A stretch of 46,531 nucleotides of DNA from positions 1 through 46,531 of the forward strand of contig DASYUT010000289.1 in NCBI GenBank assembly GCA_036000965.1, in the 5' to 3' direction. The translations under genes were made by a program, and so were the position numbers. The notes beneath the pieces were generated by a model. The model worked only from the letters and a program-made list of their open reading frames with translations. It searched no databases and was not told the origin of the DNA. Source of the DNA: Actinomycetes bacterium. Lineage in GTDB: Bacteria; Actinomycetota; CALGFH01. The stretch's first letter is position 1. Every line of letters starts with the position of its first letter. This document shows, in pieces, positions 1-46,531 of this stretch.

Positions 1-59
1 GCGCATCTGCTCGGGGTGACGAGCGCACCTGCTCGGGGTGACGAGCGCACCTGCTTGGG
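1..59. repeat. 22-bp tandem repeat, about 2.7 copies
   Basis: Units start at 1, 23 and 45, with near-perfect identity over two full copies and part of a third. The array is cut by the window edge and may extend to the left. I see no convincing reading frame through it. It resembles the other intergenic minisatellites in this window. Confidence 0.75.
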
Positions 60-115
60 CATCCGGCCGCGATGGATGGACACGGCCGGGATGCCGTCAT
101 TCGCGGGATCGCGGC

Positions 116-140
116 GGAACTTTGATCGCTTTGTTATGTT
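116..140 (+). promoter_or_regulatory. possible ECF-type promoter of the glycosyltransferase gene
   Basis: GGAAC at 116-120 is followed after 17 bases by GTT at 138-140, 30 bases before the gene start at 171. It resembles the sigma-R/sigma-H class, but the spacer is one base shorter than in the three sites at 12.1-14.1 kb and the -35 ends in C. This is a suggestion only. Confidence 0.25.
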
Positions 141-170
141 CGATCGTCCCGTCCGGATCAGGAGGTGCCC

Positions 171-1235
171 GTGTCAACGCGCGAGGATGGCTCGTCGCTC
201 CGCATCGCGATCGTCGCCCCACCCTGGTACTCGATCCCACCGTCGGGCTACGGCGGCATCGAGTCGATGGTCTACTGGCTGGCAGAGGGCCTCGTCGACC
301 GAGGCCACGACGTGACCGTCATCGGCGCGGGCCCGGCCGAGACCAAGGCCAGCTTCCTCGTCACCTTCCCGGAGCCGCCCAGCGAGCGCATCGGGCAGGC
401 ACTGCCCGAGGTCATCCACTCCCTGCACGCGGCCGAGCTGCTCGACGAGCTCGAGTGCGAGCAGCCGCTCGACGTCGTCCACGACCACTGCGCCGCCTCG
501 GCCCTGGCCGCCTCCCGCCGCCGTGCCCCGACCGTGGTCACCGCCCACGGCCCGGTCACCGGCGAGATGGCCGCCTACTACCGCCGACTCGAGCCGGGCA
601 TCGCGCTGGTGGCCGTGTCCGACTTCCAGCGGGCCAGAGCCCCGGAGCTGCCCTGGGCCGGCACCGTCCACAACGCCACCCCGGTCGACAGCCACCCGTT
701 CGAGTCCCGCAAGGACGACGCCTGCCTGTTCCTCGGCCGCATGAGCCCGGAAAAGGCGCCCGACCTGGCCATCAGGGCGGCCCGAGCCGCCGGCCGGCCG
801 ATCGTGGTGGCTGGCAAGTGCACCGAGCCGGTCGAGCGAGCCTACTTCAACGAGCGCGTGCGCCCGCTGCTCGGCCCGGACGCGACCTGGTTCGGCGAGG
901 CCGATGTCGTGCAGAAGGCCGGCCTGCTCAGCCGGGCCCGCTGCCTGGTCTTCCCGGTCCAGTGGGACGAGCCCTTCGGCCTGGTCATGGTCGAGGCGAT
1001 GGCCTGCGGCACCCCGGTGGTGGCCCTGCGGGCCGGGTCGGTGCCCGAGGTGGTCGAGGACGGCGTCACCGGCTTCGTCTGCGACCACCCGGACGAGCTG
1101 CCCGCCGCCATCGCCAGGGCCGACGAGCTGGAGCCCAAGGCCTGCCGCCAGCGGGTCGTCGACCAGTTCGACGTGCCCCAGATGGCCGAGGGCTACGAGG
1201 CGGTCTACCGAAAGATCCTGCGGGAACGGTCGTGA
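171..1235 (+). CDS. glycosyltransferase family 4 protein
   Basis: A 354-residue GT-B fold glycosyltransferase that would move a sugar from a nucleotide donor to an unidentified acceptor in the cytoplasm. The N-terminal Rossmann half has the glycine-rich loop PSGYGGIE (about residues 24-31). The C-terminal half has the GT4 signature [16 protein letters not shown], with the E-x7-E pair at E267 and E275. I chose the GTG at 171 because an AGGAGG at 160-165 sits five bases before it; the GTG at 165 overlaps that ribosome-binding site. The gene stands alone and is followed by a hairpin shared with the convergent small gene. The acceptor cannot be inferred from the neighbours. The family call is firm, the substrate unknown. 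Confidence 0.9.
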
Positions 1236-1254
1236 GCCGTCCGCGCAGGACACC

Positions 1255-1284
1255 GCAGTGGGCGGGCCGCCGCCCGCCCAGTGC
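1255..1284. terminator. hairpin terminator between convergent genes
   Basis: 13-base arms (1255-1267 and 1272-1284) pair with one mismatch around a 4-base loop. The hairpin lies between the glycosyltransferase stop (1235) and touches the stop of the convergent small membrane protein gene (1284). There is no U tract, as is common at this GC content. Confidence 0.6.
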
Positions 1285-1442
1285 TACTCGTCGCGCTGCT
1301 CCTGCTCGCCCGCGGCCAGCGCCGTCTCCACGAGGTCCTGGGTGGGGCCGACCACCCGGCCCTCGAGTCCCGAGGTGAGCAGCAGGATCGCCAGGAGCGC
1401 GACGGGGAACAGCGCGATCACGGCGAGCATGGCCAGCGACAC
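1284..1442 (-). CDS. small single-span membrane protein (52 aa)
   Basis: A short gene read leftwards from a GTG at 1440-1442 to TAG at 1284-1286. A strong AAGGAGG lies seven to eight bases before the start. The protein begins MSLAMLAVIALFPVALL and continues into one long hydrophobic helix (about residues 2-23). A short polar, acidic tail follows, ending EQEQRDE, so the C-terminus probably faces one side of the membrane as a soluble tail. The excellent RBS, hydrophobic periodicity and terminator at its end support it as a real gene. I do not recognise a family. It could be an accessory subunit or a regulatory membrane peptide. Confidence 0.6.
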   Translation of the reverse strand: MSLAMLAVIALFPVALLAILLLTSGLEGRVVGPTQDLVETALAAGEQEQRDE

Positions 1443-1577
1443 GACGGGACCTCCTTGGTGCGGTGACCTCCACCCGGACCAGTCTCCCTCCTGTATCGGA
1501 ACGGCCGGGGCCGGTCTGGACGCTCGTTATCCATTCGTTCCCCAACCCTGGGTGGACTGTCTTGCTATCGTCTCGAC

Positions 1578-2411
1578 ATGGCCGGGTTCGATCTCCACAC
1601 CCACTCGACGTACTCCGACGGCACCCTCGACCCCGAGGAGGTCGTGGAGCTCGCGTCCTCCCGCGACCTGGCCGGGATCGCCCTGACCGACCACGACATC
1701 ACCGACGGCGTGGACCGGGCCCGCAAGGCCGCCCAAGCCATGGGCCTCGTCGTCCTCACCGGCTGCGAGCTGTCGGCCGAGCACGACGGGGACCCGGTGC
1801 ACGTCCTCGGCTACGAGTTCGACCCGGCCGAGCCCGTGTTCGCGGCCAAACGGGACTGGATCCGCTCCGGCCGCGTCACCCGGGCCAGGCGGATGGTCGA
1901 GCGCCTCCGCCGCCTCGGCGCTCCGGTCCAGTACGACCGGGTCGAGGAGCTTGCCGGCGGCGGCTCGGTCGGCCGGCCCCACATCGCCCGCGCCATGGTC
2001 GAGGCCGGAGTGGTCCCTGACGTCCCCAGCGCCTTCTCGCCCGACTGGATCGGCACCGGCGGCCGCGCCTACGTGGCCAAGGAGGCGGTCACGCCGGTGG
2101 AGGCGGTCGAGCTCATCCACGGCGCCGGCGGGGTCGCCGTGCTCGCCCACCCGTCGATCCACGCCGGCGCGCGCGCCGTGCCCGAGCCGGTGATCCGCGA
2201 CATGGCGGCGGCGGGCCTGGACGGGCTCGAGGCCGACCACCCCGACCATCCGCCCGCCGACCGCGACCACTGGCGGGCCCTGGCCGCCGAGCTGGGCATG
2301 GAGGCGACCGGGTCCTCCGACTGCCACGGCGCCCTCTACGGCTACCGCATGGGTGTCTGCCGCACCTCCGAGACCACCCTGGCCGCCCTGCTCGCGCGAA
2401 AGCCTCACTGA
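1578..2411 (+). CDS. PHP domain metal-dependent phosphoesterase
   Basis: A 277-residue protein of the PHP family, which hydrolyses phosphoesters using a cluster of metal ions held by histidines and acidic residues. The N-terminus shows D5-L-H7-T-H9 and the second motif TDHD (residues 37-40). A later AHP histidine (about 190) and the C-terminal SSDCHG (about 246-251) complete the usual set. This stand-alone group includes 3',5'-nucleotide bisphosphate phosphatase and RNase AM (YciV/TrpH). I infer a nucleotide or oligoribonucleotide substrate from family only. No clear RBS precedes the ATG, and TATCGT at 1566-1571 lies close to it, so the mRNA may be nearly leaderless. Confidence 0.88.
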   Translation: MAGFDLHTHSTYSDGTLDPEEVVELASSRDLAGIALTDHDITDGVDRARKAAQAMGLVVLTGCELSAEHDGDPVHVLGYEFDPAEPVFAAKRDWIRSGRVTRARRMVERLRRLGAPVQYDRVEELAGGGSVGRPHIARAMVEAGVVPDVPSAFSPDWIGTGGRAYVAKEAVTPVEAVELIHGAGGVAVLAHPSIHAGARAVPEPVIRDMAAAGLDGLEADHPDHPPADRDHWRALAAELGMEATGSSDCHGALYGYRMGVCRTSETTLAALLARKPH

Positions 2412-2461
2412 CTCCGGCAGCCTACGATAGCGCGGGAGCCCCCCTGGCGCCGGACTCGCGC

Positions 2462-3067
2462 ATGGACACCTTCTTCCTGGTCAAGAGCTTCGTCACCCTG
2501 CTCGTCATCATCGACCCGGTCGGCAGCGTACCCCTGTTCCTCGGGATGACCACCGGCTTCGAAGCCCGCGAGCGGAACCGGGCTGCCTGGCAGGCGGTGC
2601 TGGTGGCCGCGCTCGTGATCGCCGTGTTCGCCCTGTTCGGCCAGCAGATTCTCACCTACCTGGGCATCACCGTGGCCAGCCTGCAGGCCGCTGGCGGGCT
2701 GCTGCTGCTCGTGGTCGCGCTCGACCTGCTCCGGGGCGAGACCGAGAGGCTGTCCGGGGGGCACGGCTCCAACATCGCGTTCGTGCCGCTCGGCACGCCG
2801 CTGCTGGCCGGGCCGGGCGCGATCGCGGCCATCATGGTGTTCATGCGCCAGGCCGACGAGGCTGACGAGCGCCTCGGGATCGCGCTGGGGCTGGCTGGCG
2901 TGCTCGTCGTGCTCTACCTGAGCCTCCGCTTCGCGGGGGTGCTGCAGCGGCTGCTGCGGCAGGAAGGCGTCGAGCTGATCACCCGCATCTCGGGCCTGCT
3001 GCTGACCGCGATCGCGGTCCAGCTGATCGTGGACGCGGTGCGCGAGTTCGTCCGCCAGGGTGTCTAG
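2462..3067 (+). CDS. MarC family integral membrane protein
   Basis: A 201-residue protein of about six hydrophobic segments with the MarC hallmarks: an N-terminal helix with FVTLLVIIDPVGSVPLF and a central PLGTPLLAGPGAIAAIM segment. Length is typical for the family. MarC proteins are inner-membrane proteins once linked to multiple antibiotic resistance, but their true function is not established. The gene starts 50 bases after the PHP gene. A possible -10 (TACGAT, 2423-2428) lies 34 bases before the ATG, so it may have its own promoter. It is followed by the large nested inverted repeat at 3081-3188. Confidence 0.88.
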   Translation: MDTFFLVKSFVTLLVIIDPVGSVPLFLGMTTGFEARERNRAAWQAVLVAALVIAVFALFGQQILTYLGITVASLQAAGGLLLLVVALDLLRGETERLSGGHGSNIAFVPLGTPLLAGPGAIAAIMVFMRQADEADERLGIALGLAGVLVVLYLSLRFAGVLQRLLRQEGVELITRISGLLLTAIAVQLIVDAVREFVRQGV

Positions 3068-3080
3068 CGATCCCTGGTCG

Positions 3081-3188
3081 CTGGGCGGCCACTGAACAAC
3101 CCGCGGGCAACCTGATTTTGCAACGCCCTGACCTGCGGCGTTGCAGCCCGGCAAGGGCAGGAGCGGCCCTTGTTCAGTGGCCGCCCAG
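3081..3188. repeat. nested perfect inverted repeat (19-bp outer, 9-bp inner stem)
   Basis: The outer arms, 3081-3099 and 3170-3188, are perfectly complementary over 19 bases. Within the 70-base interval an inner hairpin has perfect 9-base arms at 3119-3127 and 3137-3145 with a 9-base loop. It lies between the MarC gene and the nuclease gene, both on the plus strand. It could be a terminator, a structured leader RNA or a short palindromic element. Confidence 0.8.
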
Positions 3189-3264
3189 GGCGCCGCCCAG
3201 GGGTTGTCCGAGCTGCGCCCAGGGGGCTGTCCGAACTGTCCGTTCCCTAGCGTACCCTGGGGTC

Positions 3265-4065
3265 GTGAGCGGCTCAGAGCAGCAGGTCCTGCCCGGGGTG
3301 GACGCGGCCCGGGTGACGTTCCTGTCCCCGTCGGCCCTCGACCGCTACCGGCACTGCCCCCGGTTGTACCGGTTCCTGCACGTGGACGGGTTGTGGCGCA
3401 TGTCGAGGATCGGCGCCGGGCAGTCGTTCGGGACCAGCGTGCACGCGGCGCTGCGGGAGTTCTTCCGGCTGCCGGTGGCCAGCCGGTCGCTCGAGCGGTT
3501 GCTCGACCTGTTCCGCCGCTCCTGGGTCCGGGAGGGGTACGGCAGCAAGGAGGAACGGTCGCGGGAACGGGCTCGCGGCATCGACGTGCTCAGGACGTGG
3601 TACGCGCAGGCCGATACGAAGGCCAAGCCGCTCGCGACCGAGCTCGGCCTGCAGGCGGGGTACGGTGACATCGTGCTCAAGGGACGGATCGACCGGCTCG
3701 ACGCCGGTCCGGACGGCGGGTTCGTGGTGGTCGACTACAAGACCGCGAAGCGGCCGGCCAGCCAGGCGTCGGCCGACGAGGACGTCGCGCTCACCATCTA
3801 CGCCTCGCTGGTGGAGCGGAAGCTCGGGCGGCCGGTGACCGAACTGGTGCTGGACTACGTCGTCGCCGGAAGGCAGGTGGTGACCAGGCGCCCGCCCGAG
3901 GTGCTGGCCGAGCGCATGGCCGGGGTGCTCTCGGCCGCCGCGGCGCTGCGGGCCGACACGGAGTTCGCGCCCCGCACCGGGCCGTGGTGCAAGGGCTGCG
4001 ACCTGCTCAGCCTCTGCCCGGAGGGGCAGGCGGAAGTCGCCGCGGCGGCGGCTCGGTTGGACTGA
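3265..4065 (+). CDS. RecB/Cas4-like PD-(D/E)XK nuclease with iron-sulfur cysteines
   Basis: A 266-residue nuclease of the PDDEXK_1 (RecB/AddB/Cas4) superfamily. It has the catalytic core GRIDRLD (D143) followed by VVDYKTAK (D157, K159). A cysteine near the N-terminus (C31 in RHCPRLY) and three near the C-terminus (C242-x2-C245-x5-C251) make the four-cysteine pattern that holds a 4Fe-4S cluster in AddB- and Cas4-type nucleases. No cas genes or helicase domain are present, so a stand-alone DNA-repair exonuclease is likelier than CRISPR adaptation. The GTG at 3265 is the plausible start; an upstream extension would read through structured, low-complexity sequence. Its stop overlaps an ATG (ATGA) at 4065. 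Confidence 0.85.
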   Translation: MSGSEQQVLPGVDAARVTFLSPSALDRYRHCPRLYRFLHVDGLWRMSRIGAGQSFGTSVHAALREFFRLPVASRSLERLLDLFRRSWVREGYGSKEERSRERARGIDVLRTWYAQADTKAKPLATELGLQAGYGDIVLKGRIDRLDAGPDGGFVVVDYKTAKRPASQASADEDVALTIYASLVERKLGRPVTELVLDYVVAGRQVVTRRPPEVLAERMAGVLSAAAALRADTEFAPRTGPWCKGCDLLSLCPEGQAEVAAAAARLD

Positions 4066-4160
4066 TGAGCGTCCCGCGTTGTATCACCGGGACGGCAGAG
4101 GATCTCGGAACGAGAGCGCCCGAGGTCGGATCCGGGGGGAGAGGCCACTTGCAGGAACCG

Positions 4161-4598
4161 ATGCCGACGAAAGCCAAGCACCCGACGGCACATCTGCTGC
4201 TGCCGTGCCGCAGCGAGTCGGTGCCCACCGTGCGCGCGCTGCTGCAGCGCGACCTCCAGCGCTGGGGGATCGCCGACGACGTCGCCGACGGGATCCTGCT
4301 CGCCACCGGCGAGGCGGTCACCAACGCGGTCGTGCACGGGTCGTGGGGCCAGCAGGACTCGGCGATGGTGGTGCGCTGGGCGCTCACGGGCGAGCGGTTC
4401 TCGTTCTCGGTGCAGGACCGCGGTCCAGGGTTCGACAGTTCGCGGACGGCGATGTCGCGCCGGGCCCACCCCTCGCAGAACCGGGGCCGGGGCCTGTACA
4501 TCATGCACGCGCTGATGGACCGCGTGGTGGTCGACTCGGGGCTGTCAGGCACCCGGATCCTGCTCGAGAAGACCCTGGGCGCAACCGCGGCAGTGTGA
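4161..4598 (+). CDS. RsbW-like anti-sigma ATPase (HATPase_c_2)
   Basis: A GHKL-type ATP-binding protein of 145 residues, the size of actinobacterial RsbW/SpoIIAB-like serine kinases. The N-box is GEAVTNAVVHG (E51, N55), the G1 box is DRGPGFD (from about residue 86) and the G2 box is NRGRGLYIMHAL. Such proteins bind sigma factors or phosphorylate anti-anti-sigma factors in general-stress partner switching; no cognate partner is visible here. The start is uncertain. The ATG at 4161 has AGGA four bases before it. A TTG at 4149 follows a better GGGGGAGAGG, and an ATG at 4065 overlaps the nuclease stop and would give 177 residues. The gene ends in a hairpin shared with the convergent bldC. Confidence 0.82.
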   Translation: MPTKAKHPTAHLLLPCRSESVPTVRALLQRDLQRWGIADDVADGILLATGEAVTNAVVHGSWGQQDSAMVVRWALTGERFSFSVQDRGPGFDSSRTAMSRRAHPSQNRGRGLYIMHALMDRVVVDSGLSGTRILLEKTLGATAAV

Positions 4599-4636
4599 GG
4601 CGGCCAAGAAGGCGCCCACCAGCCCGGGGGAGCAGC

Positions 4637-4670
4637 GCGGTCGCCGCCCTCACGGTCCGGCGGCGACCGC
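4637..4670. terminator. perfect 12-bp stem hairpin between convergent genes
   Basis: Arms 4637-4648 and 4659-4670 are perfectly complementary with a 10-base loop. The hairpin lies between the ends of the RsbW-like gene and the bldC-like gene, so it could terminate both. No U tract is present. Confidence 0.65.
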
Positions 4671-4697
4671 CTGGAGGCTCCTCCGGCTCGGCCTCGG

Positions 4698-4919
4698 CTA
4701 CTGCGACTCGGCGTGCGGCTCCTGCATGGACGGCCACATGCGCAGCTCGTCCGCGAGCGCCCGGATCTCGCTGTCCGGGTACCGCCGGTGGCCGCCGAGG
4801 GTCCGCAGGAAGGGAAGCTTGCCCTCCTGCGCCCAGCGCGACACGGTCTTCGGCGACACGTGCAGGAGGCCGGCAACCTCTGAGGTGCGCAGGTACGTGG
4901 GTCTGCTCGTCCGGCTCAT
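4698..4919 (-). CDS. bldC: BldC-family DNA-binding regulator
   Basis: A 73-residue MerR-like winged helix-turn-helix protein without an effector domain. The core reads from SEVAGLLHVSPKTVSRWAQ (residues 13-31) through the wing RTLGGHRRY (39-47). That matches Streptomyces BldC closely and is also like excisionases and SoxR-type domains. BldC represses or holds back developmental and metabolic genes by cooperative binding to direct repeats. The ATG at 4917-4919 has GAGGGG about ten bases before it. Directly upstream lies an array of repeated palindromic half-sites (4938-4993), which suggests autoregulation or control by another factor. The C-terminal tail is about five residues longer than in Streptomyces BldC. 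Confidence 0.85.
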   Translation of the reverse strand: MSRTSRPTYLRTSEVAGLLHVSPKTVSRWAQEGKLPFLRTLGGHRRYPDSEIRALADELRMWPSMQEPHAESQ

Positions 4920-4937
4920 GCTCGACACCCCTCTACA

Positions 4938-4993
4938 GTTGGGTCCCAACCGGGATGATCCCAAACGGGACTTTACTGTTGTCCCCGACGGGA
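4938..4993. promoter_or_regulatory. operator-like array of TCCC-N4-GGGA repeats upstream of bldC
   Basis: Three copies of TCCC-N4-GGGA lie at 4944-4955, 4959-4970 and 4982-4993 (starts 15 and 23 bases apart). They overlap two odd-length palindromes: GTTGGG-T-CCCAAC at 4938-4950 and GGGAT-G-ATCCC at 4952-4962. The array sits 19-74 bases upstream of the bldC start, in unusually AT-rich sequence, which is where a repressor or self-binding protein would act. Confidence 0.5.
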
Positions 4994-5244
4994 CACTACT
5001 GTCTTGCTGCGAATTTGCTGAATAGGCTGTTCTACCTAGAAACCAGCGAACCAGTCGTACGACCCAGTACGTACGGGTGCGCGCCTGCCTTGCTTGGCGC
5101 ACCGGATTTCCGGCAATTCCGGCATGCTGGTTGCGGCGCTCGCGCTTTCCGTGAGGATCCATCCGTTAGCGTAGTCCGTCACCGACCAGAAATTTCTGGC
5201 CGCCCGTATCCATCCGGAGCCGTCGCGCGCCTGTAGATGCAGAA
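4994..5244. other. AT-richer intergenic segment with palindromes, no gene seen
   Basis: This is the rest of the 459-base gap between bldC (start 4919) and the phosphodiesterase (stop 5379). It is less GC-rich than its surroundings. It contains a perfect 14-bp palindrome at 5186-5199 (CCAGAAATTTCTGG) and three spaced CCGG blocks around 5102-5122. I see no coding frame with an RBS. It probably holds the bldC promoter and regulator sites. Confidence 0.45.
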
Positions 5245-5326
5245 GCGACGCCGCGACCTCCGGGGGACCTCTCAAAGGCCCGCTACTGGGGGAGGCGCGG
5301 CAGTTGAGAGTAGGTCGCGGCGTCGC
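5245..5326. repeat. nested inverted repeat (15-bp outer, 7-bp inner stem)
   Basis: The outer arms 5245-5259 and 5312-5326 are perfectly complementary. An inner pair, CTCTCAA (5269-5275) and TTGAGAG (5304-5310), brackets a 28-base loop. It stands immediately beside the terminator-like hairpin 5329-5391. The architecture is like that of 3081-3188, but the sequence differs. Confidence 0.7.
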
Positions 5327-5328
5327 CT

Positions 5329-5391
5329 GCGCCTTGCCTGGCCGGGCTCCCGGTCCTCCCGGTCCCTCCGGGGCCCGGTCAGGCAAGGCGC
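5329..5391 (-). terminator. 19-bp stem hairpin at the end of the phosphodiesterase gene
   Basis: Arms 5329-5347 and 5373-5391 pair over 19 bases with one mismatch. The right arm contains the phosphodiesterase stop codon (5379-5381). Placement fits transcription termination of that gene, although no U tract follows. Confidence 0.55.
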
Positions 5392-5936
5392 TTCTCGTCC
5401 GGCCCGCCGACCGCATCCGCCGGCCCGCGGACCTGTCCGGTGACCGGGACGATCCGTGCCTCGACCAGGTTCCCGTCCTCGACCCGGACGAGCCCGATGG
5501 TGCCGTGCGGCTGCCTCCGGCGGTCCGTGGGCGACCCGGGGTTGAGCATCCGTATCCCGTCCTCGGCCAGGTCGAGCGGGATGTGGGAGTGGCCGAAGAG
5601 CACCAGGTCGGCGTCTGGGAAGCGCCGGCGCATCCGGCGTGCCCGCCCGGTGGCCGGCCCCGCGTCGTGGATCATGCCGACGCGCAGCCCCTCCAGGTCC
5701 AGCCTCAGGGCCTCCGGCGCGCCCCAGGCGGCCACGTCGGGGGTGTCGTTGTTGCCGAGCACGGCCCGGACGGGCGCGAACACCGACAGCTCGTCGAGCA
5801 CCTCGGCCCGGCACACGTCACCGGCGTGCAGGATCAGGTCGGTGCCCTCCAGATGACGGGCGACCGCCGGCGGGCAGCGCTTCCAGCGCCGCGGGGCGTG
5901 GGTGTCGGCAAGGACCGCGATCAACATCGGCCCCAT
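5379..5936 (-). CDS. calcineurin-like phosphodiesterase, YfcE/MJ0936 type
   Basis: A 185-residue single-domain metallophosphoesterase. It keeps the metal-ligand motifs in order: ADTH (D11, H13), HAGDV, LGNND, a histidine in MIHDAG and the terminal GHSH followed by LNPGSP. This matches the YfcE/MJ0936 group of small phosphodiesterases, whose in vivo substrates are mostly unknown. The ATG at 5934-5936 is preceded by GGGGTGGGA. A second in-frame ATG at 5925-5927 is possible. The RBS-plus-ATG block is duplicated upstream (5932-5948 and 5955-5971); the upstream copy's ATG is out of frame with the gene. Confidence 0.87.
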   Translation of the reverse strand: MGPMLIAVLADTHAPRRWKRCPPAVARHLEGTDLILHAGDVCRAEVLDELSVFAPVRAVLGNNDTPDVAAWGAPEALRLDLEGLRVGMIHDAGPATGRARRMRRRFPDADLVLFGHSHIPLDLAEDGIRMLNPGSPTDRRRQPHGTIGLVRVEDGNLVEARIVPVTGQVRGPADAVGGPDEKRLA

Positions 5937-5971
5937 GATCCCACCCCGAATCGGCCCATGATCCCACCCCG
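5932..5971. repeat. 17-bp direct repeat copying the RBS and start codon
   Basis: The copies at 5932-5948 and 5955-5971 are identical. The first contains the start codon and RBS of the phosphodiesterase gene (minus strand). The second is a duplicate 23 bases upstream, whose ATG is in another frame. Confidence 0.8.
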
Positions 5972-5990
5972 CCGCTCCCATCCGGCGCCG

Positions 5991-6155
5991 CCGGCTCCGG
6001 CTGTGCTGGCAGTGGCGGTGCCGGCTGGGGCTGTGCTGGCAGTGGTGGCGCTGGCTGGGGCTGTGCTGGCAGTGGTGGCGCTGGCAGTGGTGGCGCTGGC
6101 AGTGGTGGCGCAGGCAGTGGTGGCGCAGGCAGTGGCGGTGCTGGCTGCGGTAGCC
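5991..6155. repeat. 15/30-bp minisatellite upstream of the SDR gene
   Basis: A tandem array with about 30-base units from 6001 (6001-6030, 6031-6060) that passes into 15-base units to about 6155. It fills most of the gap between two divergent genes. On the minus strand it would read as a proline/alanine-rich peptide but has no gene-like start. It probably changes length by slippage. Confidence 0.8.
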
Positions 6156-6225
6156 TCGCGGCGCGACCGCGGCCAGCCGCGGCGCGGCGAAGCAGGCGTT
6201 CACCGGCGAGGCGAGGGTTGGTCGC

Positions 6226-7122
6226 ATGGGCACGCTCGACGGCAAGGTGGTCATCGTCACCGGGGCCGGCCAGGGGATCGGCCGGGAGGAGGCGCTCGCC
6301 TGTGCTCGCGAGGGCGCGAAGGTGGTTGCCGACGACCTCGCTGGCGCGGGGGACACCGCCGCCGCGATCGAGGCCGAAGGCGGGCAAGCGGTCGCCGCCG
6401 ACTTCGACGTGGCCGACTTCGACGCCAGCGGGCGCCTGGCCGAGCTGGCCGTGGAACGGTTCGGCGGCCTGGACGGGGTCGTCAACAACGCCGGCGTGAT
6501 CCGCGACCGGATGGTGTTCAACCTCTCCCCGGACGAGTTCGACCTCGTCATCCGGGTCAACCTGCGCGGGACGTACTCCATGACCAGGCACGCCAGCGCC
6601 TGGTGGAAGCGGGAGGGCCGCCCGGGCGCCATCGTCAACACCACCTCCACCTCGGGCATCCTCGGCAACCTGGGCCAGTCGAACTACGGGGCGGCCAAGG
6701 CCGGGGTGGCCGCCTTCACCGTCATCACCGCGCTCGAGCTGGCCAGGTACGGCATCCGGGTGAACGCGGTCGCGCCCGGGGCCCGCACCCAGATGACCGA
6801 GAGCGCCTTCGGCGACCTCTCGTTCGGCGGGGACTTCGACCCGCTCGACCCGGCCAACGTCGCCCCGGTGGTCGTCTGGCTGCTCTCGGACGCCGCCGCC
6901 GACGTGTCCGGCCAGGTTCTGGGCATCACCGGAGGCCTGCTCGAGCTGTACGAGGGCTGGCACGTGGTCGCCGACCAGGAGCGGGACGGGCGCTGGACGG
7001 TGGAGGAGCTGGCCGAGGCCGCCCCCCGCCTGTTCGGCGACCGGCCGACCCGCGCCCCCTGGCGCCGCTCGAGCGTGCGCCGGGTGATCGAGGCGGCCCG
7101 CACCGCGGCCGACGAGGGCTGA
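6226..7122 (+). CDS. short-chain dehydrogenase/reductase
   Basis: A classical SDR with an NAD(P)-binding TGAGQGIG loop (residues 12-19), NNAG (87-90) and the catalytic Y154-x3-K158 with an upstream STSG serine. After the usual ~250 residues it has a C-terminal extension to 298 residues. This is the pattern of 3-hydroxyacyl-CoA dehydrogenases resembling the first domain of peroxisomal multifunctional enzyme type 2, which act in fatty acid or sterol side-chain oxidation. The acidic residues after the second strand (DD) favour NAD over NADP. The ATG at 6226 has only a weak GCGAGG ahead of it. There is no clear operon partner. Confidence 0.85.
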   Translation: MGTLDGKVVIVTGAGQGIGREEALACAREGAKVVADDLAGAGDTAAAIEAEGGQAVAADFDVADFDASGRLAELAVERFGGLDGVVNNAGVIRDRMVFNLSPDEFDLVIRVNLRGTYSMTRHASAWWKREGRPGAIVNTTSTSGILGNLGQSNYGAAKAGVAAFTVITALELARYGIRVNAVAPGARTQMTESAFGDLSFGGDFDPLDPANVAPVVVWLLSDAAADVSGQVLGITGGLLELYEGWHVVADQERDGRWTVEELAEAAPRLFGDRPTRAPWRRSSVRRVIEAARTAADEG

Positions 7123-7218
7123 GGATGGTCCACGCGCCGTCACCCGTGGCTGGCCGGGAGCAGTCGGTAATCATCGTGGCCGGTCGGGAGTAATCGCGTA
7201 ATCATCTTGGTTGTAGCG

Positions 7219-7260
7219 ACAGCGCGCATGCGGCCGGGCACAGCGCGCATGCGACCGGGC
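7219..7260. repeat. 21-bp tandem repeat just before the ABC exporter RBS
   Basis: Two units, 7219-7239 and 7240-7260, differ at one base. Each contains GCGCATGC, a palindrome. The array ends immediately before the AAGGAG ribosome-binding site of the ABC gene. A looser direct repeat around TAATCATC (7169-7176 and 7200-7207) lies further upstream. Confidence 0.75.
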
Positions 7261-7272
7261 ACAAGGAGCGCC

Positions 7273-9198
7273 ATGACCACGACGGTTGAGGAAGCGGACC
7301 GGGCGAAGCCCGTGGCCGCGTCCACGGTGCGGCGGGTCGTGGCCCTGTTCCGGCCCTACCGCAGGCAGGTGGCCCTGGTCGGGCTTGCGATCCTGGTCAC
7401 GTCGAGCCTGGGCGTGGTGAACCCGCTGCTGATCCGTGCCGCGTTCGACCGGGCCCTGTTCGTGCCCGGCGGCCCCCGCCTCGGCCTGCTCTACGCGCTC
7501 GTCGCGGCGATGATCGCGATCCCGCTGGTGTCGGGCGCCATCGGGGTCGGCCAGACCTACCTGGCCAACCGCATGGGCCAGCGGGTCATGGAGGACCTGC
7601 GGGCCACCCTCTACACCCACCTGCAGCGGATGTCGCTGCGCTTCTTCACCGCCACCCGCACCGGAGAGATCCAGTCGCGGCTGGCCAACGACGTCGGCGG
7701 GGTGCAGTCGGTGGTGACCGACACGGCCGCCACCATCCTCGCCAACGTGGTGATCGTGCTCTCCACCGTGGTCGCCATGCTGGTGCTGTCGTGGCAGCTC
7801 ACCGTGCTCTCGCTGTTCATGATGCCGGTGTTCGCCTGGCTCACCTACCGGGTCGGCCGGCGCCGGCGCGAGCTGGCCGCGTCGACCCAGCGGTCGCTGG
7901 CGGAGATGAGCGCGATCACCCAGGAGACGCTCTCGGTCTCCGGCGTCCTGCTGGCCAAGGTGTTCGACCGCCAGCCCGACGAGATCGCCCGGTTCCGGCG
8001 GGAGAACCGGCGCCTGGCCGACCTGCAGATCCGCCAGGAGATGGTCGGGCGGGTCTTCTTCAGCCTGGTGCAGGCGTTCTTCTCGGTCACGCCCGCCCTG
8101 GTGTACCTGGTCGCCGGTCTGGTGCTGGCCGGCGGCGGGCCGACCCGGCTCACCGCGGGCACCCTGGTCGCCTTCACCACTCTGCAGACCCGGATGTTCT
8201 TCCCGATCGGCCAGCTCCTGCAGGTGTCGGTCGAGGTGCAGTCGTCCCTGGCCCTGTTCCAGCGCGTGTTCGAGTACCTCGACCTGCCCCGGGAGATCGT
8301 GGACGCGCCCGGCGCCCGGGCGCTCCCGTCCCGGGAGGTGCGGGGCGCGATCCGCCTGCGCAACGTGTGGTTCCGCTACGACGCCGGCCCGGGCGGGCCG
8401 GCCCCGGAGACCCGGGCCGACGGCGACGGCGAGCGGCCGGGGCGGCGCTGGGCGCTCGAGGACCTGAGCCTCGAGATCGAGCCCGGGCAGCTCGCCGCCA
8501 TCGTCGGGCCGAGCGGCGCCGGCAAGACCACCATCAGCTACCTGGTGCCCAGGCTCTACGACGTGACCGAGGGGACGGTCCGGATCGACGGGACGGACGT
8601 GCGCGACATCCAGCTCGCGTCGCTGTCTGAGATCGTCGGCATGGTCACCCAGGAGACCTACCTGTTCCACGCCAGCGTGCGGGACAACCTGCTCTACGCC
8701 CGGCCGGACGCCACCCAGGAGGAGGTCGAGGCGGCGGCGCGGGCCGCGCTCATCCACGAGCGCGTGCTCGACCTGGCCGACGGCTACGACACCATGGTCG
8801 GGGAGCGCGGCTACCGGCTGTCCGGCGGCGAGAAGCAGCGCCTCGCCATCGCCCGGGTGATCCTCAAGGACCCGCGCGTCCTGATCCTCGACGAGGCCAC
8901 CTCCGCCCTCGACACGACCAGCGAGCGGCTGGTGCAGGCGGCCCTGCAGCCGCTCATGGCCGGGCGGACCACGATCGCCATCGCCCACCGGCTGTCCACG
9001 ATCCTGGCCGCCGACGTCATCTTCGTGCTCGACCGCGGGCGCCTGGTCGAGCAGGGCACCCACGTGGCCCTGGTCGAGCGGGGCGGCCTGTACGCCCAGC
9101 TGTACGCCGAGCAGTTCCAGAGCGGCCTGGTCGAGGCGCGTTGCCAGGACGGCCTGGTGCTGTCCAGCGGCCAGGTGCTCACCACCACCCCCGGATGA
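7273..9198 (+). CDS. ABC exporter, membrane domain fused to ATPase (MsbA/BmrA type)
   Basis: A 641-residue half-transporter that should dimerise in the membrane and export a lipid, drug or peptide. Residues 20-320 form the six-helix membrane domain. The nucleotide-binding domain has Walker A GPSGAGKT (from G412), the signature LSGGEKQR (from L516), Walker B LILDEATS (D540, E541) and the switch histidine H572 in IAHRLS. The ATG at 7273 is preceded by AAGGAG with good spacing. A loop of about 30 residues rich in Pro, Gly and Glu precedes the Walker A. No second half-transporter is nearby, so it is probably a homodimer. The substrate is unknown. Confidence 0.92.
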   Translation: MTTTVEEADRAKPVAASTVRRVVALFRPYRRQVALVGLAILVTSSLGVVNPLLIRAAFDRALFVPGGPRLGLLYALVAAMIAIPLVSGAIGVGQTYLANRMGQRVMEDLRATLYTHLQRMSLRFFTATRTGEIQSRLANDVGGVQSVVTDTAATILANVVIVLSTVVAMLVLSWQLTVLSLFMMPVFAWLTYRVGRRRRELAASTQRSLAEMSAITQETLSVSGVLLAKVFDRQPDEIARFRRENRRLADLQIRQEMVGRVFFSLVQAFFSVTPALVYLVAGLVLAGGGPTRLTAGTLVAFTTLQTRMFFPIGQLLQVSVEVQSSLALFQRVFEYLDLPREIVDAPGARALPSREVRGAIRLRNVWFRYDAGPGGPAPETRADGDGERPGRRWALEDLSLEIEPGQLAAIVGPSGAGKTTISYLVPRLYDVTEGTVRIDGTDVRDIQLASLSEIVGMVTQETYLFHASVRDNLLYARPDATQEEVEAAARAALIHERVLDLADGYDTMVGERGYRLSGGEKQRLAIARVILKDPRVLILDEATSALDTTSERLVQAALQPLMAGRTTIAIAHRLSTILAADVIFVLDRGRLVEQGTHVALVERGGLYAQLYAEQFQSGLVEARCQDGLVLSSGQVLTTTPG

Positions 9199-9225
9199 GG
9201 TCGTGCAGTCAGGTGATGGGGGGGT

Positions 9226-9259
9226 TCGGGGGCTCAGGTAGCGCAGCGGTAGCCCCCGA
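9226..9259. terminator. 9-bp stem hairpin after the ABC exporter
   Basis: Perfect arms TCGGGGGCT (9226-9234) and AGCCCCCGA (9251-9259) lie between the exporter stop and the DUF2630 RBS. It could end the exporter transcript or attenuate read-through into the small gene. Confidence 0.5.
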
Positions 9260-9277
9260 TCAACGAGGGAGGACGTG

Positions 9278-9520
9278 ATGGAGGACCGGAACGTGCTGGA
9301 CCGGATCAACGAGCTGGTCGAGGAGGAGCACCGGCTCGAGCGCGAGGCGGTCGGCAAGGGCCTCGACGACCCCCAGCAGGAGCGGCTGCGCGCCATCGAG
9401 GTCCAGCTCGACCAGTGCTGGGACCTGATGCGCCAGCGCCGGGCCCGACGCGAGTTCGGCCAGGACCCCGACCAGGCCCAGGTCCGCGGCGAGAGCACCG
9501 TGGAGGGCTACTTGCAGTAG
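9278..9520 (+). CDS. DUF2630 family protein
   Basis: An 80-residue charged, helical protein that matches the actinobacterial DUF2630 family along its full length. It shows the typical INELVEEEHRL start, the central LDQCWDLMRQRRA and the DPDQAQVR ... VEGYLQ end. The function is unknown, and the heptad-like pattern suggests a small coiled coil. The ATG at 9278 is preceded by GGGAGG with five bases between; a GTG at 9275 is too close to that site. The last codons, including the stop, are duplicated directly downstream (9500-9547). A strong terminator follows at 9682-9712. Confidence 0.88.
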   Translation: MEDRNVLDRINELVEEEHRLEREAVGKGLDDPQQERLRAIEVQLDQCWDLMRQRRARREFGQDPDQAQVRGESTVEGYLQ

Positions 9521-9547
9521 CCGGTCGAGGGCTACCTGCGGTAGCCG
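9500..9547. repeat. 24-bp tandem duplication spanning the DUF2630 stop codon
   Basis: Units 9500-9523 and 9524-9547 differ at three bases. The first encodes the last six residues (VEGYLQ) plus the stop. The second, in the same frame, would encode VEGYLR plus another TAG. The 24-base length preserves the frame. Confidence 0.85.
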
Positions 9548-9681
9548 GGGATCGTCGATGCCGAGGCCGGCGACCCGGCCGGGCCCGCGTCTCCTCCCTG
9601 CGCGAGCTGCACGGCGACGGCGACGGCGCCGCCGCCATGGGAGGAGGCGACCGGCTACCTCGGTGACGACAACGGACGAAG

Positions 9682-9712
9682 CGGGGCGGGGTGCGCTCGG
9701 CACCCCGCCCCG
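9682..9712. terminator. strong 13-bp stem terminator between DUF2630 and lon
   Basis: Arms 9682-9694 and 9700-9712 are perfectly complementary with a 5-base loop. The hairpin lies 20 bases beyond the lon stop and after the DUF2630 gene, so it can serve both convergent transcripts. Confidence 0.75.
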
Positions 9713-9732
9713 TCCTCTGGCGCTCCTACCAG

Positions 9733-12078
<2,346 letters not shown>

Positions 12079-12116
12079 CAAATCTCCAGGTCCGGTGGGG
12101 ACGTTGCAGTCGTTTC

Positions 12117-12142
12117 AACGCCCCGTCCCACCGGGTCATTCC
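12117..12142 (-). promoter_or_regulatory. sigma-R-type promoter of lon (GGAAT-N18-GTT)
   Basis: On the minus strand GGAAT (12142-12138) and GTT (12119-12117) are separated by exactly 18 bases, the spacing of Streptomyces sigma-R promoters. Transcription would start about 5-10 bases further on, giving a leader of roughly 30 bases before the lon ATG. An identical architecture precedes the cupredoxin and sigma factor genes. Confidence 0.7.
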
Positions 12143-12157
12143 TGGCTGCCCACAATC

Positions 12158-12181
12158 GTTGAGGATAAAAACTACTTCAAG
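12158..12181 (-). promoter_or_regulatory. HAIR-like inverted repeat upstream of lon
   Basis: Read on the minus strand it is CTTGAAGT, nine bases, then CCTCAAC. This resembles the HspR operator (CTTGAGT-N7-ACTCAAG), but both half-sites are imperfect and the spacing is off. HspR controls lon in some Streptomyces. Weak support. Confidence 0.25.
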
Positions 12182-12222
12182 GTCAGCTCACCGTGACCGT
12201 AGGGTCAGCTCACCGTGACCGT
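12181..12222. repeat. 22-bp tandem duplication spanning the cupredoxin stop codon
   Basis: Two units with 20 identical bases, at 12181-12200 and 12203-12222. The right one holds the last codons and the stop (12205-12207) of the cupredoxin gene. The left one is a copy beyond the stop. Confidence 0.85.
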
Positions 12223-12594
12223 GCCGGTCATCTGGCTCGGGTGGTACTTGCAGAAGAACTTGTAGGACCCGGCCGCTGGCGCGGTGAAGGTGACCTCCCC
12301 GCTCTCGCCGCCCTCGACGTCCTTCTCGGCGTTGGCCTCCTTGAAGGTGAAGTTGTGCTCGACGGAGTCCTTGTTGGTGAACGTGACGGTGTACGCCTGG
12401 CCCGTCTTGAGCTGCAGGTCGGTGGTGGAGAACTTGATGCCCTGGGCCTCGAGCGACAGCTTCTCGCCGCCGCCGCCGACGCCTCCGCCGCTGGCGCTGC
12501 CGCCGCTGTCGCCGGAGCTGCAGCCGGTGGCCACCACCACCAGAGCGACGGCGAAGGCCAGGACGTAGGCAAGTCTCGTGCGACCACGCTGCAT
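12205..12594 (-). CDS. cupredoxin-domain lipoprotein
   Basis: A 129-residue exported lipoprotein with a plastocyanin-like fold. It has a basic start, a hydrophobic signal helix and a lipobox ending ATG-C25. A Gly/Ser-rich linker (26-43) leads to the cupredoxin domain. Type-1 copper ligands are visible as H80 (EHNF), C115, H118 and M122 (C-K-Y-H-P-S-Q-M), so it should bind copper and carry electrons or buffer copper on the outer face of the membrane. The ATG has GGAGG seven bases before it. It lies directly downstream of the sigma/anti-sigma pair and has its own sigma-R-type promoter at 12641-12666. That suggests it belongs to the stress regulon. Confidence 0.9.
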   Translation of the reverse strand: MQRGRTRLAYVLAFAVALVVVATGCSSGDSGGSASGGGVGGGGEKLSLEAQGIKFSTTDLQLKTGQAYTVTFTNKDSVEHNFTFKEANAEKDVEGGESGEVTFTAPAAGSYKFFCKYHPSQMTGTVTVS

Positions 12595-12640
12595 GGTCGG
12601 CCTCCAGAGCTCGGGCCGCGATGCGGCCGTTCAGCCGGAG

Positions 12641-12666
12641 AACTTGCTCTGTTGGCTCATGATTCC
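12641..12666 (-). promoter_or_regulatory. sigma-R-type promoter of the cupredoxin gene
   Basis: On the minus strand GGAAT (12666-12662) and GTT (12643-12641) are separated by exactly 18 bases. The -35 falls in the last codons of the anti-sigma gene. The leader to the ATG at 12594 would be about 40 bases. Confidence 0.65.
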
Positions 12667-13487
12667 GCGCCCAGGTGCGCGGCCACCGCGTCGAGGGTCT
12701 GGTGGTCGACCGTGCCGATCAGGCACCAGACGACCTCGCCAGAGCGGAACCACGCGCTCGACGTCGCACCCCACTGGGCGGTCTGCAGCTTCCTGCTGTA
12801 GCCCTCGGCCGGGGAGCCTTGGGTGGCCTCGGGCAGCTTGCCCCGCCACCGGAGCAGCGTCACCCGCCTGCCCTGGGCGTCGCGGTACTCGGCCACGGCG
12901 GCCAGGTGGCCGGCCAGGTTGCGGGCGCCCCAGCCCTGCGAGACCAGGCCGAAGCGGGTCAGGTCAGGCGTACGGGCGGCGGCTCCGAGCACGGCCAGCA
13001 GGCGTTCGGTGGTGCGTCCGCTCGGGCGGTCCCAGGCCATCGACGCCTCGGTACGGTAGGCGGACCAGCCCGCGGCCAGCGGGCTCCCTGCATCGGGAGC
13101 TGGCACGGCGAGGACCACCGCGGCGAGCACGGCCGCGGCCAGCCCAGCCGCCGAGCTGAGCGCGAGCCAGTGACGCCGGCGCCCGCCGGCCGGTCGCCCG
13201 GCGGCCCGGACGCCGCTCCAGCCATGCCTCACCTGCCGGCCGGGCTTGCGCTGCCCGCTGGTACGGGCCGCCTCGGCCCGGACCGCGGCCAGGACCGCCT
13301 GCCGGCCAGCGCTGGGCATCTCGACCACCGAGGCGCGCAGCAGCGCGGTGAGCTGGCGGTCACGCAGGGCGCTGGACGCGCAGGCGTCGCAGTGGGCCAC
13401 GTGCTCGCGTGCCTGCCCGGCCTCATCCGGCCCGAGCTCCCCCAGGCTGAAGGCGGTGAGCCGCGCCTCGAACTCGTCACAGGTCAT
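12657..13487 (-). CDS. membrane-anchored ZAS-type anti-sigma factor
   Basis: A 276-residue anti-sigma factor. The N-terminal zinc-finger domain has the ZAS pattern H29-x3-C33-x2-C36, plus a cysteine at position 3, and would hold the sigma factor in the cytoplasm. A single membrane helix follows (about residues 105-130). About 145 residues then lie outside the membrane, ending in a domain with several tryptophans (for example WFRSGEVVWCLIG) that I do not recognise. RsrA, the usual partner of sigma-R, is soluble and about 100 residues long, so this protein is built to receive an extracytoplasmic signal. The ATG at 13485-13487 overlaps the sigma gene by 11 bases; a GTG at 13493 is an alternative. 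Co-expression with the sigma factor is clear. Confidence 0.85.
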   Translation of the reverse strand: MTCDEFEARLTAFSLGELGPDEAGQAREHVAHCDACASSALRDRQLTALLRASVVEMPSAGRQAVLAAVRAEAARTSGQRKPGRQVRHGWSGVRAAGRPAGGRRRHWLALSSAAGLAAAVLAAVVLAVPAPDAGSPLAAGWSAYRTEASMAWDRPSGRTTERLLAVLGAAARTPDLTRFGLVSQGWGARNLAGHLAAVAEYRDAQGRRVTLLRWRGKLPEATQGSPAEGYSRKLQTAQWGATSSAWFRSGEVVWCLIGTVDHQTLDAVAAHLGAES

Positions 13488-14055
13488 CGGCACGCACCCT
13501 TCCCAGCTCGGGCACGAGCATCGCCTCGAGGCGGCGCCTGGCCCGGTGCACGCGCGACAGCACCGTCCCGCGTGGCGTCCCCATCACCGCGGCCGCCTCC
13601 GAGCAGGTCAGGCCGTGGAGGTCCACGAGCGTGACCGCGACCCGGAAGTCCTCGGGGAGCCGGGCCACAGCCCGGCGGACAGTCTCCTGGTCGGCCTTGC
13701 GCACGGCCTGCTCCTCGGGGCCGGGCTCGGTGCTGGGGACCTCGACCGCCCGCCCGTCGTCCCCGCCGTCCAGTGGTACCAGCGGCATCCGTTGCCCCTT
13801 GCGGTACTGGGTGCAGAACAGGTTGTACTGGATGCGCAGGAGCCAGGCCCGGCAGTTTGTCCCCGGCTGGAACGAGGCGAACGACCGCCAGGCACGCAGG
13901 AACGTCTCCTGCACGAGGTCCTCGGCGGTCGCCGGGTCAGCGGTCAGCCGCAGCGCCGCGTCGTAGCAGGCGTTCATGTGCGGGACAGCAGTGTCCTCGA
14001 AGCTGGCCACCTGCACCAAGCGCCGATCCCTTCTCGACCCGGCCGAGCCGGACAC
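13477..14055 (-). CDS. ECF sigma factor, SigR/SigH-like
   Basis: A 192-residue ECF sigma factor. Region 2 runs from DAALRLTADPATAEDLVQE to the WL-RIQ-N segment, including EGTN-like QPGTNCRAW, and is close to actinobacterial SigR/SigH. Region 4 has LPEDFRVAVTLVDLHGLT and the helix GTPRGTVLSRVHRARR. SigR-type sigma factors direct thiol-oxidative stress genes, including proteases. The GTG at 14053-14055 has AGGAAGGGG just before it. Its own promoter region carries GGGAAT-N18-GTT, so it should be autoregulated. The gene overlaps the anti-sigma gene, the usual arrangement. The family call is strong; the inducing signal is not known. Confidence 0.92.
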   Translation of the reverse strand: MSGSAGSRRDRRLVQVASFEDTAVPHMNACYDAALRLTADPATAEDLVQETFLRAWRSFASFQPGTNCRAWLLRIQYNLFCTQYRKGQRMPLVPLDGGDDGRAVEVPSTEPGPEEQAVRKADQETVRRAVARLPEDFRVAVTLVDLHGLTCSEAAAVMGTPRGTVLSRVHRARRRLEAMLVPELGRVRADDL

Positions 14056-14075
14056 GCCCCTTCCTCAACGAACAC

Positions 14076-14101
14076 AACTTCCTGAAAGGGTCGGCGATTC
14101 C
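14076..14101 (-). promoter_or_regulatory. sigma-R-type promoter of the sigma/anti-sigma operon
   Basis: On the minus strand GGAAT (14101-14097, preceded by another G) and GTT (14078-14076) are separated by exactly 18 bases. The site lies 21 bases before the sigma start codon, as expected for an autoregulated ECF operon. Confidence 0.75.
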
Positions 14102-14147
14102 CCCACCGGCGGTCCTCTGAGTGTCGCCGGCAGCTCAGCTAGCCTGG

Positions 14148-14445
14148 AGTCCTGGTTCGATGTGGGGGGAGCTCGCTCCCCCCACGGCCCCCCAACAGCG
14201 CCTGTGCCAGCTTCCGGGGGAGCCGCGGTCTGGCAGGTACACGCTCCCCCCACGGCCCCCCAAGAGCGCCTGCGCCATGGTCAGGCGGATCCCGAAGAGC
14301 GCCGGTGCCATCGTGCTTGGGGGAGCCGCGGGTGTACCGGTACACGCTCCCCCCACGGTTCCCCCAAGAGCGCCGGTGCCGTGGCCAGGCGGATCCCGCC
14401 ACGGTCCCAAGAAGCGCCTTGCCATGGTCAGGCGGATCGCCGGCG
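14148..14445. repeat. dispersed hairpin-rich repeat array, copy 1
   Basis: This fills most of the 428-base gap between the sigma operon and the helicase gene. It is made of modules of roughly 70 bases, each with a GGGGGAGC arm and a GCTCCCCC arm that form a hairpin, joined by GAGCGCC-TG-type spacers. Positions 14148-14262 are identical to 46235-46349 at the right end of the window (115 bases). The minus strand can be read as a Gly/Arg/Ser-rich peptide, but no RBS or conserved protein is evident. I see no gene in it. Confidence 0.85.
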
Positions 14446-14483
14446 CTGCGAGCTGGGGGCTGGCGCCCGCCTGTTGGCGACTT

Positions 14484-15857
14484 CTAGCTGGCCGCAGCTG
14501 AAGGGCGGGCGGTCGCCTCACTGCTGCTGATGCGCCTACGCCGCCGACGGCGATGGTTAGCCGGCTTGGGCGTTGCTGCCTTGGTCGGGGCCGGGTCGCC
14601 GCTGGCCTGGGCCGGGGCCGGTGCGGCCGGCACCGAGTGCTTCCGCCTGGCGGCTGCCTCCTCGGTGGTCGGCAGGTCGAACAGCTCGGCAAGTAGCGTG
14701 CTGGTCGAGTAGACCTCGTGCATGGGCTCGTCGGTGAGGTTCAGGCGGCGGCGGATCAGGTCGGCCGTTTCCAGCTCGTTCCAGGCGACGAAGGTGATGG
14801 CCACGCCGGCGGCTCCGGCCCGGCCGGTGCGGCCGATCCGGTGGACGTAGGCGCGGTCGTCCTCGGGGGTGTCGTAGTTGACGACGTGGGACAGCCCGGC
14901 GATGTCGAGTCCGCGTGCGGCCACGTCGGTGCAGACGAGCACGTCCAGCTTGCCCTTGCGGAACGCCCGCACGACCCGCTCGCGGGTCACCTGGGGCAGG
15001 TCCCCGTGCAGGGCGCCCGCCTTGTAACCGGCCTCGACCAGGCCCTTGATGGTGCGGTCGACGCCCCGCTTGGTCCGGCGGAACACCGCGACCCGGTCGC
15101 GCGCGGGCGCGTCGAGGATGCGGCAGAGGACCTGGAAGCGGTTCAGCGGGTGGACCTGGAAGAAGTGCTGCCTGGTGGCGGGGACGGTCACCTCCTGCCC
15201 GTGCTCGGCGTGCACGAACGTCGGCTGCTTGGAGTAGCGCCTGGCCAGCGCCACCACCGCCTTCGGCATGGTGGCCGAGAACAGCATGGTCTGCCGGTGG
15301 TCGGGGGTCGCCTTGATGATCGCCTCGACGTCGGGCAGGAAGCCGAGGTCCAGCATCTCGTCGGCCTCGTCGAGGACGAGGATGATGACCTGGGAGAGGT
15401 CGAGGCTGCGCTGCCGCAGCAGGTCGAGCAGGCGTCCTGGGGTGCCGACGACCACTTGGGCGCCCTGGCTCAGGGCGACGACCTGGGGGCCGATCGGCCG
15501 GCCGCCCACGATCGACACGACCCGGATGCCGGCCTCGAGGCCGGCGGTCTCGATGTCGCCGGCCACCTGGAGGCAGAGCTCGCGGGTGGGGACCACGACG
15601 AGGGCCTGCACGGCCGCAACGTCTGGGTCTACCTCCTGCACGATCGGGACGCCGAAGGCGAGCGTCTTGCCGGTGCCGGTGCGTGCCTGCCCGATGAGGT
15701 CCACGCCGGCCAGCGCCAGAGGCAGGCACAGGGTCTGGATGGGGAAGGGATGCTCGATGCCGACCCGGGCCAGCGAGGTGAGGGTCTTCGGCGTCACGCC
15801 GAGGTCAGCGAAGCTGCGTTCAGGGATGATAGTCGTGGCTGTTTCGTTCGGACTCAA
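14484..15857 (-). CDS. DEAD-box RNA helicase (RhlE/CsdA-like)
   Basis: A 457-residue ATP-dependent RNA helicase. It shows the Q motif (SFADLGV ... PFPIQ), motif I ARTGTGKT (K64), motif II DEAD (about 163-166), SAT in motif III and motif VI HRIGRTGR (H339). A short basic tail with RRRRRRR suits non-specific RNA binding. Such helicases act in ribosome assembly, cold adaptation or mRNA decay. I chose the TTG at 15855-15857 because GGAGG stands four to five bases before it; an upstream GTG at 15893 has no RBS. A TATACT -10 lies at 15927-15932 on the minus strand, giving a leader of about 60 bases. Confidence 0.9.
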   Translation of the reverse strand: MSPNETATTIIPERSFADLGVTPKTLTSLARVGIEHPFPIQTLCLPLALAGVDLIGQARTGTGKTLAFGVPIVQEVDPDVAAVQALVVVPTRELCLQVAGDIETAGLEAGIRVVSIVGGRPIGPQVVALSQGAQVVVGTPGRLLDLLRQRSLDLSQVIILVLDEADEMLDLGFLPDVEAIIKATPDHRQTMLFSATMPKAVVALARRYSKQPTFVHAEHGQEVTVPATRQHFFQVHPLNRFQVLCRILDAPARDRVAVFRRTKRGVDRTIKGLVEAGYKAGALHGDLPQVTRERVVRAFRKGKLDVLVCTDVAARGLDIAGLSHVVNYDTPEDDRAYVHRIGRTGRAGAAGVAITFVAWNELETADLIRRRLNLTDEPMHEVYSTSTLLAELFDLPTTEEAAARRKHSVPAAPAPAQASGDPAPTKAATPKPANHRRRRRRRISSSEATARPSAAAS

Positions 15858-15926
15858 CGAGCCTCCGCGTCGTGGGGAATCCTGGATGGCCACGCGCAAG
15901 CGGGCGCGGGCCGTGTTCAATGAACC

Positions 15927-15932
15927 AGTATA
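15927..15932 (-). promoter_or_regulatory. -10 element TATACT of the helicase gene
   Basis: TATACT read on the minus strand matches the housekeeping -10 well and would place the start about 63 bases before the chosen TTG. No good -35 is visible. The 255-base gap to the divergent gene at 16113 holds nothing else I can call. Confidence 0.45.
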
Positions 15933-16112
15933 GCGGTGAAACGACCGCGGCCGGTGGGCGAGCCGGTCAGTACCGCCGGGACTCCGGGCTGGCGGCGGTC
16001 CGCTCCTGCAGCCATGGGGGGCCATGCTACCCGGACCCGGTCGTACGGTAGGCTCACCGCGTATCCGTCCGCCGGTGCCGCCTGGCCCGGCACGTCCGAG
16101 GAGGTAGCCGCC

Positions 16113-16454
16113 GTGGCCAGTCCGGCCGAGGTGTACGAGGCGTTGCGCGAGGCCCATGCCCGAGCCGACGCGGACGCCGCGGCCGCGCTGTACGCGCCAG
16201 ACGCCGAGTACTACGAACCGGACAACGCCGTCCACCGCGGCCGCGACGAGATCCGCAACTTCCTCGCCTCCTACTTCGCCAACCGCGGCCCGGTCGAGCT
16301 GTCGGTCAAGCGCGAGATCACGGCCGACTCGACGGTCATGGCCGAGTGGACCAGCGCCTACACCCACGCCGGCAGGCGCTCGTCGGGCACGCCGGGGGTG
16401 TCGGTCATCGAGCTGGGCCGCCACGGCATCCTCTATCACCGCGACTACCAATAG
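16113..16454 (+). CDS. NTF2-like (SnoaL-type) protein
   Basis: A 113-residue protein with the alpha+beta cone pattern of the NTF2-like superfamily. It has an N-terminal helix (VYEALREAHARAD), a DAEYYEPDN strand-turn, a GRDEIRNFLASYF helix and C-terminal sheet strands ending ILYHRDYQ. This fold serves as small-ligand isomerases, polyketide cyclases or binding modules, and nothing here fixes the substrate. The GTG at 16113 follows AGGAGG at suitable spacing; longer frames to the left lack an RBS. A TAGGCT -10-like hexamer lies at 16049-16054. It is convergent with the DUF3107 gene. Confidence 0.78.
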   Translation: MASPAEVYEALREAHARADADAAAALYAPDAEYYEPDNAVHRGRDEIRNFLASYFANRGPVELSVKREITADSTVMAEWTSAYTHAGRRSSGTPGVSVIELGRHGILYHRDYQ

Positions 16455-16498
16455 CGGCTTCACCTGGCGGCCGTCACCGCGCTGCCAACAGCGGGCGC

Positions 16499-16729
16499 CT
16501 ACATCGAGCTGAAGCCGACCCGCTTGGTCGGGTTCTCCTCACCGACCTCCACGTAGGCGAGCTTCTCGGTGGGGATGCCCACCCGGCGGCCATTGGTGTC
16601 GCTGAGCCAGAGCACGCCGGCGTGCCCACCCACCGCCGCGTCGACCAGCCCGGCCACGTCCTCGGCCGACTGGTCAGTCTCGACGACGAGCTCCTTTGGG
16701 CTGTAGGTGACGCCGAGCTTGACCTCCAT
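16499..16729 (-). CDS. DUF3107 family protein
   Basis: A 76-residue protein matching actinobacterial DUF3107. It begins MEVKLGV, contains a central GVLWLSDTNGRRVGIPTEKL segment and ends YVEVGEENPTKRVGF. The function is unknown; it is widespread in Actinomycetota and probably forms a compact beta-rich domain. The start is clear, with AAGGAGG upstream of the ATG at 16727-16729. A TACAGT hexamer on the minus strand at 16863-16868 may be its -10. It ends 44 bases from the convergent NTF2-like gene. Confidence 0.88.
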   Translation of the reverse strand: MEVKLGVTYSPKELVVETDQSAEDVAGLVDAAVGGHAGVLWLSDTNGRRVGIPTEKLAYVEVGEENPTKRVGFSSM

Positions 16730-16954
16730 ACCTGCTCCTCCTTGACGGCGGGTGGGTCCGTTGCCTGCCGCCCGCCCCCGGTGGGCGGCGAGCGGCCGGG
16801 GGCTGAGGGTACCCAACGGCGGGCGTCCGTGCCCGGCCGGTCCCAGCCTCAGTGTGGACAGGACTGTACCGACCCCGCCGAAACGACATAGGCTGTCCCT
16901 GGGGGGCTACTGGGGGCCCAGGGCCCGGCGTCACATCCATCCCGGGGATCCTAC

Positions 16955-17668
16955 GTGCTGCCATCTGGACCGTTCGCACGCCTGGCCGACGACGTGCGCG
17001 AGTTCCTCTTGCTGCTCGTTGCCGGCGGGCTGCCGGTCAGCAGCAAGGGCGATCTCCGCATGACCGGCGTGCGGCGCCTGCAGGCCCGGCTCTCGGGCGC
17101 CGGCGATCCGCCGGAGCTGGTGCCCGCCCGGCGCCGGGCTGCACTGCTGCGCTCCCTCTGCGACGCGGGCGGGCTGGTCGAGGTGGACGCGGGCGCCCTC
17201 CGGCTCACGGGCCAGGGCTGGGAGTTCCTCGCCCTGCCGTTGGACGCGCAGACCGGCTTCGTGTTCGCCGCCTGGTGGGAGGGGATGGACTGGGCCCGCT
17301 GGTCGCCCCGGGCCGGTCTCGGCCGTCTGCTCCGCCACGAGCGGGACGTCCTGCTGCAGGAGCTGGCGGGGCTGCCGCAGGGACGGGTCGACCTGGCCAG
17401 CTTCGCCGGGCGCTTCCGGGCCCTGGTGGGCCACCGCTGGCCGGCCGTGCTCGCCGTGGCCGGTCCCGAGGTGTGGCGGCGCGAGCTGTGGTCGACCGCG
17501 CTGGCGCCGCTCGCGATGCTCGGCGCGCTCGACGTACCCGGCTCGGTGACGGCCGGTCCACCGCCCTGGTTCTCGGTCAACGACGCGTCCGGCGAGCTGC
17601 TGGGCGCCGCCGTGGCCATCTCCGGGCCGGACGCCCTGTGTGGCCTCACGCCGCCCGACCACAACTGA
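16955..17668 (+). CDS. conserved-looking protein of unknown function
   Basis: A 237-residue soluble protein that I do not recognise with confidence. The N-terminal half (residues 8-100) reads like winged-helix units: a helix ending LLLLVAGGLPVSSKGDL, then VRRLQARL, then LLRSLCDAGGLVEV-AGALRLTGQGWEFL. This resembles the N-terminal region of actinobacterial helicase-associated (XPB-neighbour) proteins. The second half is helical with several tryptophans (AWWEGMDW, HRWPAV, VWRRELW). The GTG start at 16955 has only a weak GGGGA before it. No operon partner is certain; rmuC begins 120 bases downstream behind a repeat. Confidence 0.6.
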   Translation: MLPSGPFARLADDVREFLLLLVAGGLPVSSKGDLRMTGVRRLQARLSGAGDPPELVPARRRAALLRSLCDAGGLVEVDAGALRLTGQGWEFLALPLDAQTGFVFAAWWEGMDWARWSPRAGLGRLLRHERDVLLQELAGLPQGRVDLASFAGRFRALVGHRWPAVLAVAGPEVWRRELWSTALAPLAMLGALDVPGSVTAGPPPWFSVNDASGELLGAAVAISGPDALCGLTPPDHN

Positions 17669-17708
17669 CTGCTCCCGCCGCTGTCGCACCCCGCTGCTAC
17701 GTTCCGGC

Positions 17709-17768
17709 CCCAAAGGGTCCGGAACCCGAAAGGATCCGGAGCGGTCCGCCCAAAGGGTCCGGAGCGGA
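17709..17768. repeat. three copies of a ~14-bp repeat before rmuC
   Basis: Copies of CAAAGGGTCCGGA, or close variants, occur at 17711-17723, 17727-17740 and 17751-17763, separated by variable spacers. They lie directly before the rmuC RBS. Confidence 0.7.
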
Positions 17769-17788
17769 GGGTGACGGGAGGCCGGCCG

Positions 17789-18850
17789 GTGGAATGGGCG
17801 ATGCTGGCGCTGGCGGTGGCTGCCGGGCTCGCGGTCGGGCTCTGGGCCGGGCGGCGCGACCGCGGGACGGAGCTCGCCGCTGCGGGCCTGCTGGAACGCC
17901 GGTTCGAGGGCATGTCCAGCGAGCTGGACCGCCGCTTGGCAGCCCTCGACCAGCGCCTCTGGCTCGGCCTGGACACCGTGCAGCACGCCCAGGCCCAGGC
18001 CGCCGACGTGGCCGCCGACGTGCGGGAACGGGTCGGGACCGTGGCCGAGCTGGCCAGGCAGGTGCTGGACCACGCCCGCGAGCTGGGCCGGCTCGAGGAT
18101 CTCCTCCGTCCGCCCCAGGCCCGCGGCGCCCTCGGTGAGGTGCTGCTCGAGCAGCTCCTCGCCCAGGGGCTGCCCAGCTCCGCCTGGCGCACCCAGCACG
18201 TGTTCCGGTCCGGCGCCCGGGTGGACGCGGTGCTCGACCTCGGCGGCACCATGGTCCCGGTCGACGCCAAGTTCCCCCTCGAGGCGTTCGCGCGCATGGC
18301 CTCGACCGAGGAGGGCGAGACCGCCCGGGCGCTGCACCGGCGGGCGTTCCTCCGCGACGCCCGCCGGCACGTCGACGCGATCGCCGAGAAGTACATCTGC
18401 CCCGACGAGGGCACCTTCGACTTCGCGCTCTGCTACGTGCCGTCGGAGGCGGTCTACTACGAGTTCCTGCGCGAGGAGGCGCCGGGTGACTCCCCGTTCC
18501 GCCACGCGGTCTCGCGCCGAGTGTTCCCGGTGTCGCCGACCACCCTCTACGCCTACCTGATCTCGATCGGGCTCGGCCTGCGCGGGCTGCGGGTCGAGGC
18601 CAACGCCCGCCGCGTGCTCGATGCCCTCACCGGCCTGCAGGGGGAGCTGGGCCGGCTCAGGGACGACTTCGAGGTCGTCGGCAGGCACCTTGGCAACGCC
18701 CGCACCCGCTGGGACGAGGCCGCGCGCCGGCTCGACCGCTTCGACGGCCGGCTCGCCGAGGTGTCCGAGCGCGCCGGGGAGCTCGAGGGGGCGGGCGACA
18801 AGCCGGACGGGATCGGCACCGACGCCGGGCCGCTCACGGGAACCGGTTGA
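17789..18850 (+). CDS. rmuC: DNA recombination protein RmuC homologue
   Basis: A 353-residue RmuC-family protein. It has an N-terminal membrane anchor (MLALAVAAGLAVGLWAG), a long coiled coil (about 30-110) and a PD-(D/E)XK-like core with VDAVLDLGG ... VPVDAKFPLEAF. The C-terminal part has FALCYVPSEAVYYEF and SPTTLYAYL. In E. coli RmuC limits inversions at short inverted repeats, which is notable in a genome this rich in repeats. The GTG at 17789 has CGGGAGG seven bases before it; a GTG at 17771 is less well placed. Its 3' end overlaps the convergent VWA gene by 17 bases. Confidence 0.88.
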   Translation: MEWAMLALAVAAGLAVGLWAGRRDRGTELAAAGLLERRFEGMSSELDRRLAALDQRLWLGLDTVQHAQAQAADVAADVRERVGTVAELARQVLDHARELGRLEDLLRPPQARGALGEVLLEQLLAQGLPSSAWRTQHVFRSGARVDAVLDLGGTMVPVDAKFPLEAFARMASTEEGETARALHRRAFLRDARRHVDAIAEKYICPDEGTFDFALCYVPSEAVYYEFLREEAPGDSPFRHAVSRRVFPVSPTTLYAYLISIGLGLRGLRVEANARRVLDALTGLQGELGRLRDDFEVVGRHLGNARTRWDEAARRLDRFDGRLAEVSERAGELEGAGDKPDGIGTDAGPLTGTG

Positions 18851-19874
18851 ACCAGGCCAAGGAGAGCGCCCCGCCGACGACCAGCAGCAGGAGCGCGCCG
18901 GCGGCGAAGACGACGGTGACCTCCTGCCGCTCCTTCACGAAGCCGATGCGCGACCCGAGGTCGCGGTAGACCCCCTTCAGGTCCCGGTTGCTGGGGGCGG
19001 TGAAGAACTTTCCCCCGGTGGCGTCGGCGATCCGCCGCAGGGTCACCTTGTCGGGCGGGACCGGGATCCGCCGCGGCTGGCCGCTCTCGTCGGGCACCTC
19101 GACGACGCCCGAGTCGGTTCCGAGCGCGATCGTGAAGATCGGCACGTGGAACTGCTTGGCCTCCTCGGCCGCTTCCATGGGCTGCTTCTTGCCCACCGTG
19201 TTGGCGCCGTCCGACAGCAGCAGCATCACCACCGGGGGCTCCTTGCCGTTGGGCTGCGCCTCGGCCGGCGGCGTGGACGGCGTGGTGGGAGCGGTCGTGG
19301 TGCCCGGCTTCCCCTTGGGCCGGTCCACCTGCGCCGGCGGCGGGCGCTTTGCCTCGAGGCCGCGCTCGATGGCGTCGCCCATGGCGGTCCCGCCCTCGGC
19401 GTGCAGCGAGCTGAGCGCGTCCCGCACGGCGTCCCGGTCGGTGGTCGGGCGGGTGAGGGTCTGGGCGGTGGCCGAGAACGACACCAGGCCGACCCGGAAC
19501 TTGGCCGGCAGGTTGTTGAGGAACGAGTTGGCCGCCTGCTGGGCGGCGACCAGGCGGGTGGGCTCGACGTCGGTGGCGTTCATCGAGCCCGAGACGTCGA
19601 TGACCATCACCACCGTGGCCTGCTCCTTCGGCACCAGCACGACCGACTGGGGGCGGGCCAGGCTGACCAGCAGCGTGGCCAGCGCGAGCAGGTAGAGCAC
19701 GGCCGGCAGGTGGCGCCGCCAGCCGGGTGAGCGGGTGACCACGTTGGCGAGCAGGTCCAGGTTGGTGAAGCGCACCGCGTAGCGCGCCCGGCGCCGCTGC
19801 GCGAGCAGGTAGGCGGCCAGGGCCAGCGGCACCAGGACGAGCGCCCAGAGGAACCCCGGCCACAGCACGTTCAT
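18834..19874 (-). CDS. VWA-domain membrane protein (BatA/BatB type)
   Basis: A 346-residue protein with two N-terminal membrane helices (about 5-25 and 55-72). A von Willebrand A domain follows with an intact MIDAS start D93-V-S95-G-S97, and there is a C-terminal membrane helix (about 318-340). A proline/threonine-rich insert (about 180-210) interrupts the VWA domain. In Bat-type operons such proteins work with a MoxR ATPase and a DUF58 protein, probably in envelope protein assembly or stress tolerance. The three genes here are in that order on the minus strand. The ATG has GGGAGGGG upstream; that RBS-start block is duplicated 50 bases further upstream. Confidence 0.88.
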   Translation of the reverse strand: MNVLWPGFLWALVLVPLALAAYLLAQRRRARYAVRFTNLDLLANVVTRSPGWRRHLPAVLYLLALATLLVSLARPQSVVLVPKEQATVVMVIDVSGSMNATDVEPTRLVAAQQAANSFLNNLPAKFRVGLVSFSATAQTLTRPTTDRDAVRDALSSLHAEGGTAMGDAIERGLEAKRPPPAQVDRPKGKPGTTTAPTTPSTPPAEAQPNGKEPPVVMLLLSDGANTVGKKQPMEAAEEAKQFHVPIFTIALGTDSGVVEVPDESGQPRRIPVPPDKVTLRRIADATGGKFFTAPSNRDLKGVYRDLGSRIGFVKERQEVTVVFAAGALLLLVVGGALSLAWFNRFP

Positions 19875-20051
19875 CGGCGCCCCTCCCGCGCCCGCCCCGC
19901 CTGGAATGCGCCCGCCCGCATCATCGGCGCCCCTCCCGCACCCGCCCCGCCCTGCGCTGGCGCAGCCTCGAGGCGCGCGCGGCTGCTGGTGCGCCCGCCC
20001 TGGGCTGGCGCAGCTTCGAGGCGCGCGGGGCTGCTGGTGCGCCCGCCCTGG
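19871..20051. repeat. compound tandem repeats between the DUF58 and VWA genes
   Basis: A 31-base block containing the VWA RBS and start codon (19871-19901) recurs at 19921-19951 with one mismatch. Directly adjoining are two 48-base tandem units (19956-20003 and 20004-20051) that end exactly at the DUF58 stop codon. No gene lies here. Confidence 0.85.
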
Positions 20052-21014
20052 TCATCGGCGCGGCCCTCCTCCGCTCTTCCAGCGGTTGCCGCGCCGGCGG
20101 AGGAACCCGCCGAACGTGGCCAGCCAGTCTCCCGCCGTCCAGAGCACGACGTGGTCGCAGCCGCTGCCGCGCAGCAGGCCGGCCAGCTCCTCCCGCTCGG
20201 CGGCCGCGGCGGCCGCGAAGCGCTCCCGCAGCCTCCGGTTGGAGGTGTCGACCCGCAGGTGGCGGCCGGTCTCCGGGTCGACCAGCCAGAGCTCCCCGAC
20301 GGCCGGCAGCTCCTCCTCGCGCTGGTCGCGGACCTCGACGGCGGTCACGTCGTGCCGTCCGGCCAGCGCGAGCAGCGGCGCCTTCCAGTCGCGCGGGCCC
20401 CGGAAGTCACTCACCACGAACACGACCGAGCGGGTGCGCGCGAACCGGCCGGCCCGGGCCAGGGCGTCGCCCAGCGAGGTGGCACCGCCACCTTCCATCG
20501 CCGGTTCCCGGCGCAGCGTCGCGAGCAACCCGAGCAGCCCGGCGCGGCCCTGGCGGGGCGGAATCGACTGCGGGTTGTCGTCGCCGAAGGTGACCACCCC
20601 GAGCCGGTTGCCCCGGCGGGTGGCGACGTGGCCGACGGCCAGCGCCACCCCCTCGGCCACGTCCGCCTTGCGCCGGTCCTGGGTGCCGAAGGCCATCGAC
20701 GGGCTGGTGTCGAGCACGAGCCAGCTGGACAGGGCCCGCTCGGCCACCTCGACCCTGGTGTGCGGCTCGTTGGTGCGCGCGGTCGCGTTCCAGTCGATGC
20801 GGCGCACGTCGTCACCGGGCTGGTAGGGGCGGATCTGGGCCAGCTCGGTGCCGATCCCGATCGTGGCGGAACGGTACTCGCCCGCCAGCAGCCCCTCGAC
20901 CCGGCGCCGCACCTGGATGTCGAGGGCGCGCAGCAGCGCCTCCGGGGTGGGCCCTGGACCCGGACGGTCAGGGGTGCGCTCGACGGCGAGCGGCGTGCCC
21001 GCGGCCCCGCTCAT
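20052..21014 (-). CDS. DUF58 domain protein
   Basis: A 320-residue protein with the DUF58 core YQPGDDVRRIDWNATAR (about residues 65-81). A degenerate VWA-like fold follows, with LDTSPSM and a TFGDD loop. It is a cytoplasmic or membrane-associated partner of MoxR AAA+ ATPases, and the trio is thought to act in metal-dependent assembly or chaperoning. Its ATG overlaps the MoxR stop as ATGA (21011-21014), so translation is coupled. The stop at 20052 is the end point of the 48-base tandem repeats. Confidence 0.88.
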   Translation of the reverse strand: MSGAAGTPLAVERTPDRPGPGPTPEALLRALDIQVRRRVEGLLAGEYRSATIGIGTELAQIRPYQPGDDVRRIDWNATARTNEPHTRVEVAERALSSWLVLDTSPSMAFGTQDRRKADVAEGVALAVGHVATRRGNRLGVVTFGDDNPQSIPPRQGRAGLLGLLATLRREPAMEGGGATSLGDALARAGRFARTRSVVFVVSDFRGPRDWKAPLLALAGRHDVTAVEVRDQREEELPAVGELWLVDPETGRHLRVDTSNRRLRERFAAAAAAEREELAGLLRGSGCDHVVLWTAGDWLATFGGFLRRRGNRWKSGGGPRR

Positions 21015-22036
21015 GACGCGGTCGGCTCGTGGGCCAGGTCGATGCGGGGAGCCGGGATCGCGGTGAGCACGGCGGTGAGCAGCGCGTCGGCGCTGACCTC
21101 CTCCGCGAGCGCCTGGTAGGTGAGTACCAGCCGGTGGCGGAGCACGTCCTTGGCGACCTCCTGGACGTCCTGGGGGAGCGTGTAGGCCCGGCCGCGGAGC
21201 AGCGCCAGGGCCCGCGCGGCGTGGACAAGGTTGATCGAGCCGCGAGGGCTCGCCCCGTAGGCGACGTAGGGGGTGAGGTGGCCGACGTTGTACTGCTCTG
21301 GGTACCTGGTGGCCATGCACAGGGCGACGGCGTACTCGGCCACCAGCCGGTCGACGTAGACGTTGGCTGTCACCCGCTGCAGCTCGTGGAGCTGGTCGAG
21401 GGAGAGGACCCGGTTGACGGCCGGCCGGTCCACCAGCGACCGCTGCACGACCGCCATCTCCTCGCTGAAGTTGGGGTAGTCGACCACCACCTTCATCATG
21501 AACCGGTCGACCTGGGCCTCGGGCAGCGGGTAGGTGCCCTCGGACTCGATCGGGTTCTGGGTGGCCAGCACCAGGAACGGGTCGCCCACCGGGTAGCTCG
21601 TCTGGCCGATGGTGACCTGCCGCTCCTGCATCACCTCAAGCAGGGCCGACTGCACCTTGGCGGGCGCCCGGTTGATCTCGTCGGCGAGCAGGAAGTTGCA
21701 GAACACCGGGCCGAGCTCGGTGTCGAACTTGCCCGAGTCGGGCCGGTAGATGCGGGTGCCGACCAGGTCGGAGGGGACCAGGTCGGGGGTGAACTGGACC
21801 CGGTGGAAGGCGCCGCCGAGCACGTCGGCCACGGTCGAGATGGTGAGGGTCTTGGCCAGCCCGGGCACGCCCTCCAGGAGCAGGTGGCCCCTGGCGAGCA
21901 GCGCGATGAGCACCCGCTCGAGCATGCCCTCCTGGCCGACGATGACCCGCTTGATCTCGAACAGGGCGCTCTCGAGCTGGCCGTGGGGGGTGGCGGCCTG
22001 GCCCACCGCGGCCAACCGCGGCTGATCGTTCGTCAC
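21011..22036 (-). CDS. MoxR family AAA+ ATPase
   Basis: A 341-residue AAA_3/MoxR ATPase with Walker A GVPGLAKT (about residue 55), Walker B LLADEINRAP (about 119) and the usual LATQNPIESEGTYPLPEAQVD region. It works as a hexameric chaperone for VWA-type proteins, and here it heads the MoxR-DUF58-VWA operon. The GTG at 22034-22036 follows AAGGAG at normal spacing. The transglutaminase and second VWA genes seen in longer Bat operons are absent. The family call is certain; the client is inferred from context. Confidence 0.93.
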   Translation of the reverse strand: MTNDQPRLAAVGQAATPHGQLESALFEIKRVIVGQEGMLERVLIALLARGHLLLEGVPGLAKTLTISTVADVLGGAFHRVQFTPDLVPSDLVGTRIYRPDSGKFDTELGPVFCNFLLADEINRAPAKVQSALLEVMQERQVTIGQTSYPVGDPFLVLATQNPIESEGTYPLPEAQVDRFMMKVVVDYPNFSEEMAVVQRSLVDRPAVNRVLSLDQLHELQRVTANVYVDRLVAEYAVALCMATRYPEQYNVGHLTPYVAYGASPRGSINLVHAARALALLRGRAYTLPQDVQEVAKDVLRHRLVLTYQALAEEVSADALLTAVLTAIPAPRIDLAHEPTAS

Positions 22037-22470
22037 GGTTGGCTCCTTGCGGTATGCCGGAGCCGGTGCGTGCGGCCCGCTCCGAGATGGCGAGTGGATG
22101 ATTGCTCCCGAATGGACCGCCGAAACGCGGCCATCCTCACCTTAGCGCCGAAGGCACGATCAGGCACGACCCAGGATGACGGGTGGAAATGCGCAACGCC
22201 AGGCTTGCGCTCCCGGCGGGTCGCTCGGGGCCGTTCAGGGCCGGCCAGTCGGCCGACCGGGACCCCGTTCGGGGCCGGCCGTTCGGGGCCGCTCCGGCCG
22301 CCGGCCGGTGACGCGAGAGGCCCCGAGGCCGGAGCCATCGGCCCGGCCTCGTCCCACCATCCGGGCCTCCGGCGTCACCGCCGGGGCGGCCGGGGGCGCG
22401 GCCGTGCGTCCGCGCCGCCTGCGTCCGCCGCAGGGGTTGAGTTTTATCCGCCAACCCTGAGAACTGAATG
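22037..22470. other. gap with GC-rich imperfect repeats, no gene seen
   Basis: This lies between the MoxR start and the histidine kinase terminator. Positions 22225-22310 repeat GGGGCCGTTC/GGGGCCGGCC-like blocks. I find no frame with an RBS or recognisable protein on either strand. The MoxR promoter should lie near 22040-22160, but I cannot point to clear -10/-35 elements. Confidence 0.4.
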
Positions 22471-22471
22471 A

Positions 22472-22491
22472 GAAAAGCCTAGGGACGGCTT
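22472..22491 (-). terminator. Rho-independent-type terminator of the two-component operon
   Basis: On the minus strand AAGCC, a 7-base loop and GGCTT (22491-22475) run into TTTTCTC. It starts on the kinase stop codon. It is the only terminator in the window with a real T-rich tail. Confidence 0.6.
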
Positions 22492-24022
22492 AAGAATGTG
22501 CGGGATCGGCTGGGACACCCGCTCGCACCAGCTCGTCGGTGTCGGCGGTGCGGGGTCGCCGCGGCCTGCCGCGCTCGACCGTGGCCGGGAGCTGCAGCGT
22601 GAAGGTCGTGCCGTGGTCGAGGACCGACTCGACCAGCACGGTGCCGCCGTGCGCCTGCGCCACCCACTTGGTGATGGCGAGGCCGAGGCCGGACCCGGAC
22701 GTGCCCCGGGTGCTCTGGGCGCGCCAGAAGCGGTCGAACACGCGTGCCTGGTCGGCCTCTGCGATGCCGATCCCGGTGTCGCGCACCTCCAGCTCGGCGA
22801 TGCCGTGGGCGGCCCGCAGGCGCAGGTCCACCCGGCCGGCCCGGGTGTACTTGAGCGCGTTCTCGACCAGGTTCCAGACCGCCCGGCGCAGGTCGTCGCG
22901 GTCGCCGGAGACCCGCACCTCGGGAGTGGGGCCGAGCCGGACCTCGACCCCGGGCCGGGCCACGCGGCTGGCGTCCCGATGGATGTCGGCCAGCAGATGG
23001 TCGAGCCGGATCGTCCGGCGGACCGGCCCGGCGCCGGTGGCCTCGAGCCGGGCCAGGGCGAGCAGGTCGCCCACGAGCTCCTCCATGCGCCGCATCTCGG
23101 TCAGGACGTCGTGCAGGGCGGCGGCCCGGTCCTCCTTACGCGCGCCGGGGACGCGGGCCAGGAACTCGACGTTGGTGCGGATCGCCGTCATCGGCGTGCG
23201 CAGCTCGTGCGAGGCGTCGGCCACGAAGCGGCGCTGCGACTCGAGCGCGGTCTGCAGGTCCAGGTGGGACTGCTCCAGCTCGGTGAGCATCTGGTTGAAC
23301 GACGTCGACAACCGTCCGAGCTCGTCCTTGGCGTTGTCGACCGGCATGCGGCGCTTGAAGTCGCGGTCGTCGCCGATCCGCTGCGCGGTGGACTTCATCC
23401 GGGCCAGGGGCCGCAGCAGGCCGGCGGCCAGCATCCAGCCGACCAGCGCGGCCACGGCCAGGACGGCGGCACCCCCGGCGATGAGGATCTTGCGCAGCAG
23501 CCCGAGCGACGACTCGACGCTGCCGAGGTCGCGGGCCAGGACGAGCCGGCCCTTCCAGCGGGGGAGGGGGTCGTCCCCCGACGGCGGGTTGTTCCGGGTC
23601 CCCTCGCGCGGCCGGATCGCCTCGAAGTCGACCGTGTAGACAGCCAGCGTCGTGCCGAGCTGGTTGTCCCACTTCGGCACGGTGTGGACCTTGCGGTCGG
23701 CGGGCACCACCGGCAGGTCGTTGGCGCCCAGGGCCGGGCTGGGCAGGTTGAGGTTGGGATGCTCGGGCCCGGAAGGGACGTGCCGCGCCGACACCACGTA
23801 GTACGTGCCCGGCGCGGTCAGGATGGAGCGGACGTTGTTGATGGTGATGTTGTAGTAGCCCTGGACGAGCTGGCCGAACGTGCGTGCCTGGTTGAGGAAC
23901 GACTCCTCGACCTCCCGATGCACCCGGGCGTCCACGTACGCGTACACCCCGAACCCGAACGCCGACAGCGCGAGCGTGAGCAGGGCCAGATAGGCGAGGG
24001 TGAGCCGGGCCCGGAAGCTCAT
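22490..24022 (-). CDS. membrane sensor histidine kinase
   Basis: A 510-residue HAMP-linked kinase. Helix 1 (about 8-28) is followed by an extracytoplasmic sensor region (about 30-178). Helix 2 (about 182-205), HAMP and the HisKA box DASHELRTP with H272 come next. The catalytic domain has N (LVENALKYT), G1 (DTGIGI), F (FDRFWRA) and G2 (GSGLGLAI) boxes. It should phosphorylate the OmpR-type regulator encoded just upstream. The ATG at 24020-24022 has GGAAGGAGA before it. It is separated from the regulator gene by eight copies of an 18-base repeat, unusual for a two-component pair. The layout resembles mycobacterial MprB/TcrY. Confidence 0.92.
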   Translation of the reverse strand: MSFRARLTLAYLALLTLALSAFGFGVYAYVDARVHREVEESFLNQARTFGQLVQGYYNITINNVRSILTAPGTYYVVSARHVPSGPEHPNLNLPSPALGANDLPVVPADRKVHTVPKWDNQLGTTLAVYTVDFEAIRPREGTRNNPPSGDDPLPRWKGRLVLARDLGSVESSLGLLRKILIAGGAAVLAVAALVGWMLAAGLLRPLARMKSTAQRIGDDRDFKRRMPVDNAKDELGRLSTSFNQMLTELEQSHLDLQTALESQRRFVADASHELRTPMTAIRTNVEFLARVPGARKEDRAAALHDVLTEMRRMEELVGDLLALARLEATGAGPVRRTIRLDHLLADIHRDASRVARPGVEVRLGPTPEVRVSGDRDDLRRAVWNLVENALKYTRAGRVDLRLRAAHGIAELEVRDTGIGIAEADQARVFDRFWRAQSTRGTSGSGLGLAITKWVAQAHGGTVLVESVLDHGTTFTLQLPATVERGRPRRPRTADTDELVRAGVPADPAHS

Positions 24023-24035
24023 CGGCGCTCTCCTT

Positions 24036-24177
24036 CCCGCGTCACCGGGTCTTCCCGCGTCACCGGGTCTTCCCGCGTCACCGGGTCTTCCCGCGTCACC
24101 GGGTCCTCCCGCGTCACCGGGTCCTCCCGCGTCACCGGGTCCTCCCGCGTCACCGGGTCCTCCCGCGTCACCGGGTC
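24036..24177. repeat. eight exact copies of an 18-bp repeat between regulator and kinase
   Basis: The 16-base core CCCGCGTCACCGGGTC starts at 24036, 24054, 24072, 24090, 24108, 24126, 24144 and 24162, with TT or CT between copies. The last copy contains the response-regulator stop codon (24168-24170). Eighteen bases is six codons, so slippage would not shift the frame. Confidence 0.95.
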
Positions 24178-24863
24178 GCCTCGGGGTCCTCGCGGAGCAC
24201 GTAGCCGACGCCCCGGACGGTGTGGATGACCCGCGGCTCGTCCTCGGACTCGAGCTTGCGGCGCAGGTAGCCGACGTACACCTCGAGCACGTTGGAGTCG
24301 CGCCCGAAGTCGTAGTCCCAGACCCGCTCGAGGATCGTGGAGCGGGGCAGGACCTGGCGCGGGTGCTCGAGGAACAGGGCCAGCAGGTCGAACTCCTGCC
24401 TGGTCAGGGAGATCGTGCGGTCGCTGCGCCACACCTCGCGGGTCGAGCGGTCCATGCGCACGTCGCCGAAGCGCAGCTCGGCCGTTGGCGAGGTGCCGTT
24501 GCGGCCCCGGCGCAGCAGCGCCTTCACGCGGACCAGCAGTTCCTCGAACGCGAACGGCTTGCCCAGGTAGTCGTCGGCGCCGGCCTCGAAGCCGGCGACC
24601 CGCTCGGGCACCTCGCTGCGGGCGGTCAGCATGAGCACGGCCGCGTCGCCCACCTGGCGCAGCCGGCGGCAGACCTCGAGGCCGTCGATGCCGGGCAGCA
24701 GGACGTCGAGGATGACCAGGTCCGGGGCTCGCTCCAGAACCCGGGAGAGGGCCTCTTCGCCCGATGCGGCCACCTCCACCTCGAATCCCTCGTACGCCAG
24801 CGGCCGTCGCAGGGCAGCCGCCAGGAGGGGATCGTCGTCGACAACCAGGATGTGAGCACCCAT
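24168..24863 (-). CDS. OmpR-family response regulator
   Basis: A 231-residue DNA-binding response regulator. The receiver has the acidic pair D9-D10, the phosphoacceptor D53 (LVILDVLLPG) and the conserved lysine in YLGKPF. The winged-helix effector has ISLTRQEFDLLALFL and the C-terminal VRGVGYVLRED. It pairs with the kinase downstream. The ATG at 24861-24863 has GAAGGA about ten bases away. Its stop codon is embedded in the last unit of the 18-base repeat array, and the final residues DPEATR resemble the peptide the repeat would encode (DPVTRE). Confidence 0.93.
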   Translation of the reverse strand: MGAHILVVDDDPLLAAALRRPLAYEGFEVEVAASGEEALSRVLERAPDLVILDVLLPGIDGLEVCRRLRQVGDAAVLMLTARSEVPERVAGFEAGADDYLGKPFAFEELLVRVKALLRRGRNGTSPTAELRFGDVRMDRSTREVWRSDRTISLTRQEFDLLALFLEHPRQVLPRSTILERVWDYDFGRDSNVLEVYVGYLRRKLESEDEPRVIHTVRGVGYVLREDPEATR

Positions 24864-24980
24864 GCAACCTGTCCTTCTCGCCCGCTGAGGAGGCCCTCGC
24901 GACGTTGCGAGCGCACCGGGCTGCGGAGTGTCGCCGAGCCTCTCTACACCGCCATTCTGCCTGCTGCGTCACCGTCTTGC

Positions 24981-27773
24981 CTACTCCCGGCCCCCAGCCG
25001 ACCCCGCGAACGCGGGCTCGGGACGGCAGTCCTCGGGCAGCTTGTCCGTCCTGATCCCCTTGAACGAGGCGAACCGGAGCCGGCCCTCCTTGGTCCAGCC
25101 CTGGTACTCCACCTCGCACACCAGCTCCGGCCGGACCCAGCGGGCACCCCGGACGCGGGGGTCGGGGTCGACCGGCCGCTCGGTCGTCTCGCGCTCGCGC
25201 AGCTCGGCCAGGAGCTCGGCCAGGAACGCCTGGCCGAAGCCGGTGCCGACGTTGCCGGCGTAGCGCAGCCGGCCCCCGTCCCAGACGGCCAGCAGGAGCG
25301 CGCCGAGAGTGGCCGAGCGCATGCCCTTGCCCGGCGTCCAGCCCACGATCACGCAGTCCTGCCTGTGTACCGCCTTGACCTTGCGCCAGTCCGGCGACCG
25401 CTGGCCGGGTCGGTAGGGGCTCGCCATCCGCTTGCCCACCACCCCCTCGAGGCCGAGCTTCTCGATCTCGCCGAAGAAGGCCACGCCCGCCTCCTCCACC
25501 ACCTGCGACAGGCGCATCCGCCGGGTCTCCACGAACACCTCGGCCAGCCGGGCCCGCCGTTCCGAAAGCGGCCGGTCGAGCAGGGGCACGCCGTCGAGCC
25601 AGAGCAGGTCGAAGGCGATGAACTGGATCGGCACCCGGCCCGCGTTGCGGGCCAGCTCCTCGGCCGAGCGGTGGAACCGGTCCTGCATCCGCGCGAACGA
25701 CGGCCGGCCCTGGGCGTCCAGCGCGACCACCTCGCCGTCGATCACCGCGTTGCGGGCCGCGAGCTGCCGGTGCATCTCGGCAAGCTCGGGGAACTGGCCG
25801 GTGGCGTCGCGGCCGGTGCGGGAGGTGAGCCGGGTAGCGGTGCCGAGGTTGGCCAGGCAGCGATGCCCGTCCCACTTCACCTCGAACTGCCACCCCTCGG
25901 CGTCGAACGGCGCGGTCTCCAGGGCGGCCATCATCGGCTCGAACGTGGGGGGCGGCGCCGGCTGGGGGAGCGAGGCCTTGCCGGCCAGCACGCACATCCA
26001 GTCGCGTCCCTTGGTACGGAAGAAGTGGTACTCCGCGCCGTGGTAGCGGCTGCCGTGCAGCCGCACCGTCCACTTGCCGTCGCGCACCTCGAGCGGCTCG
26101 TAGGTGCCGAGGTCGAACAGGCGCACCTCGCCGCCGCCGTACTCGCCGGCTGGGATCGCGCCCGAGAACGTCAGGTAGTCGAGCGGGTGGTCCTCGGTGT
26201 TGACGGCCAGGTGGCGGACGCCCGGCTCCTCTGGCAGCCGTTTCGGCACCGCGAACGACACCAGCACCCCGTCGTGCTCGAACCGCACGTCGTGGTGGAG
26301 GCTTCTGGCGTGGTGCTGCTGAATGGTGAAGCAGCTGCCCGGCTCGAGCCTTGCGGCGGCCGGGATGCCGGCGGCGTGCGGCTCGGCCGGCATCGGGCTC
26401 ACCCGCGCCGGGGGCGCCCCGGCGTCCCCGGCCGCCGCGCCCTCCGGCTCGGGGAGGGCCTCCACCGGCCCGGGGACCGCGCCCTCGGACTCCGGGGCGG
26501 CCACCGGCACCGGCGCGGCCTCCACCAGCTCCGGGGCCGCGCCCTCGGCCTCCGGGGTTGGGTCCACGGCCTCCGGGGTGAGGTCCAAGGTGGGGTCCAT
26601 GGGGTCCTCGGCCTCCGGGATGGGGTCCTCGGGGTCTGGGGCGGCGCCCCTGGGTTCCGGAGTCCGGGCGAAGTCCCGCTTGCTGGCGTACTCGTCCAGC
26701 GCGGCCGGGCCCGCCGCCCGCGCCGGCCGGCGGGGCGTGTTGGGCCCGGCCGACCGGCCGTGCTCGCGCCGAGGCCTGCCGGGCGGCCCCAGCCCGAGGG
26801 CCTCCATCGCCGGGGCGAGCGACTGCCGGTCGGTCAGCACCGGCCCGAACCGGTCGCCCGAGGCGAACCGCTCCCACACGCTGTCGATGCGGAAGTCACC
26901 GGGCTCGATGTCTTCGTCCAGCTCGTCCCAGTCGAGCGGGGTGGACACCGGCGCCCCGGGCCGGGGCCGCACCGAGTAGGCGCTGGCGACGTTCGCGCCC
27001 TGCCGGTTCATCTGGTGGTCGACGAACACCTTGCCGGCCCGCTTCTCGATGGCCCAGTCCATGGTGACCTTGTCGGGGGAGGCGCGGACCAGCAGGCGCC
27101 CCACCCGCTCCACGAAGGCGCGCGCGTCGGCGTAGGTGTGGGTGCCGTCCAGGGGGACGAACACCTGCATGCCGGTCGCCCCGGAGGTCTTCGGGTACCC
27201 GCGCAGGCCGAGCCCGTCGAGCACGACCTTGACCAGCTTGGCGGCGAAGCGCACGTCCGCGAACGTGTAGGGCTCGAACGGGTCGAGGTCGAAGAAGGCG
27301 TAGTCGGGCCGGTCGAGCGAGCCGGCCCGCGAGTGCAGCGGGTGCATCTCGATGCAGCCGAGGTTCACCACGTACAGCAGGCTCGGCAGGTCCTGGACGA
27401 CCACGAACGGGGTGATCTTCGACCGTTCCTCGGAGGGGACGGCGGCGGTGGGCAGCCAGCTCGGCGCGTGGGCGGGCACCCGCTTCTCGTAGAACGGCTC
27501 TCCAGCGAGCCCGTCCGGCATCCGATGCATGGTGAGCGGCCGGTCGGCGAGGTGGGGCAGGAGCAGCGGGGCGACGTTCCAGTAGTACGCGAGCAGGTCA
27601 GCCTTGGTGATGCCCTCGCCCGGCCAGTAGACCTTGTTCAGGTTGGAAAGGCGCAGCTCACGGCCTTCGGCCTCGACCCGCCAGGCGCTCCCGGCCCCGC
27701 GTGCCTCAGGCGACACCCGCCGCGCGGGCAGCGCCGACGGGAAGGGCGGCGGACGGCGTTTGCCGGTGGCCAC
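24981..27773 (-). CDS. ligD: multifunctional NHEJ DNA ligase LigD (POL-PE-LIG)
   Basis: A 930-residue LigD with all three activities in mycobacterial order. The primase-polymerase domain (about 25-310) has the catalytic pair D162-L-D164. A long Pro/Glu/Ala-rich linker (about 360-450) is repeat-like and probably disordered. The 3'-phosphoesterase domain (about 470-590) has HHARSLHHDVRFEHDG. The ATP-dependent ligase domain has the nucleophile K633 in EVKWDGHR and later motifs EGVVGKR and WRKVKAVH. With Ku it repairs double-strand breaks by end joining. The GTG at 27771-27773 follows AAGGAGG by nine bases. It is divergent from ku with 92 bases between, so the two can share regulation. Confidence 0.95.
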   Translation of the reverse strand: MATGKRRPPPFPSALPARRVSPEARGAGSAWRVEAEGRELRLSNLNKVYWPGEGITKADLLAYYWNVAPLLLPHLADRPLTMHRMPDGLAGEPFYEKRVPAHAPSWLPTAAVPSEERSKITPFVVVQDLPSLLYVVNLGCIEMHPLHSRAGSLDRPDYAFFDLDPFEPYTFADVRFAAKLVKVVLDGLGLRGYPKTSGATGMQVFVPLDGTHTYADARAFVERVGRLLVRASPDKVTMDWAIEKRAGKVFVDHQMNRQGANVASAYSVRPRPGAPVSTPLDWDELDEDIEPGDFRIDSVWERFASGDRFGPVLTDRQSLAPAMEALGLGPPGRPRREHGRSAGPNTPRRPARAAGPAALDEYASKRDFARTPEPRGAAPDPEDPIPEAEDPMDPTLDLTPEAVDPTPEAEGAAPELVEAAPVPVAAPESEGAVPGPVEALPEPEGAAAGDAGAPPARVSPMPAEPHAAGIPAAARLEPGSCFTIQQHHARSLHHDVRFEHDGVLVSFAVPKRLPEEPGVRHLAVNTEDHPLDYLTFSGAIPAGEYGGGEVRLFDLGTYEPLEVRDGKWTVRLHGSRYHGAEYHFFRTKGRDWMCVLAGKASLPQPAPPPTFEPMMAALETAPFDAEGWQFEVKWDGHRCLANLGTATRLTSRTGRDATGQFPELAEMHRQLAARNAVIDGEVVALDAQGRPSFARMQDRFHRSAEELARNAGRVPIQFIAFDLLWLDGVPLLDRPLSERRARLAEVFVETRRMRLSQVVEEAGVAFFGEIEKLGLEGVVGKRMASPYRPGQRSPDWRKVKAVHRQDCVIVGWTPGKGMRSATLGALLLAVWDGGRLRYAGNVGTGFGQAFLAELLAELRERETTERPVDPDPRVRGARWVRPELVCEVEYQGWTKEGRLRFASFKGIRTDKLPEDCRPEPAFAGSAGGRE

Positions 27774-27796
27774 GACAGGCAGCCTCCTTGGGTCGC

Positions 27797-27816
27797 ACTG
27801 TTCGCCAGCGTACAGT
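27797..27816. promoter_or_regulatory. inverted repeat in the shared ligD/ku promoter region
   Basis: ACTGT (27797-27801) and ACAGT (27812-27816) form an inverted repeat spaced by ten bases in the 92-base divergent region. TTGACG at 27816-27821 could be a -35 for ku. A shared operator is plausible but short. Confidence 0.3.
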
Positions 27817-27865
27817 TGACGGCGTAGCAGAGGTTGGCCCGCCGCCTTCACCAGGAGCACGGCCG

Positions 27866-28723
27866 ATGAAGACGATCTGGAAGGGCGCGATCTCGTTCGG
27901 GCTGGTCACCATCCCGGTGAAGCTGTACGGGGCCACCGAGGAGAAGAGCCTGCGGTTCAACCAGCTGCACGCCAAGGACGGCGGGCGCATCCGCTACAAG
28001 CGGGTGTGCGCGCTCGACGGCGAGGAGGTCGACTACTCCGAGATCGTCAAGGGCTACGAGTACGAGAAGGACCACTACGTGACCCTGACCGACGAGGAGC
28101 TCGACTCGCTGCCGGTCTCCACCGCCAAGACGATCGAGATCGAGCGCTTCGTTGACGCCGACCAGATCGACCCGATCTTCTTCCAGAAGTCGTACTACAT
28201 CGTGCCCGAGGGCACCGGGGCCAAGGCCTACCACCTGCTCCGCGAGGCCATGGCCGACGACGGCAAGGTGGCCCTGGCCAAGATCGCCTTCCGCGACAAG
28301 GAGCACCTGGCCACCCTGCGCCTGCGCGACAGCTGCTTCGTGCTCGAGACGATGTTCTGGCCGGACGAGATCCGCACCCCGGCCTTTGACGAGCTCGACG
28401 AGCGCGTCGAGGTGCGCCCGCAAGAGGTCAAGATGGCCCGCAGCCTCATCGAGAGCCTCTCCGACGACTTCGAGCCCGGGGAGTTCCGCGACGAGTACCG
28501 TGCCGCCCTCGAGGACCTGGTGGCCAAGAAGGTCCAGGGCGAGGAGATCACCTACGTCGAGGAGGCCGAGCCGGCCAAGGTCGTTGACCTGATGGAGGCT
28601 CTGCGGGCCAGCGTGGAGGCGGCGAAGGCGGGCAAGGACTCCGCCAAGCCGGTCGCCAGGACCGCGCGCGCCTCGGGCGGCAAGACGGCGTCCTCGCGCC
28701 GCAGGAAGGCGTCGGGCGAGTAG
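27866..28723 (+). CDS. ku: Ku DNA end-binding protein
   Basis: A 285-residue bacterial Ku that forms a ring-shaped homodimer on broken DNA ends and recruits LigD. The start MKTIWKGAISFGLVTIPVKLY and the core EVDYSEIVKGYEY and SYYIVPEGTGAKAYHLLR are family hallmarks. The tail after about residue 255 is rich in Lys, Arg, Ser and Ala (ending SSRRRKASGE), like the extended basic tails of other actinobacterial Ku proteins that bind DNA non-specifically. The ATG at 27866 follows AGGAG at eight bases. Confidence 0.96.
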   Translation: MKTIWKGAISFGLVTIPVKLYGATEEKSLRFNQLHAKDGGRIRYKRVCALDGEEVDYSEIVKGYEYEKDHYVTLTDEELDSLPVSTAKTIEIERFVDADQIDPIFFQKSYYIVPEGTGAKAYHLLREAMADDGKVALAKIAFRDKEHLATLRLRDSCFVLETMFWPDEIRTPAFDELDERVEVRPQEVKMARSLIESLSDDFEPGEFRDEYRAALEDLVAKKVQGEEITYVEEAEPAKVVDLMEALRASVEAAKAGKDSAKPVARTARASGGKTASSRRRKASGE

Positions 28724-28738
28724 AGGCGCCGCGGTCAG

Positions 28739-28845
28739 GGCTAGTCCCAAATGCCGAGGCCCTGGTCGGGACCAGAACGAGCGCTGGTCGGGGACCAGAA
28801 CGAGCGGTCCAAAGTCTCTGGCACCAGGACTAGCCTCCTGACCCT
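28739..28845. repeat. outer inverted repeat enclosing two tandem hairpin units
   Basis: Outer arms GGCTAGTCC (28739-28747) and GGACTAGCC (28837-28845) are perfectly complementary. Inside are two tandem units of 22-23 bases (28762-28783 and 28784-28806), each with CTGGTC and GACCAG arms. The folded form would be branched. It lies just after ku and may act as a terminator. Confidence 0.65.
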
Positions 28846-28950
28846 CCGCAGTTGTACTGACTAGCCAGGGCAGGTGGCGTGGGGGTCCAATCTGGCCGTG
28901 TCGGATTGACCGCTTCCTAACGGTAGCTCGTTGTATCCGACCTGTCTGAT

Positions 28951-29952
28951 TTGGACTCGTCGTTGGCGGTGCTGTTCAGCGTGAAGGCAGCGGTCACCCT
29001 CCCCTCGAGCCCATCGATCTTCGATGGTGCGGTCTCCTCGGTCCTCGACTACCTGCAGGAGCGCGTCGGGCTGCGGCTCTGGATGCTGGCGCGGGTCTCG
29101 GGTGGCCGGGTGGTCGTGCTGGGCGTGCGCGACCGGTGGTACGGCATCGAAGTGGGCGAGGTGCTCGACTGGGACGACCTCCCGTTCAGGGCGGTGGCCG
29201 ACGGCCGTGCGCCGATGGTGGTGCCGTCCACAGCCGGGCTGGGCCCGTTCACCGTCGCGCCGCACCAGCGCCTGCGGGTCGGCGCCCACGCCGCCGTGCC
29301 CATCGTCGACCCGGAGGGCGGGCTGTTCGGGTGCTTGTGCGGCCTGGACCCCGAGCCGCGGCCAGCGCTCGCCGGCGAGCTGCCCATCCTGGAGCTGCTC
29401 GGCCGGCTCCTCGGCACCGTGCTCGCGCAGGAGCTGGAGCGCGAGGAGCTCGAGCGGCGAGTCGAGCGGGCCGAGCTGGAAGCCCTCACCGACCCGCTCA
29501 CCGGGGTTGGCAACCGGCGCGCCTGGGACCACATCTTCGACGCCGAGGAGGCTCGCTGCCGGCGCTACGGGTCGCCGGCCTCGCTCGTATCGGTCGACCT
29601 GGACGAGCTGAAGCGGACCAACGACGACCGTGGGCATGTCGCCGGCGACGCCCTCCTTCGCCGGACCGCCCAGGTGATCGTGGCCACCAAGCGCGCCAGC
29701 GACGTGGTTGCCCGGCTCGGCGGGGACGAGTTCGGGGTGCTCGCGGTGGAGTGCGACGAGGCCGCGGCGGCCGCCCTGGCCGAGCGGATCCGGGCCGCGC
29801 TCGAGCGGGCCGGCATCCGGGCCTCGGTCGGCCACGCCACCCGCCGGCCAGGCGTCGGCCTGGCCCGAGCCTGGGACGAGGCCGACGCCGCGATGTACGC
29901 CGTCAAGCGCGGCACTGGCCGCGGCGCGAGAGCCGAACCTGGTCGGCGCTGA
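28951..29952 (+). CDS. GAF-GGDEF diguanylate cyclase
   Basis: A soluble 333-residue cyclase that would make cyclic di-GMP from two GTP. Residues 20-160 form a GAF-like sensor domain and a short coiled coil (about 165-185) links it to the GGDEF domain. The active-site loop GGDEF is intact (257-261). An RxxD inhibitory site (R248-A-S-D251) stands exactly five residues before it, so product inhibition is expected. The start is uncertain: TTG at 28951 and GTGs at 28969 and 28981 are in frame and none has a good RBS. TTGACC (28906-28911) may be part of its promoter. No EAL or HD-GYP gene is nearby. Confidence 0.87.
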   Translation: MDSSLAVLFSVKAAVTLPSSPSIFDGAVSSVLDYLQERVGLRLWMLARVSGGRVVVLGVRDRWYGIEVGEVLDWDDLPFRAVADGRAPMVVPSTAGLGPFTVAPHQRLRVGAHAAVPIVDPEGGLFGCLCGLDPEPRPALAGELPILELLGRLLGTVLAQELEREELERRVERAELEALTDPLTGVGNRRAWDHIFDAEEARCRRYGSPASLVSVDLDELKRTNDDRGHVAGDALLRRTAQVIVATKRASDVVARLGGDEFGVLAVECDEAAAAALAERIRAALERAGIRASVGHATRRPGVGLARAWDEADAAMYAVKRGTGRGARAEPGRR

Positions 29953-29959
29953 ACCGCCC

Positions 29960-30095
29960 GGAGCGCCTGCGGCGCGGGCGCCCATGCCGACGGCCAAGCT
30001 CATGGAGCGCCTGGGGCGCGGGCCATCCCATTCCGACGCCAAGCTCCTTGGAGCGCCTGCGGCGCGGGCATCTATGCCAGCGGCCAAGTTCGGCG
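29960..30095. repeat. three imperfect ~45-bp tandem repeats
   Basis: Units begin GGAGCGCCTG at 29960, 30004 and 30050. They fill the space between the convergent GGDEF and LPG-synthase-type genes. They are GC-rich and imperfect, and I see no gene in them. The tail at about 30105-30115 shares CCTCGCGCGCTTC with 37817-37829. Confidence 0.75.
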
Positions 30096-30123
30096 GTCGG
30101 CCTCGCGCGCTTCAGGGGTGCGG

Positions 30124-31305
30124 TCAGTCCTCGGCCGGGTCGAAGGTGTTGTCGGGCCGCGGGTGGACGCGCAGGCCGTGACGCTCGGCCCAGGCGCGCC
30201 GGTCCTCGGACCGCTGCACCGACTCCTCGGCCAGGCGGCGCAGCTCCCGCTCCCTGCGCGGCCTCGCCGCCTGGCGCTGCCCGGCCTCGATCTCCGCGTC
30301 GGCCCTGGCCTCGTCCACCTGCAGCGACAGGTAGGCGAGGCCGCCGAGCGGGATGGGGAGCCAGAAGTTGACCAGGCGATAGGCGAGCACGCCGAGGGTG
30401 GCCGCCCCGACCGGCACGCCGAAGAACGTGAGCAGCGAGATCAGGACCGCCTCTACGACCCCGAGCCCGGCCGGGGTGATCGGCAGGGCGGCCACGACGT
30501 AGGCGAGCCCGAACGCGACGATCAGGCCGTAGATCGGGACCCAGTACCCGAACGCGCCGACGAAGACCCAGAGGGCGGTGGCGGTGCACAGCCAGAAGCC
30601 GAGGTCCCAGACGATCGCCCGGCGGATCAGGTCGCGCTCGCGGGCGAGGGTCTGCAGGCGGTCGGCGAGCCGCAGGGCGATCTCGTACACCCTGTCCTCG
30701 TCGAGGAACGGGATCCGCCCGGCGACCGCGCGCAGGATCCGGGCGGCGCGCTGCTCGCCCCGGATGAGCAGGATGACCAGGGCCGAGAAGCCGCCGATGA
30801 GCACCACGCCGAGCAGGGCGGCGGTGCCGTAGAGGGGGTTGAAGCCGCGCAGCGGGATGGAGACGACCAACCCGAGCCAGAGCAGGAGGTTGAGCACGAC
30901 GGCCGACCCCATACCCTGGGTCGCCATCGCGAAGGCGGCGTCGGTGCCCTTGATCCCGTTCTTGGTGAGCAACCGGAAGCCAAGCGCCCCACCAACCGCC
31001 GACCCCCCGGGGACGACGTGGCTCACCGCCAGGGTCGAGAGCTGGATGCGGGACAGGGTGAAGAAGGGCGGGCTCTGGCCGCGGGGCAGCAGCGCCCTGG
31101 TCAGATTGGTGTAGCAGCACCAGGAGGCGACCTCGAGCGCGATGGCGAGGGGCACGAGCCTCAAGTCCACCTTGCCGAGCAGGTGGAGCGAGTCGCGCAC
31201 CTTCGGCACCTGGGGCAGCACCAGGTAGATGACGACGAATGCGAAGAGCAGGAGCTGGATCACCCGCTTGACCGGAGTCGCCAACGGGGCTCGGGACGTC
31301 GCCAT
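30124..31305 (-). CDS. LPG-synthase transmembrane (UPF0104) family protein
   Basis: A 393-residue integral membrane protein with about eight helices. It matches the lysylphosphatidylglycerol synthase TM / UPF0104 family: SHVVPGGSAVGGALGFRLL in the first half and ALPITPAGLGVVEAVL in the second are the family's conserved loops. It lacks the aminoacyl-transfer domain of MprF, so it is not an LPG synthase by itself. Relatives act in glycolipid or polyprenol-sugar steps. A charged C-terminal tail (about 340-393) is cytoplasmic. No good RBS is seen; ATG 31303-31305 and GTG 31306-31308 are adjacent. A TATACT -10 lies at 31435-31440. Confidence 0.85.
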   Translation of the reverse strand: MATSRAPLATPVKRVIQLLLFAFVVIYLVLPQVPKVRDSLHLLGKVDLRLVPLAIALEVASWCCYTNLTRALLPRGQSPPFFTLSRIQLSTLAVSHVVPGGSAVGGALGFRLLTKNGIKGTDAAFAMATQGMGSAVVLNLLLWLGLVVSIPLRGFNPLYGTAALLGVVLIGGFSALVILLIRGEQRAARILRAVAGRIPFLDEDRVYEIALRLADRLQTLARERDLIRRAIVWDLGFWLCTATALWVFVGAFGYWVPIYGLIVAFGLAYVVAALPITPAGLGVVEAVLISLLTFFGVPVGAATLGVLAYRLVNFWLPIPLGGLAYLSLQVDEARADAEIEAGQRQAARPRRERELRRLAEESVQRSEDRRAWAERHGLRVHPRPDNTFDPAED

Positions 31306-31434
31306 CACGGGCTACCAGGCGGACGCTGGGCCGCGGGCGGGCCGCTTCGCCGCGGGCCGCGCCGGGGCCACGCCGAGCGGCCCGCGCACCAGGAGTGGCG
31401 GGCGCGCAGGGACAGCGCGCGGGGACACAAGACT

Positions 31435-31440
31435 AGTATA
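31435..31440 (-). promoter_or_regulatory. -10 element TATACT for the LPG-synthase-type gene
   Basis: TATACT on the minus strand would start a transcript with a leader of about 120 bases. The surrounding CTAGTATAG is strikingly AT-rich for this genome. No clear -35 is seen. Confidence 0.4.
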
Positions 31441-31499
31441 GGGGCGCGGGGTCGCTCGCTCTCGCGGCGTCCGTTTGGGGAGGCATGTCCGCCCGCTCG

Positions 31500-32714
31500 C
31501 TACCCGCCGCCACCGAGCCGCGCGAGGAACCCGGCCAGCAGCGCGGTCCGGGGCACCACGCTGCCGAGGTCCAGCCACTCGCGCGGCCCGTGGGCCTCGC
31601 CGCCGATCGGGGCGAAGCCGTCGATGGTGGGCAGGCCGGCCGCTGTCGTTGTGTTGGCGTCCCCAGCCCCGCCGGTGGCCTGCTCACCGACCTCGAAGCC
31701 GAGGGCGGCGGCCACCCGCTGGGCCTCGGCCAGGAGCGCGACGACTGCCTCGGTCCGCTCCATCGGCAGGTGCCGGTGCACGGCCCGGAGGGTGGCGCTG
31801 GTGCCCGGCACGAAGCTGGTCGCCGCGATCTCCTCGACCGCCGCGGCGGCCACGTCGAACGCGGCGGTGGTGACCGCCCGCAGGTCGACCTCGAGGTGGG
31901 CGTGCTCGGCGACCACGTTGGGCCTGGTACCGGCCCGGATCACGCCCACGTTGCAGGTCACCCCTTGCCACCTGCCGTTCAGCTCCTGCAGGGCGACCGT
32001 CTTGCGGGCCGCCTCGAGGGCGGCGTTCACGCCCCGCTCGGGGCGGACGCCGGCGTGCACGGCCTTGCCCACCACGTCGATGGCAAAGGCGGAGATGCCC
32101 TTGCGGGCGGTGACCAGGGACCCGTCGATCCTGGCGGCCTCCAGTCCGATGCCGGCATCGTGCTCGCCCGCCAGGCGGGTCAGCACGGCCCGGCTGAACG
32201 GCGAGCCGATCTCCTCGTCGGGCGTGCAGACCATGGTGATCTCGGCGAAGGCGTCGAACCCGGCTTGGTCGCAGAGCACCTCGACCGCGTCGAAGCCGGT
32301 CACGATCCCGGCCTTGTCGTCGGTCACGCCGGGGCCGAAGGCGCGCCCGTCCTCTACCCGGAACGGCCTGACGGCGGCCGCGCCGTCGTCGAACACGGTG
32401 TCCATGTGGGCCATGAGCAGCAGGCGTCGCCCGCCGCCGGCCACGGGCAGGGCACCCGTGCGCCGCCCGATCACCACGTCGCCCAGGCGGGCTTCGCCCT
32501 GCGGCGGCTCGTGGACCAGGCGCTCGAGCGCCCACCCGGTAGCCCGGAAACGGGCCTCGCACAGGTCGGCGACCCGGTTCACGCCCTCGCGCGACCACGA
32601 CCCGGAGTCCTGGTTCACGAGCTGCTCAAGGGTTGCGAGCGCGCTCTGGTAGCGCCCGCGCACCAGCGGGACCAGGCTCGCGGGGTCGGCGCAGGGGTCG
32701 GCGCAGAGGTCCAT
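31500..32714 (-). CDS. M20 family metallopeptidase (glutamate carboxypeptidase-like)
   Basis: A 404-residue M20 peptidase close in pattern to carboxypeptidase G2. Zinc ligands and catalytic residues are visible: H103 and D105 in MAHMDTV, D132/D133 in GVTDDKAG, the catalytic E167 and E168 in PDEEIG, and a C-terminal histidine in GEAHGP. The lid domain contains KAVHAGVRPERG. These enzymes remove a C-terminal amino acid from a dipeptide or folate-like substrate. It is divergent from the cyanophycin-type Mur ligase through overlapping promoters, so it may cleave a cyanophycin-derived dipeptide; that is inference. The ATG at 32712-32714 lies nine bases beyond a TATACT -10, suggesting a leaderless mRNA. 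Confidence 0.88.
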   Translation of the reverse strand: MDLCADPCADPASLVPLVRGRYQSALATLEQLVNQDSGSWSREGVNRVADLCEARFRATGWALERLVHEPPQGEARLGDVVIGRRTGALPVAGGGRRLLLMAHMDTVFDDGAAAVRPFRVEDGRAFGPGVTDDKAGIVTGFDAVEVLCDQAGFDAFAEITMVCTPDEEIGSPFSRAVLTRLAGEHDAGIGLEAARIDGSLVTARKGISAFAIDVVGKAVHAGVRPERGVNAALEAARKTVALQELNGRWQGVTCNVGVIRAGTRPNVVAEHAHLEVDLRAVTTAAFDVAAAAVEEIAATSFVPGTSATLRAVHRHLPMERTEAVVALLAEAQRVAAALGFEVGEQATGGAGDANTTTAAGLPTIDGFAPIGGEAHGPREWLDLGSVVPRTALLAGFLARLGGGG

Positions 32715-32722
32715 GCGCTGCC

Positions 32723-32730
32723 AGTATAGT
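32723..32730. promoter_or_regulatory. overlapping divergent -10 elements (M20 peptidase / Mur ligase)
   Basis: The octamer AGTATAGT gives TATACT on the minus strand (32728-32723), eight bases from the M20 ATG. It also gives TATAGT on the plus strand (32725-32730), with a leader of about 80 bases to the Mur ligase TTG. Polymerase could not occupy both at once, so the two genes should be expressed in competition or by a shared switch. Confidence 0.6.
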
Positions 32731-32817
32731 GGCCGCCATCCCGGCCGGCGCCTGCCGGCCGTCGCAGCGATCCCTCCGAGGCCCGGCAGTGACCCCGTCC
32801 CCCTCGGGAGGCCAGCG

Positions 32818-34683
32818 TTGAGCCCCCCGCACCCCGAGAACCTCGTCGAGCTGCGCGTCCTCGACGGGCCGAACCTCTACTTCCCGCGCCCCGCCATCAA
32901 GCTCACCCTCGAGGTGTCGGAGCTGCTCGCGCTGCCCGAGACCGAGGCGGTCGCCGTGGCCGAGCAGGCCGCGCTGCCCGGGCTCGCCGCGTCCCCCGAG
33001 GCGCCCGCGTCCGGACCAGAGGACCGGCCGGCCGGACCACACCGCCTGAAGCGGATGAGACCCGGTCCGGCCGGGCGGCCCGGGAGCGAGCAGCGGCGCC
33101 GGTTCGTGGCCCGGCTGGGCGCCCACCTCGTCCGCCGGACCGCAACCGCCGCCGGCGTGGGCCGCCTGGCTGTGCGGGGCCGGCCCGGGCCCGAGCCGAC
33201 CCAGGTGGTGCTGGCCTGGCCCTGGCGCCGCCGCAACGCGGCCGAGGCGCTCGGCGAGGAGGTCGCCGCCCTCCTCGAGGGGCTCACGGTGCGGCCCGAC
33301 CTGGTTGAGCGGGTCCGGCCCGACCGGGTTGAGCGGTTGCGGCCCGACCGGGCCGACCTGGCTGAGCAGATCCGGCCCGACCTGGCTGAGCAGGTCCGGG
33401 CCGCCGGGAGCCGCCTGCGCGAGGTGGAGCCGGGCCCCGGCCCCACCCTACCCGACCCGGACATCCCCGTGGTCGCCGTCACCGGCACCAACGGCAAGAC
33501 CACAGTGACCCGGCTTGTCGCCCACATGGGCCGCCGGGCCGGCCTGCGCGTGGGCTGGTCCAACACCGACGGCATCTACCTCGACGGCGAGCTGGTCGAC
33601 GCCGGGGACTGGTCGGGCCCTGGCGGCGCGCGGCGCGTGCTGTCGGAGCCCGGCGTGGAGCTGGCCGTGCTCGAGACCGCCAGGGGCGGCATCCTGCGTC
33701 GCGGGGTGGGGGTGGCCCACAACGACGTGGCCGTGGTCACCAACATCTCCCCCGACCACCTGGGCCTGGGCGGGATCGACACCCTGGACCAGCTCGCCGA
33801 GGTGAAGGCGACCGTCGTGAAGATCACCCGCCCGACCGGCTGGGTCGTGCTGAACGCCGACGACCCGCGCACCCTGGCCATGCGCCGGCTCTCCAGGGCC
33901 AGGCCGTTCCTGTTCGGTCTCGACCCCGACGCCCCCGGCCTGCGCGAGGCGCTCGAGGAGGGCGGCCGGGCCGCCACCGTGCTCGACGGCGACCTCGTCG
34001 TGCTCACGGGCAGGCAGGTGGACCGCCTGCTGCCGGTGGTGGACGCGCCGGTCACGCTGGCTGGCATCTCCTCCGCCAACCTGGCCAACGCCCTGGCCGC
34101 CGCCGCGGCCGGCCTCGGCCTCGGACTCCCGCGGGCCGCGGTCGTCGAGGGTCTGCGGACCTTCGCGCCAGACCTGGCCCAGAACCCGACCCGCATGAAC
34201 GTCTGGGCGCTGGACGACCGCACGGTCGTGGTCGACGTCGCCCACAACGAGGAGAGCCTGCGCGCCCTGCTCGAGGTCTGCCGGGGCCTGTGCCGGAACG
34301 GGGCGGCCGTGCGGATCGGGATCGGCACCGCCGGCGACCGGCCCGACAGCGTGCTGCGCCTGCTCGGCGAGCTCGCCGCCAGAGGCGCCGACCGGGTCGT
34401 GGTCGTCGAGAAGGAGCGCTACCTGCGCGGCCGCGACCGGGCCGGGATGACCCGGCTGCTCCAGGAGGGCGCCCGCGCCGGCGGCAAGGCCGACGTGCCG
34501 GCCTTCCCCGACGAGCTGGACGGCATCGAGGCGCTGGTGGGGGAGTCGGAGCCGGGCGACGTCTGCGCCCTCATGTGCCACACCCACCGCGACGAGGTGG
34601 CCGCCTGGCTGCGCGACCGTGGCGCTGGCCTGGCCGGCCCCGACGACCTGCGCGCCCTGGTCCTGGCTGCCCGCGGCGGCTAG
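32818..34683 (+). CDS. CphA-like Mur ligase lacking the ATP-grasp domain
   Basis: A 621-residue relative of cyanophycin synthetase with a missing middle. The N-terminal domain keeps the CphA-like start LRVLDGPN and the helix-rich part up to about residue 158. CphA's ATP-grasp domain would follow, but here there is only a repetitive linker of RPDLVERV/RPDLAEQ-type repeats (about 158-198). The Mur ligase module then has TGTNGKTT (K227), ARGGILRRGVG and the SPDHLGLGGIDTLDQL motif, closely matching the C-terminal half of the CphA encoded next to it. In CphA the Mur domain adds arginine to the aspartate side chain, so this protein should ligate an amino acid to a carboxylate. Start TTG 32818 follows GGGAGG by about six bases. 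Confidence 0.82.
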   Translation: MSPPHPENLVELRVLDGPNLYFPRPAIKLTLEVSELLALPETEAVAVAEQAALPGLAASPEAPASGPEDRPAGPHRLKRMRPGPAGRPGSEQRRRFVARLGAHLVRRTATAAGVGRLAVRGRPGPEPTQVVLAWPWRRRNAAEALGEEVAALLEGLTVRPDLVERVRPDRVERLRPDRADLAEQIRPDLAEQVRAAGSRLREVEPGPGPTLPDPDIPVVAVTGTNGKTTVTRLVAHMGRRAGLRVGWSNTDGIYLDGELVDAGDWSGPGGARRVLSEPGVELAVLETARGGILRRGVGVAHNDVAVVTNISPDHLGLGGIDTLDQLAEVKATVVKITRPTGWVVLNADDPRTLAMRRLSRARPFLFGLDPDAPGLREALEEGGRAATVLDGDLVVLTGRQVDRLLPVVDAPVTLAGISSANLANALAAAAAGLGLGLPRAAVVEGLRTFAPDLAQNPTRMNVWALDDRTVVVDVAHNEESLRALLEVCRGLCRNGAAVRIGIGTAGDRPDSVLRLLGELAARGADRVVVVEKERYLRGRDRAGMTRLLQEGARAGGKADVPAFPDELDGIEALVGESEPGDVCALMCHTHRDEVAAWLRDRGAGLAGPDDLRALVLAARGG

Positions 34684-34735
34684 CCCAGGCCCAGCCGGGC
34701 CACCGCCTTCGGCTCCTCGAGCCCTCGACCTCTGC

Positions 34736-37615
34736 TCAGGCCTGGGGTCTGCGGCGGGTCTCGAGTTCGTCGGCGATCGCGTCGACCTTGTCGGCGCAGA
34801 TCACCACCAGGTCGCCCGGGTTGGCCCGGTCCAGGGCGAGCTGGGCCGCCTCCAGCTCGTCGAGCACGACCTGGGTGGCCCGGCAGCGGGCGCCCCGCTT
34901 CATCGCCGCCTTGATCCCGGAAAGGAGCAGCTCGGCGGTTGCGCCCGGCTCCCGGCCGCGCGGGTTGGCGTCCTCGCGCACCACCAGCGCGTCGAAGGAG
35001 GCGGCGGCCACCTCCCCCAGCTCGCGGATGTCGGCGTCGCGGCGGTCGCCCGGGCTGGCCACCACCCCGATGCGGCGGTGGGCGACGACGTCGCCGCCCC
35101 TGGGCGCCTCGGCCAGCCGCTCCACGAAGTCGCCGAGCATGCGCATGGCGTCGGTGTTGTGGCAGTAGTCGACCACGACCCGGAAGCCGTTCAGCTCGAA
35201 CAGGTTGAGCCGCCCAGGCGCGACCTCGTAGGAGGTGGTGAACGAGCGCAGGCCGGCCCGGATGTCGTGCAGGTGGGCGCCGGCGGCGTGGGCGGCCGCG
35301 GCAGCGGCCAGGGCGTTGGCTACGTTCATGCGGGCCCGACCCCCGAAGGTGGCCGGGACGGCGCCCACCGGCGCGACCAGCATCGACCGGCGGCCCTGGC
35401 GCAGCACGATCCCCTCCCCGAGCCGCCCGTCCTCAAGGACCAGGGCCCGGCCGCCGCGGCGGCAGTGGGTCTCGACCAGCTCGTTGCCCGGCTGCATCGA
35501 GAAGTAGACGATGTCGCCCGAGCAGTGCCGGCGCATGGCCGCGACCAGCCGGTCGTCGGCGTTGAGCACACCGTGGCCGTCCCTCGGCACCGCCTCCACC
35601 ACCACCTGCTTGACCGCCGCGAGCTGCTTCAGGGTGTCGATGCCGCGCAGCCCGAGGTGGTCGCCGGTGACGTTGAGGACCACGCCCACGTCGTTGCGCT
35701 CGTACCCGAGGCCCTCGCGCAGGATACCGCCCCTGGCCACCTCGAACACCGCGAAGTCGACCCGCGGGTTCTGCAGCACCATGCGGGCCGAGCGGGGCCC
35801 GGACGCGTCGGCGGTGAGCACCAGCCGCTCGTCGATGAGGATCCCGTCGGTGGTGGTCAGGCCGACCCGGCGCCCCATCCCCTTGAAGACGTGCGCGATC
35901 ATGCGCGCGGTGGTGGTCTTCCCGTTGGTGCCGGTCACCGCGACGATCGGGATGCGGCTGGGCGAGCCGGGCGGGAACAGCAGGTCCAGGACTGGCTTGG
36001 CGACGTACTGGGGCTCGCCCACGGTCGGGTGGGTGTGCATGCGGAACCCTGGGGCCGCGTTCACCTCCACGATCGAACCACCAGTCTCGCGCACGGCCTC
36101 GGCGATGTCGGGCGCGATGAAGTCGATCCCGGCCACGTCGAGCCCGACTACCCGGGCCGCCTCCTCGGCGATCTCGACGTTGTCGGGGTGGGCCTCGTCG
36201 GTCCGGTCGATCGAGATGCCGCCGGTCGACATGTTGCCGGTCAGGGTGAGCTTGACCATGGTGCCCTCTGGGGGCACCCCGTCCATCTCGAAGCCCTGGT
36301 ACCGGACCAGGTCGACGGCCGACTGGTCGACCCGGATGCGGGTCAGCACCTTCTCGTGGCCGACGCCCCGGCGCGGGTCGGCGTTGGTCCGGGCGACCAG
36401 CTCGGCAACGGTGTGCTCGCCGTCTGCGACCACGTGGGCGGGGACCCGCTCGGCGACCGCGACCATGCGGCCGCCGACGACCAGCACCCGGTAGTCGTTG
36501 CCGGTGACGTAGGTCTCGACCAGGACCACGCCCCGGCGCGCCTGCTCCCGGGCCGCGTCGAAGACGGCCCGCACCGCCTCCTCGTCGCGGAGGTCGAGGT
36601 GCACCCCGCGCCCGTGGTTGCCGTCGAGCGGCTTCACCACCACCGGCCAGCCGACCCGTCCGGCCGCGGCGGCCGCGCCGTCGGCCGTGCGGACCGCGAC
36701 CGACCGGGGCACCGGGAGCCCGGCCGCGGCCAGCAGCCGGTTGGTCAGCTCCTTGTCGCCGGCCACGTCGACCGCGAGCGAGGCCGTCTTGGACGTCATG
36801 GTGGCGCGGATGCGCTGCTGCCAGACCCCCTGCCCGAGCTGGACCAGGGAGTAGTCGTTGAGGCGGATGAACGGGATGTCCCGGGACGCCGCCTCGTCGA
36901 GCAGGGTCTGGGTCGAGGGGCCGAACGCGACCCGCTCCGCGGTCAGGATGAAGCGCTCCAGCTCGGTCTGGAAGTCGAAGCCGGCGGACGAGGCCGCCTC
37001 CGGCGGCCCCTCTGCCGAACCGGGCTCGACCAGGTGGTTCAGGAGCCGCACGGCGAGCCTGCCCGCCGCCACTCCCACCTTCTCGTCCCCGTAGCCGTAG
37101 ACGACGTTGTACTGCCCGCGCCGGCCGGCCCCGCGCGTCTTGCCGCGGCGCTGCTCGCCGCCGGCCTCCCGCTGGAACTGCAGGGCCACATGCTCGGCGA
37201 CGTGGCCGAGCCAGGTCCCCTCGCGCAGCCGGTCGACGAACCCACCCCGGCGCCCGGTCGAGCAGCTGTGCTCGGCCAGCCCGGGCAGCAGCTCGAGCAG
37301 CCGGTCGGTGAAGCCGGGCAGGGTGTTGGTCGGCCAGTCCTCCAGCGAGCCGAGGTCCACCAGCAGGTGGATCGCCTTGTCGTAGGACCAGTAGTTGGGC
37401 CCCCGGTAGACCCTGGTCTCGAGGATCGTGAGGTCGGGGCGGGCCGGCGCGACGCCGTCCCCGCTGGCCTGGCGGCGCTGCTTCTCGGCGGCCTCGGCCG
37501 CGCTCTCCGGTGCCACCGGGCGCTTGGACGCTGTTGGTGCCACCGGGCGCGTGGACGCCGTCGGAGCCACCGGTCGCTTGGACGCCGTTGGACGCTCGGC
37601 CACCCCGTCGGTCAT
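34736..37615 (-). CDS. cphA: cyanophycin synthetase CphA
   Basis: A 959-residue full-length CphA, which polymerises aspartate and attaches arginine to each side chain using ATP. After a repeated TASKRPVAP leader (about 10-40) come the N-domain (ETRVYRGPNYW; TWLGHVAEHVALQFQ), the ATP-grasp domain with KPLDGNHGRGV (K328) and EVNAAPGFRMHTHP, and the Mur ligase domain with TGTNGKTT (K566), ARGGILREG and GDHLGLRGIDTL. All sites needed for activity are visible. The ATG at 37613-37615 follows AAAGGGA by five bases; this RBS-start block is copied 49 bases upstream. It is convergent with the ATP-grasp-less paralogue and shares the strand of cyanophycinase. Confidence 0.95.
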   Translation of the reverse strand: MTDGVAERPTASKRPVAPTASTRPVAPTASKRPVAPESAAEAAEKQRRQASGDGVAPARPDLTILETRVYRGPNYWSYDKAIHLLVDLGSLEDWPTNTLPGFTDRLLELLPGLAEHSCSTGRRGGFVDRLREGTWLGHVAEHVALQFQREAGGEQRRGKTRGAGRRGQYNVVYGYGDEKVGVAAGRLAVRLLNHLVEPGSAEGPPEAASSAGFDFQTELERFILTAERVAFGPSTQTLLDEAASRDIPFIRLNDYSLVQLGQGVWQQRIRATMTSKTASLAVDVAGDKELTNRLLAAAGLPVPRSVAVRTADGAAAAAGRVGWPVVVKPLDGNHGRGVHLDLRDEEAVRAVFDAAREQARRGVVLVETYVTGNDYRVLVVGGRMVAVAERVPAHVVADGEHTVAELVARTNADPRRGVGHEKVLTRIRVDQSAVDLVRYQGFEMDGVPPEGTMVKLTLTGNMSTGGISIDRTDEAHPDNVEIAEEAARVVGLDVAGIDFIAPDIAEAVRETGGSIVEVNAAPGFRMHTHPTVGEPQYVAKPVLDLLFPPGSPSRIPIVAVTGTNGKTTTARMIAHVFKGMGRRVGLTTTDGILIDERLVLTADASGPRSARMVLQNPRVDFAVFEVARGGILREGLGYERNDVGVVLNVTGDHLGLRGIDTLKQLAAVKQVVVEAVPRDGHGVLNADDRLVAAMRRHCSGDIVYFSMQPGNELVETHCRRGGRALVLEDGRLGEGIVLRQGRRSMLVAPVGAVPATFGGRARMNVANALAAAAAAHAAGAHLHDIRAGLRSFTTSYEVAPGRLNLFELNGFRVVVDYCHNTDAMRMLGDFVERLAEAPRGGDVVAHRRIGVVASPGDRRDADIRELGEVAAASFDALVVREDANPRGREPGATAELLLSGIKAAMKRGARCRATQVVLDELEAAQLALDRANPGDLVVICADKVDAIADELETRRRPQA

Positions 37616-37802
37616 GGCGCTCCCTTTCTGCACGTACCATCCCGGGTGCGCCCGCCGTGCTCATGGCGCTCCCTTTCTGCACGACCGGCTCCTGCCACGC
37701 CCACCGGGACGGTCGGGCGCTCCTTCAACGGTCGGGCGCTCCTTCAGTGGTGAGAACCCGGGGCTGTCGCTTCCAGTGGTGAGAACCGTGGCCTGTCGCT
37801 TC
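37612..37802. repeat. three different duplications upstream of cphA
   Basis: A 23-base block with the cphA RBS and start codon (37612-37634) recurs perfectly at 37661-37683. A 19-base unit is then perfectly tandem (37709-37727 and 37728-37746). A 29-base unit follows in tandem with three mismatches (37745-37773 and 37774-37802). No gene lies in this 258-base gap. Confidence 0.9.
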
Positions 37803-37873
37803 GCTGCTCGGGCCTGGCCTCGCGCGCTTCGGGCTGCGTGGACCCTGTGGTCAGAGACTGGCGGCTTCCGTCG

Positions 37874-38956
37874 TCATTGTGAAGCCTCCTCGCTGGTGTG
37901 CGCGCCCGGGTGCGGGTCCGCGCGGTGAGGAATGCGGTCGGCCGCACCCTCGGCGTCGACCGCCTGCGCGAGCCGGCGGGCGGCCGGGTCCCGCCTCGGA
38001 GAGGCCCGCCGCCCCCGGGCCGGCCGCGCCTCCTCCACGGGGGGCAGCGACTGCAGGCGGGGGAGCAGCGCCCGCTTGGCCAGGTCGAACCGGTACCCGG
38101 GCGGGAGCGAGTGCACCACCGCGCCCGACACCAGGATGGGCCGGCTCTGGCGCACCTCGAAGGCGTCGGAGACGACGTCGGAGCCGTCCACGATCGTGAC
38201 GGCGCCCTTGCCGAGGACCTCGAGCACGCCGTCGGCGGAGATCACGGCGGCGGTGTCCTCGTCCAGCCCGAGGCCGAGCTGCCCAGGCGACTGGGCCACC
38301 AGGGTGAGCAGGCGCCCGATGCGGTTGCGCTGGCCGAAATGCTGGTCGACGATGACGCCGGGCAGCAGGCCGAGCCCCACGCCGAGCTGGCCCATCCGCT
38401 GCCTCGGGGTCTCGCCGGGCCGCCCGAACGACACCATGTGGGTCGAGAGCGCGCTCGCCCCCGCCGAGGTGCCGCCGACCACCGCGCCGCGTCCGTGCGC
38501 CTCGACCAGCGCGCGGCCGAGGCTGGTCGCCTCGACCACCATCGACAGACGGAGCTGGTTGCCGCCGGTCATGAACACCCCGGTCGCGCCGCGCACGGCC
38601 GCGACCGCCTCGGGTGCCTCAGCCTCGGCGCGGGTCGAGGGCCGCAGGCCGTGGACCTCGGCCGCGCCGAGCTCGAGGAACAGTCTGCGGTACAGCTCGG
38701 TGATCTCGTGGCCCAGGGAGGAAGCGGTCGAGATGACCGCGATCCGTGCCGACGGCCCGCCGGCGAGCTGCACGAAGCGGTTCAGGATGGTCTTGTTGCC
38801 GAGCTTGTCCTCCGCGCCGCCGATGGCCATGAGGACGCCGGCTCCCGTGCGGGAGGAATCGGAAGGCATGCGGCAGTGTAACAAGCGCTCCCCGCCTGCC
38901 CGCCCGGCTCGCTGGCGCGCTGCGCGGAAGACGGTCGGCGTGCGGACCGTCGTCAT
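37874..38956 (-). CDS. cphB: cyanophycinase
   Basis: A serine-protease-like cyanophycinase that releases beta-Asp-Arg dipeptides from cyanophycin. The core has LMAIGGAEDK, the TGGNQLRL segment and the nucleophile elbow GGTSAGAS (S164 in the long form). It also has VDQHFGQRNRIGRLL and GLGLDEDTAAV. The last 55 residues are an arginine-rich tail, not typical of the family. Starting at 38956 gives 360 residues and an ATGA overlap with the upstream lipoprotein gene. Starting at the ATG at 38869 (331 residues) removes a low-complexity N-terminus and fits a leaderless transcript from TACACT (38875-38880). I favour the coupled start slightly. No signal peptide is seen, so it is intracellular. Confidence 0.88.
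   Translation of the reverse strand: MTTVRTPTVFRAARQRAGRAGGERLLHCRMPSDSSRTGAGVLMAIGGAEDKLGNKTILNRFVQLAGGPSARIAVISTASSLGHEITELYRRLFLELGAAEVHGLRPSTRAEAEAPEAVAAVRGATGVFMTGGNQLRLSMVVEATSLGRALVEAHGRGAVVGGTSAGASALSTHMVSFGRPGETPRQRMGQLGVGLGLLPGVIVDQHFGQRNRIGRLLTLVAQSPGQLGLGLDEDTAAVISADGVLEVLGKGAVTIVDGSDVVSDAFEVRQSRPILVSGAVVHSLPPGYRFDLAKRALLPRLQSLPPVEEARPARGRRASPRRDPAARRLAQAVDAEGAADRIPHRADPHPGAHTSEEASQ
38875..38880 (-). promoter_or_regulatory. possible internal -10 (TACACT) for cyanophycinase
   Basis: TACACT on the minus strand ends five bases before the internal ATG at 38869. That would give a leaderless mRNA independent of the upstream operon. No -35 is recognisable. Confidence 0.3.
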
Positions 38957-39552
38957 CGGCTGCCCGTCACGGCGGAGGCGTCGAGTTTGGCGCGGCCGTG
39001 GGTGGTCTCCCGGACGAGCTTGCGCACCGCGTCTCGGGTGACGAAGCTGAGCGCCAGGGTCACCTCGCCGATCGGGCCGGCCCGTTCCTCGGTCTTGAAC
39101 TGGAAGCGGTAGGTGACGCAGCCACCCTTGAACAGGTAGAAGCGGGTGCCGGTGAAGCCGACCCCCGGGCGGACCTCGCCGATCTGCTCATAGCGCCGCG
39201 TCCCGGGCTCGTCGGAGGGCACCCTGGTGGCCTTGAGGCTCCCGAACTGGCAGGTCCGCTCGAGAACCACCTGCACCGCATGGGGGCCGACCCGGTCGGA
39301 GTCGAGCGCGAACCGGGCCCGCCCGCTGCGGACGAACGCGTCGCTCACGCTCCACCCGGCCGGCAGCAGCTCGATGCAGGGCAGCTGGGTGGCCGACGGG
39401 ACCGCCTGGGCCATGAGGACCACGAACTGGGTGCCCGGGTCGCCGCGGTGCTCGCAGAAGGGCTGGCGGGACTGGGCGAACTCGTGGGAAGCGGGCCGGG
39501 CACAGCCGGCCAGGAGCAGGCAGGCCAGCGCGAGCAGCGGCAGGCGCCTCAC
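38953..39552 (-). CDS. lipoprotein of unknown function
   Basis: A 199-residue predicted lipoprotein: short basic start, hydrophobic core and the lipobox LLAGC with C17. The mature part has further cysteines (for example FCEHRGD, LPCIELL, RTCQFGS, GGCVTYRF) that could form disulfides outside the cell. A beta-rich middle part reads VQVVLERTCQFGSLKATRV. I do not recognise a family. Its GTG overlaps the kinase-fusion stop (GTGA, 39549-39552) and its stop overlaps a cyanophycinase ATG (ATGA, 38953-38956), so the three genes form one tightly coupled operon. Confidence 0.72.
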   Translation of the reverse strand: MRRLPLLALACLLLAGCARPASHEFAQSRQPFCEHRGDPGTQFVVLMAQAVPSATQLPCIELLPAGWSVSDAFVRSGRARFALDSDRVGPHAVQVVLERTCQFGSLKATRVPSDEPGTRRYEQIGEVRPGVGFTGTRFYLFKGGCVTYRFQFKTEERAGPIGEVTLALSFVTRDAVRKLVRETTHGRAKLDASAVTGSR

Positions 39553-41189
39553 AGGAGCCCGGCCGCCTGCAGGTTGCCGATCGCCGCCAGCAGCGCGAGC
39601 AGGCCGAGCAGAAGCACCCCGAGCATCAGGCCGACCCGGCGCAGGCTCCAGTGCTGGGTCGAGATTGGGGCCGGCCGCTCGGGCAGCAGCCGCAGGAACT
39701 CGTCGTGCAGGTCGCGTCCCTGCTCGCGCATCCACCGCCGAAGCTGGGACGGCATGGTGATCCCGTGGGTGGCGGCGAACGCCTCGCTGATCTCGTCGTC
39801 CCTGAACTGCAGCCTCGCCCGCTGGTAGACCCGTTCGGGGCTGGAGCGGGTGGCCAGCACCAGCAGCATGTTGGCCAGGTCGACCGCCTGCCGCCAGGGG
39901 CTCGGCCGGACCTCGGCGAAGAACACGTCGATCAGGTGGACCCTGCCCTCGCGGACGAGCAGGTTGGCCGGCTTGATGTCGCGGTGGGCCAGGCCGGCGT
40001 CCCACAGCCTTCGGATGATGCGCAGGCCGTCGTCGATGATGGCCTCGTCGACCTCCGCGTCGCCGATCTCCTGGGCGCCGTCGAAGAACTCGGTGACGAC
40101 CATGTACTCGCGCTCGGGGGTGATCTCGACGATGCCGAACGGCTCCGGGCTGCGCACGCCGGCCCCGTGCAGCAGGCGCAGGGCGTGGTCCTCCTGTTGC
40201 ACCAGCCGGCGGACGGTGTTGAAGGGCTTCTCGTCCTCCAGCCGGCCGTACAGCAGGGTGCGGCCGAGCTTGTACCAGCGGTCGGCGCGCAGGTGGCTGC
40301 GGGCGTAGAGCTTGGCGAACAGGTAGGTGTTCGGGTCGCCCTTGGCGCAGACCCGCAGCGGAGTGGAGCCGGCCGAGCCGGACAGCCCGAACGGCTTGAT
40401 CTCGAGCACCTGGATGCCGAGCTGGTCCTCCAGGGCCCGGTGGATGGCCTGCCCGCGGCGCCCGCCGACGTCCAGGTGGGCGGCGCGGCCGTGCCGGTAG
40501 CTGACCGGGAACACCTCGTTCGGGGCGAGCAGCCGGAACGCGACCAGCGGGATGGTGACCCCGATGATCACACCGATCACCACGTCGGTGGGCGAGTTCA
40601 CGGCCAGGTACACCAGGGCGACCGACAGCGCCGTGACCAGCACGCCTGCCAGCAGCTTGCCGAGCTGGCGGAGCCGGCCCTGGGGTAGGAGGGCATACAG
40701 CATGCCGACCACGGTGGCGGTGAACACCGCGACCGGGCGGGATGGGTGCGCCGCGCCGGTCCAGTCGCCGAGGATCTCGACGCCGAGCGGACGGGGCCGC
40801 ATGAACAGGTAGGCGAACAGGGAGCTGAGCGCGATCACCCCGACGACGGCGCCGAGGAAGACGAACAGGTGCCGGAAGCGGCGGGGGACCAGCAGCACGA
40901 GCATCGTGGCCCAGAACAGGCCACGGATCGTCCAGCGGGACCCGAGCGCATGCACCGCCTGCATGAGATCGGTCAGGGCGCCGCTCCGCAGCCGCGAGAC
41001 CCAGTCGAGCAGCGTCAGGTCGAACGCGAGGATGTAGTTGTTGGTGCGGCTGCTGGCGAGCGCGGCGAGCCACAGCAGCAGCACCACGCCAGTCGCGGCG
41101 AGCCAGTATCGGACAGTGGTCAAGGGGCGCGGCAGCGGCGGCGCCTCGCCAGAGGGACGGCGACGCCGGCCGGACCGCGAGATCCGCAT
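39549..41189 (-). CDS. PAP2-like membrane domain fused to a kinase-like domain
   Basis: A 546-residue fusion. The N-terminal half (about 25-240) has roughly six membrane helices and a PAP2-type layout (MRPRPLG ... HPSRPV ... VNSPTDVVIG). The two catalytic histidines of lipid phosphatases are not where expected: PSGH is PSRP, and the last motif has Asn in place of His. The C-terminal half (about 265-500) is a protein/lipid-kinase-like domain with H402-R-D404-IKPANLL and DVFF in place of DFG. A final helix (about 520-543) anchors the end. It may phosphorylate a membrane lipid or act as a pseudoenzyme. The ATG 41187-41189 is chosen over an upstream extension; TACGGT nearby may be its -10. Confidence 0.7.
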   Translation of the reverse strand: MRISRSGRRRRPSGEAPPLPRPLTTVRYWLAATGVVLLLWLAALASSRTNNYILAFDLTLLDWVSRLRSGALTDLMQAVHALGSRWTIRGLFWATMLVLLVPRRFRHLFVFLGAVVGVIALSSLFAYLFMRPRPLGVEILGDWTGAAHPSRPVAVFTATVVGMLYALLPQGRLRQLGKLLAGVLVTALSVALVYLAVNSPTDVVIGVIIGVTIPLVAFRLLAPNEVFPVSYRHGRAAHLDVGGRRGQAIHRALEDQLGIQVLEIKPFGLSGSAGSTPLRVCAKGDPNTYLFAKLYARSHLRADRWYKLGRTLLYGRLEDEKPFNTVRRLVQQEDHALRLLHGAGVRSPEPFGIVEITPEREYMVVTEFFDGAQEIGDAEVDEAIIDDGLRIIRRLWDAGLAHRDIKPANLLVREGRVHLIDVFFAEVRPSPWRQAVDLANMLLVLATRSSPERVYQRARLQFRDDEISEAFAATHGITMPSQLRRWMREQGRDLHDEFLRLLPERPAPISTQHWSLRRVGLMLGVLLLGLLALLAAIGNLQAAGLL

Positions 41190-41345
41190 GGGGCGGGACC
41201 GTACCGGCTCGCCGCCGGTAAGGGGTGGGTGCCGCAGCGTGGGTTCCACCAACAAGCTCCTGGGGTCCAATGCGGGCGATCGCCACCCGGCGCGGCTCGA
41301 CGGCAAGTGTAGCCTGTGCAAACGGGCTGCAACAGGAGGAAGGTC

Positions 41346-42275
41346 ATGCCTCGAGCCAGGCTGGCGGTCGTGCTCGTCCTGGCTGCGGCCGTCCTGTTGG
41401 CCGGCGGGTGCTCCCCCGCGGCCGAGCGCCCGCCGCCGCCCGAGGACCCGCGGCGGCCCGTCATCACGGTAACCTCATTCGACTTCCCGGAGAGCGAGAC
41501 CCTGGCCGAGCTGTACGGGCAGGCCCTGCGCCGGCAGGGCTACCCGGTCGAGGTCGTGCCGCGGCTCGGCCCCCGCGAGATCGTCGCGCCCGCCCTCGAG
41601 CAGGGCCGAGTCGACCTCGTCCCCGGATACCTGGGGAGCGCGCTGAACTTCCTCTACGAGCAACAGCGGGTGGCGACCGCCGACCCCCGGGCCACCCACG
41701 CCCGGCTCCAGCAGGCGCTCACCTCCCGCGGGCTCAGCGTGCTCGCATTCGCCCCGGCCGAGGACCGCAACGGCTTCGTCGTCACCGGCGACCTGGCCAG
41801 ACACCGCAAGCTCGAGCGCATCAGCGACCTGGCCCCGATCGCCCGCCAGCTCACCTTCGGCGGACCGCCCGAATGCCCAGGTCGGCCGCTCTGCCTCAAG
41901 GGGCTGCGGGACGTCTACGGCCTCGAGTTCGCGCGGTTCGAGGCGATGCCGTCCCGGACGGTCACCGCCGATGCCCTCGAGACGGGCGAGATCGACGTCG
42001 GCATGCTCGAGACCACCGACGGTCACTTGGCCGACCGCGACCTGGTGCAGCTCGAGGACGACCGCCGGCTGCAGCCAGCCGAGAACATCGCCCCGATGGT
42101 GCGCAACGAGACTGTCGCCGCCTACGGGCCCGCGCTGGTTCGCCTGATCAACGCCGTCACCGCCCAGCTCAACACCCAGGACCTCATCCACCTGAACCAA
42201 CAAGTCGAGCTGGCGGGGGTGAAGCCCGCGGCGGCAGCCGCCGACTGGCTGCTCAGCCACCCAGTCAACCGCTGA
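41346..42275 (+). CDS. OpuAC/ProX-type substrate-binding lipoprotein
   Basis: A 309-residue periplasmic-type binding lipoprotein. The signal helix ends in LLAGGC with C22, and a Pro-rich linker follows. The mature protein matches the OpuAC/glycine betaine binding family (VTSFDFPESETLAELYGQALRRQGY and VDLVPGYLGSALNFLYEQ near the start). Such proteins capture quaternary amines or related osmolytes for an ABC importer, but no permease or ATPase gene is in the window. It may therefore be an orphan or act as a sensor. The ATG follows AGGAGGA at good spacing. TAGCCT (41310-41315) could be the -10. It is divergent from the PAP2-kinase operon. Confidence 0.86.
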   Translation: MPRARLAVVLVLAAAVLLAGGCSPAAERPPPPEDPRRPVITVTSFDFPESETLAELYGQALRRQGYPVEVVPRLGPREIVAPALEQGRVDLVPGYLGSALNFLYEQQRVATADPRATHARLQQALTSRGLSVLAFAPAEDRNGFVVTGDLARHRKLERISDLAPIARQLTFGGPPECPGRPLCLKGLRDVYGLEFARFEAMPSRTVTADALETGEIDVGMLETTDGHLADRDLVQLEDDRRLQPAENIAPMVRNETVAAYGPALVRLINAVTAQLNTQDLIHLNQQVELAGVKPAAAAADWLLSHPVNR

Positions 42276-42337
42276 GCCCGCAGGAGGCCACTGGCCCGAA
42301 CTCGGCCTCGCTTATGACCCCTTGATCACAAGGCCGC

Positions 42338-42343
42338 TAGCAT
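42338..42343 (+). promoter_or_regulatory. -10 TAGCAT of the response regulator gene, leaderless
   Basis: TAGCAT ends seven bases before the ATG at 42351, so the transcript would begin at or next to the start codon. ATGACC at 42314-42319 is a possible -35 with an 18-base spacer. Confidence 0.45.
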
Positions 42344-42350
42344 TCCCCTC

Positions 42351-43034
42351 ATGCGCCTGCTGGTGGTTGAGGACGAGACCGACCTGGCCGACGCGGTCGC
42401 TCGCGGCCTGCGTCGGGAGGGGTACGCGGTCGACGTCGCCTACGACGGCGACGACGCGCTCGACAAGGCCGCCGTGAACACCTACGACGTCGTCTGCCTG
42501 GACCTGAACCTGCCCGGGACGGACGGCATCGAGGTCGTCAGGCAGCTCCGCGCGCCCGGCGACGCCAGGCCGGTGCCCCGCGTGCTGATGCTGACCGCCC
42601 GGGACCGGCCCGTGGACCGGGTCACCGGCCTGGACGAGGGCGCCGACGACTACCTCGTCAAGCCGTTCGACTTCGAGGAGCTCAAGGCCCGCGTGCGGGC
42701 GCTGCTCCGCCGCGACGCCGGCCGCTCGGGGGCGCTGCTGCGCGTGGGCGACCTGGCGCTCGACACGGCCAGGCACCAGGCGCTCCGGGGTGGGCGGGCC
42801 CTGCCCCTGACGCCCAAGGAGTTCGCGCTCCTGCGCTACTTCATGTCGCGGCCCGGTCAGGTGCTCTCCCAGGAGGACCTGCTCGAGCACGTCTGGGACG
42901 AGCACGCCGACCCCTTCACCAACACCGTGCGGGTGACCGTGATGACGCTGCGCCGCAAGCTCGCCGACGCGGGCGAGGACCAGCCCATTGAGACCGTGGT
43001 CGGCCGCGGCTACCGGCTGCGCGAGGGCTTGTGA
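42351..43034 (+). CDS. OmpR-family response regulator (MprA-like)
   Basis: A 227-residue regulator with receiver acidic residues E7-D8, phosphoacceptor D51 (VVCLDLNLPG) and the lysine in YLVKPF. The winged helix has LPLTPKEFALLRYF and the C-terminal VVGRGYRLRE. No RBS precedes the ATG, in keeping with a leaderless message from the -10 at 42338. Its stop overlaps the kinase GTG (GTGA, 43031-43034). With the kinase and the HtrA protease that follow, it reproduces the gene order of mycobacterial mprA-mprB-pepD, so envelope stress is a reasonable trigger. Confidence 0.93.
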   Translation: MRLLVVEDETDLADAVARGLRREGYAVDVAYDGDDALDKAAVNTYDVVCLDLNLPGTDGIEVVRQLRAPGDARPVPRVLMLTARDRPVDRVTGLDEGADDYLVKPFDFEELKARVRALLRRDAGRSGALLRVGDLALDTARHQALRGGRALPLTPKEFALLRYFMSRPGQVLSQEDLLEHVWDEHADPFTNTVRVTVMTLRRKLADAGEDQPIETVVGRGYRLREGL

Positions 43035-44299
43035 AGCAGCCTGGCGCCCTCGACGACCGGCTGCCGGAGTGGATGCGGTCGATCCGCTTCCGCTACACCC
43101 TGATCTACTCGGCCGTCCTGTTCGGCCTGGGCGCGCTCGTCGTCGGCGGCCTGTACCTCATCTTGTCGACGTCACTGCGGGGCGAGGCGAGCCCGAACAC
43201 GTTCTGCCGCTACGGCACGTGCATCGACGTCTTCACCGCCAGCGGGTTCCAGAAGTTCGTGCACACCCGCACGCTCGAGAAGCTGCGGATGTACTCGTTC
43301 GACGCCCTGGCCGTGCTGTTCGTCGCGAGCCTCGGCGTCGGCTGGGTGATCGCCGGCCGGGTGCTCGCCCCGATCGGCCGGATCACCGCGGTGGCCAGGG
43401 AGATCCAGGCCACCGACCTGTCCAGGCGCATCGAGCTGTACGGGCCCGACGACGAGCTGAAGCAGCTCGCCGACACCTTCGACGCCATGCTGGCCCGGCT
43501 GGACGCCGCCTTCGCCGCCCAGCGGCAGTTCGTGGCCGACGCCTCCCACGAGCTGCGCAACCCGCTCGCGATCATCCGCACCAACGTCGAGGTGGCCCTG
43601 GCCGACCCGAACGCCGACCCGGAGGACCTGCGCCAGGCCATCATCGTGGTCAAGCGGGCCAGCGACCGCATGGCCCGGATGGTCGACGACCTGCTCGCGC
43701 TGGCCAGGCGCCAGGCCCCCGCCGTCTACAACGAGCCCGTGGACCTCGGCGTGGCCGTGGCCGAGGCGAGCGAGGAGTTCGTCGCCCTGGCCGAGACCCG
43801 CGGGATCGTGCTCGACCGGGCGATCGCGCCCGAGGTCACCGTGACCGGGGACCGGGACGCGCTCAAGCGGGCAGTGGCCAACCTGCTCGAGAACGCCGTC
43901 CGCCTCGCCCCCGCCGGCTCCTGGGTCCGGCTGGCCGTTGGCAGCGAGAGGGGCATGGCGTGGGTGGCGGTGTCCGACGAGGGCCCGGGGATCCGCCCCG
44001 AGGACCAGCCCAAGGTGTTCGACCGGTTCTGGCGGGCCGACAAGGCCCGCTCCCGGGCCGACGGCGGGACCGGCCTCGGGCTCGCCATCGTCAAGCAGAT
44101 CGCCGAGAGCCACGGTGGGGAGGTGCAGCTGCAGTCCCGGGTCGGGGTCGGCTCCACCTTCGCCATCTGGCTGCCGGTCGCCGCCCACGACGGCGGCCAG
44201 CCGCCCCGGCTCGTCGCGCCTGGCGCGCGGGCCTTGGCCCGCCCGTCGTCCACCGCGGCGGAGCGGCTCCAGCGTCCTGACGGCTTTAGCCGGCCTTGA
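43031..44299 (+). CDS. membrane sensor histidine kinase
   Basis: A 422-residue kinase with helix 1 (about 23-45), a short extracytoplasmic loop and helix 2 (about 90-112). HAMP, the HisKA box DASHELRNP with H173 and a complete catalytic domain (N box LLENAVRLA, G1 DEGPGI, F FDRFWRA, G2 GTGLGLAI) follow. The external loop is only about 45 residues and carries two cysteines five residues apart (C-R-Y-G-T-C), a candidate redox or metal switch. Translation is coupled to the regulator by GTGA overlap. The tail after the catalytic domain is Arg/Pro-rich and probably unstructured. Confidence 0.93.
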   Translation: MKQPGALDDRLPEWMRSIRFRYTLIYSAVLFGLGALVVGGLYLILSTSLRGEASPNTFCRYGTCIDVFTASGFQKFVHTRTLEKLRMYSFDALAVLFVASLGVGWVIAGRVLAPIGRITAVAREIQATDLSRRIELYGPDDELKQLADTFDAMLARLDAAFAAQRQFVADASHELRNPLAIIRTNVEVALADPNADPEDLRQAIIVVKRASDRMARMVDDLLALARRQAPAVYNEPVDLGVAVAEASEEFVALAETRGIVLDRAIAPEVTVTGDRDALKRAVANLLENAVRLAPAGSWVRLAVGSERGMAWVAVSDEGPGIRPEDQPKVFDRFWRADKARSRADGGTGLGLAIVKQIAESHGGEVQLQSRVGVGSTFAIWLPVAAHDGGQPPRLVAPGARALARPSSTAAERLQRPDGFSRP

Positions 44300-44325
44300 C
44301 CTCTGGCTTACCGGTGTTTTAGGGC
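44296..44325 (+). promoter_or_regulatory. possible promoter of the HtrA protease gene
   Basis: TTGACC (44296-44301), which overlaps the kinase stop, and TAGGGC (44320-44325) are 18 bases apart. The -35 is good and the -10 poor. The gene may also be read from the two-component promoter. Confidence 0.3.
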
Positions 44326-44389
44326 TCCCTGCCTACCCTGGTCTGGACGCCTTACCCTGCTCGTCTGCTCGTCCAGGAGGATCCCCGCG

Positions 44390-45754
44390 ATGGCCAATCC
44401 CCCGAACGACCCGAACGGCGCCGCGCCGTGGCCGGGCTCCGATCCCGACACCCGCCCGCTGCATCCCGGGACCGCGGCACCGCCTCCGCCCCAGGGAGCG
44501 GGCCCGGCCGTCTGGGGTGACGAGCCCGCCACCACGCGGCTACCCCGCTGGGACGAGGTGCAGGCCGGGCAGCGTGGCGCCCCCACCACACCCGTCTGGG
44601 GCGTCGCCACCGCGTCCGACGATCCTCCGGCCTGGGCCGTCGGCAGCCCGTCGTCTGGCGGGGACGGGCCTGGCTGGGGCACCCGCCCGCCCGGCTCGGG
44701 TGAGGCGCCGCGCCGTCGTAGAGGGGGCCGGGTGCTGCTCATGACCATGGCCGCGCTGATCCTGGTCCTCACCGGCGCCCTGCTCACCCTGCTCGTCGAC
44801 CGCCGCGACGGGGGCGTGGCGGCCTCGGCCGGCGCCGGCATCCCGACGGCGGCGCCGGCCGGGGCGGCCACGGCCACGGTGCCGGCCGAGGAGGAGCCGG
44901 TCGCCGCGGTCGCGCGGATCCTCGGCCCGAGCGTCGTCCAGATCGAGACCGGCCAGGGCCTGGGCTCTGGTGTCATCTACGACAAGAACGGCTTCATCCT
45001 CACCGCCGCCCACGTCGTGGAGGGCGTCAGCACGGTGACCATCCGCTTCCAGGACGGCAGCGCCGTGCGCGGCCAGGTGCTGGGCAGCGACGGCGGCAAC
45101 GACGTCGCTGTCGTCAAGGTGAACCGCACCGGCCTCAAGCCCGCCACCCTCGCCCTCAAGGTCAACCTGCAGGTCGGCCAGACCGCCGTGGCCATCGGCA
45201 GCCCATTCGGGCTGCAGCAGACGGTCACCTCCGGCGTGGTCAGCGCGAAGAACCGCAGCCTGCGCACCCAGGACGGCGGGGCGCTTGAGGTCATCCAGAC
45301 CGACGCCCCGATCAACCCGGGCAACTCCGGCGGTGCCCTGGCCGACCGGGCCGGCCGGGTGATCGGCATCAACGACTCCATCCGGTCGGAGTCGGGCGGG
45401 AACGAGGGCGTCGGCTTCGCGATCCCCATCGACACCGCGGCCAACTCAGCCGCCCGGATCGTCAAGGGCGAGAAAATCCAGAGCGGCTACCTCGGGGTCG
45501 GCCTCAGCGCGCCGGCCCTTGGCAAGGCCGGCGCGCTCATCGGCCAGGTCGAGCCCGGCTCGCCCGCCGAGAAGGCCGGCATCGAGGTCGGCGACCTGGT
45601 CACCGAGATCAACGGGAGGCCGATCCAGAGCAGCGACGACCTGGCCGCGCAGGTGCGCCTGGGCTCCCCGGGCCAGGAGGTGCGTGTGAAGCTGGTCCGC
45701 GACGGGAAGGAGCAGCAGGTCACGGCCACCCTGGCCGTGCGCCCGGGGCCGTGA
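44390..45754 (+). CDS. HtrA/PepD-type membrane-anchored serine protease with PDZ domain
   Basis: A 454-residue protease-chaperone. A proline/glycine-rich cytoplasmic segment (1-105) leads to one membrane helix (about 115-138). A trypsin-like domain outside the membrane has the triad H208 (TAAHVV), D238 (NDVAVVKV) and S313 (GNSGGAL). A single PDZ domain (about 363-450) starts near GYLGVGLSAP and ends the protein. This is the layout of mycobacterial PepD/HtrA, which removes misfolded envelope proteins. The ATG at 44390 follows AGGAGGA. It sits directly behind the two-component pair and is probably one of its targets. Confidence 0.94.
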   Translation: MANPPNDPNGAAPWPGSDPDTRPLHPGTAAPPPPQGAGPAVWGDEPATTRLPRWDEVQAGQRGAPTTPVWGVATASDDPPAWAVGSPSSGGDGPGWGTRPPGSGEAPRRRRGGRVLLMTMAALILVLTGALLTLLVDRRDGGVAASAGAGIPTAAPAGAATATVPAEEEPVAAVARILGPSVVQIETGQGLGSGVIYDKNGFILTAAHVVEGVSTVTIRFQDGSAVRGQVLGSDGGNDVAVVKVNRTGLKPATLALKVNLQVGQTAVAIGSPFGLQQTVTSGVVSAKNRSLRTQDGGALEVIQTDAPINPGNSGGALADRAGRVIGINDSIRSESGGNEGVGFAIPIDTAANSAARIVKGEKIQSGYLGVGLSAPALGKAGALIGQVEPGSPAEKAGIEVGDLVTEINGRPIQSSDDLAAQVRLGSPGQEVRVKLVRDGKEQQVTATLAVRPGP

Positions 45755-46029
45755 GGCGAAGGCGGGGACCTGCCTCGGCCGGACCGGAAAGCCACCCCGC
45801 CCGGCATGGACAGATTCGGCCGGATCTGGTAATTTGGCGGATAACGATTTGGACTCGGGGGCGGCACGAACAGGAACGGCATCGTACTGTCAGTTACGCG
45901 AACACGGAACTGCATTCGCGGCGGCGCTGGGGGGCGTACGTGCGGGGGCACTTCCGCCCGCTGGGACGGCCGGGGCCGTCACGCCTTGGCCGGGAGGACA
46001 CGGGAGGCGCGGGAAGCAAGTTCGCGTAG
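45751..46029 (+). CDS. possible small protein with a YVRGHFRP motif
   Basis: A frame of 92 codons beginning with a GTG that overlaps the protease stop. Only the second half looks protein-like: about residues 55-76 read HSRRRWGAYVRGHFRPLGR, which recalls short actinobacterial proteins with a G-x-YV-x-x-H-x-R motif. The first half contains AT-rich sequence (45826-45852) that could instead be a promoter for a later start. There is no RBS apart from coupling. I would treat it as unproven. Confidence 0.25.
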   Translation: MRRRRGPASAGPESHPARHGQIRPDLVIWRITIWTRGRHEQERHRTVSYANTELHSRRRWGAYVRGHFRPLGRPGPSRLGREDTGGAGSKFA

Positions 46030-46151
46030 CGGCGGCCTCGCCGTCCGGCTGTGAGGACTGGTGGTTGGGGGACTGCCAGGGCCCCGCCGGACGGCAGGCC
46101 GTTGCCCTTTGTCACCGTCCTGTGCGCGCTGAACGGCAGCGCAGCTTGCTT
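46030..46151. other. intergenic, nothing recognised
   Basis: Between the doubtful small frame and the dispersed repeat array I see no gene, promoter or hairpin that I can support. Confidence 0.3.
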
Positions 46152-46490
46152 GAGTCCCCGTTCGATGTGGGGGGAGCTCGCTCTGGCGGCGACTGTCGCC
46201 CTTGGTCTGCGCGCAGCGGCGTGTCCTGACCGGCAGTCCTGGTTCGATGTGGGGGGAGCTCGCTCCCCCCACGGCCCCCCAACAGCGCCTGTGCCAGCTT
46301 CCGGGGGAGCCGCGGTCTGGCAGGTACACGCTCCCCCCACGGCCCCCCAGGAGCGCCTGTGCCATGGTTCGGGGGGAGCCGCGGTCTGGCCAGGCACACG
46401 CTCCCGCCACGGCCCCCCAGGAGCGCCTGTGCCATCGTGCCGGGGGAGCCGCGGCCCGGCAAGAGCCACGCTCTGCTTCGCTGCTCGAGC
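46152..46490. repeat. dispersed hairpin-rich repeat array, copy 2
   Basis: The same family as 14148-14445. Positions 46235-46349 are identical to 14148-14262. A truncated copy of the left end (from TTCGATGTGGGGGGAGCTCG at 46161) precedes it, and two further imperfect modules follow. Each module has GGGGGAGC and GCTCCCCC arms. It runs toward the window edge. Confidence 0.85.
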
Positions 46491-46531
46491 CCCCGGCCCC
46501 CGGTCGGGCGGGACGTGGCCGGCCGCCCAGA

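Follow-up and report, generated by a model that had tools for sequence, protein, structure and literature searches.

What does a CphA-related gene without an ATP-grasp domain do beside a complete cyanophycin synthetase gene? In the cyanophycin pathway, synthesis by CphA1 (or CphA2) is followed by breakdown by cyanophycinase and hydrolysis by a dipeptidase. The stretch of DNA analysed here (46,531 bp, contig DASYUT010000289.1 of an Actinomycetes bacterium; hereafter the window) carries such a gene next to cphA, and it could be a broken copy of cphA, a partner of CphA or a ligase with chemistry of its own. We compared its domains, relatives, substrate pocket and gene neighbourhood with those of CphA.

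Domain composition of the protein beside CphA

The features of the locus are listed in Table 1. The larger gene scored 1142.6 bits against TIGR02068, the cyanophycin synthetase equivalog, in agreement with the initial annotation, which had placed the shorter gene convergent to a full CphA. The shorter reading frame was open throughout, with no internal stops or frameshifts, and its TTG start agrees with the start position in relatives. In Pfam searches its product matched Mur_ligase_M and Mur_ligase_C only, with no ATP-grasp family found at E ≤ 1. TIGR02068 gave 372 bits, below the curated cut-off of 850 bits, and covered profile positions 478–851, the M part alone. We refer to this arrangement of a CphA-type N domain and a Mur module as N-M. 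A search of the window genome (6.47 Mb, 99% complete) with the N-M protein returned only the protein itself and the adjoining CphA. A promoter and terminator scan gave nothing.

Table 1. Features of the N-M/cphA locus in the window
Feature	Position	Strand	Basis
M20 metallopeptidase, gene running divergently from N-M	31500..32714	-	profile searches, locus comparison
Shine-Dalgarno-like GGGAGG before the TTG start	32806..32811	+	sequence
N-M protein, 621 aa: CphA-type N domain and Mur-ligase module	32818..34683	+	Pfam, TIGR02068, HHalign, AlphaFold/Foldseek
N domain (residues 1-157), homologue of that of CphA	32818..33288	+	HHalign, AlphaFold/Foldseek
Linker of RPDLxE type (a 24-bp tandem repeat), private to the window genome	33288..33403	+	sequence, relatives aligned
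Mur core, residues 215-455: P-loop GTNGKTT, ETARGG, TN..DH, K330	33460..34182	+	alignment
Mur lid/C-terminal domain, residues 456-600: DVAHNE, GDR, YLRGR	34183..34617	+	Pfam, alignment
Y535-L-R-G-R539, family signature where MurE has DNPR and CphA ED..LRGR	34420..34434	+	alignment
Complete cyanophycin synthetase of CphA1 type, Cx19HxxEH present; convergent to the N-M gene; ATG at 37615 as alternative start	34736..37633	-	TIGR02068, translation
Cyanophycinase (S51)	37874..38956	-	profile searches

Pfam found no match, PF18921 included, on the N part of the window protein. HHalign of this part with local CphA N domains gave a probability of 92–96% (E ∼2e-7, for a single comparison), and residues 1–210 modelled alone by AlphaFold reached a pLDDT of 84.7. 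When this isolated model was searched by Foldseek against ∼350,000 PDB chains, ranks 1–14 were all CphA1 or CphA2 (probability 0.90–1.00) and the matches after rank 14 were unrelated (≤0.25). Structure matching could have revealed that the N part is something other than a CphA N domain; no such result was obtained, and the CphA-like N domain described in the initial annotation is borne out. The best Foldseek matches of the whole model (pLDDT 91.5) were CphA1 chains, with a query-TM of 0.70–0.72 vs. ∼0.50 for MurE; the large rmsd of the whole-model match is probably due to the alignment spanning the missing domain.

The N domain differs from that of CphA in two respects. Cx19HxxEH, the zinc-protease motif of CphA1, is present in 83% of CphA1s at nr70 (PMC9262961). 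It is absent from the window N-M protein, and our motif count found the full motif in 98 of 112 CphAs and HxxEH in a single one of 153 N-M proteins. The net charge of the N domain has a median of +7 in N-M proteins vs. −4 in CphAs, and the ligand of the basic N-M domain may differ from that of CphA.

The N part is ∼155 aa long in the N-M family and 210 aa in the window copy. In the closest relatives (71–72% identity over the M part) the N part is devoid of RPDLxE repeats, and the linker is therefore an insertion private to the window genome. Both the alignment and the AlphaFold model show the N domain running on to the Mur core with nothing of ATP-grasp between them. The repeats had been described as replacing the ATP-grasp domain: they exist, but the replacement role does not hold, and the linker was rejected as a functional stand-in since the aligned relatives do without it.

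The Mur module, described in the initial annotation as apparently complete, was found to be so. Among 48 N-M members the P-loop, ETARGG, DH, K330, R459, AHN and GDR were invariant or nearly so, and the window copy has every one of them. The loss of these residues in relatives, which would have pointed to a decaying gene, was thus looked for and did not occur. At 10 conserved positions the window copy does not follow the family consensus, as a decaying cphA copy might not. We give that explanation next to no credence and rejected it: the frame is intact, dN/dS to the nearest relative is ∼0.45 (vs. 0.32 for CphA), and the family is kept across several phyla. The Mur catalytic residues are invariant, and the N-M gene is therefore not decaying.

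Distribution, ancestry and association with cphA

The N-M (YLRGR) family is defined here by N-M architecture, a YLRGR loop and a locus with cphA and cphB, and the window protein has all three. In the genome collection, N-M relatives turned up on 100 contigs, most of them from Nocardioides and Marmoricola, with further members in Kytococcus, Chloroflexota and Thermomicrobiales. Alphaproteobacterial operons of the order cphB-cphA-NM were also found on plasmids, two from Ruegeria, one from Shinella and one from a strain that bears the label Roseateles, with the last gene annotated merely as a "Mur ligase family protein." In Kytococcus and family f35, N-M proteins (L014, L018, L093) end in an additional C-terminal extension of ∼150 aa that looks TPR-repeat-like. 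In some Chloroflexota N-M genes (L113:7560, G396, G400) a TAG codon lies within the profile match, in L113 near the C-terminus.

Whether the same architecture occurs beside cphA elsewhere in Actinomycetota had been raised at the outset. In a 396-genome sample of that phylum, the genomes with N-M and those with a full or partial cphA were the same 23. In the Chloroflexota group (251 genomes), CphA was found in 27 and an N-M protein in 23 of these, 17 with the YLRGR family and 6 with a related third N-M group; the other 4 had CphA only. The third group has the loop KRDP.FLRGR, does not adjoin cphA in the loci examined (L162–L164), and occurs in large Chloroflexota genomes alongside IaaA. No genome in the two phylum surveys had N-M without cphA.

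Two of the explanations we considered turn on this association. The first takes N-M as mainly a structural partner, which would assemble with CphA into mixed oligomers and adjust chain length or granule formation. Strict co-occurrence and the domains in common with CphA fit this role, but all ATP-binding and catalytic motifs are kept, which a scaffold would not need, and we see only a small chance that it is correct. The second takes N-M as the maker of a separate small isopeptide, merely co-located with the cyanophycin genes. The third N-M group agrees with this in its position away from cphA; the absence of any N-M without cphA from both surveys (the single match in MAG G397, which may be incomplete, being the one case to note) speaks against it, and its chance is slim.

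In M-domain trees, the N-M family formed a branch apart from all CphAs (bootstrap 95/SH-aLRT 91); the trees do not fix the order in which N-M, its alphaproteobacterial counterpart, the third N-M group and CphA diverged. The M-domain core of N-M is 40–45% identical to CphA M. The initial annotation had called the protein a CphA paralogue that lost its ATP-grasp domain. This part is not sustained: because N-M branches apart from all CphAs, the M-domain tree, as far as sequences go, offers no evidence of a loss, and CphA may equally have gained the domain. We conclude that N-M is a real and conserved relative of CphA whose reduction is the reverse of that in CphA2. No description of the family was found in our searches of the open-access literature, and it is described nowhere in the literature so searched.

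The amino-acid pocket and the dipeptidases

In MurE of S. aureus, two acidic residues hold the side chain of the lysine: Asp-406, within the DNPA motif, and Glu-460, which lies on a later loop (PMC3829189). The corresponding loop of 61 CphAs contained an acidic pair in which both E and D were present in 61/61 (typically ED..LRGR), and the terminal D of the later strand C-V-D was found in 60/61. In 87 N-M proteins, the loop had Tyr in all 87 (YLRGR) and no conserved acid; an Arg followed the later strand in 84, again with no conserved acid. On the acceptor side, Ser542 of SuCphA1, invariant in the aligned CphAs, is Gly in every N-M protein. The amine added by N-M is probably not arginine, because both acidic elements of the CphA pocket are replaced by Tyr and Arg; the evidence for this is moderate, with the pocket assigned by homology to MurE and the loop alignment offset by one residue.

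The pocket bears directly on the proposal that N-M works on its own as a side-chain ligase for arginine, filling in or repairing Asp residues that CphA left undecorated. Its N and M domains are those of CphA, its M-domain core shows the identity to CphA M given above, and its association with CphA is constant. Against this stand the pocket acids, common to all CphAs examined and missing across the N-M family, and the Ser542 to Gly change, so that we consider an arginine ligase unlikely. Of the products suggested at the outset, arginine finishing or editing is thus weakened, and diversified side chains or another isopeptide are favoured.

A second line of evidence came from the isoaspartyl dipeptidases. 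PF01112 (IaaA) was detected in 2 of 39 genomes with the YLRGR family vs. 10 of 10 CphA genomes without it (Fisher p = 8e-9), where the ten include genomes of the third N-M group, phylogeny is an uncorrected confounder of both counts and test, and the dipeptide hydrolase CphZ (M14) lies outside the comparison. IadA was above its cut-off in 0 of 49 genomes. At the level of loci, a cphA-isoaspartyl peptidase-cphB operon was present in 6/6 loci without the YLRGR family, and in 4/4 operons with N-M the isoaspartyl peptidase was absent. In a published survey, each of the 35 CphA-bearing Actinomycetota genomes was reported to have IadA and/or IaaA (PMC10206079); contrary to that 100%, our profile searches found IaaA/IadA missing from cphA-bearing Actinomycetota. 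We concluded that the N-M family tends to exclude IaaA. IaaA may be absent because, if promiscuous, it would destroy the β-aspartyl isopeptides that N-M is proposed to make; alternatively, N-M itself would process the dipeptide.

The window genome has neither IaaA nor IadA, and for this reason the M20 peptidase encoded on the other side of the N-M gene, in divergent orientation, may be a candidate β-Asp-Arg dipeptidase. An M20 peptidase also adjoins the N-M gene in Chloroflexota and other actinobacterial loci; the Nocardioides N-M loci are without it. The fatty-acid, molybdenum-cofactor, SURF1, SerB and transporter neighbours in Nocardioides were considered as substrate clues and set aside as ordinary chromosomal context. 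Elsewhere in the window, a protein with PAP2-like and RIO/Kdo-kinase-like domains is encoded upstream of the cyanophycinase gene (39549–41321, − strand), and a flippase-like membrane protein at 30124–31308.

Our leading, still tentative, reading is that N-M is an intact, ancient, cyanophycin-dedicated ligase that modifies cyanophycin or β-Asp-Arg fragments with a non-arginine amine. Architecture, conservation, cphA association and pocket differences were computed, and from them we infer acceptor, chemistry and amine as follows. The N domain, judged by its fold and the gene context, would hold cyanophycin or a β-Asp-Arg fragment. The M module would phosphorylate a carboxylate on this acceptor with ATP to give an acyl phosphate, which would be joined to a non-arginine amine: a dipeptide, or an amino acid that is neutral or acidic. 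Cyanophycin would in this way be capped, branched or re-used in some other form, in organisms mostly without IaaA. As a possible but doubtful variant, N-M would open a separate branch of cyanophycin metabolism: the β-Asp-Arg set free by cyanophycinase, or the polymer end, would undergo ATP-dependent ligation instead of hydrolysis by IaaA, and cyanophycin would supply or bear an undescribed isopeptide product.

MurF adds a dipeptide, and N-M might act as a Mur-type re-polymerase or dipeptide processor, in which β-Asp-Arg from cyanophycinase serves as the amine donor and is joined to the chain end; N-M would then be a counterpart of CphA2 that works on the M site, not the ATP-grasp site. N-M is without the N-domain zinc motif, as is CphA2 (PMC9262961), and it tends to exclude IaaA, which destroys β-Asp-Arg. 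Such a reaction requires a new acceptor carboxylate and the sequence gives no sign of a dipeptide pocket, which makes it rather improbable. The reverse Mur reaction, with ATP formed from β-Asp-Arg, was dismissed as thermodynamically unlikely on general grounds.

Significance and comparison with known systems

With N-M present as a fourth enzyme wherever the sampled Actinomycetota genomes have cphA, and with its tendency to exclude IaaA, the pathway or the polymer itself would differ in these bacteria. For polymer engineering, N-M would be a natural ligase with which other side chains could be introduced, and it lets one ask whether CphA arose via insertion of ATP-grasp into an N-M ancestor.

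The family has probably been met before. A study of Tetrasphaera reported transcription of a "shorter copy of cphA," which it counted as cphA without describing the domains (PMC10687191). Locus L175 contains glgA, glgC, serB, cphB, cphA and N-M; because this gene content is the same as that reported, the Tetrasphaera short copy is probably an N-M gene.

Proteins with N and M domains and most of ATP-grasp missing are also encoded in Legionella adelaidensis (L188) and Deinococcus deserti (L183). Unlike N-M, they lie within the CphA clade, and the Legionella copy has Cx19HxxEH; by their position in the sequence tree, these are independent losses of ATP-grasp within that clade. The Legionella protein (plasmid, L188:5323–7191) is a 622-aa CphA relative with a tiny ATP-grasp remnant and an intact Mur module; its gene adjoins genes for cyanophycinase and isoaspartyl peptidase, with no cphA within the 13 kb examined. 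Deinococcus plasmids carry CphA paralogues in which ATP-grasp is missing or degenerate (L183:5056–7230, L185:4864–7380, L187:6687–8768); the L183 copy, from which most of ATP-grasp is gone, and the L185 copy, the two of these placed in the tree, fall inside the CphA clade.

N-M resembles MurE and MurF in its Mur core and C-terminal fold and in the P-loop, lysine and DH motifs, but has neither an N-terminal match of Mur type, the part with which MurE binds UDP-MurNAc, nor DNPR/DNPA, and carries a CphA N domain and YLRGR instead. With CphA1 (TIGR02068; PDB 7lg5/7lgq) it shares the N-domain fold, the Mur core and lid, the catalytic motifs and the locus; it differs in the absence of ATP-grasp and Cx19HxxEH, in YLRGR in place of ED..LRGR, and in its separate M-domain branch. 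Cyanobacterial CphA2 (PDB 8fxh/8fxi) is likewise reduced in architecture, has an N domain free of the zinc motif, and acts beside CphA1. As the initial annotation had recognised, it is the reverse case: CphA2 retains ATP-grasp and has lost its Mur activity, whereas N-M has the Mur module and no ATP-grasp.
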